This document shows, piece by piece, positions 1-64,000 of a stretch of DNA of 64,000 nucleotides. Every line of letters starts with the position of its first letter. Position 1 is the stretch's first letter. The stretch comes from Amyelois transitella (taxonomy: Eukaryota; Arthropoda; Insecta; Lepidoptera; Pyralidae), in NCBI RefSeq assembly GCF_032362555.1, contig NC_083519.1, forward strand, positions 7,271,501 to 7,335,500, given 5' to 3'. The notes beneath the pieces were generated by a model that searched no databases, had not been told where the DNA came from, and saw only the letters and a program-made list of their open reading frames with translations. A program made the position numbers and the translations under genes.

Positions 1-1395
1 TGTGGGATTGGGACAACGGTCTCTACACTTTGATCACCACACTTCTGCAGATGAACTTAAACGGTTACACACTGGTGTTACCAGACATGATTGGAGGCAA
101 CGGTTATAACGCTAAGCCCAGCAAGGAATTGTTTGTGAGATGGACTCAAGCTAATGTGTTCATGCCGTCGCTACAGTTTTCTTTCGTACCTTGGGATCAT
201 GACGATGAGGTAACTATAGATCTGGTAGATCCATTATTGAATTTAACAATAGAATTATAGATGAGATACTCAATTTCAGCAGAAAAATAAATAAACATTA
301 CCTAAAAACAAATCAAAATCTCTATTTTGTGTCCGCTATAAAATTATTGCATATAATCCGATTGGCAAAGTTTATATTTATAAGACTTGTGATTGATATT
401 TTGTAAGTTTTATTAGCTTATATATCTAAGGTTGTCAATATCTACGGATCATAACAATTGTAAACTATTTCTAGGCAGTGGAGATCTGCCTTCGCTACGT
501 GAAACTGCACGCCGCCTTCACCGACGAAATCGTGGCCGCTATGGAGGCCTCAGTCCGAGATGGCACCCCTGTCAACCCGCCCATCTGGTGGATAGACCCT
601 ACTGACGAAGTGGCCCTAACCATTTGGGATGGTAAAAGAACAATTATTTATTAAGAGCCATTCTAATACAGTTTAGTGGTAAAGCCAGGACAAACGTACC
701 TTGTTCAAATAAAGAACGTCCCGGCGAAAAGTGAAGTCAAGGGTACCCAAAACCACTGAGCTTGTGGATCAAGCGAAAAAAGTATGCAAGGATCGTGGCA
801 AGTAGTATCTGTCTACTCCTTCTGAAAAGATGCGTGATTTTATGTATGTAGGTAGGTACTAGTCAAAAATAGCATGTCTGTTAAAAATACATGAGACTCT
901 GTAAGCCCTATAGAATTGAAATATGAGATATGTTATGGGCGTACATTTACAGAAAACAAGAACCTGAATCGTTTTAGAATTTTGGAACCTTGACGTTTAC
1001 AAGGCGCAAACGCAATAGAATTAATCTTTGCCGAGTCGTATTGGGCAATTAGATTCTATTTACTTACAATTTTGACTTTTACACCCTAAACGGGAAGAGA
1101 AGCAGCTGGCCCATCAACATGAAAGCTAACAAAGCGATTGAATGTTCCTTTTCTGCTCTGCCTGTAATCACACACAAAATAAAGTAAACAGAACACATTT
1201 TTTTCAGAATTCTTGCTTGGTGAAAGAATATTAGCTGCTCCTGTAGTAGAAGAAGGCGCAGTTTCCCGTAACATCTACCTGCCCCGGGGTAACTGGCGCG
1301 ATGGTGTCACTGGCGAGCTTCACCAGGGACCCTTGTGGCTCAACGATTACCCAGCACCTCTCGACACATTACCCTACTTCACTCTTGAGAACTGA
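1..1395 (+). CDS. GH31 glycosidase gene A (MYORG-like), 3' part only
   Basis: This is the C-terminal part of a family 31 glycoside hydrolase of the myogenesis-regulating glycosidase type. Three exons are visible: 1-209 (entering from outside the window, frame starting at base 3), 475-631 and 1208-1395, with GT/AG borders and phases matching genes B and C. The first exon carries the family motif VLPDMIGGNG and ends in DHDDE. The second carries PIWWIDP. The third carries the LLGERILAAPVVEEGA beta-strand segment and stops after YFTLEN. The exon with the catalytic nucleophile lies upstream and is not seen. Unlike gene B it has no hydrophobic C-terminal tail. The family hydrolyses alpha-linked sugars; the substrate cannot be read from this fragment. 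The intron 632-1207 contains a LINE-tail fragment. Confidence 0.9.
700..870 (+). repeat. RTE-like LINE 3'-tail fragment in gene A intron
   Basis: This decayed copy of the LINE 3' end seen best at 46.27-47.23 kb can be recognised by GGGTACCC, GTATGCAAGGATCGTGGCAA and the terminal GCGTGATTTTATGTATGTA. It lies wholly inside the second visible intron of gene A. Confidence 0.6.
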
Positions 1396-1417
1396 AGTAT
1401 TTGTTTTTATCATGAAA

Positions 1418-1423
1418 AATAAA
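1418..1423 (+). terminator. Poly(A) signal of gene A
   Basis: AATAAA lies 23 bases after the stop codon of gene A, which fits a very short 3' UTR. Confidence 0.6.
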
Positions 1424-1774
1424 TTGAACTGAGAAAGACTTTAAATGTTCACTTGATATTGTTGTAGTGTTTTTAATTAGTTATTTTATGTAAATAAATT
1501 ATTTATTTAAATTGTGACAATTTAAATTTATTAGCCCTGTTTTGACTTTAACTTGTAAGATAAATGTGTGTTTTACACGAATATAAGAATTATTTACCTG
1601 TTTTACCAAAGAAAATAGTAACTGGCTTAAAATTTCTAAATTCCAAATATGAAAATTATTTGGAATTTAGATATAAATACCTTAGTAATAGCTAGCAAAC
1701 GATTAAGTTAATTGAATGTCATATACTTACATGTCATACGGTACTTCCATTCAGAGTTAAATTCCCAGGGTAAA

Positions 1775-2012
1775 CAAATATTCTCATTTTCTGCTACTTG
1801 GTTAATCTGTCGTAAGAGACGACTAAGGGATGGGCTTTTAAACTTGAGATTCTTTTTTAGGGAATGGGCTAGCAACCTGTCACTATCTCAATTCTATTAC
1901 TTAGCCAAACAGCTGAACGTGGGCTATCAGTCTTTTAAAGACTGTTGGCTCCGTCTACCCCATAAGGGATATAGATGTGACTATATGCATTTATGTCTGT
2001 ATGGTTAATCGC
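1775..2012 (+). repeat. Copy of the ~265-bp dispersed repeat
   Basis: The block runs from a GTAAGAGACGACTAAGGGAT segment through GCTAGCAACCTGTCACTAT to CCGTCTACCCCATAAGGG and GATGTGACTATATG. The best copy of this family is at 48.35-48.62 kb. Short reading frames here are chance frames of the repeat. Confidence 0.75.
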
Positions 2013-2479
2013 TCTCTTTGTCTTTTCATCGATTGGACCCAAGACAGATTCTATACATCCATTAAGACACGTGTTTCACCCCTACAAATTAATCTCTATC
2101 GTTGATAATTCAACGAACTCCATAACTAAACTTGAACTCTTTGTTCAAAGTCATTGTTACTTATTGGAAGCCATTAAACTGAAGTAATTCAAAGGATGAA
2201 AATAGGGGTCGAAATAGGCATAATATCCTTGGTAATGAACTGAAAGGATATTGTAAGTAGCAGAAAGTTTACTGAAGTCCGAGAAATGACGGACAATGAC
2301 AGCCCAAACTAGATTCCTTATGAGGTCTAGGGGAGCACTAAGATAGGATTTGCTGAAATTCCCGCTGGAACGGTAATAAGGTCTAAGTATATTTAATAAA
2401 CTAAACTAAAAAATATTAAAACATACCTAATTTAGATCATAATGATGATGGGGCTATAAGGGATAGTTAAGACATGCTT

Positions 2480-2800
2480 CTTTTGCAACAGGCTAGCGAC
2501 CAGTCACTATTCGAGTCTCAATTCCATCATGAAGCCATCCAGCTAAACGTGACCTTTCAGACTTATTGAGACGATTGGCTCTATATAGCCTGTAAATGTT
2601 AAAGATATGATATATGTATGTCAATAAAAAAATTATACATAAATGCACAATGGTAATATAATCCGGAACCTCATGGGAGACCTTAGTCAGTAATTTATCA
2701 AGATTTTTCATACATAGTCGGTAGGCAGAGACTACATCTTTCCACTTGCCACGATCTCTGCAAACTTCCTTCGCTTCATCCACTCGCTCTTGACCTCTTT
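2480..2800. repeat. Two abutting repeat fragments (265-bp family and LINE tail)
   Basis: Bases 2490-2590 match the 265-bp family on the + strand (GGCTAGCGACCAGTCACTAT onward). Bases 2700-2800 match the LINE tail on the - strand (CTTGCCACGATCTCTGCAAA, CTTCGCTTCATCCACTCG). Both are diverged. Confidence 0.6.
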
Positions 2801-2869
2801 GCCATGATTTTTCAAATTACGCAATATAGGAATTATCTATTGTAAGGTACAACACTGCTCACGTGTGAT

Positions 2870-2970
2870 TCTTATTCGATGTCATGTTCTTCCTCCTGGT
2901 GTTAGTCCCGGTTACATCTTCAGTTCTCTGGAGAAGTCATAAACCTTGATTGGGTGAGTCAGGTACTTCA
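2870..2970. repeat. Fragment of a second dispersed family (CCTCCTGGTGTTAGTCCCGG type)
   Basis: The string CCTCCTGGTGTTAGTCCCGG followed by TTACATCTTCAG recurs in related form near 6.17, 41.70, 56.07 and 57.32 kb, and in reverse near 56.70 kb. This indicates an interspersed repeat with no coding content here. Confidence 0.5.
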
Positions 2971-3348
2971 TAAGGCGAATACTAGCTGGCCCAGTAATCT
3001 TTGCAGTGTAACTTTATAAAGTGTAAGTTACCAGCAAAATTGTTCGACTTCTTTTAATAACACATTATTTTTTATATATTTATAAACATCAAGTTAAAAT
3101 AAATCGACAAGAACTTAGGCTATGCTTAGGTAACTATGTAAGAATATTTATTATAAACTAGCTTCCCCCCGCGACTCCGTCCGCGCGGATGTCGGTCTTC
3201 GCGTGGATGGTTTATTTCTCCATTTTGAGCAACTCTGACAATAACATCTTATAAATATCTATTGGACCCAATTACGGCTAGGCCTATAATAATTAAGGAG
3301 ATCCCTCTATTGAGCTACTGCTGTTGAGTTCGCGTTCTGTAGTAAGTA

Positions 3349-3678
3349 GTCCGGTCAATTTAGACCAAAAAATAAGAATGAAGCTACATTAATTCCCATC
3401 AAGCTGAAAATGAGTATAATTGTTTAAAACACAATTAAAGCATTATTTCAAAATTCCCCATGATGCCGGTTTAAGGAAAAAAGTTACCCAAGGTCAAAGG
3501 AAAAAAAATTGGGTTTTGCGCGATTTTCTTCAAAACCGTAAGTTTTATCGGAAAATTACCTCAGACATAGATTGTAGATCATAAATTTATTCATAAAAAG
3601 GAATCAATATTTTTTTTCAATAAAGCTACCGTTTCTGAGATATAACGATGCAAAAAGTTGCGAGCGTCATAATATGTA
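3349..3678 (+). repeat. Left inverted arm of the composite element
   Basis: This stretch runs from GTCCGGTCAAT to GAGCGTCATAATATG and is matched in reverse complement by 4764-5072, with moderate divergence. Shared blocks include TACCTCAGACATA against TATGTCTGAGGTA, and TTTCAAAATTCCCCATGAT against ATCATGGGGAATTTTGAAA. Confidence 0.75.
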
Positions 3679-3839
3679 TAAGCACGTCTCGTATATATTC
3701 TGTGTAGCAGTAATATAAGTAAAATTATTGTTCTGTCGGTAATTTTAACTTGAATTCAAAATATAAAATACTTATACATAAGTATAATGAAACCCAGCCC
3801 CTTCATTTATACTGTAGTGAAACCTTGAGACAACATCTG

Positions 3840-4480
3840 TCTCTCTGTTTAATTGTGTACGTGGCTAGGGTCGTATACCTGCTTTATCTCAGAATGCTCA
3901 ACACATGAAATACCGTTAGTCTTTAATAATAGTAGTCCTTGTGGGGATACCGTTGACAGCTATGGACACCACGGCCTCTCATGCCCCAGGAGTGCCGGCC
4001 GTTTAGGGCGCCATGCCACCCTAAATAATATAATCCTCCGTGCTCTTGCCACCATCCACCAGCCGTTCTAGAACCAAACGGTCTGGCTCGGGATGATGCC
4101 AAGAGACCGGATGGTATGACTTTGGTACCCTGGAGATTGGGGCGGCCTTTGGTGTGGGATGCTACTTGTGTCGACACACTTGCGCCGTCTCATCTTGAGG
4201 TTACTAAATCTAAGGCCGGTTCTGCTTCAAATAAGGCAAAAACCTCAATAGGCGCAAATATGTAGGTATCGGTAATACCTATATTTTTGAACCTTTTGGG
4301 GTAGAAACTCTGGGACCGGGGGACCTATCTGCCCATCAGCTTTTCCGACAATTGTCGAAAAAGCTGATTGAGGTATCTCTTGACCGGAGGGCTGGAAATT
4401 ATCTGGCTCAGAGAATCAGCATTGCCATTCAAATTGGATATGCTGCTGTTGATACTATGCAGGGACTGTACAATTTATAA
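3840..4480 (+). pseudogene. 3' fragment of a REL-endonuclease non-LTR retrotransposon ORF
   Basis: The translated pieces match the C-terminus of the intact ORF at 25.0-27.8 kb. They include a [13 protein letters not shown] finger segment, [21 protein letters not shown], and, after frame breaks, a RAGNYLAQRISIAIQ end followed by a stop at 4478-4480. Frame shifts separate these blocks, and the zinc finger and polymerase parts are missing. It is a 5'-truncated, decayed insertion. Its position between two inverted arms suggests it was carried by, or inserted into, another element. Confidence 0.85.
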
Positions 4481-4763
4481 ATTAAATTTTAGTTTGTAGT
4501 CACCTTTTTTCTTTCATTGTATAAGTAGTTTTAGCTTAAATTTGATTTAATTGTAATCTATATTAATGTCCTAAGATGATTTTTTTCACTTAGGGTTATT
4601 CTAATTTTTTTAATAAATGCGAAAGTTAGTCTTGAGTGCCACTGCGTAGTGAAAACACGTGTTTATTCTAACCCATTTCAGACTTTTTGAAGTTTAATAA
4701 TAAAAATGTTAAAAAAAAACGCGCTAAAAGTAGGTACACTACCTCAGAGTTGGCGTGGAAAGG

Positions 4764-5072
4764 TGCATATTATGACGCTTGCAACTTTTTGCATGGTTAT
4801 ATCTCAGAAACGGTAGCTTTATTGAAAAAAATTGTTGATACCTTTTTTATAGATAACTTTATGATCTACAATTTATGTCTGAGGTAATTTTCCGATTTGA
4901 AAAACTTACCGTTATGAAGAAAATCGCGAAACACGCATTTTTTACCTTTGACCTTAGGTATTTTTTTTTTCCTTAAAGCGAAATCATGGGGAATTTTGAA
5001 ATAATGCTTTTGATTGTGTTTTCTTCAGCTTGATAGAAATTAATGTAGCTTCGAATGTCTAGATTGACCGGA
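4764..5072 (-). repeat. Right inverted arm of the composite element
   Basis: This is the reverse-complement partner of 3349-3678. It starts at GCATATTATGACGCTTGC and ends at GATTGACCGGAC. The arms differ by scattered substitutions and small indels, so this inverted repeat is old, in contrast to the palindrome at 18.6 kb. Confidence 0.75.
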
Positions 5073-5340
5073 CTAAAGTATTTTTTTCATAGTAATTAGT
5101 AGCGGCCCGCGTGTGCCGCAAACGGTTCAAGCTAAATCCGACTTTCGGCGCTACAGGTTACGGCGCTGAATCCACTGCGGCTAACGTAACGTGATAAACT
5201 GAAAAATTAAACTTTTTTTCTTCGTATTTTATGCCCAGGATAATAAGGTATAATTATACCAAGTTTCATCAAAATCGAACCGTTAGTTTTCACGTGATGC
5301 CTGAACATACAGACAGACAAAAAAATTTTTAATCACTTAT

Positions 5341-6671
5341 TTGTGTTTGGTATCTATCCAGTAACACCCCCTGCTATTTATTTTTTCAATATTTTCAATG
5401 TACAGAATTGACCCTTCTACAGATTTATTATATGTATAGATTATGAGAAACATAATTTTAACGCAAAATCAGAAACAATTTTGAAGAGGGAGGACAGGTT
5501 ACAATCTTTTGTCGATATAGATCTATCGCTTACTATATTATTATCTATTACATACTTAGATTGATTATATTAACGGGCGTAACTGACAGGTGCACTGCAC
5601 ATATTATACTTAAATGTGAACTCAAGTACTTTGTTTTGACAAGAATGTCGAAAAGGAAAAGTTTCCCGATGCTTCAAAATGCCAATCGCATTTTCTTATG
5701 ACTTCCGACTGTGATAAATCGTTAGTTATCATCTTGACCGAGTTAAACTATAAACGCACATGCGACTCGCCACGAACCGACACAATGCGACCAATTTATA
5801 TTATAATATCAATAATATATGATTTATCAAAAGAAAACCATGACTACAAAAAACAAACGACTAGATGTATATAAAAATTAGTACATTCAACGGCAAATAA
5901 ACCTGACCTCCTATGGTTTTGGTATATATGAACAGTGGGAACCGTGCATTATCGCGCAAGGGTTGCACAACAAAACTCACGCAAACGTTTGTTGATTGTT
6001 AACCCTGACAATTGGCTGAGCTTGGTTATTATTTGTCCAAACTTATGGTGTAGTCTGGAAAAGATTGAATATTCAATAAGACCGATTTACTTACTTTCTT
6101 ATGTAGCAATAATTCTGGTGGTTACAAAAATAAATGACGTAGAAGTAAAAATTATTTTCTTCTTCCTCCTGGCCTTAGTCCCAATTGAATCGACGCTGTC
6201 TAAAAGATCTTATATCATTTCAGTAAATATTGAGAATCACCAGGCCGACAGTTGAGGATGGATGAATTACCCAGAACTGCAGACAAATATAGGTTAAATT
6301 GGAATAAACATGTTTGTCAACACTGGGAATAGAATACGATATTGTAGATATCATAACAAATATATTGAAAACCGCCTGCTTTATTTAAGTTTGGCTTCTG
6401 CGATACATACATATACGGTAGACAGAGCCAACAGTCTTCCAAAAGACCAAAAGGCCACACACTAACCACACTTCGATTATTCGATGCCACCCACACAATA
6501 AGTACATAACCCCTCATTTTGTTCGGGTGGCTAAGCAAGAACATATTATAAGACAGAATATCGTGGGCCGGAGATTTCTGAAGAGCATTGTCAATCGATA
6601 CTGATAATCTGATAAGATATTCTTGATGATCGTCACGAGATTTCTCAGTCGTAAGCAGTGAGTGAATAGTT
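5341..6671. other. Intergenic stretch, presumed upstream region of gene B
   Basis: No gene can be supported here. There is AT-rich sequence, a small CCTCCTGGCCTTAGTCCC repeat fragment near 6170, and nothing with protein-family character. The last few hundred bases should contain the gene B promoter, but no core element stands out. Confidence 0.4.
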
Positions 6672-9600
6672 ATGGCTCGAATTGTGTATTTTGTGGGTAA
6701 GTTAATTTAGTATGTATTTATTTAAATAGTTCTTTACAAATATCTAAAACTGAAAGTATATATTTTTTCACAAAGAAAGTTATGAATTTACTCGTATCTT
6801 AACTATTTTTTAACTTACTCGTTACATTACGTAATCTTAAGAGTGATATTAATTAAACATAATGTACCCTAATCTAATGGCAAACTGGTTTAGACTTTCC
6901 TTTTTAATGTTAAAAATAGAAAAGTCTGAATTTTTTACATTTTATGAAAATTTTGAGTGAGTGATGGATGGATTCTGGAATTTCTTTTTACATGTTCGAT
7001 AATGATTGATCTTCGAATTGTTTCTAAGATCGATCATTTATGCGTTAACACAAACAGCTCGGGACTTTTTATGGATAATGCGGCATTAGTTTACACGTGT
7101 ATATAAGCTCTTTTTTTAGGTATTTACACGTTATCTACACAAGCATTTATATTTATTACTATGTTGTATTTTATCTAGTGGACTTATTGAAAACATATGT
7201 TAAATAGGCTTACAAACTTGGGATTCTTTTTAGGCGATAGGCTAGCAACCTGTCTCAATTCTATCATTAAGCCAAATAGCTGAACGTGGCCATTCAGTCT
7301 TTTTAAAGACTATTGGCTCTGTCTACCCTGCAAGGTATATAGACGTGACCATATGTATGTATATGAATGAATAAGTCGTTAAAATAACTGTTTTAAACAA
7401 ATCTGAAATAATATAACTTCGAACCTATTCTTAATTACTTTCAATCTTCTCTTATTATTACTCTCTATTTCAATAGAATTCAGCCTAAGAAAGTTTGAAG
7501 TTAAAGAATACTGAACTTGCAGAAAAAGATTGATGAATGTAAATGAAGCAAAATGAGTATGCGGGGATCAAAGCAAGTAGAAAGATGTAGTCTCTATAGA
7601 CTACTACAGTGTTGTAGAGGTCGAAATTTTGAAGCTTCTAAATTCTGATTAAAAACGATAATGCATAAAAATTTCAGCATTAATCTCGCTAAGTGCACAC
7701 GCACTAGCAGGCGTGCCGTCTCGTCAAGAAGAGCACCAAATTCGCGTCGGTGACGTCACACTTTCCTTGGAGCCGCAGTTGACCGGCGGATTTCAAGTCT
7801 CCGTTATCGATGGTATGATTTGCAATATATATCTTGATACACTTGACAAGTTTCGATTGCAATACAATGCGATAAAAGTATGAGCCATTTTGAAATACGG
7901 ATCTTGAAAATTTTTATATCAACACTACCTTGCACCAAACTTACTAATACTCCTTCAAGACGCCAAACTTCTTTCTTGATAAGTTAACGTTACTAGGGAG
8001 ATACTCATTTCTCTGCACTGAATACGTGAATAGCCTGTCGAATTGGAAGTGAAAAAAAACGATTATATTTCTCGGTAAATTTGATTTCTGGTGAAATTGA
8101 TCTTGATCTTTAAGCTTTTTATAAAAGGCGACACAGAAATCTGAATGATTTATTAATCTGGACAAATTTCGGTACTTATCACATGATATCATTATATTTT
8201 TATTTTTTGACCAGGAGACGAAACCACAGAGCTGGGCTACATTGGCCGAACCCTCGTATCTTCTTTTACATCTGAGGACGTAGATGATGGAGTCTTGGTG
8301 ACTATGGGTGCAGCAACGCTTCTCATCAGTACAGTTTATGACGATTCTAAAGATGCAAGAGGAATTAAAATTAAGTGGGATGCTCCTAGTCGATTGAGAC
8401 TGGAAGACTGCATAGCTTTTGGTAAGATTAAAAATTGTATTTATTATAGTTTAAACGTAATTCCTTAAACATGTTGAATATTGCATAAGTCTCGAACTTA
8501 TATATTATTTAGTTATCTTAATCAATTCATCATAAGACGTTAAGTCGTCTTATAAAGTAGTAGTCTTTGCAGGGGGACCTAACACGTATTGGATCATCGT
8601 TAAATTTTTTACTTTTATAATGAATAAGAACATATGTTTTAGGATCGAAACACTGGTATGCTGGACCTATGCAAGTCAACCAACTGTATCCAATTGAACA
8701 GGCTCCACAGGTTTACGCCCCGTCTGTCATTAGGGAAGATGATAACGGAGCCATAATGGAAAGATATTGGCTCAATTCCGCAGGAGAATATGTATTCGTT
8801 CACCCACAAGTACCACTGTTCATTGATTACAATAACCTTTTGGACAATCACCTTTGTTTCGGAGCTCAAATAGTCGAACCTTATTCATCAAGAAGAAATC
8901 ACACAGAACTGTCATATGACTTCTGGATCTTGCCAGACGTAAAACGGGCTCATATGCACGCAATAGAAACTTACTTAGGAAAACCTTCAGGTGTGCCTGA
9001 TTTTAGAATGGTCCAGCACCCAATATGGTCAACTTGGGCACAATTCGGTAAAGAAATAAATCAAAGCAGACTTCTCGAATTTGCTGAAGAAATTAACAAC
9101 CGAGGATTCAATAATTCACAATACGAAATTGATGATGATTGGGAGACCTGCTATGGTTCACTTACTGTCAATGAAGAGAAGTTCCCAGATTTGGCCACCT
9201 TGGTGCAGCAAATCAAAGCTCTCGGTTACCGTGTGACGCTCTGGACTCATCCGTTCATAAATAAAAACTGTGAACCATGGTATTCAGAAGCCTTAAACAA
9301 TGAGTAAGTTTAGTCCTAAATTAGTTTTAATGTTTATTAAGATTAAATAGAATATCGTTAAAAGTAGTAAAACAGCATTTACAATATTTTGATGAATCCC
9401 ACTATGGATTCTTCATGGACAAATGCCAGATCTGTAAGGATAACATAAAGTAAAAAAGTGACTCTATGCTTTAGAAGACTGATAATTAAATATTGATGAC
9501 CAAAATATATAAATATTGGGCTATTGGTTTGTAATGTTAACTCATTTTCAGTTATCTAGTGCTTGACGAATCTGGCAGTCCGGACACTAAATGGTGGAAT

Positions 9601-12286
9601 AGCGACTACGCATCTGCCGCCCAAATCGACTTTACCAACCCCGCAGCTGCGGACTGGTGGTACCAAAGAGTGAAGAATCTTTCAGATTTGTACGACATTG
9701 ATAGCTTTAAGTTTGATGCCGGAGAAAGCAGTCACTCCCCTCAGGTTTGTACATTGTATTTGAAAATATGCGTTGCTGAGTTTATAGGTTTTTAGGAGCT
9801 AAAAATGCTAGTAATTTATGGAGCTTAAAAGAAATGTTGAAGATAATAATATTTTATGACAGAACCTTCGGTATGTGATCTAATGCTAGATTATGTAGGT
9901 CATAATAGACTTTTATTAAACACAGAACAATACCCAACTGGCTTCTTGAGTATATACGGATAATCATTTTATTACAAATTTATTTATTACAGATAGCAGT
10001 ACAAAGAGGTGACATCGACCGACAGCCTCACCATATCGTGCAAGCGTATGTGAGAGAATGCGCAAAATTCGGAGACATGATCGAAATCAAAACTGGATTT
10101 AGGTAAACAAAATAACGCTAAGAACATGCAATTAGGTAAACAGAGTTATTTAGATATCAAATGCTTTGGAATAAACAAAAAACTGTTTTTATAAAAAACC
10201 ATTCTTGGTTTTAGCTCCAGAAAAGTTTTTTTTCTCAAGTTTTTAAGAGATGGTATTAATAATATTATTCCATTGTTTTTATGATTCCTTTTGTTTTTGG
10301 CTATATACATACAAGCCTCACTTACTTATCAGCAATATGACAATAAGAAAGTTCCTCTATTTATGTATGTTAACCAATTTCAGAACCCAGGACCTCCCAG
10401 TTTTCGTGCGCTTGGTTGATCGCGACTCGATCTGGGGCCTCAACAATGGTCTTCCAACAATTATCACGGCTACAATACAAATGAACCTGAACGGTTATCC
10501 CCTAGTCTTGCCGGACATGATCGGTGGAAACGGCTTCAATTTAGACCACGACCAAGCAGACCTGCCGACCAAGGAGCTGTTCATACGATGGGTGCAGGCG
10601 AACACCTTCTTACCAGCGATGCAGTATTCGTACGTCCCTTGGAACTTTGATGATGAGGTGATTTAAATTAATTGTTAATAAAAAATACACATCGCGTCAC
10701 ATGTTTTGGAAACTAAACGTACTGTTTGGAAAATACATAAAAAAAGAAAGGATTATAAACTAAACACACATAAAAGAACAAATAGCAATTTAAGCACGAT
10801 AACTTGTCTATTATTGCACCTCTTTAAAACGTTAGTGGTCAAAATGAAAACATTATCATGAAAATCTCTGACCATCTACATTGTTATACATTAAATTCAA
10901 CTCTATTCTTCTTGTATTTATTAACACCTTGTGTTAATAGGCTATAAACATAATCTGATGATGAAATAGTCCTTGATATCATTATATGCAAATTTTGAGG
11001 TACGGTTCCAGAATGTCCGTCTGTTTTAATTGACATGGTACAATGCAAATGCATTGTCTGCACACAGCCACAATTAAATTGAATGCGTTTCCTGTTTTAA
11101 ACGACGTCACTGATCATCATAATTATATTATGTTATGTCATAGAAAAGGCCCCACCAATTATAGGCTTTCAGAATCATGATTGAAAAATTTATATACCTA
11201 CTTGATTGCTAACAGTAAGTTTAAAAATAATTCCATTTTTTTTTTATCAATATGTTAAGAAAAATATTTATTGTGAATATAATATAAATAAAATGAAACT
11301 CGTTATATAATCGCCGCTATTCAAATTAATCACGAAGTAATAAAATCGGTTAAATTTACTGCTTCTAAGTATTCAAATCATTTTAAGTCACTCTACACAT
11401 CTATCACGCTGCAGTATTTGTAGTGTACATACTGCAAAATTTCATACGCCTATCGTAATCACTTTGACGCAAATAATAATGATCAAATATATGAGACCAA
11501 CCTCTTTTTTTGCAGACAGTAGAGATCAGCAAGAAGTACACAGATCTCCACGCGCAATATGCAGATTACATCTACGAAACCATGCAGGCGTCAGTAGAAC
11601 ACGGTACCCCGGTTAACGCGCCGCTGTGGTGGATAGACCCTCAAGATGAAGAGGCGCTGGTCATATGGGATGGTAAGAACGCAAAATTTGGATGCTATGA
11701 AATAGTTTCGCAAGGCACCTTTTTATAACTCATAGTCAACCAAACAGCTAAATTATCTTTTCCTTACTTTTGTGAGCTCGGTTGGTCTTTCAGCCAATGG
11801 ATATAGGAGAGTTTCTATATGGATTCCGGTGTCTTAAGATCTAAGAAACTGGATATTGAAAAATGAAAAATTACATATTTTTTTTTGATACTTGACTCAA
11901 AATAAAAAAGACTTTGCACACTTTAATCAGATATAATAATATCTGATTAAAGCGTGCAAAGTCAAAATAAGTATTTTATATCTAATAAATGCGTTCAATA
12001 AATTTGTATTACAGAATTCCTCCTCGGCGAAAACGTCCTAGTAGCGCCTGTCTTCGAAGAAGGTGCATCTTCGAGAGACATCTACCTGCCCAGAGGCACA
12101 TGGTACGAAGAAGGGAATACGTCAAAAGTTCACGAGGGACCAACATGGATCCGCAACTACCCAGCACCCATAGACGTCCTACCTTACTTCACACGAGAAA
12201 CTCCAGAGCCCGAACCGGATTCATCAAACCTCTTGACGGCTGCTACCACCCTGGTACTTTTAGGATTACTTGCTAATATAATTTAA
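6672..12286 (+). CDS. GH31 glycosidase gene B (MYORG-like), complete
   Basis: Nine exons: 6672-6696, 7678-7812, 8215-8421, 8643-9303, 9552-9744, 9993-10102, 10384-10657, 11516-11672 and 12015-12286. They keep one frame and encode 677 aa. The first 25-base exon begins a signal peptide (MARIVYFVALISLSAHALAG across the junction), so the protein should enter the secretory pathway. Family landmarks are HPIWSTWA, EIDDDWETCYGS, WTHPFINKNCEPW, and DSFKFDAGES with the expected nucleophile Asp398. VRLVDRDSIWG holds Asp456/Asp458, one of which should be the acid/base, and VLPDMIGGNG follows. The C-terminus adds PEPEPDSSN and a hydrophobic run ending LLGLLANII, which looks like a GPI-attachment signal and is absent from genes A and C. 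The family acts on alpha-glycosides; vertebrate MYORG is reported as an alpha-galactosidase. The substrate here is unknown. Confidence 0.92.
7215..7372 (+). repeat. 265-bp family fragment in gene B intron 1
   Basis: GGGATTCTTTTTAGGCGATA, GCTAGCAACCTGTCTC, GCTGAACGTGGCCATTCAG and GTCTACCCTGCAAGG follow in family order and end in ATATGTATGTATATG. The 5' third is missing. Confidence 0.75.
7515..7625 (+). repeat. LINE-tail fragment in gene B intron 1
   Basis: GATGAATGTAAATGAAGCAA, GTATGCGGGGATCAAAGC and GAAAGATGTAGTCTCTATAG correspond to the RTE-like 3' end. Confidence 0.55.
11910..11963. repeat. Small perfect-stem hairpin in gene B intron 8
   Basis: Arms of 25 bases (GACTTTGCACACTTTAATCA onward, and its reverse complement with one mismatch) surround a 4-base loop. 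It is probably a minimal MITE-like remnant; no function is visible. Confidence 0.6.
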
Positions 12287-12855
12287 TTAATATTAGTATG
12301 TCTGTACGTTATAGTCACATCGTAGGAAATTCATATTATTAAACTTCTTTGCAGAAATCAATCAAATGAAGATGTGTGTCATAATATTTATTAAAATGTA
12401 TTAGAGTATTGTATTTCATAAATTCATACAAATATGCTTTTCGGGATAAGTTCGAGTTCGATCGAAGATTCGAGTAGGTAATATTTTTTATATACTCACC
12501 TAATATGGAGAATTGAGTATATACATTACGCATGATACGTGGTATCAATAATATTGTTATTATACCTATTGTTGATATTTATAATTGTCTGGCTTTCGAT
12601 AGAGTTGAATATTTTGATTGTTACCTACTTTATTTTGAATAAATAATCTAAGTATAATTTTATATTTTAATCGAAATGCCTTCCTACTTTGTATATAAAG
12701 ATCCAACCAAATACTGTCGTCTTATACGAGTATAAACAAGAAACCTTTAAAAGTGTAATAAACATCAAACTTACAGATATGAAATGTAATAAGTGATGGG
12801 AATCGTCTCAAATAGAATCTCGCAACGTTGTATAAATAATAGTAGAAAACATAAC

Positions 12856-12946
12856 AGTGAAAATGATATAATATATCATTTTCATTACTGTTACTGTTAA
12901 ATGTTAAAATTACTGTTAATTAAAGGAAACATATTATGTTTCCTTT
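12856..12946. repeat. Pair of short AT-rich palindromes
   Basis: GTGAAAATGATAT is mirrored by ATATCATTTTCAT around 12.85-12.89 kb. AAAGGAAACATA is mirrored by TATGTTTCCTTT at 12922-12946. Confidence 0.5.
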
Positions 12947-13999
12947 CGGCAGTTTCGGGAAATCCTCTCTTTGACCACATTTGACATTCAACATAAAACA
13001 TTCAGTCAGTGCCTGTTTTGTATATTTAGATAAAGTAAATATAAAAAAACAGTTATAGGTATATCTGAATATTTTTTTTCATAATTACCTAATTATATTA
13101 AGTATCGAAGTTCAAACACAGAGAGGTTATCCTATATTCCCATAGCCGGATACTAAAAAAGGCGTATTTCCGCGAAACAAATGACTGATATAGCATGTTA
13201 TTAGCCACCATTCAATATCACTTAACTGTTGGGAAACCTGGTTAATTAAGCTAATATCAATCAGGAGCTGGCACTGAATGCCTGATGTCTTAATTGGTGT
13301 AATGAGACGTTTGTCTTAATCAGGAACAAATATATTGTTAGCACACAAGTCATTTTGCTGGACAAATTAAAAATTTTCCGACGTCAAACAAAAATAAATA
13401 ACCAAAAAATTGTTTTCATATTTTTGGTGTAGCTTTAGCAACATTTTGTTTTTTATGTACCTTTTTTTTAAAATTCTTAACCTCCACGTCTTCCTGTTAT
13501 ATAAACACTTGCCGTGTGGTTACTTTCGAATAAGTTATTTTTTCGCGTGGATGTCGTAAAAGACAACGAGTAAACTAAGCAATTACATCTAGAGCAATAA
13601 ATTTTTATCCAAGCTGGGTAGGATTTCTGTTATCAGACCTACGTATATCAAACAAGAGTAGTTTCCTGTAATTTCCCGCGATTTATCGGGAAAAATGCTA
13701 AGAGGATAATTGTTATCACACAAAGTTTTGTATAGTCTGACAACTTTCAAGACTTCTTCCATGATAATTCTATGCAATCTTGTTTTGCTAATCGGATTTC
13801 TTCTCATAACTTTAAAAATTCTTAATAGTAAGGTTTGCATCATGAATATGATTGGGCTAACCCGGATATCTAATTAAACGACAAATACTTTACCACGGCG
13901 CCACAAATACCCACGATTCAGACAACTATGTAAAAATCTTACAATCTTATCTTACTGACCGTAAAATGTCCTAAATTTGGAGATGTTAGGAGTACCCGT

Positions 14000-14140
14000 A
14001 ATAGTCGACTATCCATAAGAAGAGTGTTTAATGAGTGTATAGGAAAGAGGTCTGTAAGGATCGTAGCAAGTGGAAATCCGTAGTCTCTGCCTAATCCAAT
14101 GGGAAATAAGTGTGATGGTATGTATGTGTGATACAATACA
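14000..14140 (+). repeat. LINE-tail fragment
   Basis: GAAAGAGGTCTGTAAGGATC, AGCAAGTGGAAATCCGTAG and TCTCTGCCTAATCC end in GTGTGATGGTATGTATG. This is the degenerate 3' end of the RTE-like family. Confidence 0.6.
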
Positions 14141-14479
14141 ATATTGGATAGCAAAGGAAACTAAAGGTGAAATCATAAGTAAGGTAGGTATGATATCGTT
14201 ACTATACTATCCTTATACATAACAAACAACACAAAAACGCTTCCGTTTCTTGACAGTGGGAATTGTGCCTTCAGCATAGTTGTACCCGCTATACGTAGTA
14301 CTATTGTATTACTATGATCCATCTAAGTAATTAATATTATCGCGGTGCTATCGTGCATTGCTAAACGGACATTAACATAAATTAATTTTACCATCGGATT
14401 GCCATTTCCTAATAAAAATACTGGACTTACAAGACTATTTACTCGTATATTTAGTTTTTAGTATTTTAAAGCCAATGCA

Positions 14480-14742
14480 TACATACATATCATCACGTCT
14501 ATATCCCTTACGGGGTAGACAGAGCCAACAGTCTTGAAAAGACTGAAAGGCCTCGTTCAGCTATTTAGCTTAATGATAGAATTGAGATTCAAATAGTGAC
14601 AGGTTGCTAGCCTGTCGCCTAAAAAAGAATCCCGAGTTTGTAAGCCTATCCCTTAGTCGCCTTTTACGACATCCATGGGAAAGAGATGGAGTGGTCCTAT
14701 TCTTTTTTGTATTGATGCCGGGAACTACACGGCACTGCAATT
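14480..14742 (-). repeat. Near full-length copy of the 265-bp dispersed repeat
   Basis: Read on the - strand it starts TGCCGTGTAGTTCCCGGCAT, passes through GGACCACTCCATCTCTTTCC and GCTAGCAACCTGTCACTAT, and ends at GGGATATAGACGTGATGATA plus TGTATGTATG. Together with 48.35-48.62 kb it defines the unit. Confidence 0.8.
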
Positions 14743-14764
14743 TTTGCAATGACGTGGCATCATT

Positions 14765-14975
14765 GGAGGTGATAGGCCAAGACAACGTATAGGTTGATCA
14801 AATCGACGTCCTGGCAAGAGGTCAAGAGTACCAAGAAAAAACCAACGAGCTTGCATTAAGAGAGTTATGAATGTGGATGAAGCGAAAGCAGTATGTAGGG
14901 ATCGTGGCAAATGGAAGGATGTAGTCTGTGCCTTCACCTCCGGGACTGAGGCGTGATATTAAAGTATGTAAGTAG
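14765..14975 (+). repeat. LINE 3'-tail copy
   Basis: Family landmarks in order are GGTCAAGAGTACCAAG, GAGAGTTATGAATGTGGATG, AGGGATCGTGGCAAATGGAA and TGAGGCGTGATATTAAAGTA. It abuts the 265-bp repeat copy on the left. Confidence 0.65.
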
Positions 14976-15299
14976 CATCATGAATTCGTATTCTCAATCT
15001 CATGCTACATTGTCTTTATGCTAGATACAACGTGCGATCTTAACAACCTTCGTCGTAAAGCAAACACCTTTCCCAAAGACAGACACCGTTAATAATTAAC
15101 TACTAACTGAGCCGTCAGGTGATACGGTTCACCCTATGCATAGCAATCGGGATAATATTTTTCTTATTCTATCCTCTATGTTGGTTCTATTCAATGGGAT
15201 GCAAATAAGTTTATCTGGAATTTATTTACGTCTCTATCTATTTATTTATTCGCGTCTTACAAAAAATCCCGTGAATTGCCTTTCCCGCGAGAATTAGAC

Positions 15300-15465
15300 A
15301 GGAGCCCGGGGTGCGTTTTTGACTTCTAACCTGGTTTAGTTAAGTCATGTTTTGACAAGCTCCAGATCAATGTGGTTATTCTCTTAGTCGCCTTTTACGA
15401 AATCTATAGGACAGAGATTGCGTGGTCCTATTCTATTGAAGTGTTGGAAACTACACGGCACATAT
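15300..15465. repeat. Mixed repeat fragments
   Basis: GGAGCCCGGGGTGCG belongs to the CCTCCTGG family. CTCTTAGTCGCCTTTTACGA and GTGGTCCTATTCTATTG belong to the 5' part of the 265-bp family on the - strand. Confidence 0.5.
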
Positions 15466-16249
15466 TCTATCCAATATTATCCCTAGATCTTTTAAATAAG
15501 CATAATTAACATGCCAAACACAAGGGCTCTCCATTTGCCGTAGGTATGCATGTAAACAACTCGAGAATCTAGAATATACACGTAGCATGTGAAAAACACT
15601 CTCAGCAACACTTTACTTCAGCAAAAGCGAAAAGCACTTGCCTTTCTGAATTGATAGGTACTTCAATTTAATTCCTGTATTTAATACACAGAGAAAATAC
15701 ATTTCTTTTATGTTCCTCACGATACTTATGTTTTGAAAAGAATATCTGAACCAATATTTGGCATAAATAGCGAGTTTTAATTTAAAAACAAACCTTATCA
15801 AGAAATTTCTTATCTGAAAGTCATTTCGATTGGTAAGCAATCTGTCTCTATATGAATCTCAATTCAAATGTCTTCATATACAATCCATTACAAGGATGTC
15901 TTCATAGCCTTAGTTGTAAGTTTATGTTTACATGAATTTGCATTGCCCGTGACGGTCGGCCGACACTTTTTTATGTCATTCATTGTAAGGAGAAGCCATC
16001 TTACGACGCCATGCATTAGGGTGATTACACACTGATAGTGATGAGTTTGATATGCCACTAGAGATATTATGCCAACCTAGTAAAATGAAAAACTCCATTA
16101 ATTACCTTGTTTTTTTATAATATATTATAATAATTAGGTAGGTACAAAATACTGCAAAAATACAATTAAAGTAACTTGCAAATTATCCAATGTAAAACTC
16201 GTTGACAAAATGCGTTTACAAATTACTTGTTGTTACTAGATATAAAATC

Positions 16250-16370
16250 ATACATCATACATACATACATACATATAATCACGTCTGCATCCCTTGCGGG
16301 GTAGACGGAGCCAACAGTCTTTAAAATACTGATAGACCTCGTTTAGCTGTTTGGCTTCATGATATAATTT
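16250..16370 (-). repeat. 265-bp family 3' fragment
   Basis: ACATACATACATACATATAA, CACGTCTGCATCCCTTGCGG and GGAGCCAACAGTCTTTAAAA are the reverse-complement tail of the repeat. Confidence 0.7.
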
Positions 16371-16455
16371 TAATTATTTTTGAATTACGACTTTTTATAT
16401 CACTTCAAAATTTATAAATATATTTTAAGTGTCTTGTAATTAGTGAACACACTCC

Positions 16456-16581
16456 TTTGCAAAGCACCAATTACAAAGTGTGATAATGATTTATCTGCGT
16501 TGGTTCAACCACATAAGTAATATGATGGGTGGAGACGCACCAGTTCAGATCCAGTCGCCGCCATGGGAGGGAGGCTATTCT
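16456..16581 (+). CDS. Exon-like segment of unidentified gene
   Basis: One frame is open and reads with protein-like composition, including YLRWFNHIS, MMGGDAPVQIQ and SPPWEGGYS, then meets a consensus donor (TCT|GTAAGT). RWFNHI-type strings occur in GST-C-like domains of elongation-factor and tRNA-synthetase-associated proteins, but I cannot identify this one. The upstream border is uncertain, with an acceptor possible at GCAAAG or TACAAAG. No partner exon was found on either side, so it may be a relic or a chance frame. Confidence 0.25.
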
Positions 16582-16904
16582 GTAAGTAGACTACCACCTT
16601 AATCCTACTCTCCAGTGCCATATTATGATTTGTAAGGTAGTTTTTGAACTTGAAAGAAGTTCCGAATTTAAAACAGCATTTAGTTTTTAAACTTGTTCCA
16701 ATAAGTCGAGAAACAAAAGACATCGTCAAGTTTTTTACATATTCAGACATTCTAAATATAATTTGTTTTTTAAAAATAATTTAAGTACTAAATAATGCTA
16801 CTAAATAATTAAAACATTGATAACAAGCACGTCTACTTATTTTTTGCTAAACTTAATTTATACGAAAATACGTTTTCTCTTTGCAATATTTTGTGTTATG
16901 TACA

Positions 16905-17035
16905 GACATATACGTATAATCACGTCTTTTTTATTTACGGGATAGATAGAGCCAACAGTCTCCCAAAGACTGAAATGCCACATTCAGCTGTTGGCTCTAT
17001 CTACCCCTCAAGGGATTGATGAGATGTATGTTTAT
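16905..17035. repeat. Fold-back of two 265-bp family 3' ends
   Basis: The - strand tail (CACGTCTTTTTTATTTACGG, GAGCCAACAGTCTCCCAAAG) is followed directly by a + strand tail (GCTGTTGGCTCTATCTACCC, CAAGGGATTGATGAG). Two short pieces therefore face each other as a hairpin. Confidence 0.6.
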
Positions 17036-17159
17036 GTGGTCAACAGTCCAACTAAGCAAACTTTGCTGATGATGACTAATGAGCTATCATGATTCACTGT
17101 CCAAAATTAATTATTTTTTTTTTAGTTACTATTTATTTATTTATAGTATTTTCTTTTAG

Positions 17160-17285
17160 TTACATACATACATATAATCACGTCTACATCCTTTGCTTAG
17201 GCTACATCTTTGGGTAGACAGAGCCAACAGTTTTGAAAAGCCTGATTGGTCACGTTCAGCTTAATGACTCATTATTTGGCTTTAA
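17160..17285 (-). repeat. 265-bp family 3' fragment
   Basis: ACATACATACATATAATCAC, GGGTAGACAGAGCCAACAG and GTCACGTTCAGCTTAATGA follow in reverse family order. Confidence 0.65.
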
Positions 17286-18613
17286 AACACCTTTACTTAC
17301 GTTGCTTTTATTTATTCATTAGGTAGGTATCCACTGTGTCAATCTGTAAGATTTGACCCGAATATTCAGTAAATTGAGCTGCCCATTAAAGAGCAGCACA
17401 AAAATTTGTTAACCTACAGTTTACCTTAAAACAAAAACTTTTTAAAAGTAATTAATGGTATTAGCTTAATCGCAAGCTGTTTCAACATTTCATTGACATT
17501 TATAACTTACCTATTGTATTATTTAATACATATTACTTTCGTGTGCCTTTCTTATGGTCAGCTTAACAATATGTACCTACTGGTTAAATCAAACAAACAA
17601 ATTGTTTTATGAAATATTAACTAAACTATACAGTATTTTTTTTAATAATTATAAATAGTCAAATCCAACCGGAAAAAATCAGTTTTCGTTATGACCCGGG
17701 GACCGAACCTGGAATCTGCGGGTGAGGCATGTACAAAACCTAGAAAGCTTCAAAATTTTCATACACCTTTTGATAATTTACATTAAGAATATTTTTCAAA
17801 AAAAATTATGACATATAGGTACCTACCAATATGATTTCTTTCCTACGGATAAATATACCGAAATCCCTTTTTAAATGAAAGTAAAAATACATTGTATAAA
17901 AATTTGACGATTCTTATTGCTGAGAAAAATTGCGGTATACTATTACGGTCGATTGTTTTGGCTGCATTAAGAAATTAATTATTTTACTATTAATTCACCT
18001 CTAACAACATTATTACAATGAAAGTTCCATAAAATACCTGAAAGTTCCCGTAAAGGATAAAAATCCATTCATACTTCTTGTGCATTTCTTATTTTTTTTT
18101 TTCATACATAAAAAACTCAATTGAAAAACCCGGAAATAATTAATGACTCTTAAACAAATCACTGGAAACATTATATAAAACAAAACAACCTACTTTTAAT
18201 GACAACGGATTCTTATAATGCAATTGGTGCGAAAAAATACTGATTGGGTCGCAATTACGATAACAATGGATAGTAAAAAAAACTACTATCCGTATAAGTG
18301 CAGTAGATTACAGTGTACTAAACCTGTTGTTCAGTAAATTTGACGTCACCGAGTTCATTTATTTTTATATCTTTCCAGATAAGATTTTGGAATTAATAAA
18401 ATTTATATTTTACACGTATTTACGAAGATTGGGTATTCCTTTTAATTTTAGATTCAGAAGTTAGTTATGGTTACACATTACGAATGTTCGTGATAGAACA
18501 AGAAATAAATTTTGATAAATTTGTTGACTTCTTGTGTAATTTGAATAAAAATAAATATTACAAAATAGTTGAGGATTGATGCTATTTTACTACGCTTTTA
18601 TTAGCTTGGGTTG

Positions 18614-18621
18614 TATGTATG

Positions 18622-18652
<31 letters not shown>
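18614..18652 (+). repeat. (TATG)n microsatellite, left arm
   Basis: About nine uninterrupted TATG units end in GTAACGG. The mirror tract in the right arm has the same number of units, notable because such tracts normally drift quickly. Confidence 0.9.
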
Positions 18653-19577
18653 CGGAATCTTTGAGCTTAATTTTCACTGATTTCTAAACGTCTGATCAAC
18701 TTGGAACTTTGCACACGTATCAAGGACCGATGACAATGCAATATTTTGATAAGAGTTTCTCATTATCCTTATTAAAACTGCCAGGATTAATAAATTCATT
18801 TTTAGATCCTTCGTATGAGAGTAAGAGAGACAGAGATAGCACCAGTGCCAGTAATCTCCATACAAGAAACCAAGAAGTTCTGACGTATAATGAGTCAAAA
18901 AGAGATGTAATATATTTCCATATAATGTTACTATTAACCTGAGGCTTCTTTATTTCATCGCATTGCTCAATTTAGAATTACCATTAGAAACCATAGTAGA
19001 ATTAGTAGAATATTTTAAAACAATAAAAAATATATAAGTAATAAAACAAAAGTAATAAATGAAAATTGAACAACAAAATTTACAAAAATACAAGAATAAA
19101 GTTACTACCTACAGAACTTTGCGATATTTAATACGTATTTAACATATTAATGCAATTCTTGAATTAACATTAGGTATCTTTTGCCTATTTATAATAGCAA
19201 CACTCGTTTGGAAAATGAGTGACAGTTTTTTATGTCAAATAAGTTTTGCAGTAAGTTTTGATTGAATTCGATTCGAACACCTGTAAACTTTCTTTCTGTT
19301 GTTTTTTACCGGTGCCTGTGTATTTACCTATTTGCACTTTGTTTTGTGCTGTTAACTTGTCGTTATTTGGAGTTTGGAATCTTCCGTTGAGTCGAGCTTT
19401 GTTCTTCCGGATATTCGTGTGATTTTATCATCTGAGATTGGACTCTGACTGTGTTTACTGTGTTGTGCAGATATTTTGAGATAGGACTCCTGTAAAAAGT
19501 ACCTTATTATTTGAGGTAGGAGTCCCAAGTTTGTGTTTGTTTTTGTGAAAGACAGATTTTACAACAAAAGTGCCACG

Positions 19578-19626
19578 ATGTCTTCAGATAAACTTTGTTG
19601 CGTTCCTGGTTGTAAAGGCAGTGGAG
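19578..19626 (+). CDS. THAP-like first coding exon in left arm
   Basis: A 49-base exon begins with ATG after a plausible leader, encodes MSSDKLCCVPGCKGSGG (last Gly by readthrough) and ends at a strong donor (GGAG|GTATGT). The CCVPGCK start is characteristic of the first Cys pair of THAP zinc fingers, found in host DNA-binding proteins and in P-element/THAP9-like transposases. The rest of the THAP domain (WxxH, FP motif) would be in a next exon that does not exist before the palindrome centre. It is therefore an orphan first exon. Confidence 0.45.
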
Positions 19627-19794
19627 GTATGTTTGAAATATTTTTGTTCCTGTATCAATCTGCCTCTTACTCTTGTGGTTTGATTCCTGGCAAGGCCACA
19701 ATCGAAAATTATTACGTTTGCTGGATAGTCAAAAATATTATTAACAGTGATTTATCACTATAAAATTCTTTTCAACTGGGTTTAACAATCATCA

Positions 19795-19945
19795 TACATA
19801 CATATAATCACGTCTATATCCCTTGCGGGGTAGACAGAGCCAACAGTCTTGTAAAGACTGATAGGCCACATTCAGCTATTTGGCTTTAAGATAGAATTGA
19901 GATTCAAATAGTGACAGGTTGCAAGCCCATCGCCTTAAAAAGAAT
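19795..19945 (-). repeat. 265-bp family 3' fragment inside left arm
   Basis: ATACATATAATCACGTCTAT, CCCTTGCGGGGTAGACAGAG and GACAGGTTGCAAGCCCATCG follow in reverse family order. The identical mirror lies at about 20874-21024. Confidence 0.8.
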
Positions 19946-20372
19946 CATGATGATGAGAATATTATGAGATTTAATCCAATCAGGCCACATATAACTTTAA
20001 GAAAGTTAGTTGTGAAAACCTCCGGCGATGGGCGCATGGTTGCGAAAGTCTTTTCTAGTAAGATAGTTATACCAGAAGTGTTAACTTCCAAAAAATAATT
20101 GTATAAAAAAACTAAAAAACTACCCGTTTTATTGCAAATCGAACTAAAAAATAGAAAATAAATAATAGTTTAAAAAAAACTAAAAAACTACGCTTTTATT
20201 GCTAATCAAACTAAAAAATAGAAAATAAAAATTAATGACAAAGGAATTCAGTAGTAGCAAGTCGAACAATCAGTTATAGTCAGTTGTAGTAGTAATTACC
20301 TCGGATTAAAATTATAACAAAATTAAATTTATAAACAAAACAATTTAAATCAGAGTAAAAAGCGTGGGGTGC

Positions 20373-20446
20373 CTGATGTAGTAAATATTAAAATCATTCT
20401 ATTAGCATATATTTATGACAAGAGAGTTATGAAAATGAAGTAAAAT
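20373..20446. other. 74-bp spacer (loop) of the giant palindrome
   Basis: This is AT-rich unique sequence between the two arms, from CTGATGTAGTAAATATT to GAAAATGAAGTAAAAT. It has no coding content. Confidence 0.9.
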
Positions 20447-20873
20447 GCACCCCACGCTTTTTACTCTGATTTAAATTGTTTTGTTTATAAATTTAATTTT
20501 GTTATAATTTTAATCCGAGGTAATTACTACTACAACTGACTATAACTGATTGTTCGACTTGCTACTACTGAATTCCTTTGTCATTAATTTTTATTTTCTA
20601 TTTTTTAGTTTGATTAGCAATAAAAGCGTAGTTTTTTAGTTTTTTTTAAACTATTATTTATTTTCTATTTTTTAGTTCGATTTGCAATAAAACGGGTAGT
20701 TTTTTAGTTTTTTTATACAATTATTTTTTGGAAGTTAACACTTCTGGTATAACTATCTTACTAGAAAAGACTTTCGCAACCATGCGCCCATCGCCGGAGG
20801 TTTTCACAACTAACTTTCTTAAAGTTATATGTGGCCTGATTGGATTAAATCTCATAATATTCTCATCATCATG

Positions 20874-21024
20874 ATTCTTTTTAAGGCGATGGGCTTGCAA
20901 CCTGTCACTATTTGAATCTCAATTCTATCTTAAAGCCAAATAGCTGAATGTGGCCTATCAGTCTTTACAAGACTGTTGGCTCTGTCTACCCCGCAAGGGA
21001 TATAGACGTGATTATATGTATGTA
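20874..21024 (+). repeat. 265-bp family 3' fragment inside right arm
   Basis: Mirror of 19795-19945. The insertion therefore predates the event that made the palindrome. Confidence 0.8.
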
Positions 21025-21192
21025 TGATGATTGTTAAACCCAGTTGAAAAGAATTTTATAGTGATAAATCACTGTTAATAATATTTTTGACTATCCAGCA
21101 AACGTAATAATTTTCGATTGTGGCCTTGCCAGGAATCAAACCACAAGAGTAAGAGGCAGATTGATACAGGAACAAAAATATTTCAAACATAC

Positions 21193-21241
21193 CTCCACTG
21201 CCTTTACAACCAGGAACGCAACAAAGTTTATCTGAAGACAT
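21193..21241 (-). CDS. THAP-like first coding exon in right arm (mirror copy)
   Basis: This is the same 49-base exon on the opposite strand, so the two copies point toward each other and toward the 74-bp loop. It is identical to the left copy, including the donor site. Confidence 0.45.
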
Positions 21242-22166
21242 CGTGGCACTTTTGTTGTAAAATCTGTCTTTCACAAAAACAAACACAAACTTGGGACTCC
21301 TACCTCAAATAATAAGGTACTTTTTACAGGAGTCCTATCTCAAAATATCTGCACAACACAGTAAACACAGTCAGAGTCCAATCTCAGATGATAAAATCAC
21401 ACGAATATCCGGAAGAACAAAGCTCGACTCAACGGAAGATTCCAAACTCCAAATAACGACAAGTTAACAGCACAAAACAAAGTGCAAATAGGTAAATACA
21501 CAGGCACCGGTAAAAAACAACAGAAAGAAAGTTTACAGGTGTTCGAATCGAATTCAATCAAAACTTACTGCAAAACTTATTTGACATAAAAAACTGTCAC
21601 TCATTTTCCAAACGAGTGTTGCTATTATAAATAGGCAAAAGATACCTAATGTTAATTCAAGAATTGCATTAATATGTTAAATACGTATTAAATATCGCAA
21701 AGTTCTGTAGGTAGTAACTTTATTCTTGTATTTTTGTAAATTTTGTTGTTCAATTTTCATTTATTACTTTTGTTTTATTACTTATATATTTTTTATTGTT
21801 TTAAAATATTCTACTAATTCTACTATGGTTTCTAATGGTAATTCTAAATTGAGCAATGCGATGAAATAAAGAAGCCTCAGGTTAATAGTAACATTATATG
21901 GAAATATATTACATCTCTTTTTGACTCATTATACGTCAGAACTTCTTGGTTTCTTGTATGGAGATTACTGGCACTGGTGCTATCTCTGTCTCTCTTACTC
22001 TCATACGAAGGATCTAAAAATGAATTTATTAATCCTGGCAGTTTTAATAAGGATAATGAGAAACTCTTATCAAAATATTGCATTGTCATCGGTCCTTGAT
22101 ACGTGTGCAAAGTTCCAAGTTGATCAGACGTTTAGAAATCAGTGAAAATTAAGCTCAAAGATTCCG

Positions 22167-22167
<1 letters not shown>

Positions 22168-22197
<30 letters not shown>

Positions 22198-22205
22198 CAT
22201 ACATA
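22168..22205 (-). repeat. (CATA)n microsatellite, right arm
   Basis: Mirror of the left-arm tract, with equal length in the palindrome coordinate frame. Confidence 0.9.
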
Positions 22206-22279
22206 CAACCCAAGCTAATAAAAGCGTAGTAAAAAAGAGGGAGAAATGAGAGATGTGAAATATCTCAATAGGAACTCAC

Positions 22280-23934
22280 CTCCACTGTGATGTCGACATC
22301 ATGCAGTTTCTCCCTACACACATTGACAATGGTGTCGTTGAAGTTGGATATAGAATTCCATTGCTGCTGGACCAGCCGCTGCATAGATTGCATTTCCGGC
22401 TTGGCATTTGCACCGCCTATTTGTAATTGTAAACCTGTGAAGAACCACAAAAGTTTCAGTAGACAGTATACAATTATAAATAATCAATAAATCAAAACCG
22501 CCAGACCCATTGGAATATAATTTAGTATGCGTGTAGTTAAAAACCCGCGTTTCAACATACGCTACGGCATTTGGCGAAATTTTCCGTTTTACGCGGTCAT
22601 AGCCGCGTTCGCTCTCTAGTCTACTTGTAAAACAGCTTCAGATAATTTCATATTAAATTCATATAATTCATAGATGTTTTACAGATGTATATTTAATTGA
22701 CACTATTTATACAAAATTCAAGCACACTGTAATCCTGGCTTTATTCCTTACATAATAAACAGACTCAAGAGGTCAAGTTTAATAATCAGAGACAGTTGAC
22801 ACAGGTGGGCAGAGACATCATTCAATTTGCCACGCACGCGATCCCTGCATACTTCTTTCACATTCATAATTCTCTTCATTCAAGCTCCTCAGTTTCGGGT
22901 ACTCTTGAACTGGCCAGAAATTTTTTACCTGTGTTAATGTGCCTTGCCATAATAAACAACTGTGTGGCTGTCACATAATCCTCAGCTTCAATGGAAGTCC
23001 ATATTTTTTCAGGGATCTCCATCAACAGCTTGACTTGCACTGCTATACTTTGCGCTGGATTTATGTTGAACTGAAAACTGTATTACCAATTCTTAATTTT
23101 ATAGCTGTGACATTTTAGGTAAAAGTCACAGGTAAGAATTAAGTCCAAAGACAATTTAAAGATTCTAAGGATAACAACATTAATAATCCTAGTTTTACAA
23201 AATTTTGTGTTGTGGGTTTAGATTATTAAGATTAAGTTTGGATTTGATTATAAAATAGTAAGAAAATTTAAACAGTTGTACCATATTATGTTAATATACA
23301 AGTCACAAGATACCTTGGCTGTTCAGGCCTTTTGTCAATCTTGAATCCAACCAAGTGTGTATTATGAAGGTTCCTACATGCTGATATCATCTGACTTATA
23401 TGTTCCAAAGTACTGGATGTTGTTTCTTTCATTTCCTCTATGGTATCCGCCGCATGTATGAGATCCCGGTACCTTTCTCTAAAAGTGTTAATAGTTTATT
23501 AATTAGTTAAAATACAAGTAAATTTACTTAAAGAAATCATATTTAGGGAATTCAGCCTGGTAAAAGGTTGGCTCACATGTATGCTAAACCTATAAGCTAT
23601 CATGCAATGTTTGATTAATTTGAATAAAGCAAAAAGAATGCAGGGACTGACAAGTGGAAATATTTAGTCTCTGCCCCCCTCTTGGCGAGGAGGAGGAGGT
23701 ATATGCTAAGCATTTAATGAGAATTGGTAAGATGTTTACTGCATTATAACATAAAATTTTTGGTTCAGAATGATTGGAATATACATGCATAGCATACCCA
23801 ACCATAGCACGTAATTCTTCCCTCTTTCTCTCGATTTCATATTGCAATTTCTTTTGAACTTGGTCCACATCGCTGACGAAGTAGTTTTGAAACAGTTCTT
23901 CTGGAACTATGTCCAGTAAGTTCGGCTGTGACAT
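22280..23934 (-). CDS. COG1: COG1, N-terminal four exons only (conserved oligomeric Golgi complex subunit 1)
   Basis: COG1 is a lobe-A subunit of the COG tether needed for retrograde vesicle fusion at the Golgi. Four coding exons join in frame: 23798-23934, 23314-23478, 23077-22929 and 22434-22280 (202 codons). The protein starts MSQPNLLDIVPEELF. It contains ERKREELRAMVGERYRDLI across the first junction, AADTIEEM, LHNTHLVGFKID, IPEKIWTSIEAEDY, TATQLFIMARHI and VQQQWNSISNF, which is the family order. Animal COG1 is several times longer (roughly 900-1000 residues). After the GAG|GTGAGT donor only 45 bases of intron remain before the palindrome, and no later COG1 exon was recognised to the left. 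The gene is truncated, rearranged or misassembled here. Confidence 0.88.
22790..22920 (-). repeat. LINE-tail fragment in COG1 intron 3
   Basis: AAGAGTACCCGAAACTGAGG, GAGAATTATGAATGTGAAAG and AAGTATGCAGGGATCGCG read on the - strand. It begins about 20 bases inside the intron and, being in the gene's own orientation, can mimic an exon extension (RVPETEEL). Confidence 0.7.
23600..23700 (+). repeat. LINE-tail fragment in COG1 intron 1
   Basis: AAAGAATGCAGGGACTGACA, AGTGGAAATATTTAGTCTC and TGCCCCCCTC are remnants of the RTE-like 3' end. Confidence 0.5.
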
Positions 23935-24936
23935 TTTTGTATTATATATTAAGTTTTATTAATAATATAACATATAACATTCCTATTTGTATTGAGATAA
24001 CAAGACCATTAAATATTAAAATCACGGAAGGAAAGAAAACTAAAGTTTACCTACAGTTTATGTCAACGCAATACAATGTCAATGTCACTGTCAAATGGAA
24101 AAATATTTTTTTTCTTCATTGTGGACTGACAAAGATCTAGTTATAAATTTCTAATTTAAACTTTCGCGTTTCTTTTTATACAGTTAAACGCGCACGTAAC
24201 GTATCTTTATTTTATCACGGACGTTTCGAATCACGTTACATTGATCCATGGTTACCGTGCAATAGCTGTAGATGCTTTAATTTGTACTTTCTCGGGACTT
24301 TTTGCCCCAAAAAAATTATATAAATTCGTTATACTAATATCGCTCCTTCGTTATACTATATAACTCTTCAATACTCATGCTTGTTTGTGGACGGACACTT
24401 ACTACTTAATCAATAGTCTACAATTATGGAGTTATTGACACGTATACGTTCCTAGGACAGTTTTGGGCCATCTCCTTTATAAGTACGTAGATAATAAATT
24501 TGTTTACGACATGTCTGTCATAACATGTCATATACATTATCCTAAAATTATTTTCCTTTATTGTTCTGAATTTACAGCTAAAAGATAAAATTATAGTGAA
24601 TTGAGCACAGCCAAGAATATATTATAAAATTTTCAATTGATTACCACCGAGGAAGCCCAATGAAAGAAATTTCCGAAGTCCGTACCGACATATTGATTAT
24701 AACTATTGTCAGCCGCTATTTACCTGGATTTTGATTTGGATTGGATTTACCTTTGGAAATACAAAGTTTTATTAATAACTTACATATTATAGTGCTCACA
24801 TAATTGTTGTTTCAAGGAAAAATACCTAGATCATGTATGCACGCCAGCAAGTTCAATGTCATCCAAGGATTTTCGATTTTCTATTTTTTCTGATGTACTC
24901 ACAAACTTTCGCATTTACGCCTAATATTAGTAGGAT
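23935..24936. other. COG1 upstream region and flank of the retrotransposon
   Basis: No gene is visible. The first 250 bases should contain the COG1 promoter. The right end (TCACAAACTTTCGCATTTAC, ATATTAGTAGGAT) is the typical 3' terminus of a lepidopteran interspersed element lying directly before the retrotransposon. Confidence 0.45.
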
Positions 24937-27900
24937 TTAGTTTTCTTTTTTATTGAGTCTTTTTATACTTTGTAATTTTATTACCTCTTTCCTGAACTGC
25001 GCCTGCTGTCCCCCCATGCAGTGTTGTGTCTGTGCTAGAACTTTCACAACACTAAGAGGTTTACATATTCATCAGTCCCGCATCCATCAAGTACGTATTA
25101 TCCAATCCACTCCATTACCTTATTCTGCCAATTGTAGCAACACACCCTCAGATAATACAGTTCCCCTACAGACCCTTCTATGCCAACTCAAACATAACAC
25201 ACCAATCATCAAACGAGTGCCCCGGGGTGCGAGAGCCCCCGTAGCCGACGCTCTATCGGAAATCATAAACACCTGCGTTAATTCAAACAATCTAGAGTCG
25301 TGGCAGAAACTTCTTACATTTTCATTTAAAATTTTACACGTTTCTGAAAACAATGACAATCTCACTCTTACGAGAAAAATAAAAAATAATATTGCCTCAC
25401 AAAATCTTCCGTCAAATCAAAAGTTCAAGATCACCACAACATATAGTAATGATATCTCGAAAAAAGTTGAACAAAAAATACACGACGGGGATCTTAGAGG
25501 TGCTACCCGTCTGTTGTTTTCTAACGACAAAATTGCACCAGATACACCAGAGACCTCAGCTGCGCTTCTATCCAAACACCCCCCAGGTCCTTCCACTCCT
25601 CTGTTTGTAGACCCTCCAACAGATTCTTCCGCTTGTCTTCATGCTTCTGAGAAAGACGTAAAAGAAGCCCTTGCCTCATTTCCCAAAGGATCGGCGTCTG
25701 GCCTTGACGGTATCTCCCCGCAGCATTTGATAGATTTGACCAGTTACGGCACTGGAGTAGCGGGTAATAATGTCCTAACAAGCATTACCAATCTAATTAA
25801 TCTTATGCTGCTGGGAGATGTCTGTCAGGACGTGTCAGCGGTGATCTATGGGGCGAATCTTATTGCCCTGACCAAAAAGGACGGTGGTATACGCCCCATT
25901 GCTGTAGGGTCTACGTTCAGACGGTTAGCTGCTAAAGTGTGCGTTCGGCTCACTCGCCATAAATTACAAAATCTTTTTGAGCCTGTACAGGTTGGTTTCG
26001 GCACACGTGGAGGGTGTGAAGCTGCAGTGCATGCCGTGCGCACCTTTACTCATTCCAATATGTGCGAAGTTCTTTTAAAACTAGATGTCAAAAACGCCTT
26101 TAATTCGGTCAACAGGGATACCTTGCTGAATGAAATTAAATTGCATGTTCCGGAATTGTACAACTTTTTACTACAATGCTACCATACTCCTTCAAAATTA
26201 GTACACAAATATAATGAGATTGATTCGGCCACGGGTTGTCAGCAGGGTGATCCCCTCGGTCCAGCTATTTTCAGTTTGGCAATTAACTCAATAATTCACG
26301 GTTTAAATTCAAAATTAAACGTATGGTACCTTGATGACGGAACCCTAGGTGGAGACTTTAAAACAGTTTTGAAAGATTTAATTGATATAAAAAACAAGTT
26401 CTCTAATATTGGTCTGGAATTAAATTTTGATAAATGTGAATTATATATTTCTGAAACTTTAAATACATCTTTGGCATCTCAAATTATTCAAAATTTTAAT
26501 AACATAGCCCCTAATATTAAAATTTTGACAAAAGATAGTCTCTACCTACTTGGTTCACCGATATTTGATGAGGCCATACCTTCCCTTCTTAGTAAATCAA
26601 TTTCAAAATTCACTGACTATTCGGACCGCCTCACCAAAATTAGCAGTCACTCTGCGTTATTCGTTCTAAAATTCTGTTTATTCATACCAAAATTAACTTA
26701 CCTGCTCCGTTGTTGCCCTATTTGGAAATACCCCACTTTGGTCCAACCTATTGATCAACTTTTAAAAAATAAAATTGAATTAATACTCAACATAAGTTTT
26801 GGCGAAGAGGCATGGACCCAAGCCTCCCTTCCAATTAGGAATGGAGGCTTAGGAATCCGAAAAATTTCTTGTGTAGCCCTGCCGGCTTTCTTGTCCTCTA
26901 TCCACAGCACATCTAATCTCGTAGGTAATATTCTTAAGGTCCCTGCGACTACAAACTACGAGATTGCGTGCTTGGATGAGGCCACAAATGCCTGGCTAAC
27001 CGGACCGAGTCCAAATCTTCCCTCCAAGCTACAAAGCCAAAGGGCCTGGGATTCCATTTCATCTAATTTTATTTTCAGTTCTCTTTTGGAAAATTCCTTT
27101 AGCAGAGATAGGGCTAGACTATTAGCCGTGTCCAGACCAGAGTCCGGACATTGGCTTCATGCCTATCCATCTCCTGCTTTAGGAACTTTCCTAAATCCCC
27201 TAACTCTTCGCGTGGCTGTCGGTCTCAGAGTCGGGGCTGAAGTCTGTGTGGACCACAGCTGTGCCTCTTGTGGGGTTTCTGTTGATCGCCTAGGTCACCA
27301 TGGTCTTGCCTGCTCCTCGGGTGCCGGCCGCCAATCCCGCCATGCTGCTCTCAATGACATCCTGAGACGGGCGCTTGTCAGCGCCGACGTCCCCGTGGCC
27401 CTTGAGCCGCAGATCGTGCGAGACGATGGCAGGCGCCCCGACGGGATGTCATTGATACCCTGGCGCATGGGTCGCGCGCTGGTCTGGGACGCCACTTGCG
27501 CAGATACGCTGGCGGCGTCCTACCTCCCTGCGACCAGTAAACAGGCTGGTGCGGCGGCGGACGCCCGGGAGCGCTTCAAGACCAATAAATACAGTTGTCT
27601 TGGCACCCAGTACGAGTTCGTACCGTTTGGTGTCGAGACACTTGGTCCTTGGGGCAAGGGCGCGCGGGAGCTCCACAAGGCGCTCAGCAAACGCCTGAGG
27701 GAGGCAACAGGAGACCCTCGCGCGGGCAGCTTTCTTGCGCAGCGTATTGCTATTGCAATACAGCGCGGGAATGCTGCCTGCGTGATGGGAACCCTTCCTA
27801 GGGGTCCAAATTTAAACAATAATGTATTTAGCTTGTAATTTAGAATAGTTTTTTTTTTATTATTATTATAAAATAATTAATATTAGTTTAAATTATTTAA

Positions 27901-27990
27901 TTAGGTATATTTATTATTAATACTTTTCTGTTTAATTATAAACAATTGTATGTAATATTTATAAACAAATAAAATATCATAGATAATATA
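24937..27990 (+). mobile_element. REL-endonuclease non-LTR retrotransposon, apparently full-length ORF
   Basis: One long ORF is followed by an AT-rich 3' UTR with AATAAA near 27969. There are no LTRs and no apurinic-type endonuclease. A C2H2 finger at the N-terminus and a restriction-like endonuclease at the C-terminus place it in the early-branching group (R2, R4, NeSL, CRE, Hero, Utopia relatives). Exact clade and ends are not determined. A decayed relative sits at 3840-4480. Confidence 0.85.
25016..27838 (+). CDS. Reverse transcriptase / restriction-like endonuclease ORF (940 aa)
   Basis: The ATG at 25016 is the first in frame and sits two codons before the finger. Domains in order: C2H2 zinc finger C3-x2-C6-x12-H19-x4-H24 (DNA binding); reverse transcriptase around residues 220-560 with motif A Asp357 (KLDVKNAF), motif B at Gln409 (QQGDPLGP) and motif C WYLDDG with Asp440/Asp441; then a C749-x2-C752-x8-H761-x4-C766 knuckle and a PD-D type nuclease (RPDG Asp809, VWDAT Asp825). 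This architecture makes site-nicked target-primed insertion by a single protein. Motif C has Leu where most relatives have Ala (YADD). No stop or frameshift interrupts it, so it is young and could be active. The C-terminal third is GC-rich compared with the AT-rich middle. Confidence 0.9.
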   Translation: MQCCVCARTFTTLRGLHIHQSRIHQVRIIQSTPLPYSANCSNTPSDNTVPLQTLLCQLKHNTPIIKRVPRGARAPVADALSEIINTCVNSNNLESWQKLLTFSFKILHVSENNDNLTLTRKIKNNIASQNLPSNQKFKITTTYSNDISKKVEQKIHDGDLRGATRLLFSNDKIAPDTPETSAALLSKHPPGPSTPLFVDPPTDSSACLHASEKDVKEALASFPKGSASGLDGISPQHLIDLTSYGTGVAGNNVLTSITNLINLMLLGDVCQDVSAVIYGANLIALTKKDGGIRPIAVGSTFRRLAAKVCVRLTRHKLQNLFEPVQVGFGTRGGCEAAVHAVRTFTHSNMCEVLLKLDVKNAFNSVNRDTLLNEIKLHVPELYNFLLQCYHTPSKLVHKYNEIDSATGCQQGDPLGPAIFSLAINSIIHGLNSKLNVWYLDDGTLGGDFKTVLKDLIDIKNKFSNIGLELNFDKCELYISETLNTSLASQIIQNFNNIAPNIKILTKDSLYLLGSPIFDEAIPSLLSKSISKFTDYSDRLTKISSHSALFVLKFCLFIPKLTYLLRCCPIWKYPTLVQPIDQLLKNKIELILNISFGEEAWTQASLPIRNGGLGIRKISCVALPAFLSSIHSTSNLVGNILKVPATTNYEIACLDEATNAWLTGPSPNLPSKLQSQRAWDSISSNFIFSSLLENSFSRDRARLLAVSRPESGHWLHAYPSPALGTFLNPLTLRVAVGLRVGAEVCVDHSCASCGVSVDRLGHHGLACSSGAGRQSRHAALNDILRRALVSADVPVALEPQIVRDDGRRPDGMSLIPWRMGRALVWDATCADTLAASYLPATSKQAGAAADARERFKTNKYSCLGTQYEFVPFGVETLGPWGKGARELHKALSKRLREATGDPRAGSFLAQRIAIAIQRGNAACVMGTLPRGPNLNNNVFSL

Positions 27991-28066
27991 TGGTTGAAAA
28001 TATTGAACTCACGTCAGGACCTGCTTTGCCCAAAAATTCGGAAGATGGCGGGACGGGAGAGTAGAC

Positions 28067-28128
28067 CATCGGCACGGCGTAAGAGAGAAAGTATGGGGAT
28101 ACTTTCTCCCTTACGCCCCGTGCCGATT
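28067..28128. repeat. GC-rich hairpin
   Basis: CATCGGCACGGCGTAAGAG and AGAAAGTAT are mirrored by ATACTTTCTCCC and TTACGCCCCGTGCCGAT around a 4-5 base loop. Weaker pairing extends outward to GGCGGGACGGGAGAG against TTCTACCGCGCCGG. It could be a MITE remnant. Confidence 0.6.
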
Positions 28129-29339
28129 TTCTACCGCGCCGGCAAAATGGTTGTGTAAAAAAGATAACGAAATCAACACTCAAGTGGGCTGTCAATTAAA
28201 AAAAAGTCAATGTCAGTTTGATTTGACAGGCTAAGGCAGAGTGATTTGACATTGAATGCTATGTAGGTTTTTAGCCGCAGGATAGCCAGCAAAGTTCATT
28301 CAATTTCAATTCAATTTTCATGTCATGTCGTGGTGTTTTTAGATCTTTATCCCGTAATGATGCAGATAGAAGGCTTACATTGATTTTTAATTCTTACTTC
28401 GCATCAGTGCTTCCCATTTTGATGGATATCGTGAATTGTGAAACTGAATAATATGTCGTAGGATACCTACGCCGTCCTACGTAAATATAGGTTAGGTTAC
28501 GCACCTAGCATTTTGGAGATAAAACGTAAGTTTTTATTATACTATACAGTTGACTATATACCAGTGTTATCTTTATAATAACGTGGTATAATCTTCATCG
28601 GTTGTATAAAATTAAAAGTGTCGCTGTTTTTTATATCAAAGATCAGCCGGTGTTTACATTATCAATGACGATGTTACTGAAAACTCGGATTTTGTGCCCC
28701 TTACATTGTCTTTCTGTAGGTAGTGGTAATTTTGTCCTCTCATTTATTCTAAACATATTATTGGATTGTAAGAAGTACAATATTTATCAATACAAACCAG
28801 TGCATGTGATTTTGTTTAGTACAGTATAATTTTAACTATGAGCACTGCAGTTGAATAGATATATTGATTGAAAAAAATATCTCGATAGTACTAATGACTA
28901 GATATCCAAGGAATTTTTATAACATATATAATTATCATATAAGTTAATACAAAATAACCTACTTAATTTCATGGAGGTGTTATTAAAAACATGTGTTTAC
29001 TTTTCAATTTAGAATTTTTTTGTCTTTTAAATTTGCATGAAAGATTGGTAGGGATATTTTAATTAGCATTCTTAACTTAATTTTATCTGTGAAATTGTGT
29101 TACATAATGTATATGTCATCAGAAAATAACAAGAACCGCATGTTTATACTGTTCCTAGGAAGTTAATAAACTTTCATTAGATTCTAAATGAGAGATAATT
29201 TGTATTATTTTATGTCCATATTTCCGTAATATTAGCTTTAGCGTATCTTCTATTGATTTATTGAAAATCCCACCAGCACAATTCTTTTTTTTTTAAGGAC
29301 TGTCGTTAGGGAAAGAAAAAACAGATAATACAAACTTTC

Positions 29340-29490
29340 TTTTTGCACATACATACATAAATCACATAATTTTCCCAGAGGGGTAGGCAGACGCCACAAT
29401 TTTCCACTTGCCACAATCCCTGCATACTTCTTTCCCTTTGTCCACATTCATAACTCTCTTCATGCAAGTTCGTCAGTTTCGGTTACTCAT
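29340..29490 (-). repeat. LINE 3'-tail copy
   Basis: GAGGGGTAGGCAGACGCCAC, TTCCACTTGCCACAATCCCT and CTCTCTTCATGCAAGTTCG read as the reverse complement of the RTE-like end, with a CATACATACATA tail at left. Confidence 0.7.
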
Positions 29491-29914
29491 CCCTGGAGAA
29501 AAATAGAGATTGCCTTTAATTTCCAGGTTAAATATCCAGTTAAATATAATATTTATTCTTTATTTCAGATTCTGCAATCCATAGTGTTAGTAACAATTAA
29601 AGTACAGTAGGAATAATCTACCTTGACTAAGCAAATATAAAAATTCAAATTCAAATCAAAAATTTTTATTCATTATTATAGGATACTATCATATTGCTTA
29701 AAATTGACAAATCTTTTGGTTTCACAACATTGATTGACATCAAATAAATTACTTAAAACTAAGGTGTCAGTGCAGAAGACGCAGTAACAAACTGCACTGC
29801 AGCTACAAAGGTAGTGTGAATGGGATGGTTGGATTTTATTCCAAGTACCTAGGTAACGTACTTTGATCAAATACCAACCATCCGGTTCACACTTGCTTTA
29901 TATATTTGTTTAGC

Positions 29915-30060
29915 TAATCTGCTTTCATTCATCCTCTCAACATGTCAAACAACCAATTCATTTAAGCATTCCCTTTTCTATTCTTGCCACTATATCTTCT
30001 TTCACATCACAATTTTCCCTTATTAGACTGTTCCTTATCTTGTCTCTCAATTTTGTATTT
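29915..30060 (-). pseudogene. Decayed LINE reverse-transcriptase C-terminal fragment
   Basis: CTGCTTTCATTCATCCTCTC, CATTCCCTTTTCTATTCTTG and ACTATATCTTCTTTCACATC match the coding 3' part of the LINE at 46.5-46.6 kb (KEDVV..IEKGML..W..HVERMNES). Confidence 0.6.
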
Positions 30061-30374
30061 AAAATATATATATATGTAGCAGATCATGTGAAATAAATTT
30101 GGTGAAATAGTTGCACTTCCAACAATCCTCAAAGAGGTATAGAGTTACTTTTACATTATGTTTGAATACATAATAACTTTATTGTGAATTTTGTAATTAG
30201 TGATCTCATTGGTTTGTATTTTCATCGTCTTTTCCAGAAAGACCTTTATAAACTTCATACAAACATACATTTATAAACATATCATGAATGAATGGCCTGA
30301 TGAAAAAGAAATCATAATTGGGCCAGCTGCATTTTTCCCATGCTTATTGTAAAATTTATTGAAGTATATGTATA

Positions 30375-30425
30375 CTAGCTGACCCGCGCAACTTCGTTTG
30401 CGTGTATCCCGCTACTTCGACAAAT
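30375..30425 (+). repeat. Start of a CTAGCTGACCCGCG-type lepidopteran element
   Basis: TACTAGCTGACCCGCGCAAC and TTCGTTTGCGTG form the characteristic 5' end of a common interspersed family. The rest is not recognisable. Confidence 0.5.
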
Positions 30426-30604
30426 ACAGTCAACGCACCAACACATATTGGATACTAATTTTCAATTCATAATAACTTCTCTTTCCCTTAACCGCGTTTA
30501 AAATATTAAAATGTTAGGGATGTTAGGGATATGTCTAAATAACACACTGTAAACTGCAAAAATAATCTAAATTAAATGCTCGTGATGATGAACTTTTTTC
30601 TGAA

Positions 30605-30765
30605 GCAGAATGGAATAACTACACACATATTTGCAAGGTAGACAGAGCCACCTATTTTGAAAAGACTGTCATATTTAACTTAATGGCTAAATGATGGAAT
30701 TGAGATTCAAATTAGAGAAAGGTTGCAGGCCCATCGCCTCAAAGAAGAATTAGGATAACTATTTT
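30605..30765 (-). repeat. 265-bp family fragment
   Basis: TTTGCAAGGTAGACAGAGCC, GAATTGAGATTCAAATTAG and GGTTGCAGGCCCATCGCCTC follow in reverse family order. Confidence 0.65.
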
Positions 30766-30933
30766 TTTACAGGAATTTAGGAAATACCTTCCCGATTACC
30801 CATCAAACAAATAACCATCAGACCAGTCAGACGTTTATTAGCCCAGGAACGACACGCGCACCTTCTTAGCATTTTCAACATATTTCCATGCACTAACCTA
30901 TAAATTAAAACAAATGTTTTATTTCTGTTCCAG

Positions 30934-33900
30934 TATTAGCAGTATTAGTCGCACTCACTCATGGAGCGGCAGTAGATATCACAGTGCTTGATGTCCCGGG
31001 AATCAAACTCCGACTAGAAAACAACCCATTCGGGGGACTTAATTTTGTTTTAACACGAAGTAAGTACAGCAATTAGTGGGTATTATTTTAATCCTGTGTA
31101 TAATTCCGTGGCTAAAAATAAAGATCGCTGCTATTTAATCCAGTCATAATAATATCAGAATATTATGTTGCATTTACAATTATTATTATTCAAAAGTATA
31201 CCAAATTTAATCAATTCTATCATTAAGCCAAACCGCTGAACACGGCCTATCAGTCATTCCAACACAGTTGGCTCTGCCTGCCCCGCAAGGAATTAAGACG
31301 TGATAATATATAATGTATCTTTCCTAAATATTAAGCACAAACTATGCAGTCAAGTAATGTAGTTCTTTTTAAGTTGTATATCCGTTGACCACTGATGCTC
31401 TATCTATAGATTCTCAAATAACTAATAATGTTACATTAACAACACAAAAATTTACATATTGTATGTACTAATTATTAGTAGTGGCTACCTTACCTATTAA
31501 CACAAACATATTTTTTCCTATAACAGAAGGCATAACCGAAGTTATATCAGTAATCGGTCGTCGCACCGGCGCCATAAAAGATGTTGTTCAAGACGAAGAT
31601 GTCGTCATACAATTCGCTAATGACACAACAGTGAGGATCGCTACAGAGGAGATTGTTGGAGAGAGGAGAGGCCAAGTAGTCACGCTGACGTGGGAGGCGC
31701 CTAAAGGACAACGCCTGGAAGACTGCGTCAACTTAGGTGAGTTAGGTGCTGAACAATCTTATACAGACTTTAAAGGGTGGAGGTGGGTGTTTTTGGGACT
31801 CCAATATTTTCATTACTGTTTCCTTATCTGGAATTTTCTTGTAAAGCTGTACTGCGTTGAAAATAGGTATAAAGTAAGTCATAACTTAATGAGTGGTGGA
31901 GGTTTTATGCAACTTCCTTTAATGTGAACTGCTGGTAAAAAGACACATCCTCTGTGGAATAGTTCCGTAAGAAATTATGTAACAAAAGTTTCATTATCAT
32001 CGCCCTGGCGTTTGTTTTGTGTAGGTATATCTTTCCTTGTGATAACTACACAAAAGAAATTGCGCATCACACAGTGCAACTTGTTGCAAATTAAGTATAA
32101 TTTAGGTATCTACTTGTTAGGAAAGACGAGAAGTAGAAATAATGTTAGCAAATAAAATCTTAAAGTTTCTATCGAAGTAAATTTGCAGATAGATAGCGAA
32201 AAGTAAGATTTGTTTTAAGAAATTAGAATTGACTAGACAACGGATTCAATTCGTCAAAGACGTGAGTCTCATGGGAGATGCCAAATGGAAGCTGAACGAG
32301 TAATGTGAATCGTGATTGGGGTATCAATTTTGTTTTTATTTTAAAAGTAATATTTCGTTAAATTTGCTTTAGGTATTTTTAATTTTTTTTAAAACTTTGA
32401 TCAACTCTCATATATGTAGATTTTTTTGTCTTATAAATTTTAAAGCTTTTTCTAGGTCGCTTGTATTATTATCAATACAAAGATGTTAGTTTTGTATAGC
32501 ACCGGTAAGCGACGACAACGGTAGAATATTTTTTATTTACACGATAAAATATAGTTGATATTTCATGCTTCATTTTAATCATACAAACTATTATATTGGT
32601 GGCAGGCTCCAAGCACTGGTACGGCGGACCGCAGCAGAAGCGGCAGTACTGGCCAATTGAGCGACTCGTCCTTCCAAACTACTCATACGTCACCAAAGAA
32701 GCAGATAACTGTGGAGTCGCTGAACCTTACTGGCTAAACTCCGATGGTGTCTTCTATTATTTCGACAAAAAAGTACCCTTATTCGTCGACCAAAACGACC
32801 TAGAAAAGAATGCAGCGTGCTTCATAGCACAAATAAAAGCACCGTATACGAACAAAAGGGAACGCAACGATTTAATATACGCAATTGGAATTTTCGAAGA
32901 CGTACGGAAAGCACACGAATATGCTGTCGATAAATACTTGAACAAAACCAGCGGTATACCTGATGAGAGGATGATTACGCATCCAATTTGGTCTACTTGG
33001 GCAAGGTATAAGAGAGATGTCAGTCATGACGTAGTGTTAAAATTCGCTGACGAAATCAAGGCTAATGGTTTCTCCAACAGTCAGCTAGAGATTGATGACC
33101 TCTGGGAGACTTGTTATGGATCTCAAACAGTAGACAAGACGAGGTTTCCGAATATGAACCATACTGTGGCCAGCTTGAAAAAGAAAGGATTTAGAGTTAC
33201 TATTTGGACACATCCTTTCATTAACAAGAACTGCGAGCCTTATTATACCCAAGCTTTGGACAAAGGGTAAGTTAAACGTAATAAGTACATACAACATATA
33301 CACACGTATTTGTAAACATATTATACCTTGATGAAGTAGACTACGCAGTATCAATGATTGTTGTTGAACAAGTTGACATGTAAAGATAAGAGATGGCATC
33401 TTTAATGCAAGTTCTAACTTCTAAAAGTAAATTCACATACTACTTTAACTCTGAAATTTTTTATCAGATACCTGGTGTCTTCAGAATATGGTTCCGTAGA
33501 AACGAGCTGGTGGAATGACAACGAGACGACGACAGCATACATCGACTTCACTAAGCCTGAAGCGCGGAACTGGTACATTGACCGGTTGAAGAGTTTACAG
33601 GAAGCCACTGGGATTGACAGCTTCAAGTTTGACGGTGGGGAGTCTAGTTGGTCTCCTCAGGTAAATATAACGAAATTTCACTAACGAAACCAAGAAAGTA
33701 AGAACTTTAACTCTATGGATAAGGTAGACTTTCTCATGATGCAATTCCCAATTGCATTCTTTGCTGTTGACTTCTAAGTTCAGGCTCATTTAAAGGCAGT
33801 CATTTATACTTAACATGCCATGTAAGAATAGTTTTGCATGGTCAGTTTCCTTCGGGTCAGGTCAGTTTAGAAACTATGGAATTTTTACTACGGCTTTTGC

Positions 33901-35840
33901 TCTGCGAAATACATATGAATCCAGCTGTTGTATTTTTAACTTGAATCATTTACGGAAATTGTAAAACAATGCTTCATCATAGATACCAGTACTACAAAGA
34001 GATGTAAGAGATCAGCCAGGAGTCATCACAGCCGACTACGTACGGGCAGTGTCGCAGTTCGGACCAATGGTGGAAGTTAGAACGGGATACAGGTAAAATA
34101 AATTATTTCAGTTGTTCATCTTTTAAGGCTAGGTTTACTCAATTTTTTTTAACGTCCCTAAAATATATATAAATATAGGTTATAAGAATTTTATGACTTT
34201 TGATCCTTTCGTCCGTGCTCAGGCCCATAGTTAAATCACCTTATAAAGCAACGGACGTGTCCTCATAATATTTCAGGTTTTCATTCATGCACTTTTATAA
34301 GCCGTCTAATAAGAACCTCAACTTACAACTTTGGTAGTTACTTTTTCTTTTAAATACGCAGGACCCAGGACCTGCCAATCTTCGTGCGTATGATCGACAA
34401 AGACACCTACTGGACCTTCGAAAATGGCCTTCCGACTCTCATCACAACTCTGCTGCAGATGAATATGAACGGCTATGGCCTGGTGTTGCCAGATATGATA
34501 GGAGGAAACGGATATATTGAGCCGCCCACCAAGGAGTTGTTCATCAGGTGGCTCCAAGCTAATGTATTTATGCCTAGCATGCAGTTCTCATATGTGCCTT
34601 GGGAGTTCGATAATGAGGTAATTTCTCTTATTTGTAGTTAATATAAAAAGTAAAATAGATTTGCGATAGAGAAAAATAATAATAATAAGACGATTACGCG
34701 TGAGAAGAAACTTAATGTTAATCATACAACATTATCAATTTTCCCTTATTCTATGGTATACCCATAAGTTCACCCCGGTAGATTAGATTTCTATAGCCAC
34801 ACCTATCAACTGAACCAATATCTACATGATGATATCGCGAGTCTAATGACAGTTATAGGCATATTTCCAGAGTTGGCACAAACACAACTTGAGCTTGAAA
34901 TAATTTTATACGTATGAAATTTTATTGGGCCACTCGGCTCGGCTAATTTAGACACTATTTCCACAAGCGTAGATGAAGCTCAAATCGTGTGACCTGTTCA
35001 GTAAAAATATAATTATTCTTTCAGACCATCACCATAAGCAAGAAGTTCGTGGACCTCCACGCCAAATACGCGCCAAAAATAATAGCCGCGTGTCGCAAGT
35101 CAATGGAAACGGGCGCGCCCGTCAACCCTCCTATATGGTGGGTCGCACCGAACGATACCACAGCGCATGATATTTGGGACCGTAAGTACATAAGGCTGGG
35201 AGTAATAATCATACAAACCAACATTTGTACCTATTTGTATTTTGCAAAGCATCTTACCTAGTAGTAGCTACAAAGCTATTAAATAGATGGATTTTTGTCA
35301 TATCTTTTTCCTCACCTCAGGCTCAGGCGCACACCCTTCCTGATTTTCTTTATATTACCTACATATCTAAAAAATATATATCCCAAATTTAATGCAAAGG
35401 TTTTTCACAATGTAAAGGGCATCGTGGTGAAATGCCATGCGATCCCATGATGTCCTCAATCGAGATGAGAGGCGAGAAGAGCGCACCGGAGGAGTTTTAG
35501 TCTGTAGGCTGGCACATTAGATGCTAGGAGTCCACACTCTCACAGTCAGTCCGTAAAAAGGATTTCCACTACGGAAGAAAATAAAAGGGTTTTTCACAAT
35601 TTCAGTTATTTGCAATCAACATATTTAAAACCTTTTTTAAACTCGTTTTCAGAATACCTGCTAGGCGACTCAATCCTAGTAGCTCCCGTAGTGGAAAGGG
35701 GCGCAAGATCCCGTGACGTATACCTTCCGATCGGGACGTGGCTCGCTGAAGGAGACCCCGACAGGAAACACAAGGGTGGAGACTGGATAAGAGACTACCC
35801 CGCTAAACTAGACGAGCTACCGTACTTCGTTAGGATCTAG
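30934..35840 (+). CDS. GH31 glycosidase gene C (MYORG-like), lacking only a resolved first exon
   Basis: Exons: 30934-31059, 31527-31736, 32606-33266, 33468-33660, 33983-34092, 34362-34617, 35025-35181 and 35653-35840. Together they give 632 residues after the unresolved first exon. The first listed exon encodes the hydrophobic core of a signal peptide (LAVLVALTHGAAV). Four exon lengths (661, 193, 110, 157) equal those of gene B, and exon 34362-34617 is 18 bases shorter, lacking six residues in the NG loop. Landmarks are HPIWSTWA, LEIDDLWETCYGS, WTHPFINKNCEP, IDSFKFDGGESSW (nucleophile Asp), VRMIDKDTYW (acid/base region) and VLPDMIGGNGY. It ends in YFVRI with no GPI-like tail, so it is predicted to be secreted and soluble. 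It appears functional. Confidence 0.9.
31205..31318 (+). repeat. 265-bp family 3' fragment in gene C intron
   Basis: CAATTCTATCATTAAGCCAA, CTGAACACGGCCTATCAGTC and CCCCGCAAGGAATTAAGACG end in GATAATATATAATG. Confidence 0.65.
35412..35587 (+). mobile_element. Retroposed fragment with 13-bp target-site duplication in gene C last intron
   Basis: The 176-bp insert ends in an A-rich tail (AAGAAAATAAAAG) and is flanked by identical GGTTTTTCACAAT copies (35399-35411 and 35588-35600). Its body (GTGGTGAAATGCCATGCGAT, CGTAAAAAGGATTTCC) is related in reverse complement to 49005-49170, so it belongs to a dispersed retroposon family. Confidence 0.75.
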
Positions 35841-36210
35841 ATTGATTTTGTTAAAAAAAAAGAAAATTAATAAGCCATTATGATGCGAAACTTCGTATGT
35901 AAATATTGCTATGCTGGAAAGCACGAATTTTTACCTGGCGCATTTGTGGCTTATAGATGAATAATAGGCAAAATCCGAATTTTTATTACAAATTTTTATT
36001 TTATTAGCTGCTTTTATATAAATTCCAATACCTTACTGCTTGATGATGAGAAATTGTCAAATATTGCATTGGTTTCAGTTTTTAACGATTCCAAACATTG
36101 CTTAAAATATTATGTATAAGTGTAGATATAGATTTATGCAAAGACAAATTTATTTAAACAATATTTAGAGTAATAAGTAATTTATAAAAATGGAAGATTG
36201 TGTGCTTATA

Positions 36211-36216
36211 AATAAA
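36211..36216 (+). terminator. Candidate poly(A) signal of gene C
   Basis: AATAAA lies 370 bases after the gene C stop. No closer perfect signal was noted on this strand. Confidence 0.4.
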
Positions 36217-36595
36217 CGTATTTAGAAGTTGAAAAATTATTCCCCTTTATTATATTTTGATTAATTAACAATATTCTCTAATTTGTTAATACCACGAAAG
36301 TTTCACAAGTTAATTTACCACAAGTTAAGAACTCACATCCGAGGCTAACTCAATCTTCAAGATTGAAAATAAGCATTTCTGATAGGCCTTTACCTGACAG
36401 TAAAAAACTTGTGATACACAACAATACCTCGCCACAGACTCCGTCCCCATTAAAGTAATTTCTAAAGAGTTGATTAATTTAAAATCAAAACACCGTCATT
36501 CAATAAAAATTCTATATTACACAACGTAATACTTAAAATACAAAATTAAAGTACGAATAAGGTACTAATTACAAGTAGTTATAACATATAAAATG

Positions 36596-39500
36596 CTATG
36601 CGTTAACTGTTACATCAGTAACTAATCCAGCGCCGAGTATTTTGAAGTCCTCTATGAGAGCTTGTTTGTTTATCTTGTACTTCGTTTCTCCTTTCACTGT
36701 TATGGGTGTAAGCGCGTTTGCGTTCAGGACCTGTGAACAAAAAATACTTTATTATTATTTTGTACTTTATCACGCGTGTCACGAAAAAAGTAGCTTAACC
36801 TTACTCAACTTACTTAAAAACCCAGAAATCTGCACTATACATAAGCCAAACTTAGGTAGTCAACGAAACATAATTGTCCATATAAACAAACACCAAAGGG
36901 GGTTCAAGTTTAACGAACTTTCTCTGATTGGATGTTTATCTATCTAAGTATTTATTATAAAATAAAGTATCCGTTGAGTTATTATCTCGTAACACAAGTT
37001 TCTAACTTACTTCGAGGCTAACTCAATCTGTGTAATTTGTCCCGTATATATTTATTTACCTGGAATTCCTTGAATTCGTCAATGTCCGGTTTCCATAATA
37101 CAGCAACCACTTCGCCGCCGTATGAATCGTGGAAGAACAGGGCGAACTCACTGTACGCGTGCTGAAAACCAACAAATGAAGTTTCAGTACAAACAGATGA
37201 AATGAGGTTTATTCGTTTAAGTCCGCCATTGCAAGTAATTTGTTTCTTTTATAACTACATATGTTCTATTTTCTTGTTACTGTGTAAATTTCTATGCAAT
37301 AAAGATATTAAAAACAAACAAGCAATTTTTTATTATCACTTGTTCATCGCTCCAGGGACGGATTACGGCTTATGAGAACAAGAAATATAAAACTTACCCT
37401 GAGTTCGTCCAAATAGCACCTTACTGGGTCAAATTCTACCACCGGAATCAATTCTTCCGCGAAAGTCGTGGGTAATTTCCGTGATGTTGGCAGTTTTTCA
37501 ACGCGTTCAGTTGTAAATGGCACCAGGGTCGGATTGAGGCGGATGAGAACGTCGTAGCCGGATAATGATGGTACGAAGCATGACTGTGGGATATTAGACA
37601 AATGATTTTAATTATACAATGGAATTAGCTTTTTGGTATAATATATTTTACCTTTACACCTATCACCAAAAGGACGCAACACAAATTTATGAATTTATTA
37701 ATACGAAGTAGGTCAATCTGTTACAATTTAACATCTGAACGGCTGATCCATTTTAATGAAATTTGGAATGGAGGTAGTTCAAGACCCGAGAGAAAACATT
37801 TATTATGAAACCTCTTTTGCAGTTTCAAGTTAACCGATTCTCATGAAATTTTGTGAGCATATTGATAATCGGCTATCATTTTTACTTTTCATACCCCTTA
37901 GTGATAAGAGTTGTCCACCCTTAACATTTTTTAACTAGAAATAACTTAAAAAATATTTATATGGCAAAACAACATTTGCCAGGACAGCTAGCATTAAATA
38001 TAAATCTATAACTTCAATAATTAAAATCAATAATAAATTCGAGAAACAGGAAAATCAATAAGAGTAATTTTCTATTAATTACTTTATCTTACCAGTATGT
38101 TATCCTTCATTTCACTCAACAGCGCCCTCTGAAAGTAGTCTAAAGTACTACTGGCTAGCACTTTAGCTCTGGCGATAACTTGAGGGGTCGGGTCACGTCT
38201 ACTCCAAACTGCGGGGTGGTCAGAGTCGTACGCCGTAACTATGTGAATGCACGGGGTCGGATCCTCTCGAGATGAGAATTGCTGCTCCAATTCAATTATT
38301 TCTTCGCCTGAAAAATGATAAGCAAAATATGTAAAACTCATCAAACAATGCATAGCAAAAAATACATACCATGCCTAAACAAACAAATAAAAATATAGTT
38401 TCCATATATAGCTAAAAACCTTTAATTTCGTAAATATTCACTTTAGAGGTTATGGGGGATTACTCATTTATTTTTTTAATTGCTGAATTTATGTACATCA
38501 ATGAAAAGAAAAAAACAACTGACATTAATTATCGGAATATTAAGCAAACGATGTCGCACCGGAAAACAAGTCATATATAGCATAATTCTTTATCATTTCT
38601 ACGTTTGTCAGATTTGTGTTTTTTGTTTATTTGGTTAATCATACTGTTACTATTATTAAAAAATAAATAAGAACTTACGTTTCATATCCTCATTGAAATC
38701 CAACACGATCATTTCCCTGGCCCAATCCGTATTAGCCAGCAATGTTAACACTCTGACAAGCCCAGCAGTGGGCATAGTTGGTGGGGATAGTGGGGAGGAA
38801 TGTACGAAAACCGCGGCCGTGATTAGTTCAGCCACAGTGGGGGGGAAGTGGGGAGGGGATAGCAGGTGGGAGGACAGCCAGCGTTTGAACAGACAGACGG
38901 TGGGCCCGAAAGCGGGATGTTTCTGGTGTAATCTGTAACAATAGAGTATGGGATTATTGGTCAATACACTCTTAAAGTGTGTATTAATTAAACGCGTACG
39001 CACCTTTATTTTATACCTGTATTATTTATAAATAGTGTGATGCAACGCGAAATTTTATATACGTACATATAATCACGTCTTTATCTCTTGCGGGGTAGAC
39101 AGAGAAAACATTATCCAAAAGACTGATAAGTGAAGTTGCTGTTCGGCTAGCAACTTGTCAACTGAAAAAAACCCCAAGTTTACAAGCCTATTCCTTAGTG
39201 GCCTTTTACGATATCAATGGAAAAGAGATCGAGTGGTCCTATTCTTTTACTATTGGTGCTGGGAAACCACACGAAAGTTTAAAATGTGTTAATATTTTTC
39301 TTTATATTTTATTTATAAACGTACTCATTCAATTGATGTAAGACCCTGAAATTACCCAAACCAGGACCGTGTCCAAAAGACGCACAACGGTCTCTTCTCT
39401 AGAGAGGTGGGAATCTGACCGAAACGCCAACAGAGCATTATAAGGTAGGTACTATAACATTATTATTTGGACCACTCCGTCATCCATCTCCCTCTTGCTC

Positions 39501-42500
39501 TTCTCTCTCCCTTCTTAATATCCAGCTCAAATTACTTACCCGTGAAGGGCCCCCCTCAATCTTGGCATCAAAATAGTTTCACATTGCAAATTAACACTCT
39601 CTTCACTCTCCCTAAACTTGACCACTCCATTCTCCATCTCCCTCCTCAATAGCGTTATCTCTTTCGGGTGTGCTATCTCTAGACGGAACACTAGACCGTT
39701 TTTGAGCACATCAATGTGGGTAGGATACGCTTGAGTGGGGAGTGAATATTGCTTTTGCAGTCGCTCGGCGATTTGTAAGTTGAAAGCGGCTTTGAGGCAG
39801 CGGAACGCTTGGAGGTCGCCCGGCCATTTTCCGCTGTGACCTGGAACGGAAGAAAAAATTTAGTTTCTTCATGTACTTGACTAGTTGACAGAAATTTACT
39901 GAAAAGCTTGTTTTTGTGGTCAAAAACCTGTTTAGGGGACGGAATTGTTTTTTTCTTAAGTTTTACATATAGTCACGTGAGTATCTTTTACGGGGTAGAC
40001 AGAGTCTACCAAAGTCTAGTAGTCTACTAGTCTAACAAAGACTGAAAGGCCATGTTCAGCTGTATAACTTGTTGATGGAATTGAGCCACAAGTGCAAGAT
40101 TCTAGAACCAAATAAAGACTCAGAAAAAATAAATGCGAACTTATTCAACCTTACCCAATTCAATGACTGCTTTGCAAACAGCGGTATACTCCGGCACGAC
40201 CAAGGTTCCTTCTCTCACTATTTCCTTCACCAAGCTTGCATTCCCTCTTCTCCAGGGGTTATGTTGCGGGGGGCGGGGAACGGGAGGGAGGGGGTCGCTA
40301 TAACTGAATACGGGAGACACTCCTGTGAAATGTAAAATGATATTTTAAAAGCCAGTAAAGGCAAAACCTATGAATGGTATCCTGCCTTCTCGCCGAAAAT
40401 TGTTTAGCGGATTATCACTTGCCAACCAACGGTTCGCCTGATTTTCACTTTGACAACTAACGATTGTCAAATTTTTGTATGATAACGTTTCATTTGGTAG
40501 AATTATTGTTAAGCTCATTATTATAATGACAGAACACGTTTCGGGCACTTATAATTTATCAAATCCTTCACTAGGCCAGACAACTTTTAGACGAATAACG
40601 TTTCGTCTGTGTAACAGTACCTTTTTCGTACATTTATATTATGATATAAAATAAACTAATTTCGACATGCAATTTTTATTAAAGAATTACAAAAAAAAAT
40701 TAACCCTTTAAATTAGCAGCAATGCACATTAATAATTTTCATGTGAATATGAAGATTTGGGTTCAAGAATTCTGTTGATTCTTTCGAGTATTTTTTTTTT
40801 CTTAGGTTCTGGTGGGGCACCTGTTAATATATTTTCTATTTCCCCCTCGTTGGCAACGGTTTCCTTTATTAACGTAGTTAACGTGAAATCGAAAGAAATC
40901 GGTTAGGTTAGGTTAGAACTGCGACCATCAACGCACGAGCCAAGCGAGCGAAGCGAGCGTGCCGCGGCAGCGGCCGGCGAAGTGCCAGAACCGAATCGCT
41001 TTTGTTTCACTACACAGGGCACTTGAATATTAGCTACAGTAGAAAAATAATTATGGAAAAAAAAAACAATAATATATTATTTGGTAAACAATACATTAAA
41101 TTAAATGAATATTACTCTAACTGAAACGTTCGCTACTTGAAAGTTGGCCTTGTGAAAAGTGTCATTATAAAAGCCAGACCAAACGTACAGTTGGCAATAG
41201 TTAAGTTGGGAAATGAAACAAAATTAAGTGATATAGTTGGCAAATGATTATTCCGCGAAATAAAATTCTGCGAAACGTTGATTGGCAAGTGATGATCTGC
41301 CAAACGATTTTCGTCGAAAAGGCAGAGAACCCCTATGAATATTTTTCCCAACTGCGAAAGAAGAAGGGGTATGTGTTTTTCCACAATTATTATAACAATT
41401 CTATATTCTATTTTTCCCACAATTCATATTTCCGCTTGCATTCTACCACTTCTCAGCTAGCGATATTTTACACGCTGTGAAAAGCTTTTACAATTTTAAA
41501 TATCAGGGTCACACCAATACAAAATTAAAATTATAACCCTGTTTTTTCCTTCAATTTCCATAGGGTTTGGCCAATTAGAATGAGATTTTTTTATTCTTCG
41601 GAGGAAATTTACTTGAAAATATGCGTCATATTTTCAAGTAAATTTCTTCATTTTTTAAGTTAGAGTAGGTTCCATAAAGTATAACTACTCTAACTCTTTC
41701 TCCTGGCGTAATCCCGGTTACATCCTCACCTTTCTGGAGAGGAGCCCGGGATGCGCCTATGCGACCAAGATCATAAAGTTTATAACTAGGTACTTGCGTA
41801 GAATGAAACGTGCAACTTACCACATTAGTACACACAATTTGGAACATAACTTCTTAAATAAAAATTTAAGACAAACACATTGAATAACCTATTTGTCGTT
41901 CTTCAGCTAGATATTTTTTCGATTCCTCCCTTGTCTCTTTTTAATCGGTGTAATTAGAGATTCAGTGAGAATGGCATTCATAAATAAAATAATTAATTCC
42001 GTAGGGTGAATCTACTCACCGTACACAGCGCTGACATCTAGCGGCAACTGCGTGAGTTGCCTCAGATCGCGACGGAGTTCGTCGAAGGCTCGCAACGCTT
42101 CTAAAGAGCACGACTCACATTGAGCGTCACTGTATTGCTTGCGAGACGTCAGAGTGTCAAGTTGATCGCATATGTGGAATAGTTCGGACTGGGGAATATC
42201 TGTGAAATAAAGAAATTGAATTTATTTACTAGTACAATTTGATCTGTAAAAAAAGTGGTGATTATATACCTGAGTTGCCTGTTACTTTTCAATGTCTACT
42301 AGATGTATGTATATAAAATGTAATGCCATGTCCTTTAAAAATGTATTTGTATAATTCAGTTTAAATAAATAAAAACAAGTAAGATATAAGTATATATTAT
42401 TAGATAAAAACAAGATTCCAAAAAGAACCAAGTCATATCTATAAAAGTCAAAATTTTTCAACCTGGTCCTTTCAACTAGTGCACATAGTGGATTTAACTG

Positions 42501-45500
42501 TAAGTGTGAATTATTTAAGTATACCATTTCATCTCCAGGAAACTTCCACTTGTGTTGATTAAAATGAGGATAAATACAATCATGTTAACCTAGGTGATAT
42601 AATCTGGTGAACATAGTAGAACAACTACACAAAATCGCGGAAAAAGCTACTAAGACTTACCATACTTAATCTTCATGAGATAATTGATGATCTGCTTGGT
42701 GATACCGCGTCGTTCTTGTGTGGTCTCTCCGTCCCAGACGCAAGTCTCTGTGATGGAGCCGTCTTGGAAGCGACGCAACTCTGATTTTTCGCCCCAGAAT
42801 AATCTGTATGTTAGCAGTCAAATTTATATATTGAAAACTTTATTCAACCAAAAACAATATAATAGTTAAACTTGAAAAAAAAACTATTTTGGGCCATTAA
42901 GCCCAAAATATCAGAACACACATTCAATATCCCGTATAATGAATGTCTGTTCTGATATTTTGGGAAATCCTCTCTAAGAAACCTAGCAAATTTAGCTGTT
43001 ATCCATACATATAAAAGATATTTTTTGTATTGTTGTATTTTTATTAGTAACAAATAATCTCAAAACTATTAATTTTCTCGAAATTTGGCAGAGAAGTAGC
43101 AATGGATTTTTCCTGGAGATTCCGACAGGAGCGTAACCCTACATAAAAGCTAGTATACGTATAATGACGTATATACAATTAGACAATTAGAAAATAGATA
43201 AATGTATTCTCTTTTCTCACCTGAATTCCTCTGCCTCAGGTAAATTTGCGGGAGGACCTTTCTCAACCACATTTATACAGTGTTCCGGATTCAGGACCAA
43301 TCCAAACAATAGGTTTTCTTCGTGTCTGAAATATATTTAATACAATTAAATGTAAATTTTACCATTGACACGAAGTACTAAAACCCTTTGTAGAGCCCTC
43401 TGGAAATAAGTAACGTGTAAACCTATGGTGACTTGAATAAACTAGCTCTAAAAAAAATAATGTCAGTGTTTAAAAACCCTTCTGTTAAGCGATGTCCTGG
43501 TTAAAAGAGAAGGGCTTACCATTCACGCCACTAATGGTGACAAGGCATGTCGTAAAAGTCGCCTAAGAGAATAGTCACATTCAACAAGTTTTATCATGAT
43601 CTAATATGGATTGGGTTCCCCTGTAGAAAATGATGCCATAACCTAACCACCTAACCTGGCGGAAGATCTTTCCTTTAGTGGCAGTCGAGCCCAAATCATC
43701 ACTCCCGAACACTTACTATTATAACACTCACCCTTCCATCTTTGCTTTTTCTGGCGATTTCTTTACGGTCCATGAGAAATCGGCGTCTACCATCTGCAAT
43801 ATCAAGTCTACTCGATTCCCAAGACTTTTCCTCAACAAAGTGTGAAGAGTATCTGTTACTAGAGCCAGCTCGTCTATACCATAGTTCAGTTGGGATTCTT
43901 TGGACACTTTTGATAGAACAGATTGTTTGAGACCTTCCAAATTTTTGAATCTGCAATAAATGTTAATTATATAAGCTATGGTTTATGTGCCACTTGCTTT
44001 GGCTTCTCAGACAAAGAAAATTGTGGTAAATATTTTTTTTGCACTTTGAATTCGGAATTTAGTATGTTGTGATACCAAGTTTAGTACTGTATACTAGTGT
44101 AATAATAAAATAGCAAACAGGGCAATAAATGCTCTTAATACTTACTTCAAAATGTGATCAAACTGCATCAAAGGCTGCACCGGAGTCATGAAGAGTGGTA
44201 TGAAGCTGTTTATGTTGGCATTGTCAAGCATCCCCACAGCCAACTCGCACTCCCTCTTCAAGGTGTCATAGGTCCCTCTACACATCTGCCATAGTATGTT
44301 GTAGTAACCCGTTCTATCTAGGAATACCACTGGAAAGTGTTTGTGGAATTCCTCCAAAGGAGGAGAATCACCCTCCTTATGGAGTGATATGCCCTTTTTG
44401 TCCCATTCTGAAGATTCTGTAATTATTAAGAGTATTTTAGAAATTTGAATTTTAAAGTTTTCAATAGGCATCCTTGTTTTACTGTATTTGATTTGGATAA
44501 ATTATGAAATAGCATTGTGTATGCATAAGGTACTCTTAGGTAGGTAAGTCCTTTTTAGAAACTAAGGATGGATACATGTTTGATATTATACCCAAGGGAA
44601 CTTGAAAACATTACAAAGAACTGAATACTCATAATTGTAATAGGATGTTGTACATTGATGGTCAAATAAATTGTAAGAAAATAAATTAAATAAAGAAAAA
44701 ATATACTCACTGATGGCTATCCAAACATTCCTAACTATTTGATAACTACTCATAATATTATTTACTCTCTTTATTTGCACTAAATATGCTATGAGCATGC
44801 TCACAACATGTCCAGACACTTGTAACTTTCTTTGTCGCAGCCAGATCTTTAGTAATACAACTGCTTGCTTTAAATTCTCACTTTTTGACAGAACTTCTTT
44901 TAAGAACTCCTCATTTGTAGAAGATGTTAAATCACATAATATACTACTGTTGTAATATGGAGTTGGAGTTCCCACTTCATTATTCTCAACAGCATCAGGA
45001 TTAAATAACCATGATTCTCTTAAATTATTACGTGTTGGACTAAAACGGTGAAGTTTGTATGCATCTAGCTCGCAAGATAAATCAATACGAACTGATACAA
45101 AGTTACCAAGCTTGCCTGCTGGTTTTAAATCCAGAACAGCTTTTGCTTCACTACCATTTAAAAATGTGTATTTCAAATCTTCAATGGATTCATAATTTTT
45201 CAAATGCGATGCAATGAATGCTAAATAAGCAGCACGCTTTTTATGATATCTATAATTTATTGAGTCATTTTTCGTATATATGTCTGCTGGTACAGTGACT
45301 TTAACATCTACTTTTAGTTTCGAGTTGATTGGACATCTCAAGTTATAGGACCCAACAATTTCAACACTTTTAAACTTGTGAAATTTAAAAACACATTTTG
45401 TTTTCTTTAGCTTATCATTAAATGGTAGTTTCACTTTGAGCTTTTTCGCCAGAGTTTGTTCAGTAAGGTCATATTCATTTTCATCCTCTTGTATAGACAG

Positions 45501-45898
45501 TAGATAAGTTTTAAAAGCTAGAAACCACTGCTCAAACTTCTTTTCAGTCTTCTCTTTGACTTTGACTTCTTGGAGGACTTCATCAACTTGCAATCGGAAT
45601 AAATTTGAATTGAATAAATTCTCAGTTTCGCGAAGACGGTTCAATTCGTTGACCGTTGGCTGCCGATATAAACCTCTTATTCGTTTCTTGCCCTCGGGGT
45701 TATTATCAGCAGCACTACGCTTACCGTTTTCATTAACAGCTTCTAAAGGTGAATCGTCTTCGGAAACATGTGCAATATCCTAAAATAACAAATTTAAAGT
45801 GAAATACCATGGCCGCAAAAAGAAGTAATTTTTTGAGTAGGAAAACTTTATGTATCGACAAGCGTATGATAAGTTTCAAATCTTACCTGTTTCACCAT
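36596..45898 (-). CDS. NOL6: NOL6 (nucleolar protein 6 / Nrap), complete
   Basis: NOL6 is a nucleolar small-subunit processome protein (Nrap/Utp22 family) built on tandem nucleotidyltransferase-like folds, acting in pre-18S rRNA processing. Fourteen exons on the - strand join in frame to 1119 aa: 45887-45898, 44711-45779, 44146-44416, 43732-43950, 43221-43325, 42661-42803, 42020-42199, 40155-40322, 39540-39840, 38679-38932, 38093-38307, 37398-37583, 37060-37161 and 36596-36730. The start exon is only 12 bases (MVKQ). Landmarks: GLYRQPTVNELNRL near the N-terminus, ELRRFQDGSITETCVWD, WPGDLQAFRCLKAAF, LHQKHPAFGPTVCLFKRWL, LPPHF-like SPPHFPPTVAEL, EFALFFHDSYGGEVVAV, and a C-terminal EDFKILGAGLV. 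Length agrees with animal orthologs (about 1150). It appears intact and ordinary. Confidence 0.95.
36960..37056 (+). repeat. SINE 3' fragment in NOL6 intron 13
   Basis: CGTTGAGTTATTATCTCGTA, CACAAGTTTCTAACTTAC, GAGGCTAACTCAATCTGTGT and TTTGTCCCGTATATATTTAT match the 3' half of the tRNA-derived-type SINE seen at 50.11-50.35 kb. Confidence 0.7.
37665..37995. repeat. Decayed interspersed element in NOL6 intron 11
   Basis: GAACGGCTGATCCATTTTAA and TGAAATTTGGAATGGAGG are typical of degenerate lepidopteran non-autonomous elements. No ends or coding sequence are identified. Confidence 0.4.
39055..39280 (-). repeat. 265-bp family copy in NOL6 intron 9
   Basis: ACATATAATCACGTCTTTAT, CTAGCAACTTGTCAACTGA and GATCGAGTGGTCCTATTC lead to a GTGCTGGGAAACCACACG 5' end. 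The middle part is shortened. Confidence 0.7.
39960..40085 (-). repeat. 265-bp family 3' fragment in NOL6 intron 8
   Basis: ATATAGTCACGTGAGTATCT, TTTTACGGGGTAGACAGAG and GGCCATGTTCAGCTG follow in reverse family order, with a small internal duplication of AGTCTACTAGTCTA. Confidence 0.65.
40376..41331. mobile_element. Non-autonomous long-TIR DNA transposon with 9-bp target duplication
   Basis: The left end GGTATCCTGCCTTCTCGCCG and the reverse complement of the right end GGTTCTCTGCCTTTTCGACG match over more than 50 bases with moderate divergence, and weaker pairing continues for about 180 bases. Both ends are flanked by CCTATGAAT (40367-40375 and 41332-41340). Long TIRs with a 9-bp duplication point to a Mutator-like (MULE) MITE; no transposase is encoded. 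It lies in NOL6 intron 7 and contains three GGTTA units followed by a GC-rich GAGCGAAGCGAGCG segment. Confidence 0.8.
41690..41785 (-). repeat. Fragment of the CCTCCTGG dispersed family
   Basis: TCTCCTGGCGTAATCCCGGT, TACATCCTCACCTTTCTGGA and GGAGCCCGGGATGCGCC are the clearest copy of this short family in the window. Confidence 0.55.
43485..43700. repeat. Degenerate repeat patch in NOL6 intron 4
   Basis: GGCATGTCGTAAAAGTCGCC and TGGCGGAAGATCTTTCCTTT resemble pieces of lepidopteran non-LTR elements. Boundaries are unclear. Confidence 0.4.
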
Positions 45899-46269
45899 TT
45901 TTAAATAAGTTCACTGTAAACACGCACCACCACGAAACATTGAAAAAATGAACAAAGGAAATGAAACTAAAAAGGTTATAAAAATGTAAACAGAGCTCAG
46001 AAGAACAATCCTATGGAAGTGCCCTATGCATGTACTTTTCCTGCATACCTAAATAAACAAACCCGGATACAAACATGGCGGACTAGAGATGTTCATTTAG
46101 TCGATAATATTTTATCGATGGACGAGTGAGTTAAGATGTTTATTACCGAATTAAATTTATTAAAAAAAAAAAATTTACATCGGGAATCCTTACAATCTTG
46201 GCTATAATCTAAGGTCCAACAATATTGTATCTATTACCTATGTCATTCTGATAAAGAGTTTGGAAATCA

Positions 46270-47230
46270 AATATAATTACATACATAAATAAAATCACGC
46301 CTCTTTTCCGGAGGGGTAGGCAGAGACTGCCTCTTTCCACTTGCCACGATCTCTGCGTACTTCTTTCGCTTCATACACATTCATAACTCTCTTCATGCAA
46401 GTTCGGCGGTTTCGGGTACTTTTGACCTGACCCTTTACCAGGACGTCCTTAATTTGATCAAGATACGTTCGTCTAGGTCTTCCCACTCCGACCTTTCCCT
46501 TCACACTCTCCTTGTATATCTGCTTAGTCATCCCGCTTTCATTCATCCTCTCCACATGACCGAACCATCTCAACATACCCTTTTCTATTCCTGTAACTAC
46601 ATCTTCTTTCACATCACAACATTTCCTTATCACGATGTTCCGGTCACTCAATTTCACACCCATCATACTCCTTAACACTCTCTTTTCCACTGCATTTGTT
46701 CCGTTTTCGTGCTTCTTTTACCATACCCAACTTTCACTCCCATACATTAATGTCGGGACCAACACGCCCCTATACTGGCTGTGGCCAGTCGAGCCTTTTT
46801 GGATAGTTTCTGACTGCTCATAAAGGCATGCAAAGCTCCATTCACCATGTTCCCCGCGTTCACTCTCCTTTCAATATCACTATCACACTTGCCATCTGAT
46901 GTAAACTTTGATCCTAGATATACAAACTCTTTCACTTGCTCAACTTTTTCTCCTCCAATCAAAATATTACATGCTGTCATTTCTTTCTCCATTTCAAAAA
47001 CCAGTGTTTTAGTTTTACTTACGTTCACTTTCATTCCTTTCTCTTTTAAAGCTTCACGCATACAGTTTACCATCTCCTGTAATTCTTCCGCTGATGACGC
47101 CAATATAACCTGATCGTCGGCATAGAGCAGACATTTGACGAGTAACTCATTCATCCTTAATCCAATTTCAGACTCTTTCAAATCTGTCAAACTATCCATA
47201 AATAGGTTGGCGGACGAAGTCGCGGGCACA
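46270..47230 (-). pseudogene. RTE-like LINE, 3' part of reverse transcriptase, broken
   Basis: Read on the - strand it encodes the end of an RTE-type endonuclease-reverse transcriptase: motif C LLYADDQVILASSA, a FVYLGSKFTSDG thumb segment, then RNIVIRKCCDVKEDVV, RWFGHVERMNESG and RGKWKEAVSAYPSGKEA at the end, followed by the GCGTGATTTTATTTATGTAT tail. A small insertion shifts the frame near 46.78 kb and an in-frame TAA follows VPTLMYGSESWVW, so it is dead. It is 5'-truncated at about 47230. It is the reference copy for the LINE-tail fragments listed elsewhere. Confidence 0.88.
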
Positions 47231-47442
47231 GCTAGTTTATCGATAAGATTCTATGTTTGATGATGTTCAACACTAGCGCACGGCCGCACGTGTTTATGTT
47301 TTCGATGTGAATGAAATATTGAGAATATTACAATTTTTTAAAGCTCACAACAAAGAAGATTAAAAGTAATAAGGTTTTTAAACACATTTCATTAAATACA
47401 CTGTATGATAGACCATAATTTAACCAAATATTAACCACTTAC

Positions 47443-47510
47443 CGGTGAAAGGTTAAATTCGGCCTATTTTTGCTTTGGCATAAGCCACAATATGCTATTG
47501 AACACTTCAT
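47443..47510 (-). CDS. Orphan THAP-domain first exon
   Basis: An ATG at 47510 opens a 68-base segment encoding MKCSIAYCGLCQSKNRPNLT plus FHR, ending in a consensus donor (CACCG|GTAAGT). Cys-x4-Cys spacing followed by FHRFP-like residues is the start of a THAP zinc finger, a DNA-binding module of host regulators and P-element-like transposases. No continuation was found: the next kilobase in this direction is a LINE relic. It is unlike the THAP exon in the palindrome arms. Confidence 0.45.
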
Positions 47511-47934
47511 TTGTTGTTTATTAACGATTAATATAAGCACAACTTGGTAAACAGTAGAAAAACACGGGATTTCCTCGGAAAAACGTAAAATCCTCACGGT
47601 GATAACTTCCACGAGTAAGCTAAGCGGGCTACTTAAGATGGCGGTGCTCCAGCACAAACACATCGAAGCCAATGAAGAGGGTGCTGATAAAAGAGTGTAA
47701 ACGTTTTTTCTCCCGTTAAACCACTGTTGTGAGAAAGAGACAGATATATCAGTTTTTATTTCTGAGTCAAGTTGAACAATTAGGGCACCTCCATAGAATA
47801 TTATTTCATTGAAACAGAGGCACCGCACGCATGCTCGCACAAACATCAATAAATTTGACACTGACTGACATTAATTCAAGCAAAAAAATATACTTGTATT
47901 TTTTTTATTTGTGGTTCCCGACACAAATATAAAA

Positions 47935-48000
47935 AATCACTTCATCTCTTTCTACCCTGCATGGGATATAGACGTAACTATATATATGTATGTCTGTAAA
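47935..48000 (+). repeat. 265-bp family 3' tail
   Basis: TCTACCCTGCATGGGATATA and GACGTAACTATATATATGTA form only the terminal part of the repeat. Confidence 0.6.
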
Positions 48001-48349
48001 GACATCAGTTACAGGGGAGTTGCAGTAGAGAAAAGTTGCCTTTGCCGTGGAATTCATACGCATGGAATGGGCGCCTTGACTAGGTGCATACAAAACCCCT
48101 GTCCTTGTTGCTATGTCACACTTTGCATTATTGATTTTTAACAAAAGCCATGTTCAACTGGTTCATCTCGACCGCCTCTAAACACTTCAATATGTTAGGA
48201 GTGTTATCTGACTTGTGAGTCTTAACTTTGCCACGCGTGTCACGATTTTAGGTAATTCAGTTTTACCCACAAAGTCGATACTCTAAATACCTACCCACAG
48301 ACCATACGAGTAATATTTTATGATTTTACCCAAAAAAACATTATACCGT

Positions 48350-48620
48350 GCCGTGTGGTTCCCGGCACCAATACAAAAAAGAATAGGACCACTCCATCTC
48401 TTTCCCATGGATGTCGTAAAAGGCGACTAAGGGATAGGCTTACAAACTTGGGATTCTTTTTTAGGCGATGGGCTAGCAACCTGTCACTAGTTGAATCTCA
48501 ATTCTATCGTTAAGCCAAATAGCTGAACGTGGCCATTCAGTCTTTTCAAGACTGTTGGCTCTGTCTACCCCGCAAGGGATATAGACGTGACGGTATGTAT
48601 GTATGTATGTATGTAAACAT
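48350..48620 (+). repeat. Reference full-length copy of the 265-bp dispersed repeat
   Basis: The unit begins GCCGTGTGGTTCCCGGCACC. It continues through GGACCACTCCATCTCTTTCC, GCTAGCAACCTGTCACTAG, GCTGAACGTGGCCATTCAG and CTACCCCGCAAGGGATATAG, and ends GACGTGACGG plus (TATG)n. There is no coding frame, no terminal inverted repeat and no clear pol III box, so it is probably a SINE-like element using a LINE. Confidence 0.85.
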
Positions 48621-48839
48621 TATACCAATTTATTTTTATATGGCGTTCACTATGTTCTGATTTGAAACAAACTAGCTACTTAGGCAGTGTTCTTAGTCCT
48701 CACTGTCAGGCGGAATACCGAATCATTGGTCTACATGTGGTATTTTGGGTAGGCAGGTCAATAATCATCAATAGGCACAGACACTTTTCAAGTTTCTAAC
48801 TTATACTCTTCAAACATGATTCAAATGCCCTTACAAAAA

Positions 48840-48975
48840 GGATAGATACAACAGTTTTGATGGACACGATCAGCTAGATGCACAAACATAAGGCTTGATG
48901 GAATTGAGAGTACCTACCTACCTAACAGGTTGCTAGTGCTAGCCCATCGCCTAAAATAATTCCAAATTTAAAAGA
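48840..48975 (-). repeat. Degenerate 265-bp family copy
   Basis: AAGGCTTGATGGAATTGAGA, CAGGTTGCTAGTGCTAGCCC and ATCGCCTAAAATAATTCC are in reverse family order. Confidence 0.55.
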
Positions 48976-49004
48976 TTCTCCCCCTTTTTTTTTGTTATCG
49001 AAGG

Positions 49005-49170
49005 GGAAATCCTTTTTACGGACAACCCCCCGGGTCTTCACCCGGGAGTGTGGGACTCCTGGCACCTAGTATACCAGCCTACCCACTAAAACCCCTCCCT
49101 CCCTTATTGCCATTTTGAGGCCATCATGGGATCGCAGGCATTTCACCACAAGCTTCTCCCCTGATTCACT
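49005..49170 (-). repeat. Copy of the retroposon family seen at 35.4 kb
   Basis: AAATCCTTTTTACGGACAAC, GTGTGGGACTCCTGGCACCT and GATCGCAGGCATTTCACCAC are the reverse complement of the 35412-35587 body and carry more GC-rich internal sequence. Confidence 0.65.
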
Positions 49171-49803
49171 ATAACAATTTGCGCGTGAATAGAATCAGCT
49201 GGCAATGCTGGCACACACTATTACTTATTTCTTCGTTAGTAGATCGAATCGATCGATCTGATTGATATGGAAGGTCATTATTAAAACCAATTTGATGTTG
49301 CTGGAGTCAGGTGAATCTCGAAAGTTTATCACAATCTGAGACCACAATAGGTAAAATTTAAAGAGTATCGAATTAATTTTAAATGAGGTAAAACGGGGAG
49401 GAAAATTATATTTTTTTAAAAAAAAAAACAGTTTATTGTCTACAAAATTATTGAATAATAAATTAAACTTAAAGTGATTACTCAATAATTGATAACATCG
49501 TCTGTACAATCTGTCTACTTTACTACCTAACTGTGAAAAATAAATATATACTCGCATATGGCATGGGTGAATTTACGACTGATCAATCAATTATTTACAT
49601 AACAATATTCTCCTCATTTAGCAATACCATGTGAACAAAATTACTCCGTACATAACGGCCTGGACTGTAGTTAGACTACACTTAATACTTTGGTGTAAGA
49701 ATAATTTAATTTTTATATAAATACATCACGGAATATTCTTTTGCCCATTTGGTTTTTTTTTATTCCTGGGTTTTTATTCGAGAGTCTAACTATGGAGGTT
49801 GGT

Positions 49804-50031
49804 TTAATTCAGCTTTGAGATGATAGCGTTGGTGTATTCACTGCATTTGCCGGTGCCTCCGAGGTCGCCAGTTAGATGTTTGCCCTCCCGCAGGACTGTG
49901 TAGCAAGCGTTTTGAACGCGGTCAGCGTGGTCGTTAAGCTGAAGATGCCTGAGCATCATGATGGCGGATAGCAGCAGGGCAGTAGGGTTCGCCATGTCCT
50001 TTCCAGCGATATCAGGGGCTGTGCCATGAAC
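49804..50031 (-). CDS. IDH3A: IDH3A alternative last exon, distal copy (canonical type)
   Basis: The acceptor (TTTTAG|GTTCAT) is followed by 75 codons and a stop. It begins [20 protein letters not shown], the normal NAD-type motif with Asp-Ile after Pro, and ends [15 protein letters not shown] signals occur about 40 and 25-30 bases downstream on this strand. It shares about 49 of 75 residues with the proximal copy. Confidence 0.9.
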
Positions 50032-53000
50032 CTAAAATAAAAAAAATATATATAGATAAATTAACATGCGCTCCCTCCGGGAAAGATGTGATTTAAGCAT
50101 GGTAAAATAATAATCTGGCTACCTGTTTGGTTCAACCTGACCCATAAGATCCCGAGTTCGATACTAGGTCATGATGGAAAAATTACTTTTTTAACTGATT
50201 GGTCTGAATCTTGGGTGCGAGGTTATACTAACATCTAAATATTTATTCAAAAACATACATAGTGTCGATGAGTTAGTATCACACAAGTACTTTGGGGTTA
50301 GCTCGATGTGTGACCGTATTTATATATTTTCCCTTATGAGAAAAATGGAGCTTACGTCAACAAAAACCTATGACATATTAAATTCACCTCTATAATTATG
50401 GAATATCTATGGCCATGTGAAAGCAGAAAAATTGGGAAAATCAGAACACCTTTAATCGATTTGATTTTTTTATTCATTACGTTTATTTACATAAACTAAA
50501 TAAATAACACATCTACAAAAGTTGTATTCTTACAGAAATTCATGTACTCGTCGATATTTTAAATGAAAATTTTTAAGTTTTATTGTCAGATTACATCTGA
50601 AAGCTATATGAAATAAATAGTGGCGAACTTATAGTAACGAATAACGTTGAATTTACCCTGCCATCGCAGCGTCACCCTAACTAAATCGCTACATAATCAC
50701 AAAATAAAGGAACTAGGTAATCAAAATATCACGCAAATTAAAAACAAATTAGTGTCCCCAAAAAGAGGAAAATGGAATGATTTCATTAACTATAGCAAAT
50801 AAATTAAGTCTTAAATTAAGCATGTTATTAAAAAATAAAGATTTAATCATAAATTTGTTTGTACCACGGCGTGGCCGAAAATTTTAGGAAAAATAGATAA
50901 ATGCTAGTTTCTAGACCTATTCTAAGGTGGACATTTTATTTTGCCGTGTGATATTGTCACCTCAATGATTTAAAATTACTTAATATATTTTTCCACTCTA
51001 TTCGGCATACTGAGTGCTGTTAAAAAATTGAAAAGAGGTAAATTTCACAATACAATTGAAAAAAATAATTCTTATTTCCTGGCACAAGGATGGCGTGACA
51101 ACAATTAAACTTAGTATATTAGTTAAACGCATAAAAATGCAAAATTTATTTGGAATTATTCCAAATTTGTTAAATTCATTAAAGATCAATAAAAATTTCA
51201 TTAAATTTGCCATGTGTTACAGCACAAACCTTCAGCCACAAAGGCCATTTTTTACCTCGCCTAGAACTGAACTATAAACAGTCCTCAGATTAAGGCGTTC
51301 TCCTTTGAAAACATTTTATTAAATTAATAACCTAAAAATAATTTAAGACTTTCCTGACCCTGCAATTATTTAGGGAGGATTTAAAAGATTGGCGTTTGTC
51401 AAAGAATATAAAGAAATCTGCAATTACACTTTTGTTTCGAAACATGAAAGAATAATATTTATTTATTTAAACTTAATGCACGTAACATGTACAACAGGTG
51501 GACTTAATGTCAAAAGGCATTTTTTGCCAGTCGAACTTTTGGACCAAACTGAGATGGATGTACATAATATCTATGTGTGATGGCCACATAAACTTGCATT
51601 ATTTAAGACTCGCATCAGTATGTATCATCGTACCGATTACAAATATAATTAACCTAGGGTACATTCTTGGAGATCTTACTTATTTCTTATGTTGCCATTA
51701 TTTGTATGTACTATACTTAAATAAAAACGCACACAAAACAGCCAATGTATCACGACGACAGGTTATTCACGAGCTAAATTATCGGTATCATGCAAATAAA
51801 TTCTAAATACACCACTTCCCTTAAGCACCGGACACACTGAGTAGACGTAAACAAGGTCGGCGTGCAAAAGTAACTGTCCTTATCCTACGCGACCGTTTCA
51901 TTAATAATATTTAAAAAAAAACATGATGCAAAGCATATAGAAGGCCGCAGTTACGTCACAACCACGTGACTCGTCAATTATGTATTTTTTTAGAAGTCGT
52001 GAGCCCGTCTTATCCATACTTCTGTTCAGTGTGACATGCACCTAGTATACAGGGTGACATTTAAAACAACTGCATCCTTTTAAACATAGACTATACCCAT
52101 GCTTCTGAGCCGTTTGAGCCTATTTTTATTTAAATTAAACGTCATCATTTTCACATTTAAAAACCCCTCAAAAACTACGTTACACGCTTTATTAAAAACC
52201 AATACTACAAAAAGAAATTAAAACTAAACATGTAAATAAATGTCTGAAAAATAAATTATTTTTCTAGTATCAAGATCAAGTAAAGTACAGAGTTTTCGAG
52301 ATCGCTGAATATTACGCGTCGCTTTTCCGCCGGCCGGGGTGATATTATTACGTATTTAGGATCGTGGATTTTGATACGTTTATTTTTTTTCGTACTTTCT
52401 GAAATATGAACCGATATTTTTCTTTTAACGTTTTTAAATCTCCTTAAGATGAGTACACTTATAAGTTAAATTTATGCAGTTTAATTAAAAGTCACCCTGT
52501 ATACATACTTTTATTGGTATGCCCTGTTGTTACAATCTTCAATAATGTATTTAGTCTTGAGTCATATTTCTCATTGTTGTTTAATACGTATGTATGTGTA
52601 TGGAATGAAAACATCTTTGTTAACATTGTTTTGCATACTCGTCTTTTTAAATTTTTGTCTTGCTTTCTTCCGAGAATACCATCTTATAAGCTGAGATACT
52701 ACACCATGGACCTCTTAAGTGTTATTATCGTGACAAACTTGATAAGTGAATTTAGTCTAGCGTATTCGTAAATCTTTTAATTTTTTAAAGTTATTATCAA
52801 CATTAAGTCTGCATTTAAAAAACATGATTCGGAGATTTTACACTTTTGACGACTGTAACTTTGCACTTAAACATTTACCTATTTGCAGATCTATGTCCTA
52901 AAAATGCATTGATATTTTGCTTAATACTTCTTTGGCAGTAATACCGTTCTATCGCATCTGCGATTTCAAATAAATTAAAAGTAAAACTAAGTGATTCACA

Positions 53001-56000
53001 TAGAGATGTTATATAATAGACACCATTTTGCAAAATTGATTAAAGGATTTCAATACTTTTTTGCCATATTCAAGTTATACGGGATACACAATTGACTAAA
53101 ACAGCATAACCTTGTGGTTGTTGACATTGTTGTCAAACATGATGTATACTCAGAATAGCACAATACTGTAATTTTAGAATCAACTTTTTATTATTATAAA
53201 CTTTGAATGTTCTACTATATTTAACATCTCTATGGTCAGTCATCTTTTTGCGAACCAGCCGCAAAATTTTGCACATAATTTCAGGGTAGTTCCCCGTGTT
53301 CAAATTTAAATCCATAGTGTGCTAGATTAGGTAGCATTTTCTTTCCTTTCTGTAATATTTTTTACTAAATATTGAAAAAATATTGATCTATATCATACTA
53401 GTATGTAATAGTGTCTCGATCACTGTAATAGACCTTTGTTATATAAGTGAATAATATTTTATGTATGTGTAGAGATATATTATTAGTTTCTATGTAAACT
53501 TTAATGATTTTTTAACTTTAACACGATTTGAATGAATAAAAAGCGTCATAATTTAAATTATCGAAAGACAAAACATGTCTACAAGAAGCATATAAATTGA
53601 TGCTAATACCCTACATCAGACTTCAAAAGGCCATGGTTATAAACTTTTTAAATTGGCAATAACAGTGATCAAAACGTGAACGCTTACTCTAAATTGTTTA
53701 TAATCTCATTGGTGTAAGCACTGCAAGAGCTGTTTCCTCCTAAATCCTCAGTTAGCACGTTGCCTTCCCTTAACACCTTGAAGCAGGAACCTTCTATTTT
53801 GTTCGCGTAATCGTGCATCTGAAGATGCCGTAGCATCATTACGGCTGAGAGGAGTAACGCCGTGGGATTCGCCTTGTCCTGTCCGGCGATTCCTGGAGCA
53901 GTTCCGTGCACCTGAAAAATAATATTAAATATGTATCTCTTCCCTTCATGTATCCCTTAAAAAAGATATTACAAATCATGTTCGGTCCACGCCAAAGACC
54001 ATTCACAAATTTCGGAAAATTTTGAAAAATTGTGAATGTCCTTTTCTAATTAGTATATATTGGACACACAATGCTTGTTAGGAGTTTTGTTACTCGATTA
54101 ACAAACCGACTGATATTTGAGGGTATGCAGTATTATGTAAAATATCTCAATTTCCACTAAAAACCAGCAAAATAAATATATATTTGACATGACAGTCCAA
54201 TTTCAAAAAAATTATTAAGCATGACATCGTTAAAAGTATGTTTCTGAAAAATAACTTTTCGGAAATATTTAATGATATAAATCGCATAATACCTACTACA
54301 TCTCAAAGAATGAATGAAGTAGCGACGCGAAATTATTGTAAGTGATTATATGCGAAAACTCGCTTTACTTCATACATACATGTAGCGTCGCGCGTGCATT
54401 CAGACATTTAAAACGTCGTTATTTTTGTTAAAAACAATGTAAACCATTATGACAGCACATTTACAAAAAAGTCATACATAAATTATAGACACAATGAGTT
54501 GTAATACATCTAAATTAGTAACAGTTCAAAGTTAAAAATAAAATGCAAATTTCCTAGACTTATGTTATTTATATGGTAAAAACTTATTTTAACAATAACA
54601 TTATAGTATATGACAAACACAATGATATTATTAGTTTGTTGGTTCACACAATATAAGATGACCAGACCATGCTGTTAAAGTGAGATTTTGTATGAACAAT
54701 AAAATTATTGTATGAAAGGACTAGAACATCATTATTTTGACATTTATAACAACCCATACAATCAAATTTGATTCATGCCCAAACCACTCACTGCATCTAT
54801 GCATCGACCTTTATAAAACTAATGAATTAGAAGTGTATTGCAGACGATGAAAGTAATAAATTAAGTCTGATGTTTATTTTTTCCTTGATGTGATTTGCAT
54901 TCAATTCAGAATTAAAAATAATTGTTTCAATTACCTAACATAAGTTCACAATGCTATGGAAGATCTAATAATCTTAGTTAATTACTTAACCAGCGAAAGA
55001 GGTTTGTGACAATAAACAGAAAATAGTGATGGGAAAAAGAATTTTGGTCGAATATTCGTGGAAACATTTTGGTCCTTTCAACTAAATCAAAAGTACCTAC
55101 TCAAAACCAACGAGAATGTATGAAGTTTTTAAAAATGTTGATGAAATAAAGAAATTATAGAGGGATAAAGGGCAAAAAGAAAGATGTAGTCTCCGTTTAA
55201 CCCTCAGGGTAAAAGGTGTGTTAAAAACAGTCACTGGATAAATGAGCAAAAAAAAAGTAAATCATGCACATACAAAAACAGTCACAATATTAAATGAACT
55301 TGATATAACTATTGTGAACATTGTCTGAAAATTCGATACAATGATGCAGGATATGTGGTTAATATGACAGACAAACTGGGAACATGTTATGCGAAGGTTT
55401 CAAACCCATACCTGTTAAAACATTCTTAATAATCTTAATCATGACTTACATATTCTCAAAATTCTTTGGATCTTCGTCATATCACACCTTATTTTTAAAT
55501 TAAAACATAATTAAAAATATAAATGGAAGTCAATATATAGAAAATATATTAATATAATTATTTGACGTGAATAACTGTGCAGATGTGCGCCCATGTGTAG
55601 TATATATTTTGTTACAAGATTACTAACATTAAAAAAATACACAAATTATAATAAATACTTCTTTACCACGTACGTTAAAAGCACATAGTATCCTACCGAA
55701 TAAGTAAATATACAAATTAAAAAAATATATCGAATTTACTATATCACAATAAATTCTACAGTATGTTCGTTCAAATAGTTTGCTGTACACAAATACACTG
55801 CATAACTTTTTTTGCTATAAATTGTACATCCCATCCAATTCAACCCAGCTTTTCAGCGCGACGGCACTGTTCAACAAACGCAAACTATTTGACCAAGTAC
55901 TCGTAAACTATAGTTAGAAAATAAATGATTACGCTTTCGACGAACAGAAATTGAGTTTAAAAATAATTTTTGGAGTGTAGTAATGACGTAGTAGAAGAAA

Positions 56001-59000
56001 AATAACTCAATAGTTTTCGCATTAATCTCATCTGGGAATCCTGTAGTTGGCGTAAGAAAAACATCATCCTGGCGTTAGTCCCGGGATTTTCCTCGTTTGC
56101 TATGGAGAATATAATACCTAAATTCCGCTCTTTCATTATTCCCTTGGTGATATTTACGCGGCATATGTTTCATCCACTATTCAGGCAGGCAGAACTTTAA
56201 ATTTTAAAAATGTATGTATTTTTTTTCCGACAAATATAATGAATACTTACAGATTCGAACAGGGCACCGTTCTTGCCGATGTTGCCAGACGGCGTCAGAC
56301 CGAGTCCTCCGACCAGACCGGAACACATGTCGGACATGATGTCACCGTACAAGTTCGGCATAACCTAGAAAGTAAGACAGTATAATATATTTAGATAAAA
56401 TTTAATGCCTGGAAATGAAATATGAACCAGATTTTATTTCGTTTATTTATTTGATAAATTCTAGCAATATATTTCCGTTTAAATCGAACACATTAACAAC
56501 AAAAGAAAAAAAAACAACTGATATTCTTTTCTATGTATATTAGTTTGAGTGCTAACTGATGCTCATACATGCAGAGAAAACATCGTCAGGAAACCTGTAC
56601 ATTCCTAACAATCTGTAAGATTGTGCAAAAGTTGCGGAGGTCGGATGGGAGTCCCTTTGTGCAAAAACCTGACCCAAAGTCATGGTCTAGGGCATGTCAC
56701 CCCAGGTTCTTCTCCAGAAAGGTGAGGACGTAACGTAATCGATGCTAGGGCAAAAACAATAATATTTTGGTACCCACAATTCCAAAATCTATTTGTTACA
56801 ATACTCACCAATACGTCAAACTTGGAGGGATCCTGCACCATGTTGAGACATACTGTGTCGAGGTATCGCTCCTCGAAAGTGATGTCGGGGTACTTGGTGG
56901 CGAGGTCGCGACAGCACCGCAGGAAAAGACCGTCGGACATACGCCTGGAAAGCGAAAAAAAAAAGAGTTAGCGATGTGAGGTCAAAGGTGTATTGTGCAG
57001 CGTCGATGGTCGAGTCGGATAACTTAGTTTCCGACTTCTCATCGACGACTCATTCAAGGACCATGTACTTACTATACTACCATAATGATTCTTTACTGAG
57101 TTGCGCACATAATTTTGTTTGATTATTTTCTCACAGTGGTTTCCCTCAGCATAGATAGTCTTACCACTGTGAGGAAACTTTTATATACGACAAATATATA
57201 GGTACGGGACAAATTAGTTTAAACGCGAGTACAACAAGACGGGTATATTATGCTAATATAGGGTATAGTAATCACTCGCATCTACAAAAAAGCCCAGTAT
57301 CCGGCTTTTTTGTAGATGTGAGGACGCAACCTGAATCAACGCCAGGAGATGCAAAAACAAGGTGCATTTTTCACACACGTGAAAATACAGCGTGAAAATC
57401 TAAGGTTAATTTGCCGGCACGGAATCTGCTACTGTATGCACTATACTATTATCACTTTCGACTACGAATGTTATTTTTGTCTTGGGATTAAATTAGATTG
57501 AGTGACAATTGATTCATCCTTCTGACGTCCAAATATTAGGCAGGTTTCTGTTGCTACCGACGGTATCTAGGAGTAGTAAATAAAGTATGCAAAAAATCTA
57601 TGATACGAAAAACAAGAACAAAATATCCGAATCATCTTCAAACTACGTGATTCGATGCAGGTCGCAATAAGAGCAATTTAAAGAATTGACACCGCGCCAA
57701 ACCGGTTCGCTAGTATCTTCATTGCTCGTGTAATGCAATACACGAAGAATTAGCACCAATAAACGCTAGTTATGTGATAATATGATACCTACTACACCCG
57801 TTAATAAATCCATTTAAATACTAGCGACCGTAAAATGCATACTTAAAGCACACATAAAAACAATTAGGTAGTTCTTAGAGTTTTAAGTTTGCTAGTTGTT
57901 ATAGTTCTGACCCTAGATAAAACCTTTTTTCTTTATTTCATCGATCACTTCTTAATTTTTTTTGTGTCCACCAAGCAACAACATCGCCGACTAAGAACCC
58001 CCGGTTAATTTGTCCACCCAACATTTTTTTGTATAAAAGCTCACGTCTTTCCCATCTCCATACATCAGCCCACGCCCGACCGTAGCCTATTCCCGTGGCA
58101 CCGATTCCCAGAGAGCATAAATTGGCGGATCTGGGTGGGTTGTCAACATAAATCAATATCTCGCCTTATCAACGCTAACTAGTACAAGGTCCAAACAGCA
58201 AATATGCATATTATGTAGAGGTAATGTTAGAGGTCTTAAATTATTCAGGCGTGAATTTCTTACATAAAAAATAAAGTTTGTTTTTTTATGTCCTATAGGC
58301 ACATTTCATAATAGTAAGTTTGAATTTATTAAAAACACTAAACAACGATATTTAGCTAAATTAAAAAAAATCTGATAAATTTAGGCTCATTCCATTACAC
58401 ATACCTACGCTTCATCCACCATTTATAACTTTGCATGCAAGTTCGGCAGTTTAAGGTACTCTTCTTCTTGGTACATACATAAAGTACTCCTACGGATATA
58501 AAGGTACTCACATAATATTAGCCTTGTGGACAGCGGTGACCTTCTTCCTCTTGTTGTCACGTGCGAACTGGAACGCGAACTCAGCCACTCTCTTGCTAGC
58601 CTCCTCAGTGATCAGCTTGATAGACTGAACCACTCCATCTACGATCTCGTGCTCAATACCAGAATATTCACCTTCCGTGTTCTCTCTGATAGTCACTACG
58701 TCTACATTGTCGTATAAGGTTTTGATTCTGTAAAAAAGTAGGATTTTTAAGCGGATTTTTACCACAATAAGTGAATAGTACCTATATTCTTTTTCTGTGT
58801 TACATGAATTGAGAGGCAGTGATGAACTCTTACTATTCTCTAGTTTTTATAGATAGATAGACTTACAAACTTGGGATTCTTTTTTTAGACGATTGGCTAG
58901 CAACCTCTCACTATTTGAATTACAATTCTATCATTAAGCCAAATAGCCGAGCGTGGCCTATCAGTCTTTTCAAGACTGTTGGCTCTGTCTACCCCACAAG

Positions 59001-62000
59001 AGATATAGACGTGACTATATGTATTTTGTATGTATGTTCTCAAGTCATCGTAATTATTTTTTCATATGACATGCCCGTCATTCTGTTTGGCGATTACATC
59101 GCTGTCGATCTAACAACAGCCAGGGTTTATTTTACAGTTCTAAAGATATCTTGTATAATATGTATGTTGTGTTTTTGTAATATTAATTTGTATTTTAACA
59201 TTTCAATACCAAATTTATAACCTTGGAAATTACCCTATAAAATAGGTTAAAATTTTACGATAAAAAGGTCTGGAGGCGACCAGTTTCTTGGCTGTGAGTC
59301 ATGTCACGTCTGAAGATAACACATTACTTCGCGTAAATAAAACGATATCAGAACGATAAAAACTGATTAGGTAATTTCCGGGACTTTGACATTTGCGGTT
59401 ATCTCGAGAATCCGCTGGTGTCACGATAAATTAGCCGTGAAAAGAAAAACATTCCACATAGCAGATAAAATTATAATGTATAATCAAATCATTACTTTTT
59501 CCAGGGTCTTCGTTCCCATGGGAATTAAAATTTTCAAGAAACGTAGAGTTTATTTTTTGTTCATCCTGATAATTTGAAATTTAGCTTTATGTGGTTTTCC
59601 CGAAATAACCATAGGAGCAGATATAACTGGAATCTATCGTTTCATTTGTTTATTTTTTTAATTTTATATCAGTGTGGTCATGGAATAGATGATTCTTACT
59701 GTACTCTCATCAATCTCATAAGCATTGAATTAATTTGATTATTATAGATAAGTGGCTAGACAATGAAAAGATACAATAAATGTCATTGTTGCTCACAAGC
59801 ATTATTAAGTTAGACCTTGTCATTGACATTAGCTTCTGTACACAGGTACAACTACTAACATAGTTGCCGAAACATAAGGAAAAAAATCAAATTGGTCATG
59901 TGATTATAGGTAATCAATTTTCATGATAACCTATCATATTCATAGTGGTCAAGTGTTATTGTAATCATTGATAAACATGATTGATTACCTAACATGCAAG
60001 TAATTTGTAGGTGATTATTAGGACAAATTAGAAAAAATATCTGTCATTGCAGAATATACTTTACTATTGAATTGGTTCTAACTGAACTAAAGAAATAAAA
60101 ACCTTTCTTTTCCAAATGCTAGCCCATCACCTGAAAGAGACATCCTGTTTGTAAAAGCTTTTATTCATAATTCATACTACCCCTATTTTCTCTGTGTATA
60201 TGTACCTACCTATGCACTAATCCCTAGTTGTATATGAATTTTGTTCCAATTTAAAATGTTGGAAAGAGGTTTTCTGTGGAGGGTTTGTATCTATAAATGG
60301 TTACCGTGTGAGGCTGGGCTGGGTTGATATTTATAATATTTGCATTTTTGTTTGCAAACACAAATATGTTAAAAAACTTCTCATCTCATTTTATAGAAAT
60401 TTGGCATTTTAAACATAATCACATATTAAACCTTTACAGGGTTACAGAGCCAACAGTCTCATAAAGTAAAAAGCCACGTTCAGCTGTATGGCTTAATACT
60501 GGAATTGAGATTTAGATAGTGGAAAGTTTTAGCCCATCAAAAGATAAATCCCATGTTTCTTAGACTTTCCCTTGATTGAATTTTATTATTACATTTACTT
60601 TTTTCCTTAATTGTATATTTACAGGAACAAAAATTTTAAGAGGTTTGTCACTTATTCAATAAAATAACAATTTATGAAAGCCTTTAAATCTCATTGATGA
60701 CATCTTGTTGCATATAAATAAAAATACAACTCAATTAAAATAGTGCATGTTGCAAAAAAGACATGAACTATTATGCACCACTGCCAACTGTCTCCTACAT
60801 TGTAAGCAAAGACACATGCATATCAAGTTACACTGCATCTAATGTAGCCCTGTCCTTAAAAATCTGATAGCACTGTTCTTATAAAACACAAGTCAGATGA
60901 AAATAAATGTTTATTCATGGAACTTCCTTATGTTGGAGTTCCAAAAATGTTTGGCAAATGCCAAGAATGATTGGGCAATAATTTTAAACCATATTGAGTA
61001 ACATTATTATGACTACTTTGGTTTATTTAATAAAAACAAATAAACACTAACTTTTGGACAACATTGTTTAAATTGGGTGCTAAAATTCCTGAGAAACTAC
61101 ACCATGAGAGTGATGCACCAAATAGAAGCAAGTGCAATATGTACTGTGTTTTGATTTTATAAGTAGTAAATTACATTAATAACAAAATCACTTACCCGTC
61201 TAAGCTCTTGCAGGGCCTGACATTAGCATAAAGATCAAACTCTTTCCTGAGAGCCAGATTGAGGGATCTGTAGCCTTTACCGACTGGAGTCATTAATGGA
61301 CCTTTCAGGCCAATTTTGTTAGCATTCACTGAGTCAATAGCCTTTTGTGGGATACCGAATTTACCATCTGGTCCCTAAAAATAATTATGGTTTGAGCACA
61401 AAATTTAGCTTTATAAAATAATTATTATCTCAAAATTAATATTGAGTTAATTTTGATATTTTTTCAAGTAAATAATGAATAGGGACTTACCCGAACAGCT
61501 GTGACATCGACTTCATCCCATTCAATAGGCACTTTGGCTGCTTCAAAGATTTTTTGCACAGCCACCGTAATCTCCGGGCCGATTCCATGGCCGGGAATTA
61601 AGGTAACTTTTCGAACGCCTGTGCTGTACTGTGCCGCACCAGCTCGCCCTGACGGCACCTGCCATCAAACCCAAAATTCACTTCTAACCTCTCACCACAT
61701 CATCAAAGAAATCCAAAAAAAAATTATGTTAACCTCGTCTTTCTCGCCTCTGACTGCTTTAGTTCTATCGCTGGCAGCTGGCTCGAACCATTTCAGCAAA
61801 CCTTCTAACACTTTACTCTCACGAAAAGGCTTCAAAAGCGCATTTATGTAATTCTTCGACATAACTATACTACGTCTATTTTTGGATGAAAGGAATATTA
61901 AAGCAAACAGCTTTTTGAGGCAAAATAAACCAGGGTGGCATGCAGCACTTGGTAGTACAAGTTAGTATAAAACTCCAGACTACAAACTTACAATTTTCCT

Positions 62001-62018
62001 GATAAATCTTGCAGCCAT
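49804..62018 (-). CDS. IDH3A: IDH3A, NAD-dependent isocitrate dehydrogenase alpha subunit (mitochondrial)
   Basis: This is the catalytic subunit of the TCA-cycle enzyme that converts isocitrate to 2-oxoglutarate. Exons on the - strand: 61992-62018, 61491-61658, 61196-61374, 58512-58727, 56809-56944 and 56251-56364, then a 228-base terminal exon that exists twice (53684-53911 or 50031-49804). Either choice gives 355 aa with no phase change. The start exon encodes MAARFIRKI, a basic presequence-like start. Landmarks: [108 protein letters not shown] and [18 protein letters not shown]. Length fits the family (about 366). Introns are long and repeat-bearing. Confidence 0.94.
50100..50345 (+). repeat. 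tRNA-derived-type SINE
   Basis: A B-box-like GAGTTCGATACTAGG lies in the 5' half. It is followed by TTAACTGATTGGTCTGAATC, GTCGATGAGTTAGTATCACA, CAAGTACTTTGGGGTTAGCT and a GTGACCGTATTTATATATTT end. A truncated relative lies at 36960-37056. Confidence 0.7.
50346..53683. other. IDH3A intergenic/intronic stretch between the two last exons
   Basis: It holds AT-rich sequence, the MITE at 52048-52501 and, near 53187, TTTATT on the + strand, which is a possible AATAAA for the proximal last exon. No other exon is seen. Confidence 0.45.
52048..52501. mobile_element. TA-flanked MITE with TACAGGGTGAC ends
   Basis: GTATACAGGGTGAC (52045-52058) and its exact reverse complement GTCACCCTGTATAC (52491-52504) bound about 450 bp. 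Pairing continues weakly inward (AACTGCAT on both sides). TA at both borders suggests a Tc1/mariner-type target duplication. It encodes no transposase and has an AT-rich interior. Confidence 0.65.
53684..53911 (-). CDS. IDH3A: IDH3A alternative last exon, proximal copy (variant cofactor motif)
   Basis: It has the same 228-base length and acceptor phase as the distal copy. It begins [20 protein letters not shown], so Gly replaces the Asp of the APDI motif, and ends TNEIINNLE. It has an open frame and conserved MMLRHLQ and [14 protein letters not shown] segments, so selection appears to have kept it. A terminal exon with its own stop implies choice by alternative splicing plus polyadenylation. 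Confidence 0.88.
55100..55215 (+). repeat. LINE-tail fragment in IDH3A intron
   Basis: GAATGTATGAAGTTTTTAAA, AGAAAGATGTAGTCTCCG and CCCTCAGGGTAAAAGGTGTG are remnants of the RTE-like end. Confidence 0.5.
56060..56115. repeat. CCTCCTGG-family fragment
   Basis: CATCATCCTGGCGTTAGTCC and CGGGATTTTCCTCG match the family start. Related reverse pieces occur at 56690-56755 and 57310-57350. Confidence 0.45.
58385..58480 (-). repeat. LINE-tail fragment in IDH3A intron
   Basis: CTACGCTTCATCCACCATTT, ATAACTTTGCATGCAAGTTC and GGCAGTTTAAGGTACTC read as the reverse complement of the RTE-like end. Confidence 0.6.
58855..59035 (+). repeat. 265-bp family copy in IDH3A intron
   Basis: GACTTACAAACTTGGGATTC, GCTAGCAACCTCTCACTAT, GGCCTATCAGTCTTTTCAAG and GTCTACCCCACAAGAGATAT end in GTGACTATATGTAT. 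The 5' third is missing. Confidence 0.75.
60115..60565 (-). repeat. Two decayed 265-bp family pieces
   Basis: Bases 60116-60160 (AATGCTAGCCCATCACCTGA) and 60440-60565 (ACAGAGCCAACAGTCTCATA, CCACGTTCAGCTGTATGGC) are reverse-orientation fragments in IDH3A intron 3. Confidence 0.55.
61734..61862 (-). CDS. IDH3A: Candidate alternative first exon of IDH3A
   Basis: An ATG at 61862 opens exactly 43 codons (starting [17 protein letters not shown], containing [11 protein letters not shown] and ending RGEKDE) that run into a GT (GAG|GTTAAC) in phase 0. This is the phase needed to join the second IDH3A exon at 61658. The composition is protein-like. It would replace the nine-residue MAARFIRKI start with a 43-residue one. 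The donor is weak (GTTAAC), which lowers confidence. Confidence 0.45.
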
Positions 62019-62551
62019 TTCAATAATTTTTATAATTCGACGAACGAGCGATAACTCCGCGGTGAAGGGCGGAGGGGAGGAAATTACTCGCGAGGCGCCA
62101 CTGCGCGACGACGCATGACCGGAAACAGACTTCAAGGACGTTGACAGACAAAAAATAAAATGAGCTAAGAAGTATAGCTTCATTCAGACTTGTCTATTTT
62201 CTTCCCTACGTTTCTTTCAGAATTCAAAAATAGTTCAAATTAATTGGTTGACATAGATTTGATTCAACGAAAGTCAATATTGTAGATACTACCTTTACTC
62301 GAAAATGTCGACAACAAAATAATTTCAAGTTTAAATACGCATAGATTAAACGTCTGTGCATAATTGTAATTGCTTACGTGTCATTGTCACTGTCATTATC
62401 TCATCACTTGCAAAAAGATAAAAAGCCAAATTTATTTATCAAAAGTCCAAAAGCAAAACAAAACAATACATACAAATTTTGATAGCTTAAGAAAAACTTC
62501 ATTAGACAATTTGGTTCTAATGCTATTCATATTATTTCTATGGTTACCAAA
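62019..62551. promoter_or_regulatory. Shared head-to-head promoter interval of IDH3A and VPS33B
   Basis: The two start codons face away from each other and are about 530 bases apart. The IDH3A side is GC-richer (GCGAGGCGCCACTGCGCGAC near 62090), as expected of a housekeeping promoter. No TATA box is evident. Confidence 0.5.
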
Positions 62552-64000
62552 ATGGATCAACCATTGTCGCTGAAGTTAATGTCTTTAAGTTTGATATCCC
62601 AGTCTAAACTGCAGTGTATTCTCTCCGCATGTGGAGATAAAAAAGATCTTATTATCGATCCTTCCCTTATAAAACCTTTAGAAAGAATTTGTGGCGTCAG
62701 CTGGCTAAGGTAAGTCTTCTTATGACCTCCATAAGGCCTACACTGATTGTACAAATGCTTAATTTTGTAAATTTAAGATTGTCACAAAATAATTTAGTTT
62801 TAACTAGATAAACTTTCACAATTTTTTCATTAAGAATAAATAAATAACGCTTTACTTTTATTGCACTAATAATTTATTAATTTTTCAGACAACATGGCAT
62901 TGACAAAATATACAAAATGGATCCCCATCTTGGAGCTACGGCTAATGTTAATAGGGTTTATTTCATTCCATCATGTGTTCAGAAATACAAGTGTGTGCTG
63001 GATCAAATTGCATCACTTATCAGCCAAAATGCTTCCCTAGCAGACTTGGAATGTTTTCACATAATAATTGTTCCAAAAGTTATTGATACTTTTACTTCAA
63101 TATTAGAGAGTCGTGGTCTCTTTGGTACTGTGTCTTTACATTCATTCTCATGGGAACTTATGGTTCTAGATGAACAGTTGATAAGTTTAGAACTCCCATT
63201 TCTCTATAAACAATTTTTTGTTGATCAAGATCAGTCATTACTATCCAGCATTTCCATGTCACTTTGGAGTTTGTTCCATGTAATAGGAAGGCCAAAGATC
63301 ATGTTTTCTGTTGGGAAATTGTCAGCTAGTGCGCTTGATATTTTGGAAATTTATAAGGAGACATATTCAAGAGAGTTTTTAAATAATAGTAGCTCTGAAG
63401 AAATTGGAGCTTTGATATTAATAGACAGGAATCAAGATTATCCATCAAGTTTACTTACTCCAGCAACATATAGCGGACTTTTGAGTGAAATGTTTAAAAT
63501 CAACTGTGGTCATTTGGACTTGAATGTAAAGGAGACAAAGTTGAAAACAGGAAAGTTGGACTTTGGATTTAAAGACGAGGGTTCCACCACTAAAAGTACA
63601 GTCATGCCTTTGGACAGTTCAATAGACACTCTTTATGGTGAGATCAAGCATAGACATTTTTCAGAAGTACTTAGTGTGTTGAGTTCAAAAGCAAAATTAT
63701 TAAAAAATGAAGATATTAAAGCTCTGGGCATACAAGAAATAAAACATTTTGTTACAACAAAGCTGCAACAAGTTACCTTGTTCAAACAGAATTTGGTCAA
63801 TCATGTGTTGGCTTGTGAAACTATTATTTCAGAAATGAGTAATAAGTTTGAGAATTTAAAAGAAACTGAGACAGAAATGTTGAATAACAGAAATAAGAAA
63901 TCTAACTTCACCTTTGTAGATGAAAACTTTGGCACTGACATACATATTTGCAACAGTTTACGTCTCATGTGCTTATTAAGCCTGACACAGGGTTTAACTT
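62552..64000 (+). CDS. VPS33B: VPS33B, N-terminal part (runs off the window)
   Basis: VPS33B is a Sec1/Munc18-family protein that works with VIPAS39 (CHEVI complex) in endosomal/lysosomal fusion and cargo sorting. Exon 1 is 62552-62709 and exon 2 runs from 62889 to the window end, joined in phase 2. An in-frame ATG at 62540 (MVTK added) is an alternative start. Landmarks: KKDLIIDPSLIKPLERICG, LRQHGIDKIYKMDP, FIPSCVQKYKCVLDQIASLI, SWELMVLDEQLISLELPFLY, LSSISMSLWSLFHVIGRPK, the Sec1 core LILIDRNQDYPSSLLTP, EIKHRHFSEVLSVLSSKAK, and DIHICNSLRLMCLLSLTQGL at the edge. The frame is open throughout. The C-terminal part lies beyond the window. Confidence 0.93.

Follow-up and report, generated by a model that had tools for sequence, protein, structure and literature searches.

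A perfect 3.65-kb palindrome in the genome of Amyelois transitella probably reflects a single insertion, in which a Helentron-type (HINE-like) rolling-circle transposon lacking a long coding frame entered the site as a self-templated fold-back copy, a reading to which we assign a probability of about 0.55. The palindrome lies in a window of 64,000 nucleotides (the whole stretch of contig NC_083519.1 analysed) and is known here from assembled sequence alone. Alignment with 39 other copies divides it into a canonical-length HINE-like body on the minus strand (20155-22234) and an extra stretch on the same strand (18585-20154), in which the 3′ hairpin arm is prolonged until it reaches the element's 5′ terminus precisely, a state found in 0/39 other copies.

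In base-by-base comparison, positions 18585-20372 and 20447-22234 are perfect reverse complements over 1788 bp with 0 mismatches, each position p from 18585 to 20372 pairing with 40819-p, and the palindrome spans 18585-22234 as two 1788-bp arms and a 74-bp spacer, the hairpin loop, at 20373-20446 (delimited by the arm comparison and the alignment). This upholds an earlier note on the same DNA, which had described a 3.65-kb palindrome with indistinguishable 1788-bp arms and paired coordinates summing to 40819. Arm pairing ends sharply, with mismatches at 18584 on the outer side and 20373 on the inner side, and the outer flanks do differ from each other, as had been claimed, pairing being lost at once outside the arms. 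The same arm pair was recovered by an independent second search, whose extension to 1791 nt reflects chance matches at 18582-18583 past the mismatch at 18584. A perfect inverted repeat of 1788 bp was judged to need no chance model.

The key check, a count of arm copies elsewhere in the genome as the earlier note had proposed, revealed many copies. Across the entire assembly (327 Mb, 33 contigs) the search recovered the two window arms and 39 other loci, all examined with their flanks; the copy number is a lower bound and the sample is biased toward near copies, as 40 of the 2,236 first-look candidates were scored. The 39 other copies are 97.7-100% identical to the arm, 38 of them being full-length and aligning from position 1 or 3 through 1788, while the alignment of the remaining one (L047) begins only at arm position 235. 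The usual element of ~2.08 kb consists of a TTTT-ACTACGC 5′ end, the arm, the 74-bp spacer and an inverted arm of 160-226 bp, followed by flank. Along the element, TTTT-ACTACGCTTTTATTAGC is followed soon by a (TATG)n array and, at the other end, by the inverted partner repeat, TAGTTTTTTTTAAACTA and an AT-rich tail. The 3′ ends fall at arm 1563-1629 in all 39 other copies, with 24 at 1570-1577 and 9 at 1586-1588, and a full-length 3′ arm reaching the exact 5′ terminus, at 18585, occurs in the window copy only (1/40 copies examined). One of the 39 other copies (L025) has a doubled 5′ end.

A dispersed repeat within the element (19793-19946 on the plus strand, mirrored at 20873-21026), to which matches are scattered over 84 kb of this locus, had been taken for an older insertion into the arms, a view that does not hold because the stretch belongs to the family and lies within the alignments of all 38 full-length copies. 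The element is apparently non-coding, with no frame of at least 130 aa within it. Positions 19578-19637 read MSSDKLCCVPGCKGSGGMFE, which resembles the start of a THAP-domain protein and is perhaps a captured exon. At gathering thresholds Rfam gave no match within the window. DNA folding of the spacer and 3′ arm, with the partner arm left out, was no better than that of shuffles (z 0.00), and the fold was used solely for the small 3′ palindrome described below.

By sequence, the ends of the element resemble those of Helentron/HINE (Helitron2-type) elements. In HINEs, subterminal repeats of 12-15 bp are separated from the 5′ end by about 2-4 nt, and ACTACGCTTTTATTAGC starts here at position 5 (22214-22230, minus strand, 4 nt from the 5′ terminus); its inverted partner ACTACGCTTTTATTGC at arm 1603-1618 (20187-20202, plus strand) has 14 bp in common with it, sharing ACTACGCTTTTATT. 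The short 3′ palindrome of HINEs also has a counterpart, TAGTTTTTTTTAAACTA at arm 1582-1598 (20166-20182, minus strand; 6-bp stem and 5-nt loop by DNA fold and sequence), which is complete in 25/39 copies (3′ end at 1563-1577) and cut or absent in the 14 ending at 1586-1629. Insertion into T-rich sites, another HINE trait, is seen in the T preceding aligned position 1 in 38/38 copies and in a T fraction of 0.42 at -10 to -2 against 0.33 farther upstream (38 copies), and two copies (L012 and L018) sit at the T-run of a known repeat. In the available text of PMC4067079, HINE/DINE-1 elements, which are non-autonomous Helentrons, are alike in having subterminal inverted repeats 4 nt from the 5′ end, a small 3′ palindrome, a microsatellite, T at the insertion site and no long coding frame; by the same text, the present family is set apart by the hairpin at its 3′ end, whose inverted stem measures 160-226 bp and whose loop measures 74 bp, and the window copy by being a complete palindrome. 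A further difference concerns the distance between the 3′ subterminal repeat and the 3′ end, which is 38-60 bp in the mite HINEs of that text but 27-32 nt here, measured to the usual end (3′ ends at arm 1571-1576). The latter value is inside the 20-40 bp given for the Helitron2-type FoHeli elements of Fusarium in the accessible part of PMC5148889, and the family is therefore filed under the Helentron/Helitron2 group rather than with the mite families. FoHeli is alike, too, in its asymmetric terminal inverted repeats, and unlike the window copy in that no full-length palindrome is described in that part of the paper.

The assignment bears on how the locus was interpreted before. The recent inverted duplication with differing flanks stands, while the absence of a target-site duplication, which had been held to argue against a standard transposon, loses its force, as the arm is itself a transposon with 39 other copies and the accessible text of PMC4067079 reports no target-site modification for the Helentron/HINE class. 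No target-site duplication is visible at the window copy, where the T-runs could hide a short one. A DNA transposon with terminal inverted repeats, or a MITE, was considered and rejected, the 39 other copies being asymmetric, their 3′ ends varying over arm 1563-1629 and the repeats being subterminal. In foldback transposons long inverted repeats flank a short loop; the other copies here differ from these in being asymmetric, with Helentron-like ends.

The window copy lies on the minus strand with its 5′ end at 22234, the arm running to 20447 and followed by the spacer and a hairpin arm to ~20155, the end point of many other copies. Two features mark the right end as the original 5′ end, namely the orientation of the spacer, which lies one way in 37 of the 39 other copies, the window copy agreeing with these if its right arm is regarded as the 5′ one, and the opposite way in two (L033, L043), and the junction itself. 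Among 38 copies (L047 omitted; L025 read at its outer 5′ end, with 5 T), the T-run before ACTACGC measures 5 in 23 copies, 6 in eight, 7 in one, 10 in one and 2 in five, and never 3 or 4. The right end of the window copy has 6 T (22231-22236, minus strand), which would split into 4 element T and 2 target T, whereas the left end has exactly 4 T (18585-18588, plus strand) preceded by A, a state found in 0/38 copies. The right end thus resembles an ordinary 5′ junction, unlike the left end, which has A in place of the otherwise constant T before aligned position 1.

How the left end is read depends on the origin of the TTTT, which is given as target sequence for Helitron2 in the part of PMC5148889 available and is absent as aligned bases 1-4 in 6/38 copies. 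The copy L018 lies within a dispersed repeat, and a loose pattern search listed 29 relatives of that repeat that carry no insertion; the T-run at the corresponding spot is 6 in 14 of these and of other lengths (1-7) in 10, with 5 unmeasured. L018 is bordered by 5 T at its 5′ end and by 12 at its 3′ end, and of these 12 the element supplies at most 8; three or more of the T residues at the 5′ end would therefore come from the element if the site had 6 T and was unaltered. On balance, from this one locus and an assumed 6-T site, the TTTT looks to be largely element sequence. The left end of the palindrome then looks like an element copied to its last base, without target T, and joined to host DNA starting with T on that strand.

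The family is young. Among the 741 pairs formed by 39 arms (the window arm and the 38 full-length copies), the median is 11 substitutions, indels not counted, and a single pair is substitution-free (L029/L030), these two also sharing flanking sequence, at least 1.2 kb on the 5′ side and 1.5 kb on the 3′ side. The unlinked copy L009 equals the window arm at 1786/1786 aligned bases; six substitutions off the majority are common to the window arms and L009, which otherwise differs only at positions 1-2, and four of the six are also found in L010, the shared substitutions making the window copy a member of a recent burst. As an unlinked copy matches it so closely, the identity of the arms is weak evidence for self-copying, and gene conversion is not needed to account for it. 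The (TATG)n arrays of the two arms (18612-18651 on the plus strand, mirrored at 22168-22207) are equal in length, as had been observed before, and the weight placed on this was too great, for their 9 TATG units are the commonest count and recur in 11/38 other copies. Arm identity and equal microsatellite length were accordingly discarded as proof of self-copying, in view of L009 and the shared TATG count.

The stems of the other copies bear on how often fold-back copying might occur. The left-arm part equivalent to the usual stem is ~216 bp (20157-20372, plus strand; the other strand at 20447-20662). Stem arm pairs are identical over the compared columns in 26/39 copies, and the 39 stems hold 23 variant cells, with 3 in both arms, 8 in the 5′ arm only and 12 in the 3′ arm only (spacer indels may have shifted the register and so produced 5 of the 12, those in L026 and L041). 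Two variants are common to both stem arms (one in L027, one in L029/L030). Fold-back copying at every jump was rejected because the stem variants are mostly one-armed, some recurring one-sidedly in several copies; not every jump regenerates the stem.

The self-templated copy would have arisen from a strand peeled off the donor, whose 3′ end, or growing strand at the hairpin, would anneal to the stem and prime DNA synthesis, with the displaced strand as template, as far as the template's free 5′ terminus; the resulting full-length hairpin duplex would then have been inserted at CTCTT|TAGC (minus strand), the whole event being an occasional slip and not a family routine. The 3′-arm extension ends exactly at TTTT-ACTACGC, which fits because a displaced strand would end there. 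According to the available text of PMC5876387 and PMC4778049, the reconstructed Helitron Helraiser is alike in its peeled-off strand, with synthesis at the donor, in a 3′ hairpin that acts as transposition terminator and in aberrant 3′ ends, and unlike in being a canonical Helitron with an A|T target and TC/CTAG ends. As the stem here supplies a ready primer, we infer that the hairpin primed synthesis instead of ending transposition. Helraiser circles needed double strands to integrate, and the forms described in the text available do not include a hairpin duplex (PMC5876387). Arms identical over 1788 bp, against 1/741 substitution-free family pairs, speak in favour of the self-templated copy; counting against it is the single known locus, 1/40 copies in a sample whose 39 other members scored best among 2,236 candidates.

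Identical arms could also come from two separate copies, given that L009 equals the arm over its aligned bases, and the main rival, which we consider unlikely, is that two sibling copies inserted tail to tail (the right one on the minus strand, the left one on the plus strand) and that recombination between like-oriented stem segments deleted the intervening DNA. A young multi-copy family with identical siblings (L009 again) would provide the material, element 5′ ends do lie at both outer ends of the palindrome, and composites by self-insertion, opposite orientation included, are proposed for the related fungal FoHeli elements in the accessible part of PMC5148889. Two opposite insertions, one deletion and identical copies are required, however, in a family with one substitution-free pair in 741, and the left end, with its 4 T after A seen in 0/38 copies, is left unexplained unless TTTT is the target sequence, as given for Helitron2 in that source, in which case the left end has its target. 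Copying in place after insertion, by a hairpin break whose end copied the element's own long arm, appears highly improbable: the stem provides the required pairing and conversion may occasionally occur, to judge from the two variants present in both stem arms (L027; L029/L030), but chromosomal copying should run beyond the 5′ terminus into the flank, and the extension stops there to the base.

Slightly less likely than the tail-to-tail insertions is an assembly product, arising either from a false join, through the hairpin stem, between reads of a normal 2.08-kb element or from the fusion of two loci, a near-identical multi-copy element with an inverted stem being a classic trap. The flanking genes bear on it from both sides. 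Two right-flank frames match the Vps51/EXO84/COG1 N-terminal family at 32.1 bits (cut-off 24.2) and 22.5 bits (just below), three right-flank exons match a human COG1 query, and we read a fourth COG1 exon as ending near 22275. Left of the palindrome no convincing later COG1 exon was found, the best match listed reaching ~20 bits against 23.9 bits for a permissive reversed-query control; one candidate frame for a later exon gave no alignment, and a phmmer comparison with solved structures yielded three weak, unrelated hits. Continuity of COG1 across the palindrome is thus not shown by the exons found, which favours a mis-join. Arguing against it, GH31-like plus-strand frames flank the palindrome on both sides (the left one by Pfam, the others by eye), as would suit a continuous locus; the contig measures 10.9 Mb, the two outer flanks differ, and mis-joined normal copies predict normal 5′ junctions at both ends, whereas the left one is abnormal.

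If the palindrome is a self-templated copy, it may, more tentatively, be a natural trace of a displaced Helentron-type strand that was copied as far as its free 5′ end from a primer provided by its own 3′ hairpin, and of the insertability of such a hairpin duplex. Long perfect palindromes are generally fragile. Among the papers listed by searches of the open literature, no title or displayed abstract opening describes a full-length palindromic Helitron or Helentron. As far as the available texts go, the movement of Helitron2/Helentron elements is little tested, detailed experiments concerning one reconstructed canonical Helitron and evidence for the Helitron2 type consisting of joined ends in Fusarium. 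Junctions recording self-priming on a peeled-off strand would, if this reading is true, be a rare natural trace of the intermediate, and the locus would exemplify one route from an ordinary multi-copy transposon to a long perfect palindrome.

The 3.65-kb palindrome (18585-22234) lies among GH31 glycosidase-like frames that form a plus-strand tandem, flanking it on both sides, with more upstream; the frame at 8624-9307 was recognized by a Pfam match, while those at 32548-33270 and in L048 and L049, likewise on the plus strand, were recognized by eye. To the right of the palindrome, the first exons of a COG1-like gene occupy 22275-23955 on the minus strand, as indicated by a match to the Vps51/EXO84/COG1 N-terminal domain. 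A search to the left of the palindrome detected no later exons of this gene, which may have been interrupted, split or diverged beyond detection. Further along, a 965-aa plus-strand frame (24941-27838) with a reverse transcriptase domain match, a start that looks zinc-finger-like by eye and a GC content higher than that of the surroundings is probably a non-LTR retrotransposon.

Within each arm, a Helentron/HINE-like transposon, two 67-bp units stand in tandem, at 20093-20229 and at the equivalent stretch of the opposite arm. Each unit includes a variant form of the element's inverted 3' end, which suggests a hairpin with nested ancestry. In two other copies of the transposon, L033 and L043, the 74-bp spacer is in reverse orientation, as would be seen after an inversion of the hairpin loop. 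Both arms also contain a stretch (19578-19637 and its mirror) that may be a 5' exon captured from a THAP-like gene.

Other copies featured unusual termini and flanks. L019 and L039 have ~110 bp of 3' flank in common with no 5' flank match among the matches listed, possibly reflecting a 3' read-through event or insertion beside the same repeat. The 5' end of L025 is partly duplicated, placing two ACTACGC ends in tandem, which resemble the double 5' termini described for FoHeli elements, the Helitron2-type elements of Fusarium (PMC5148889).
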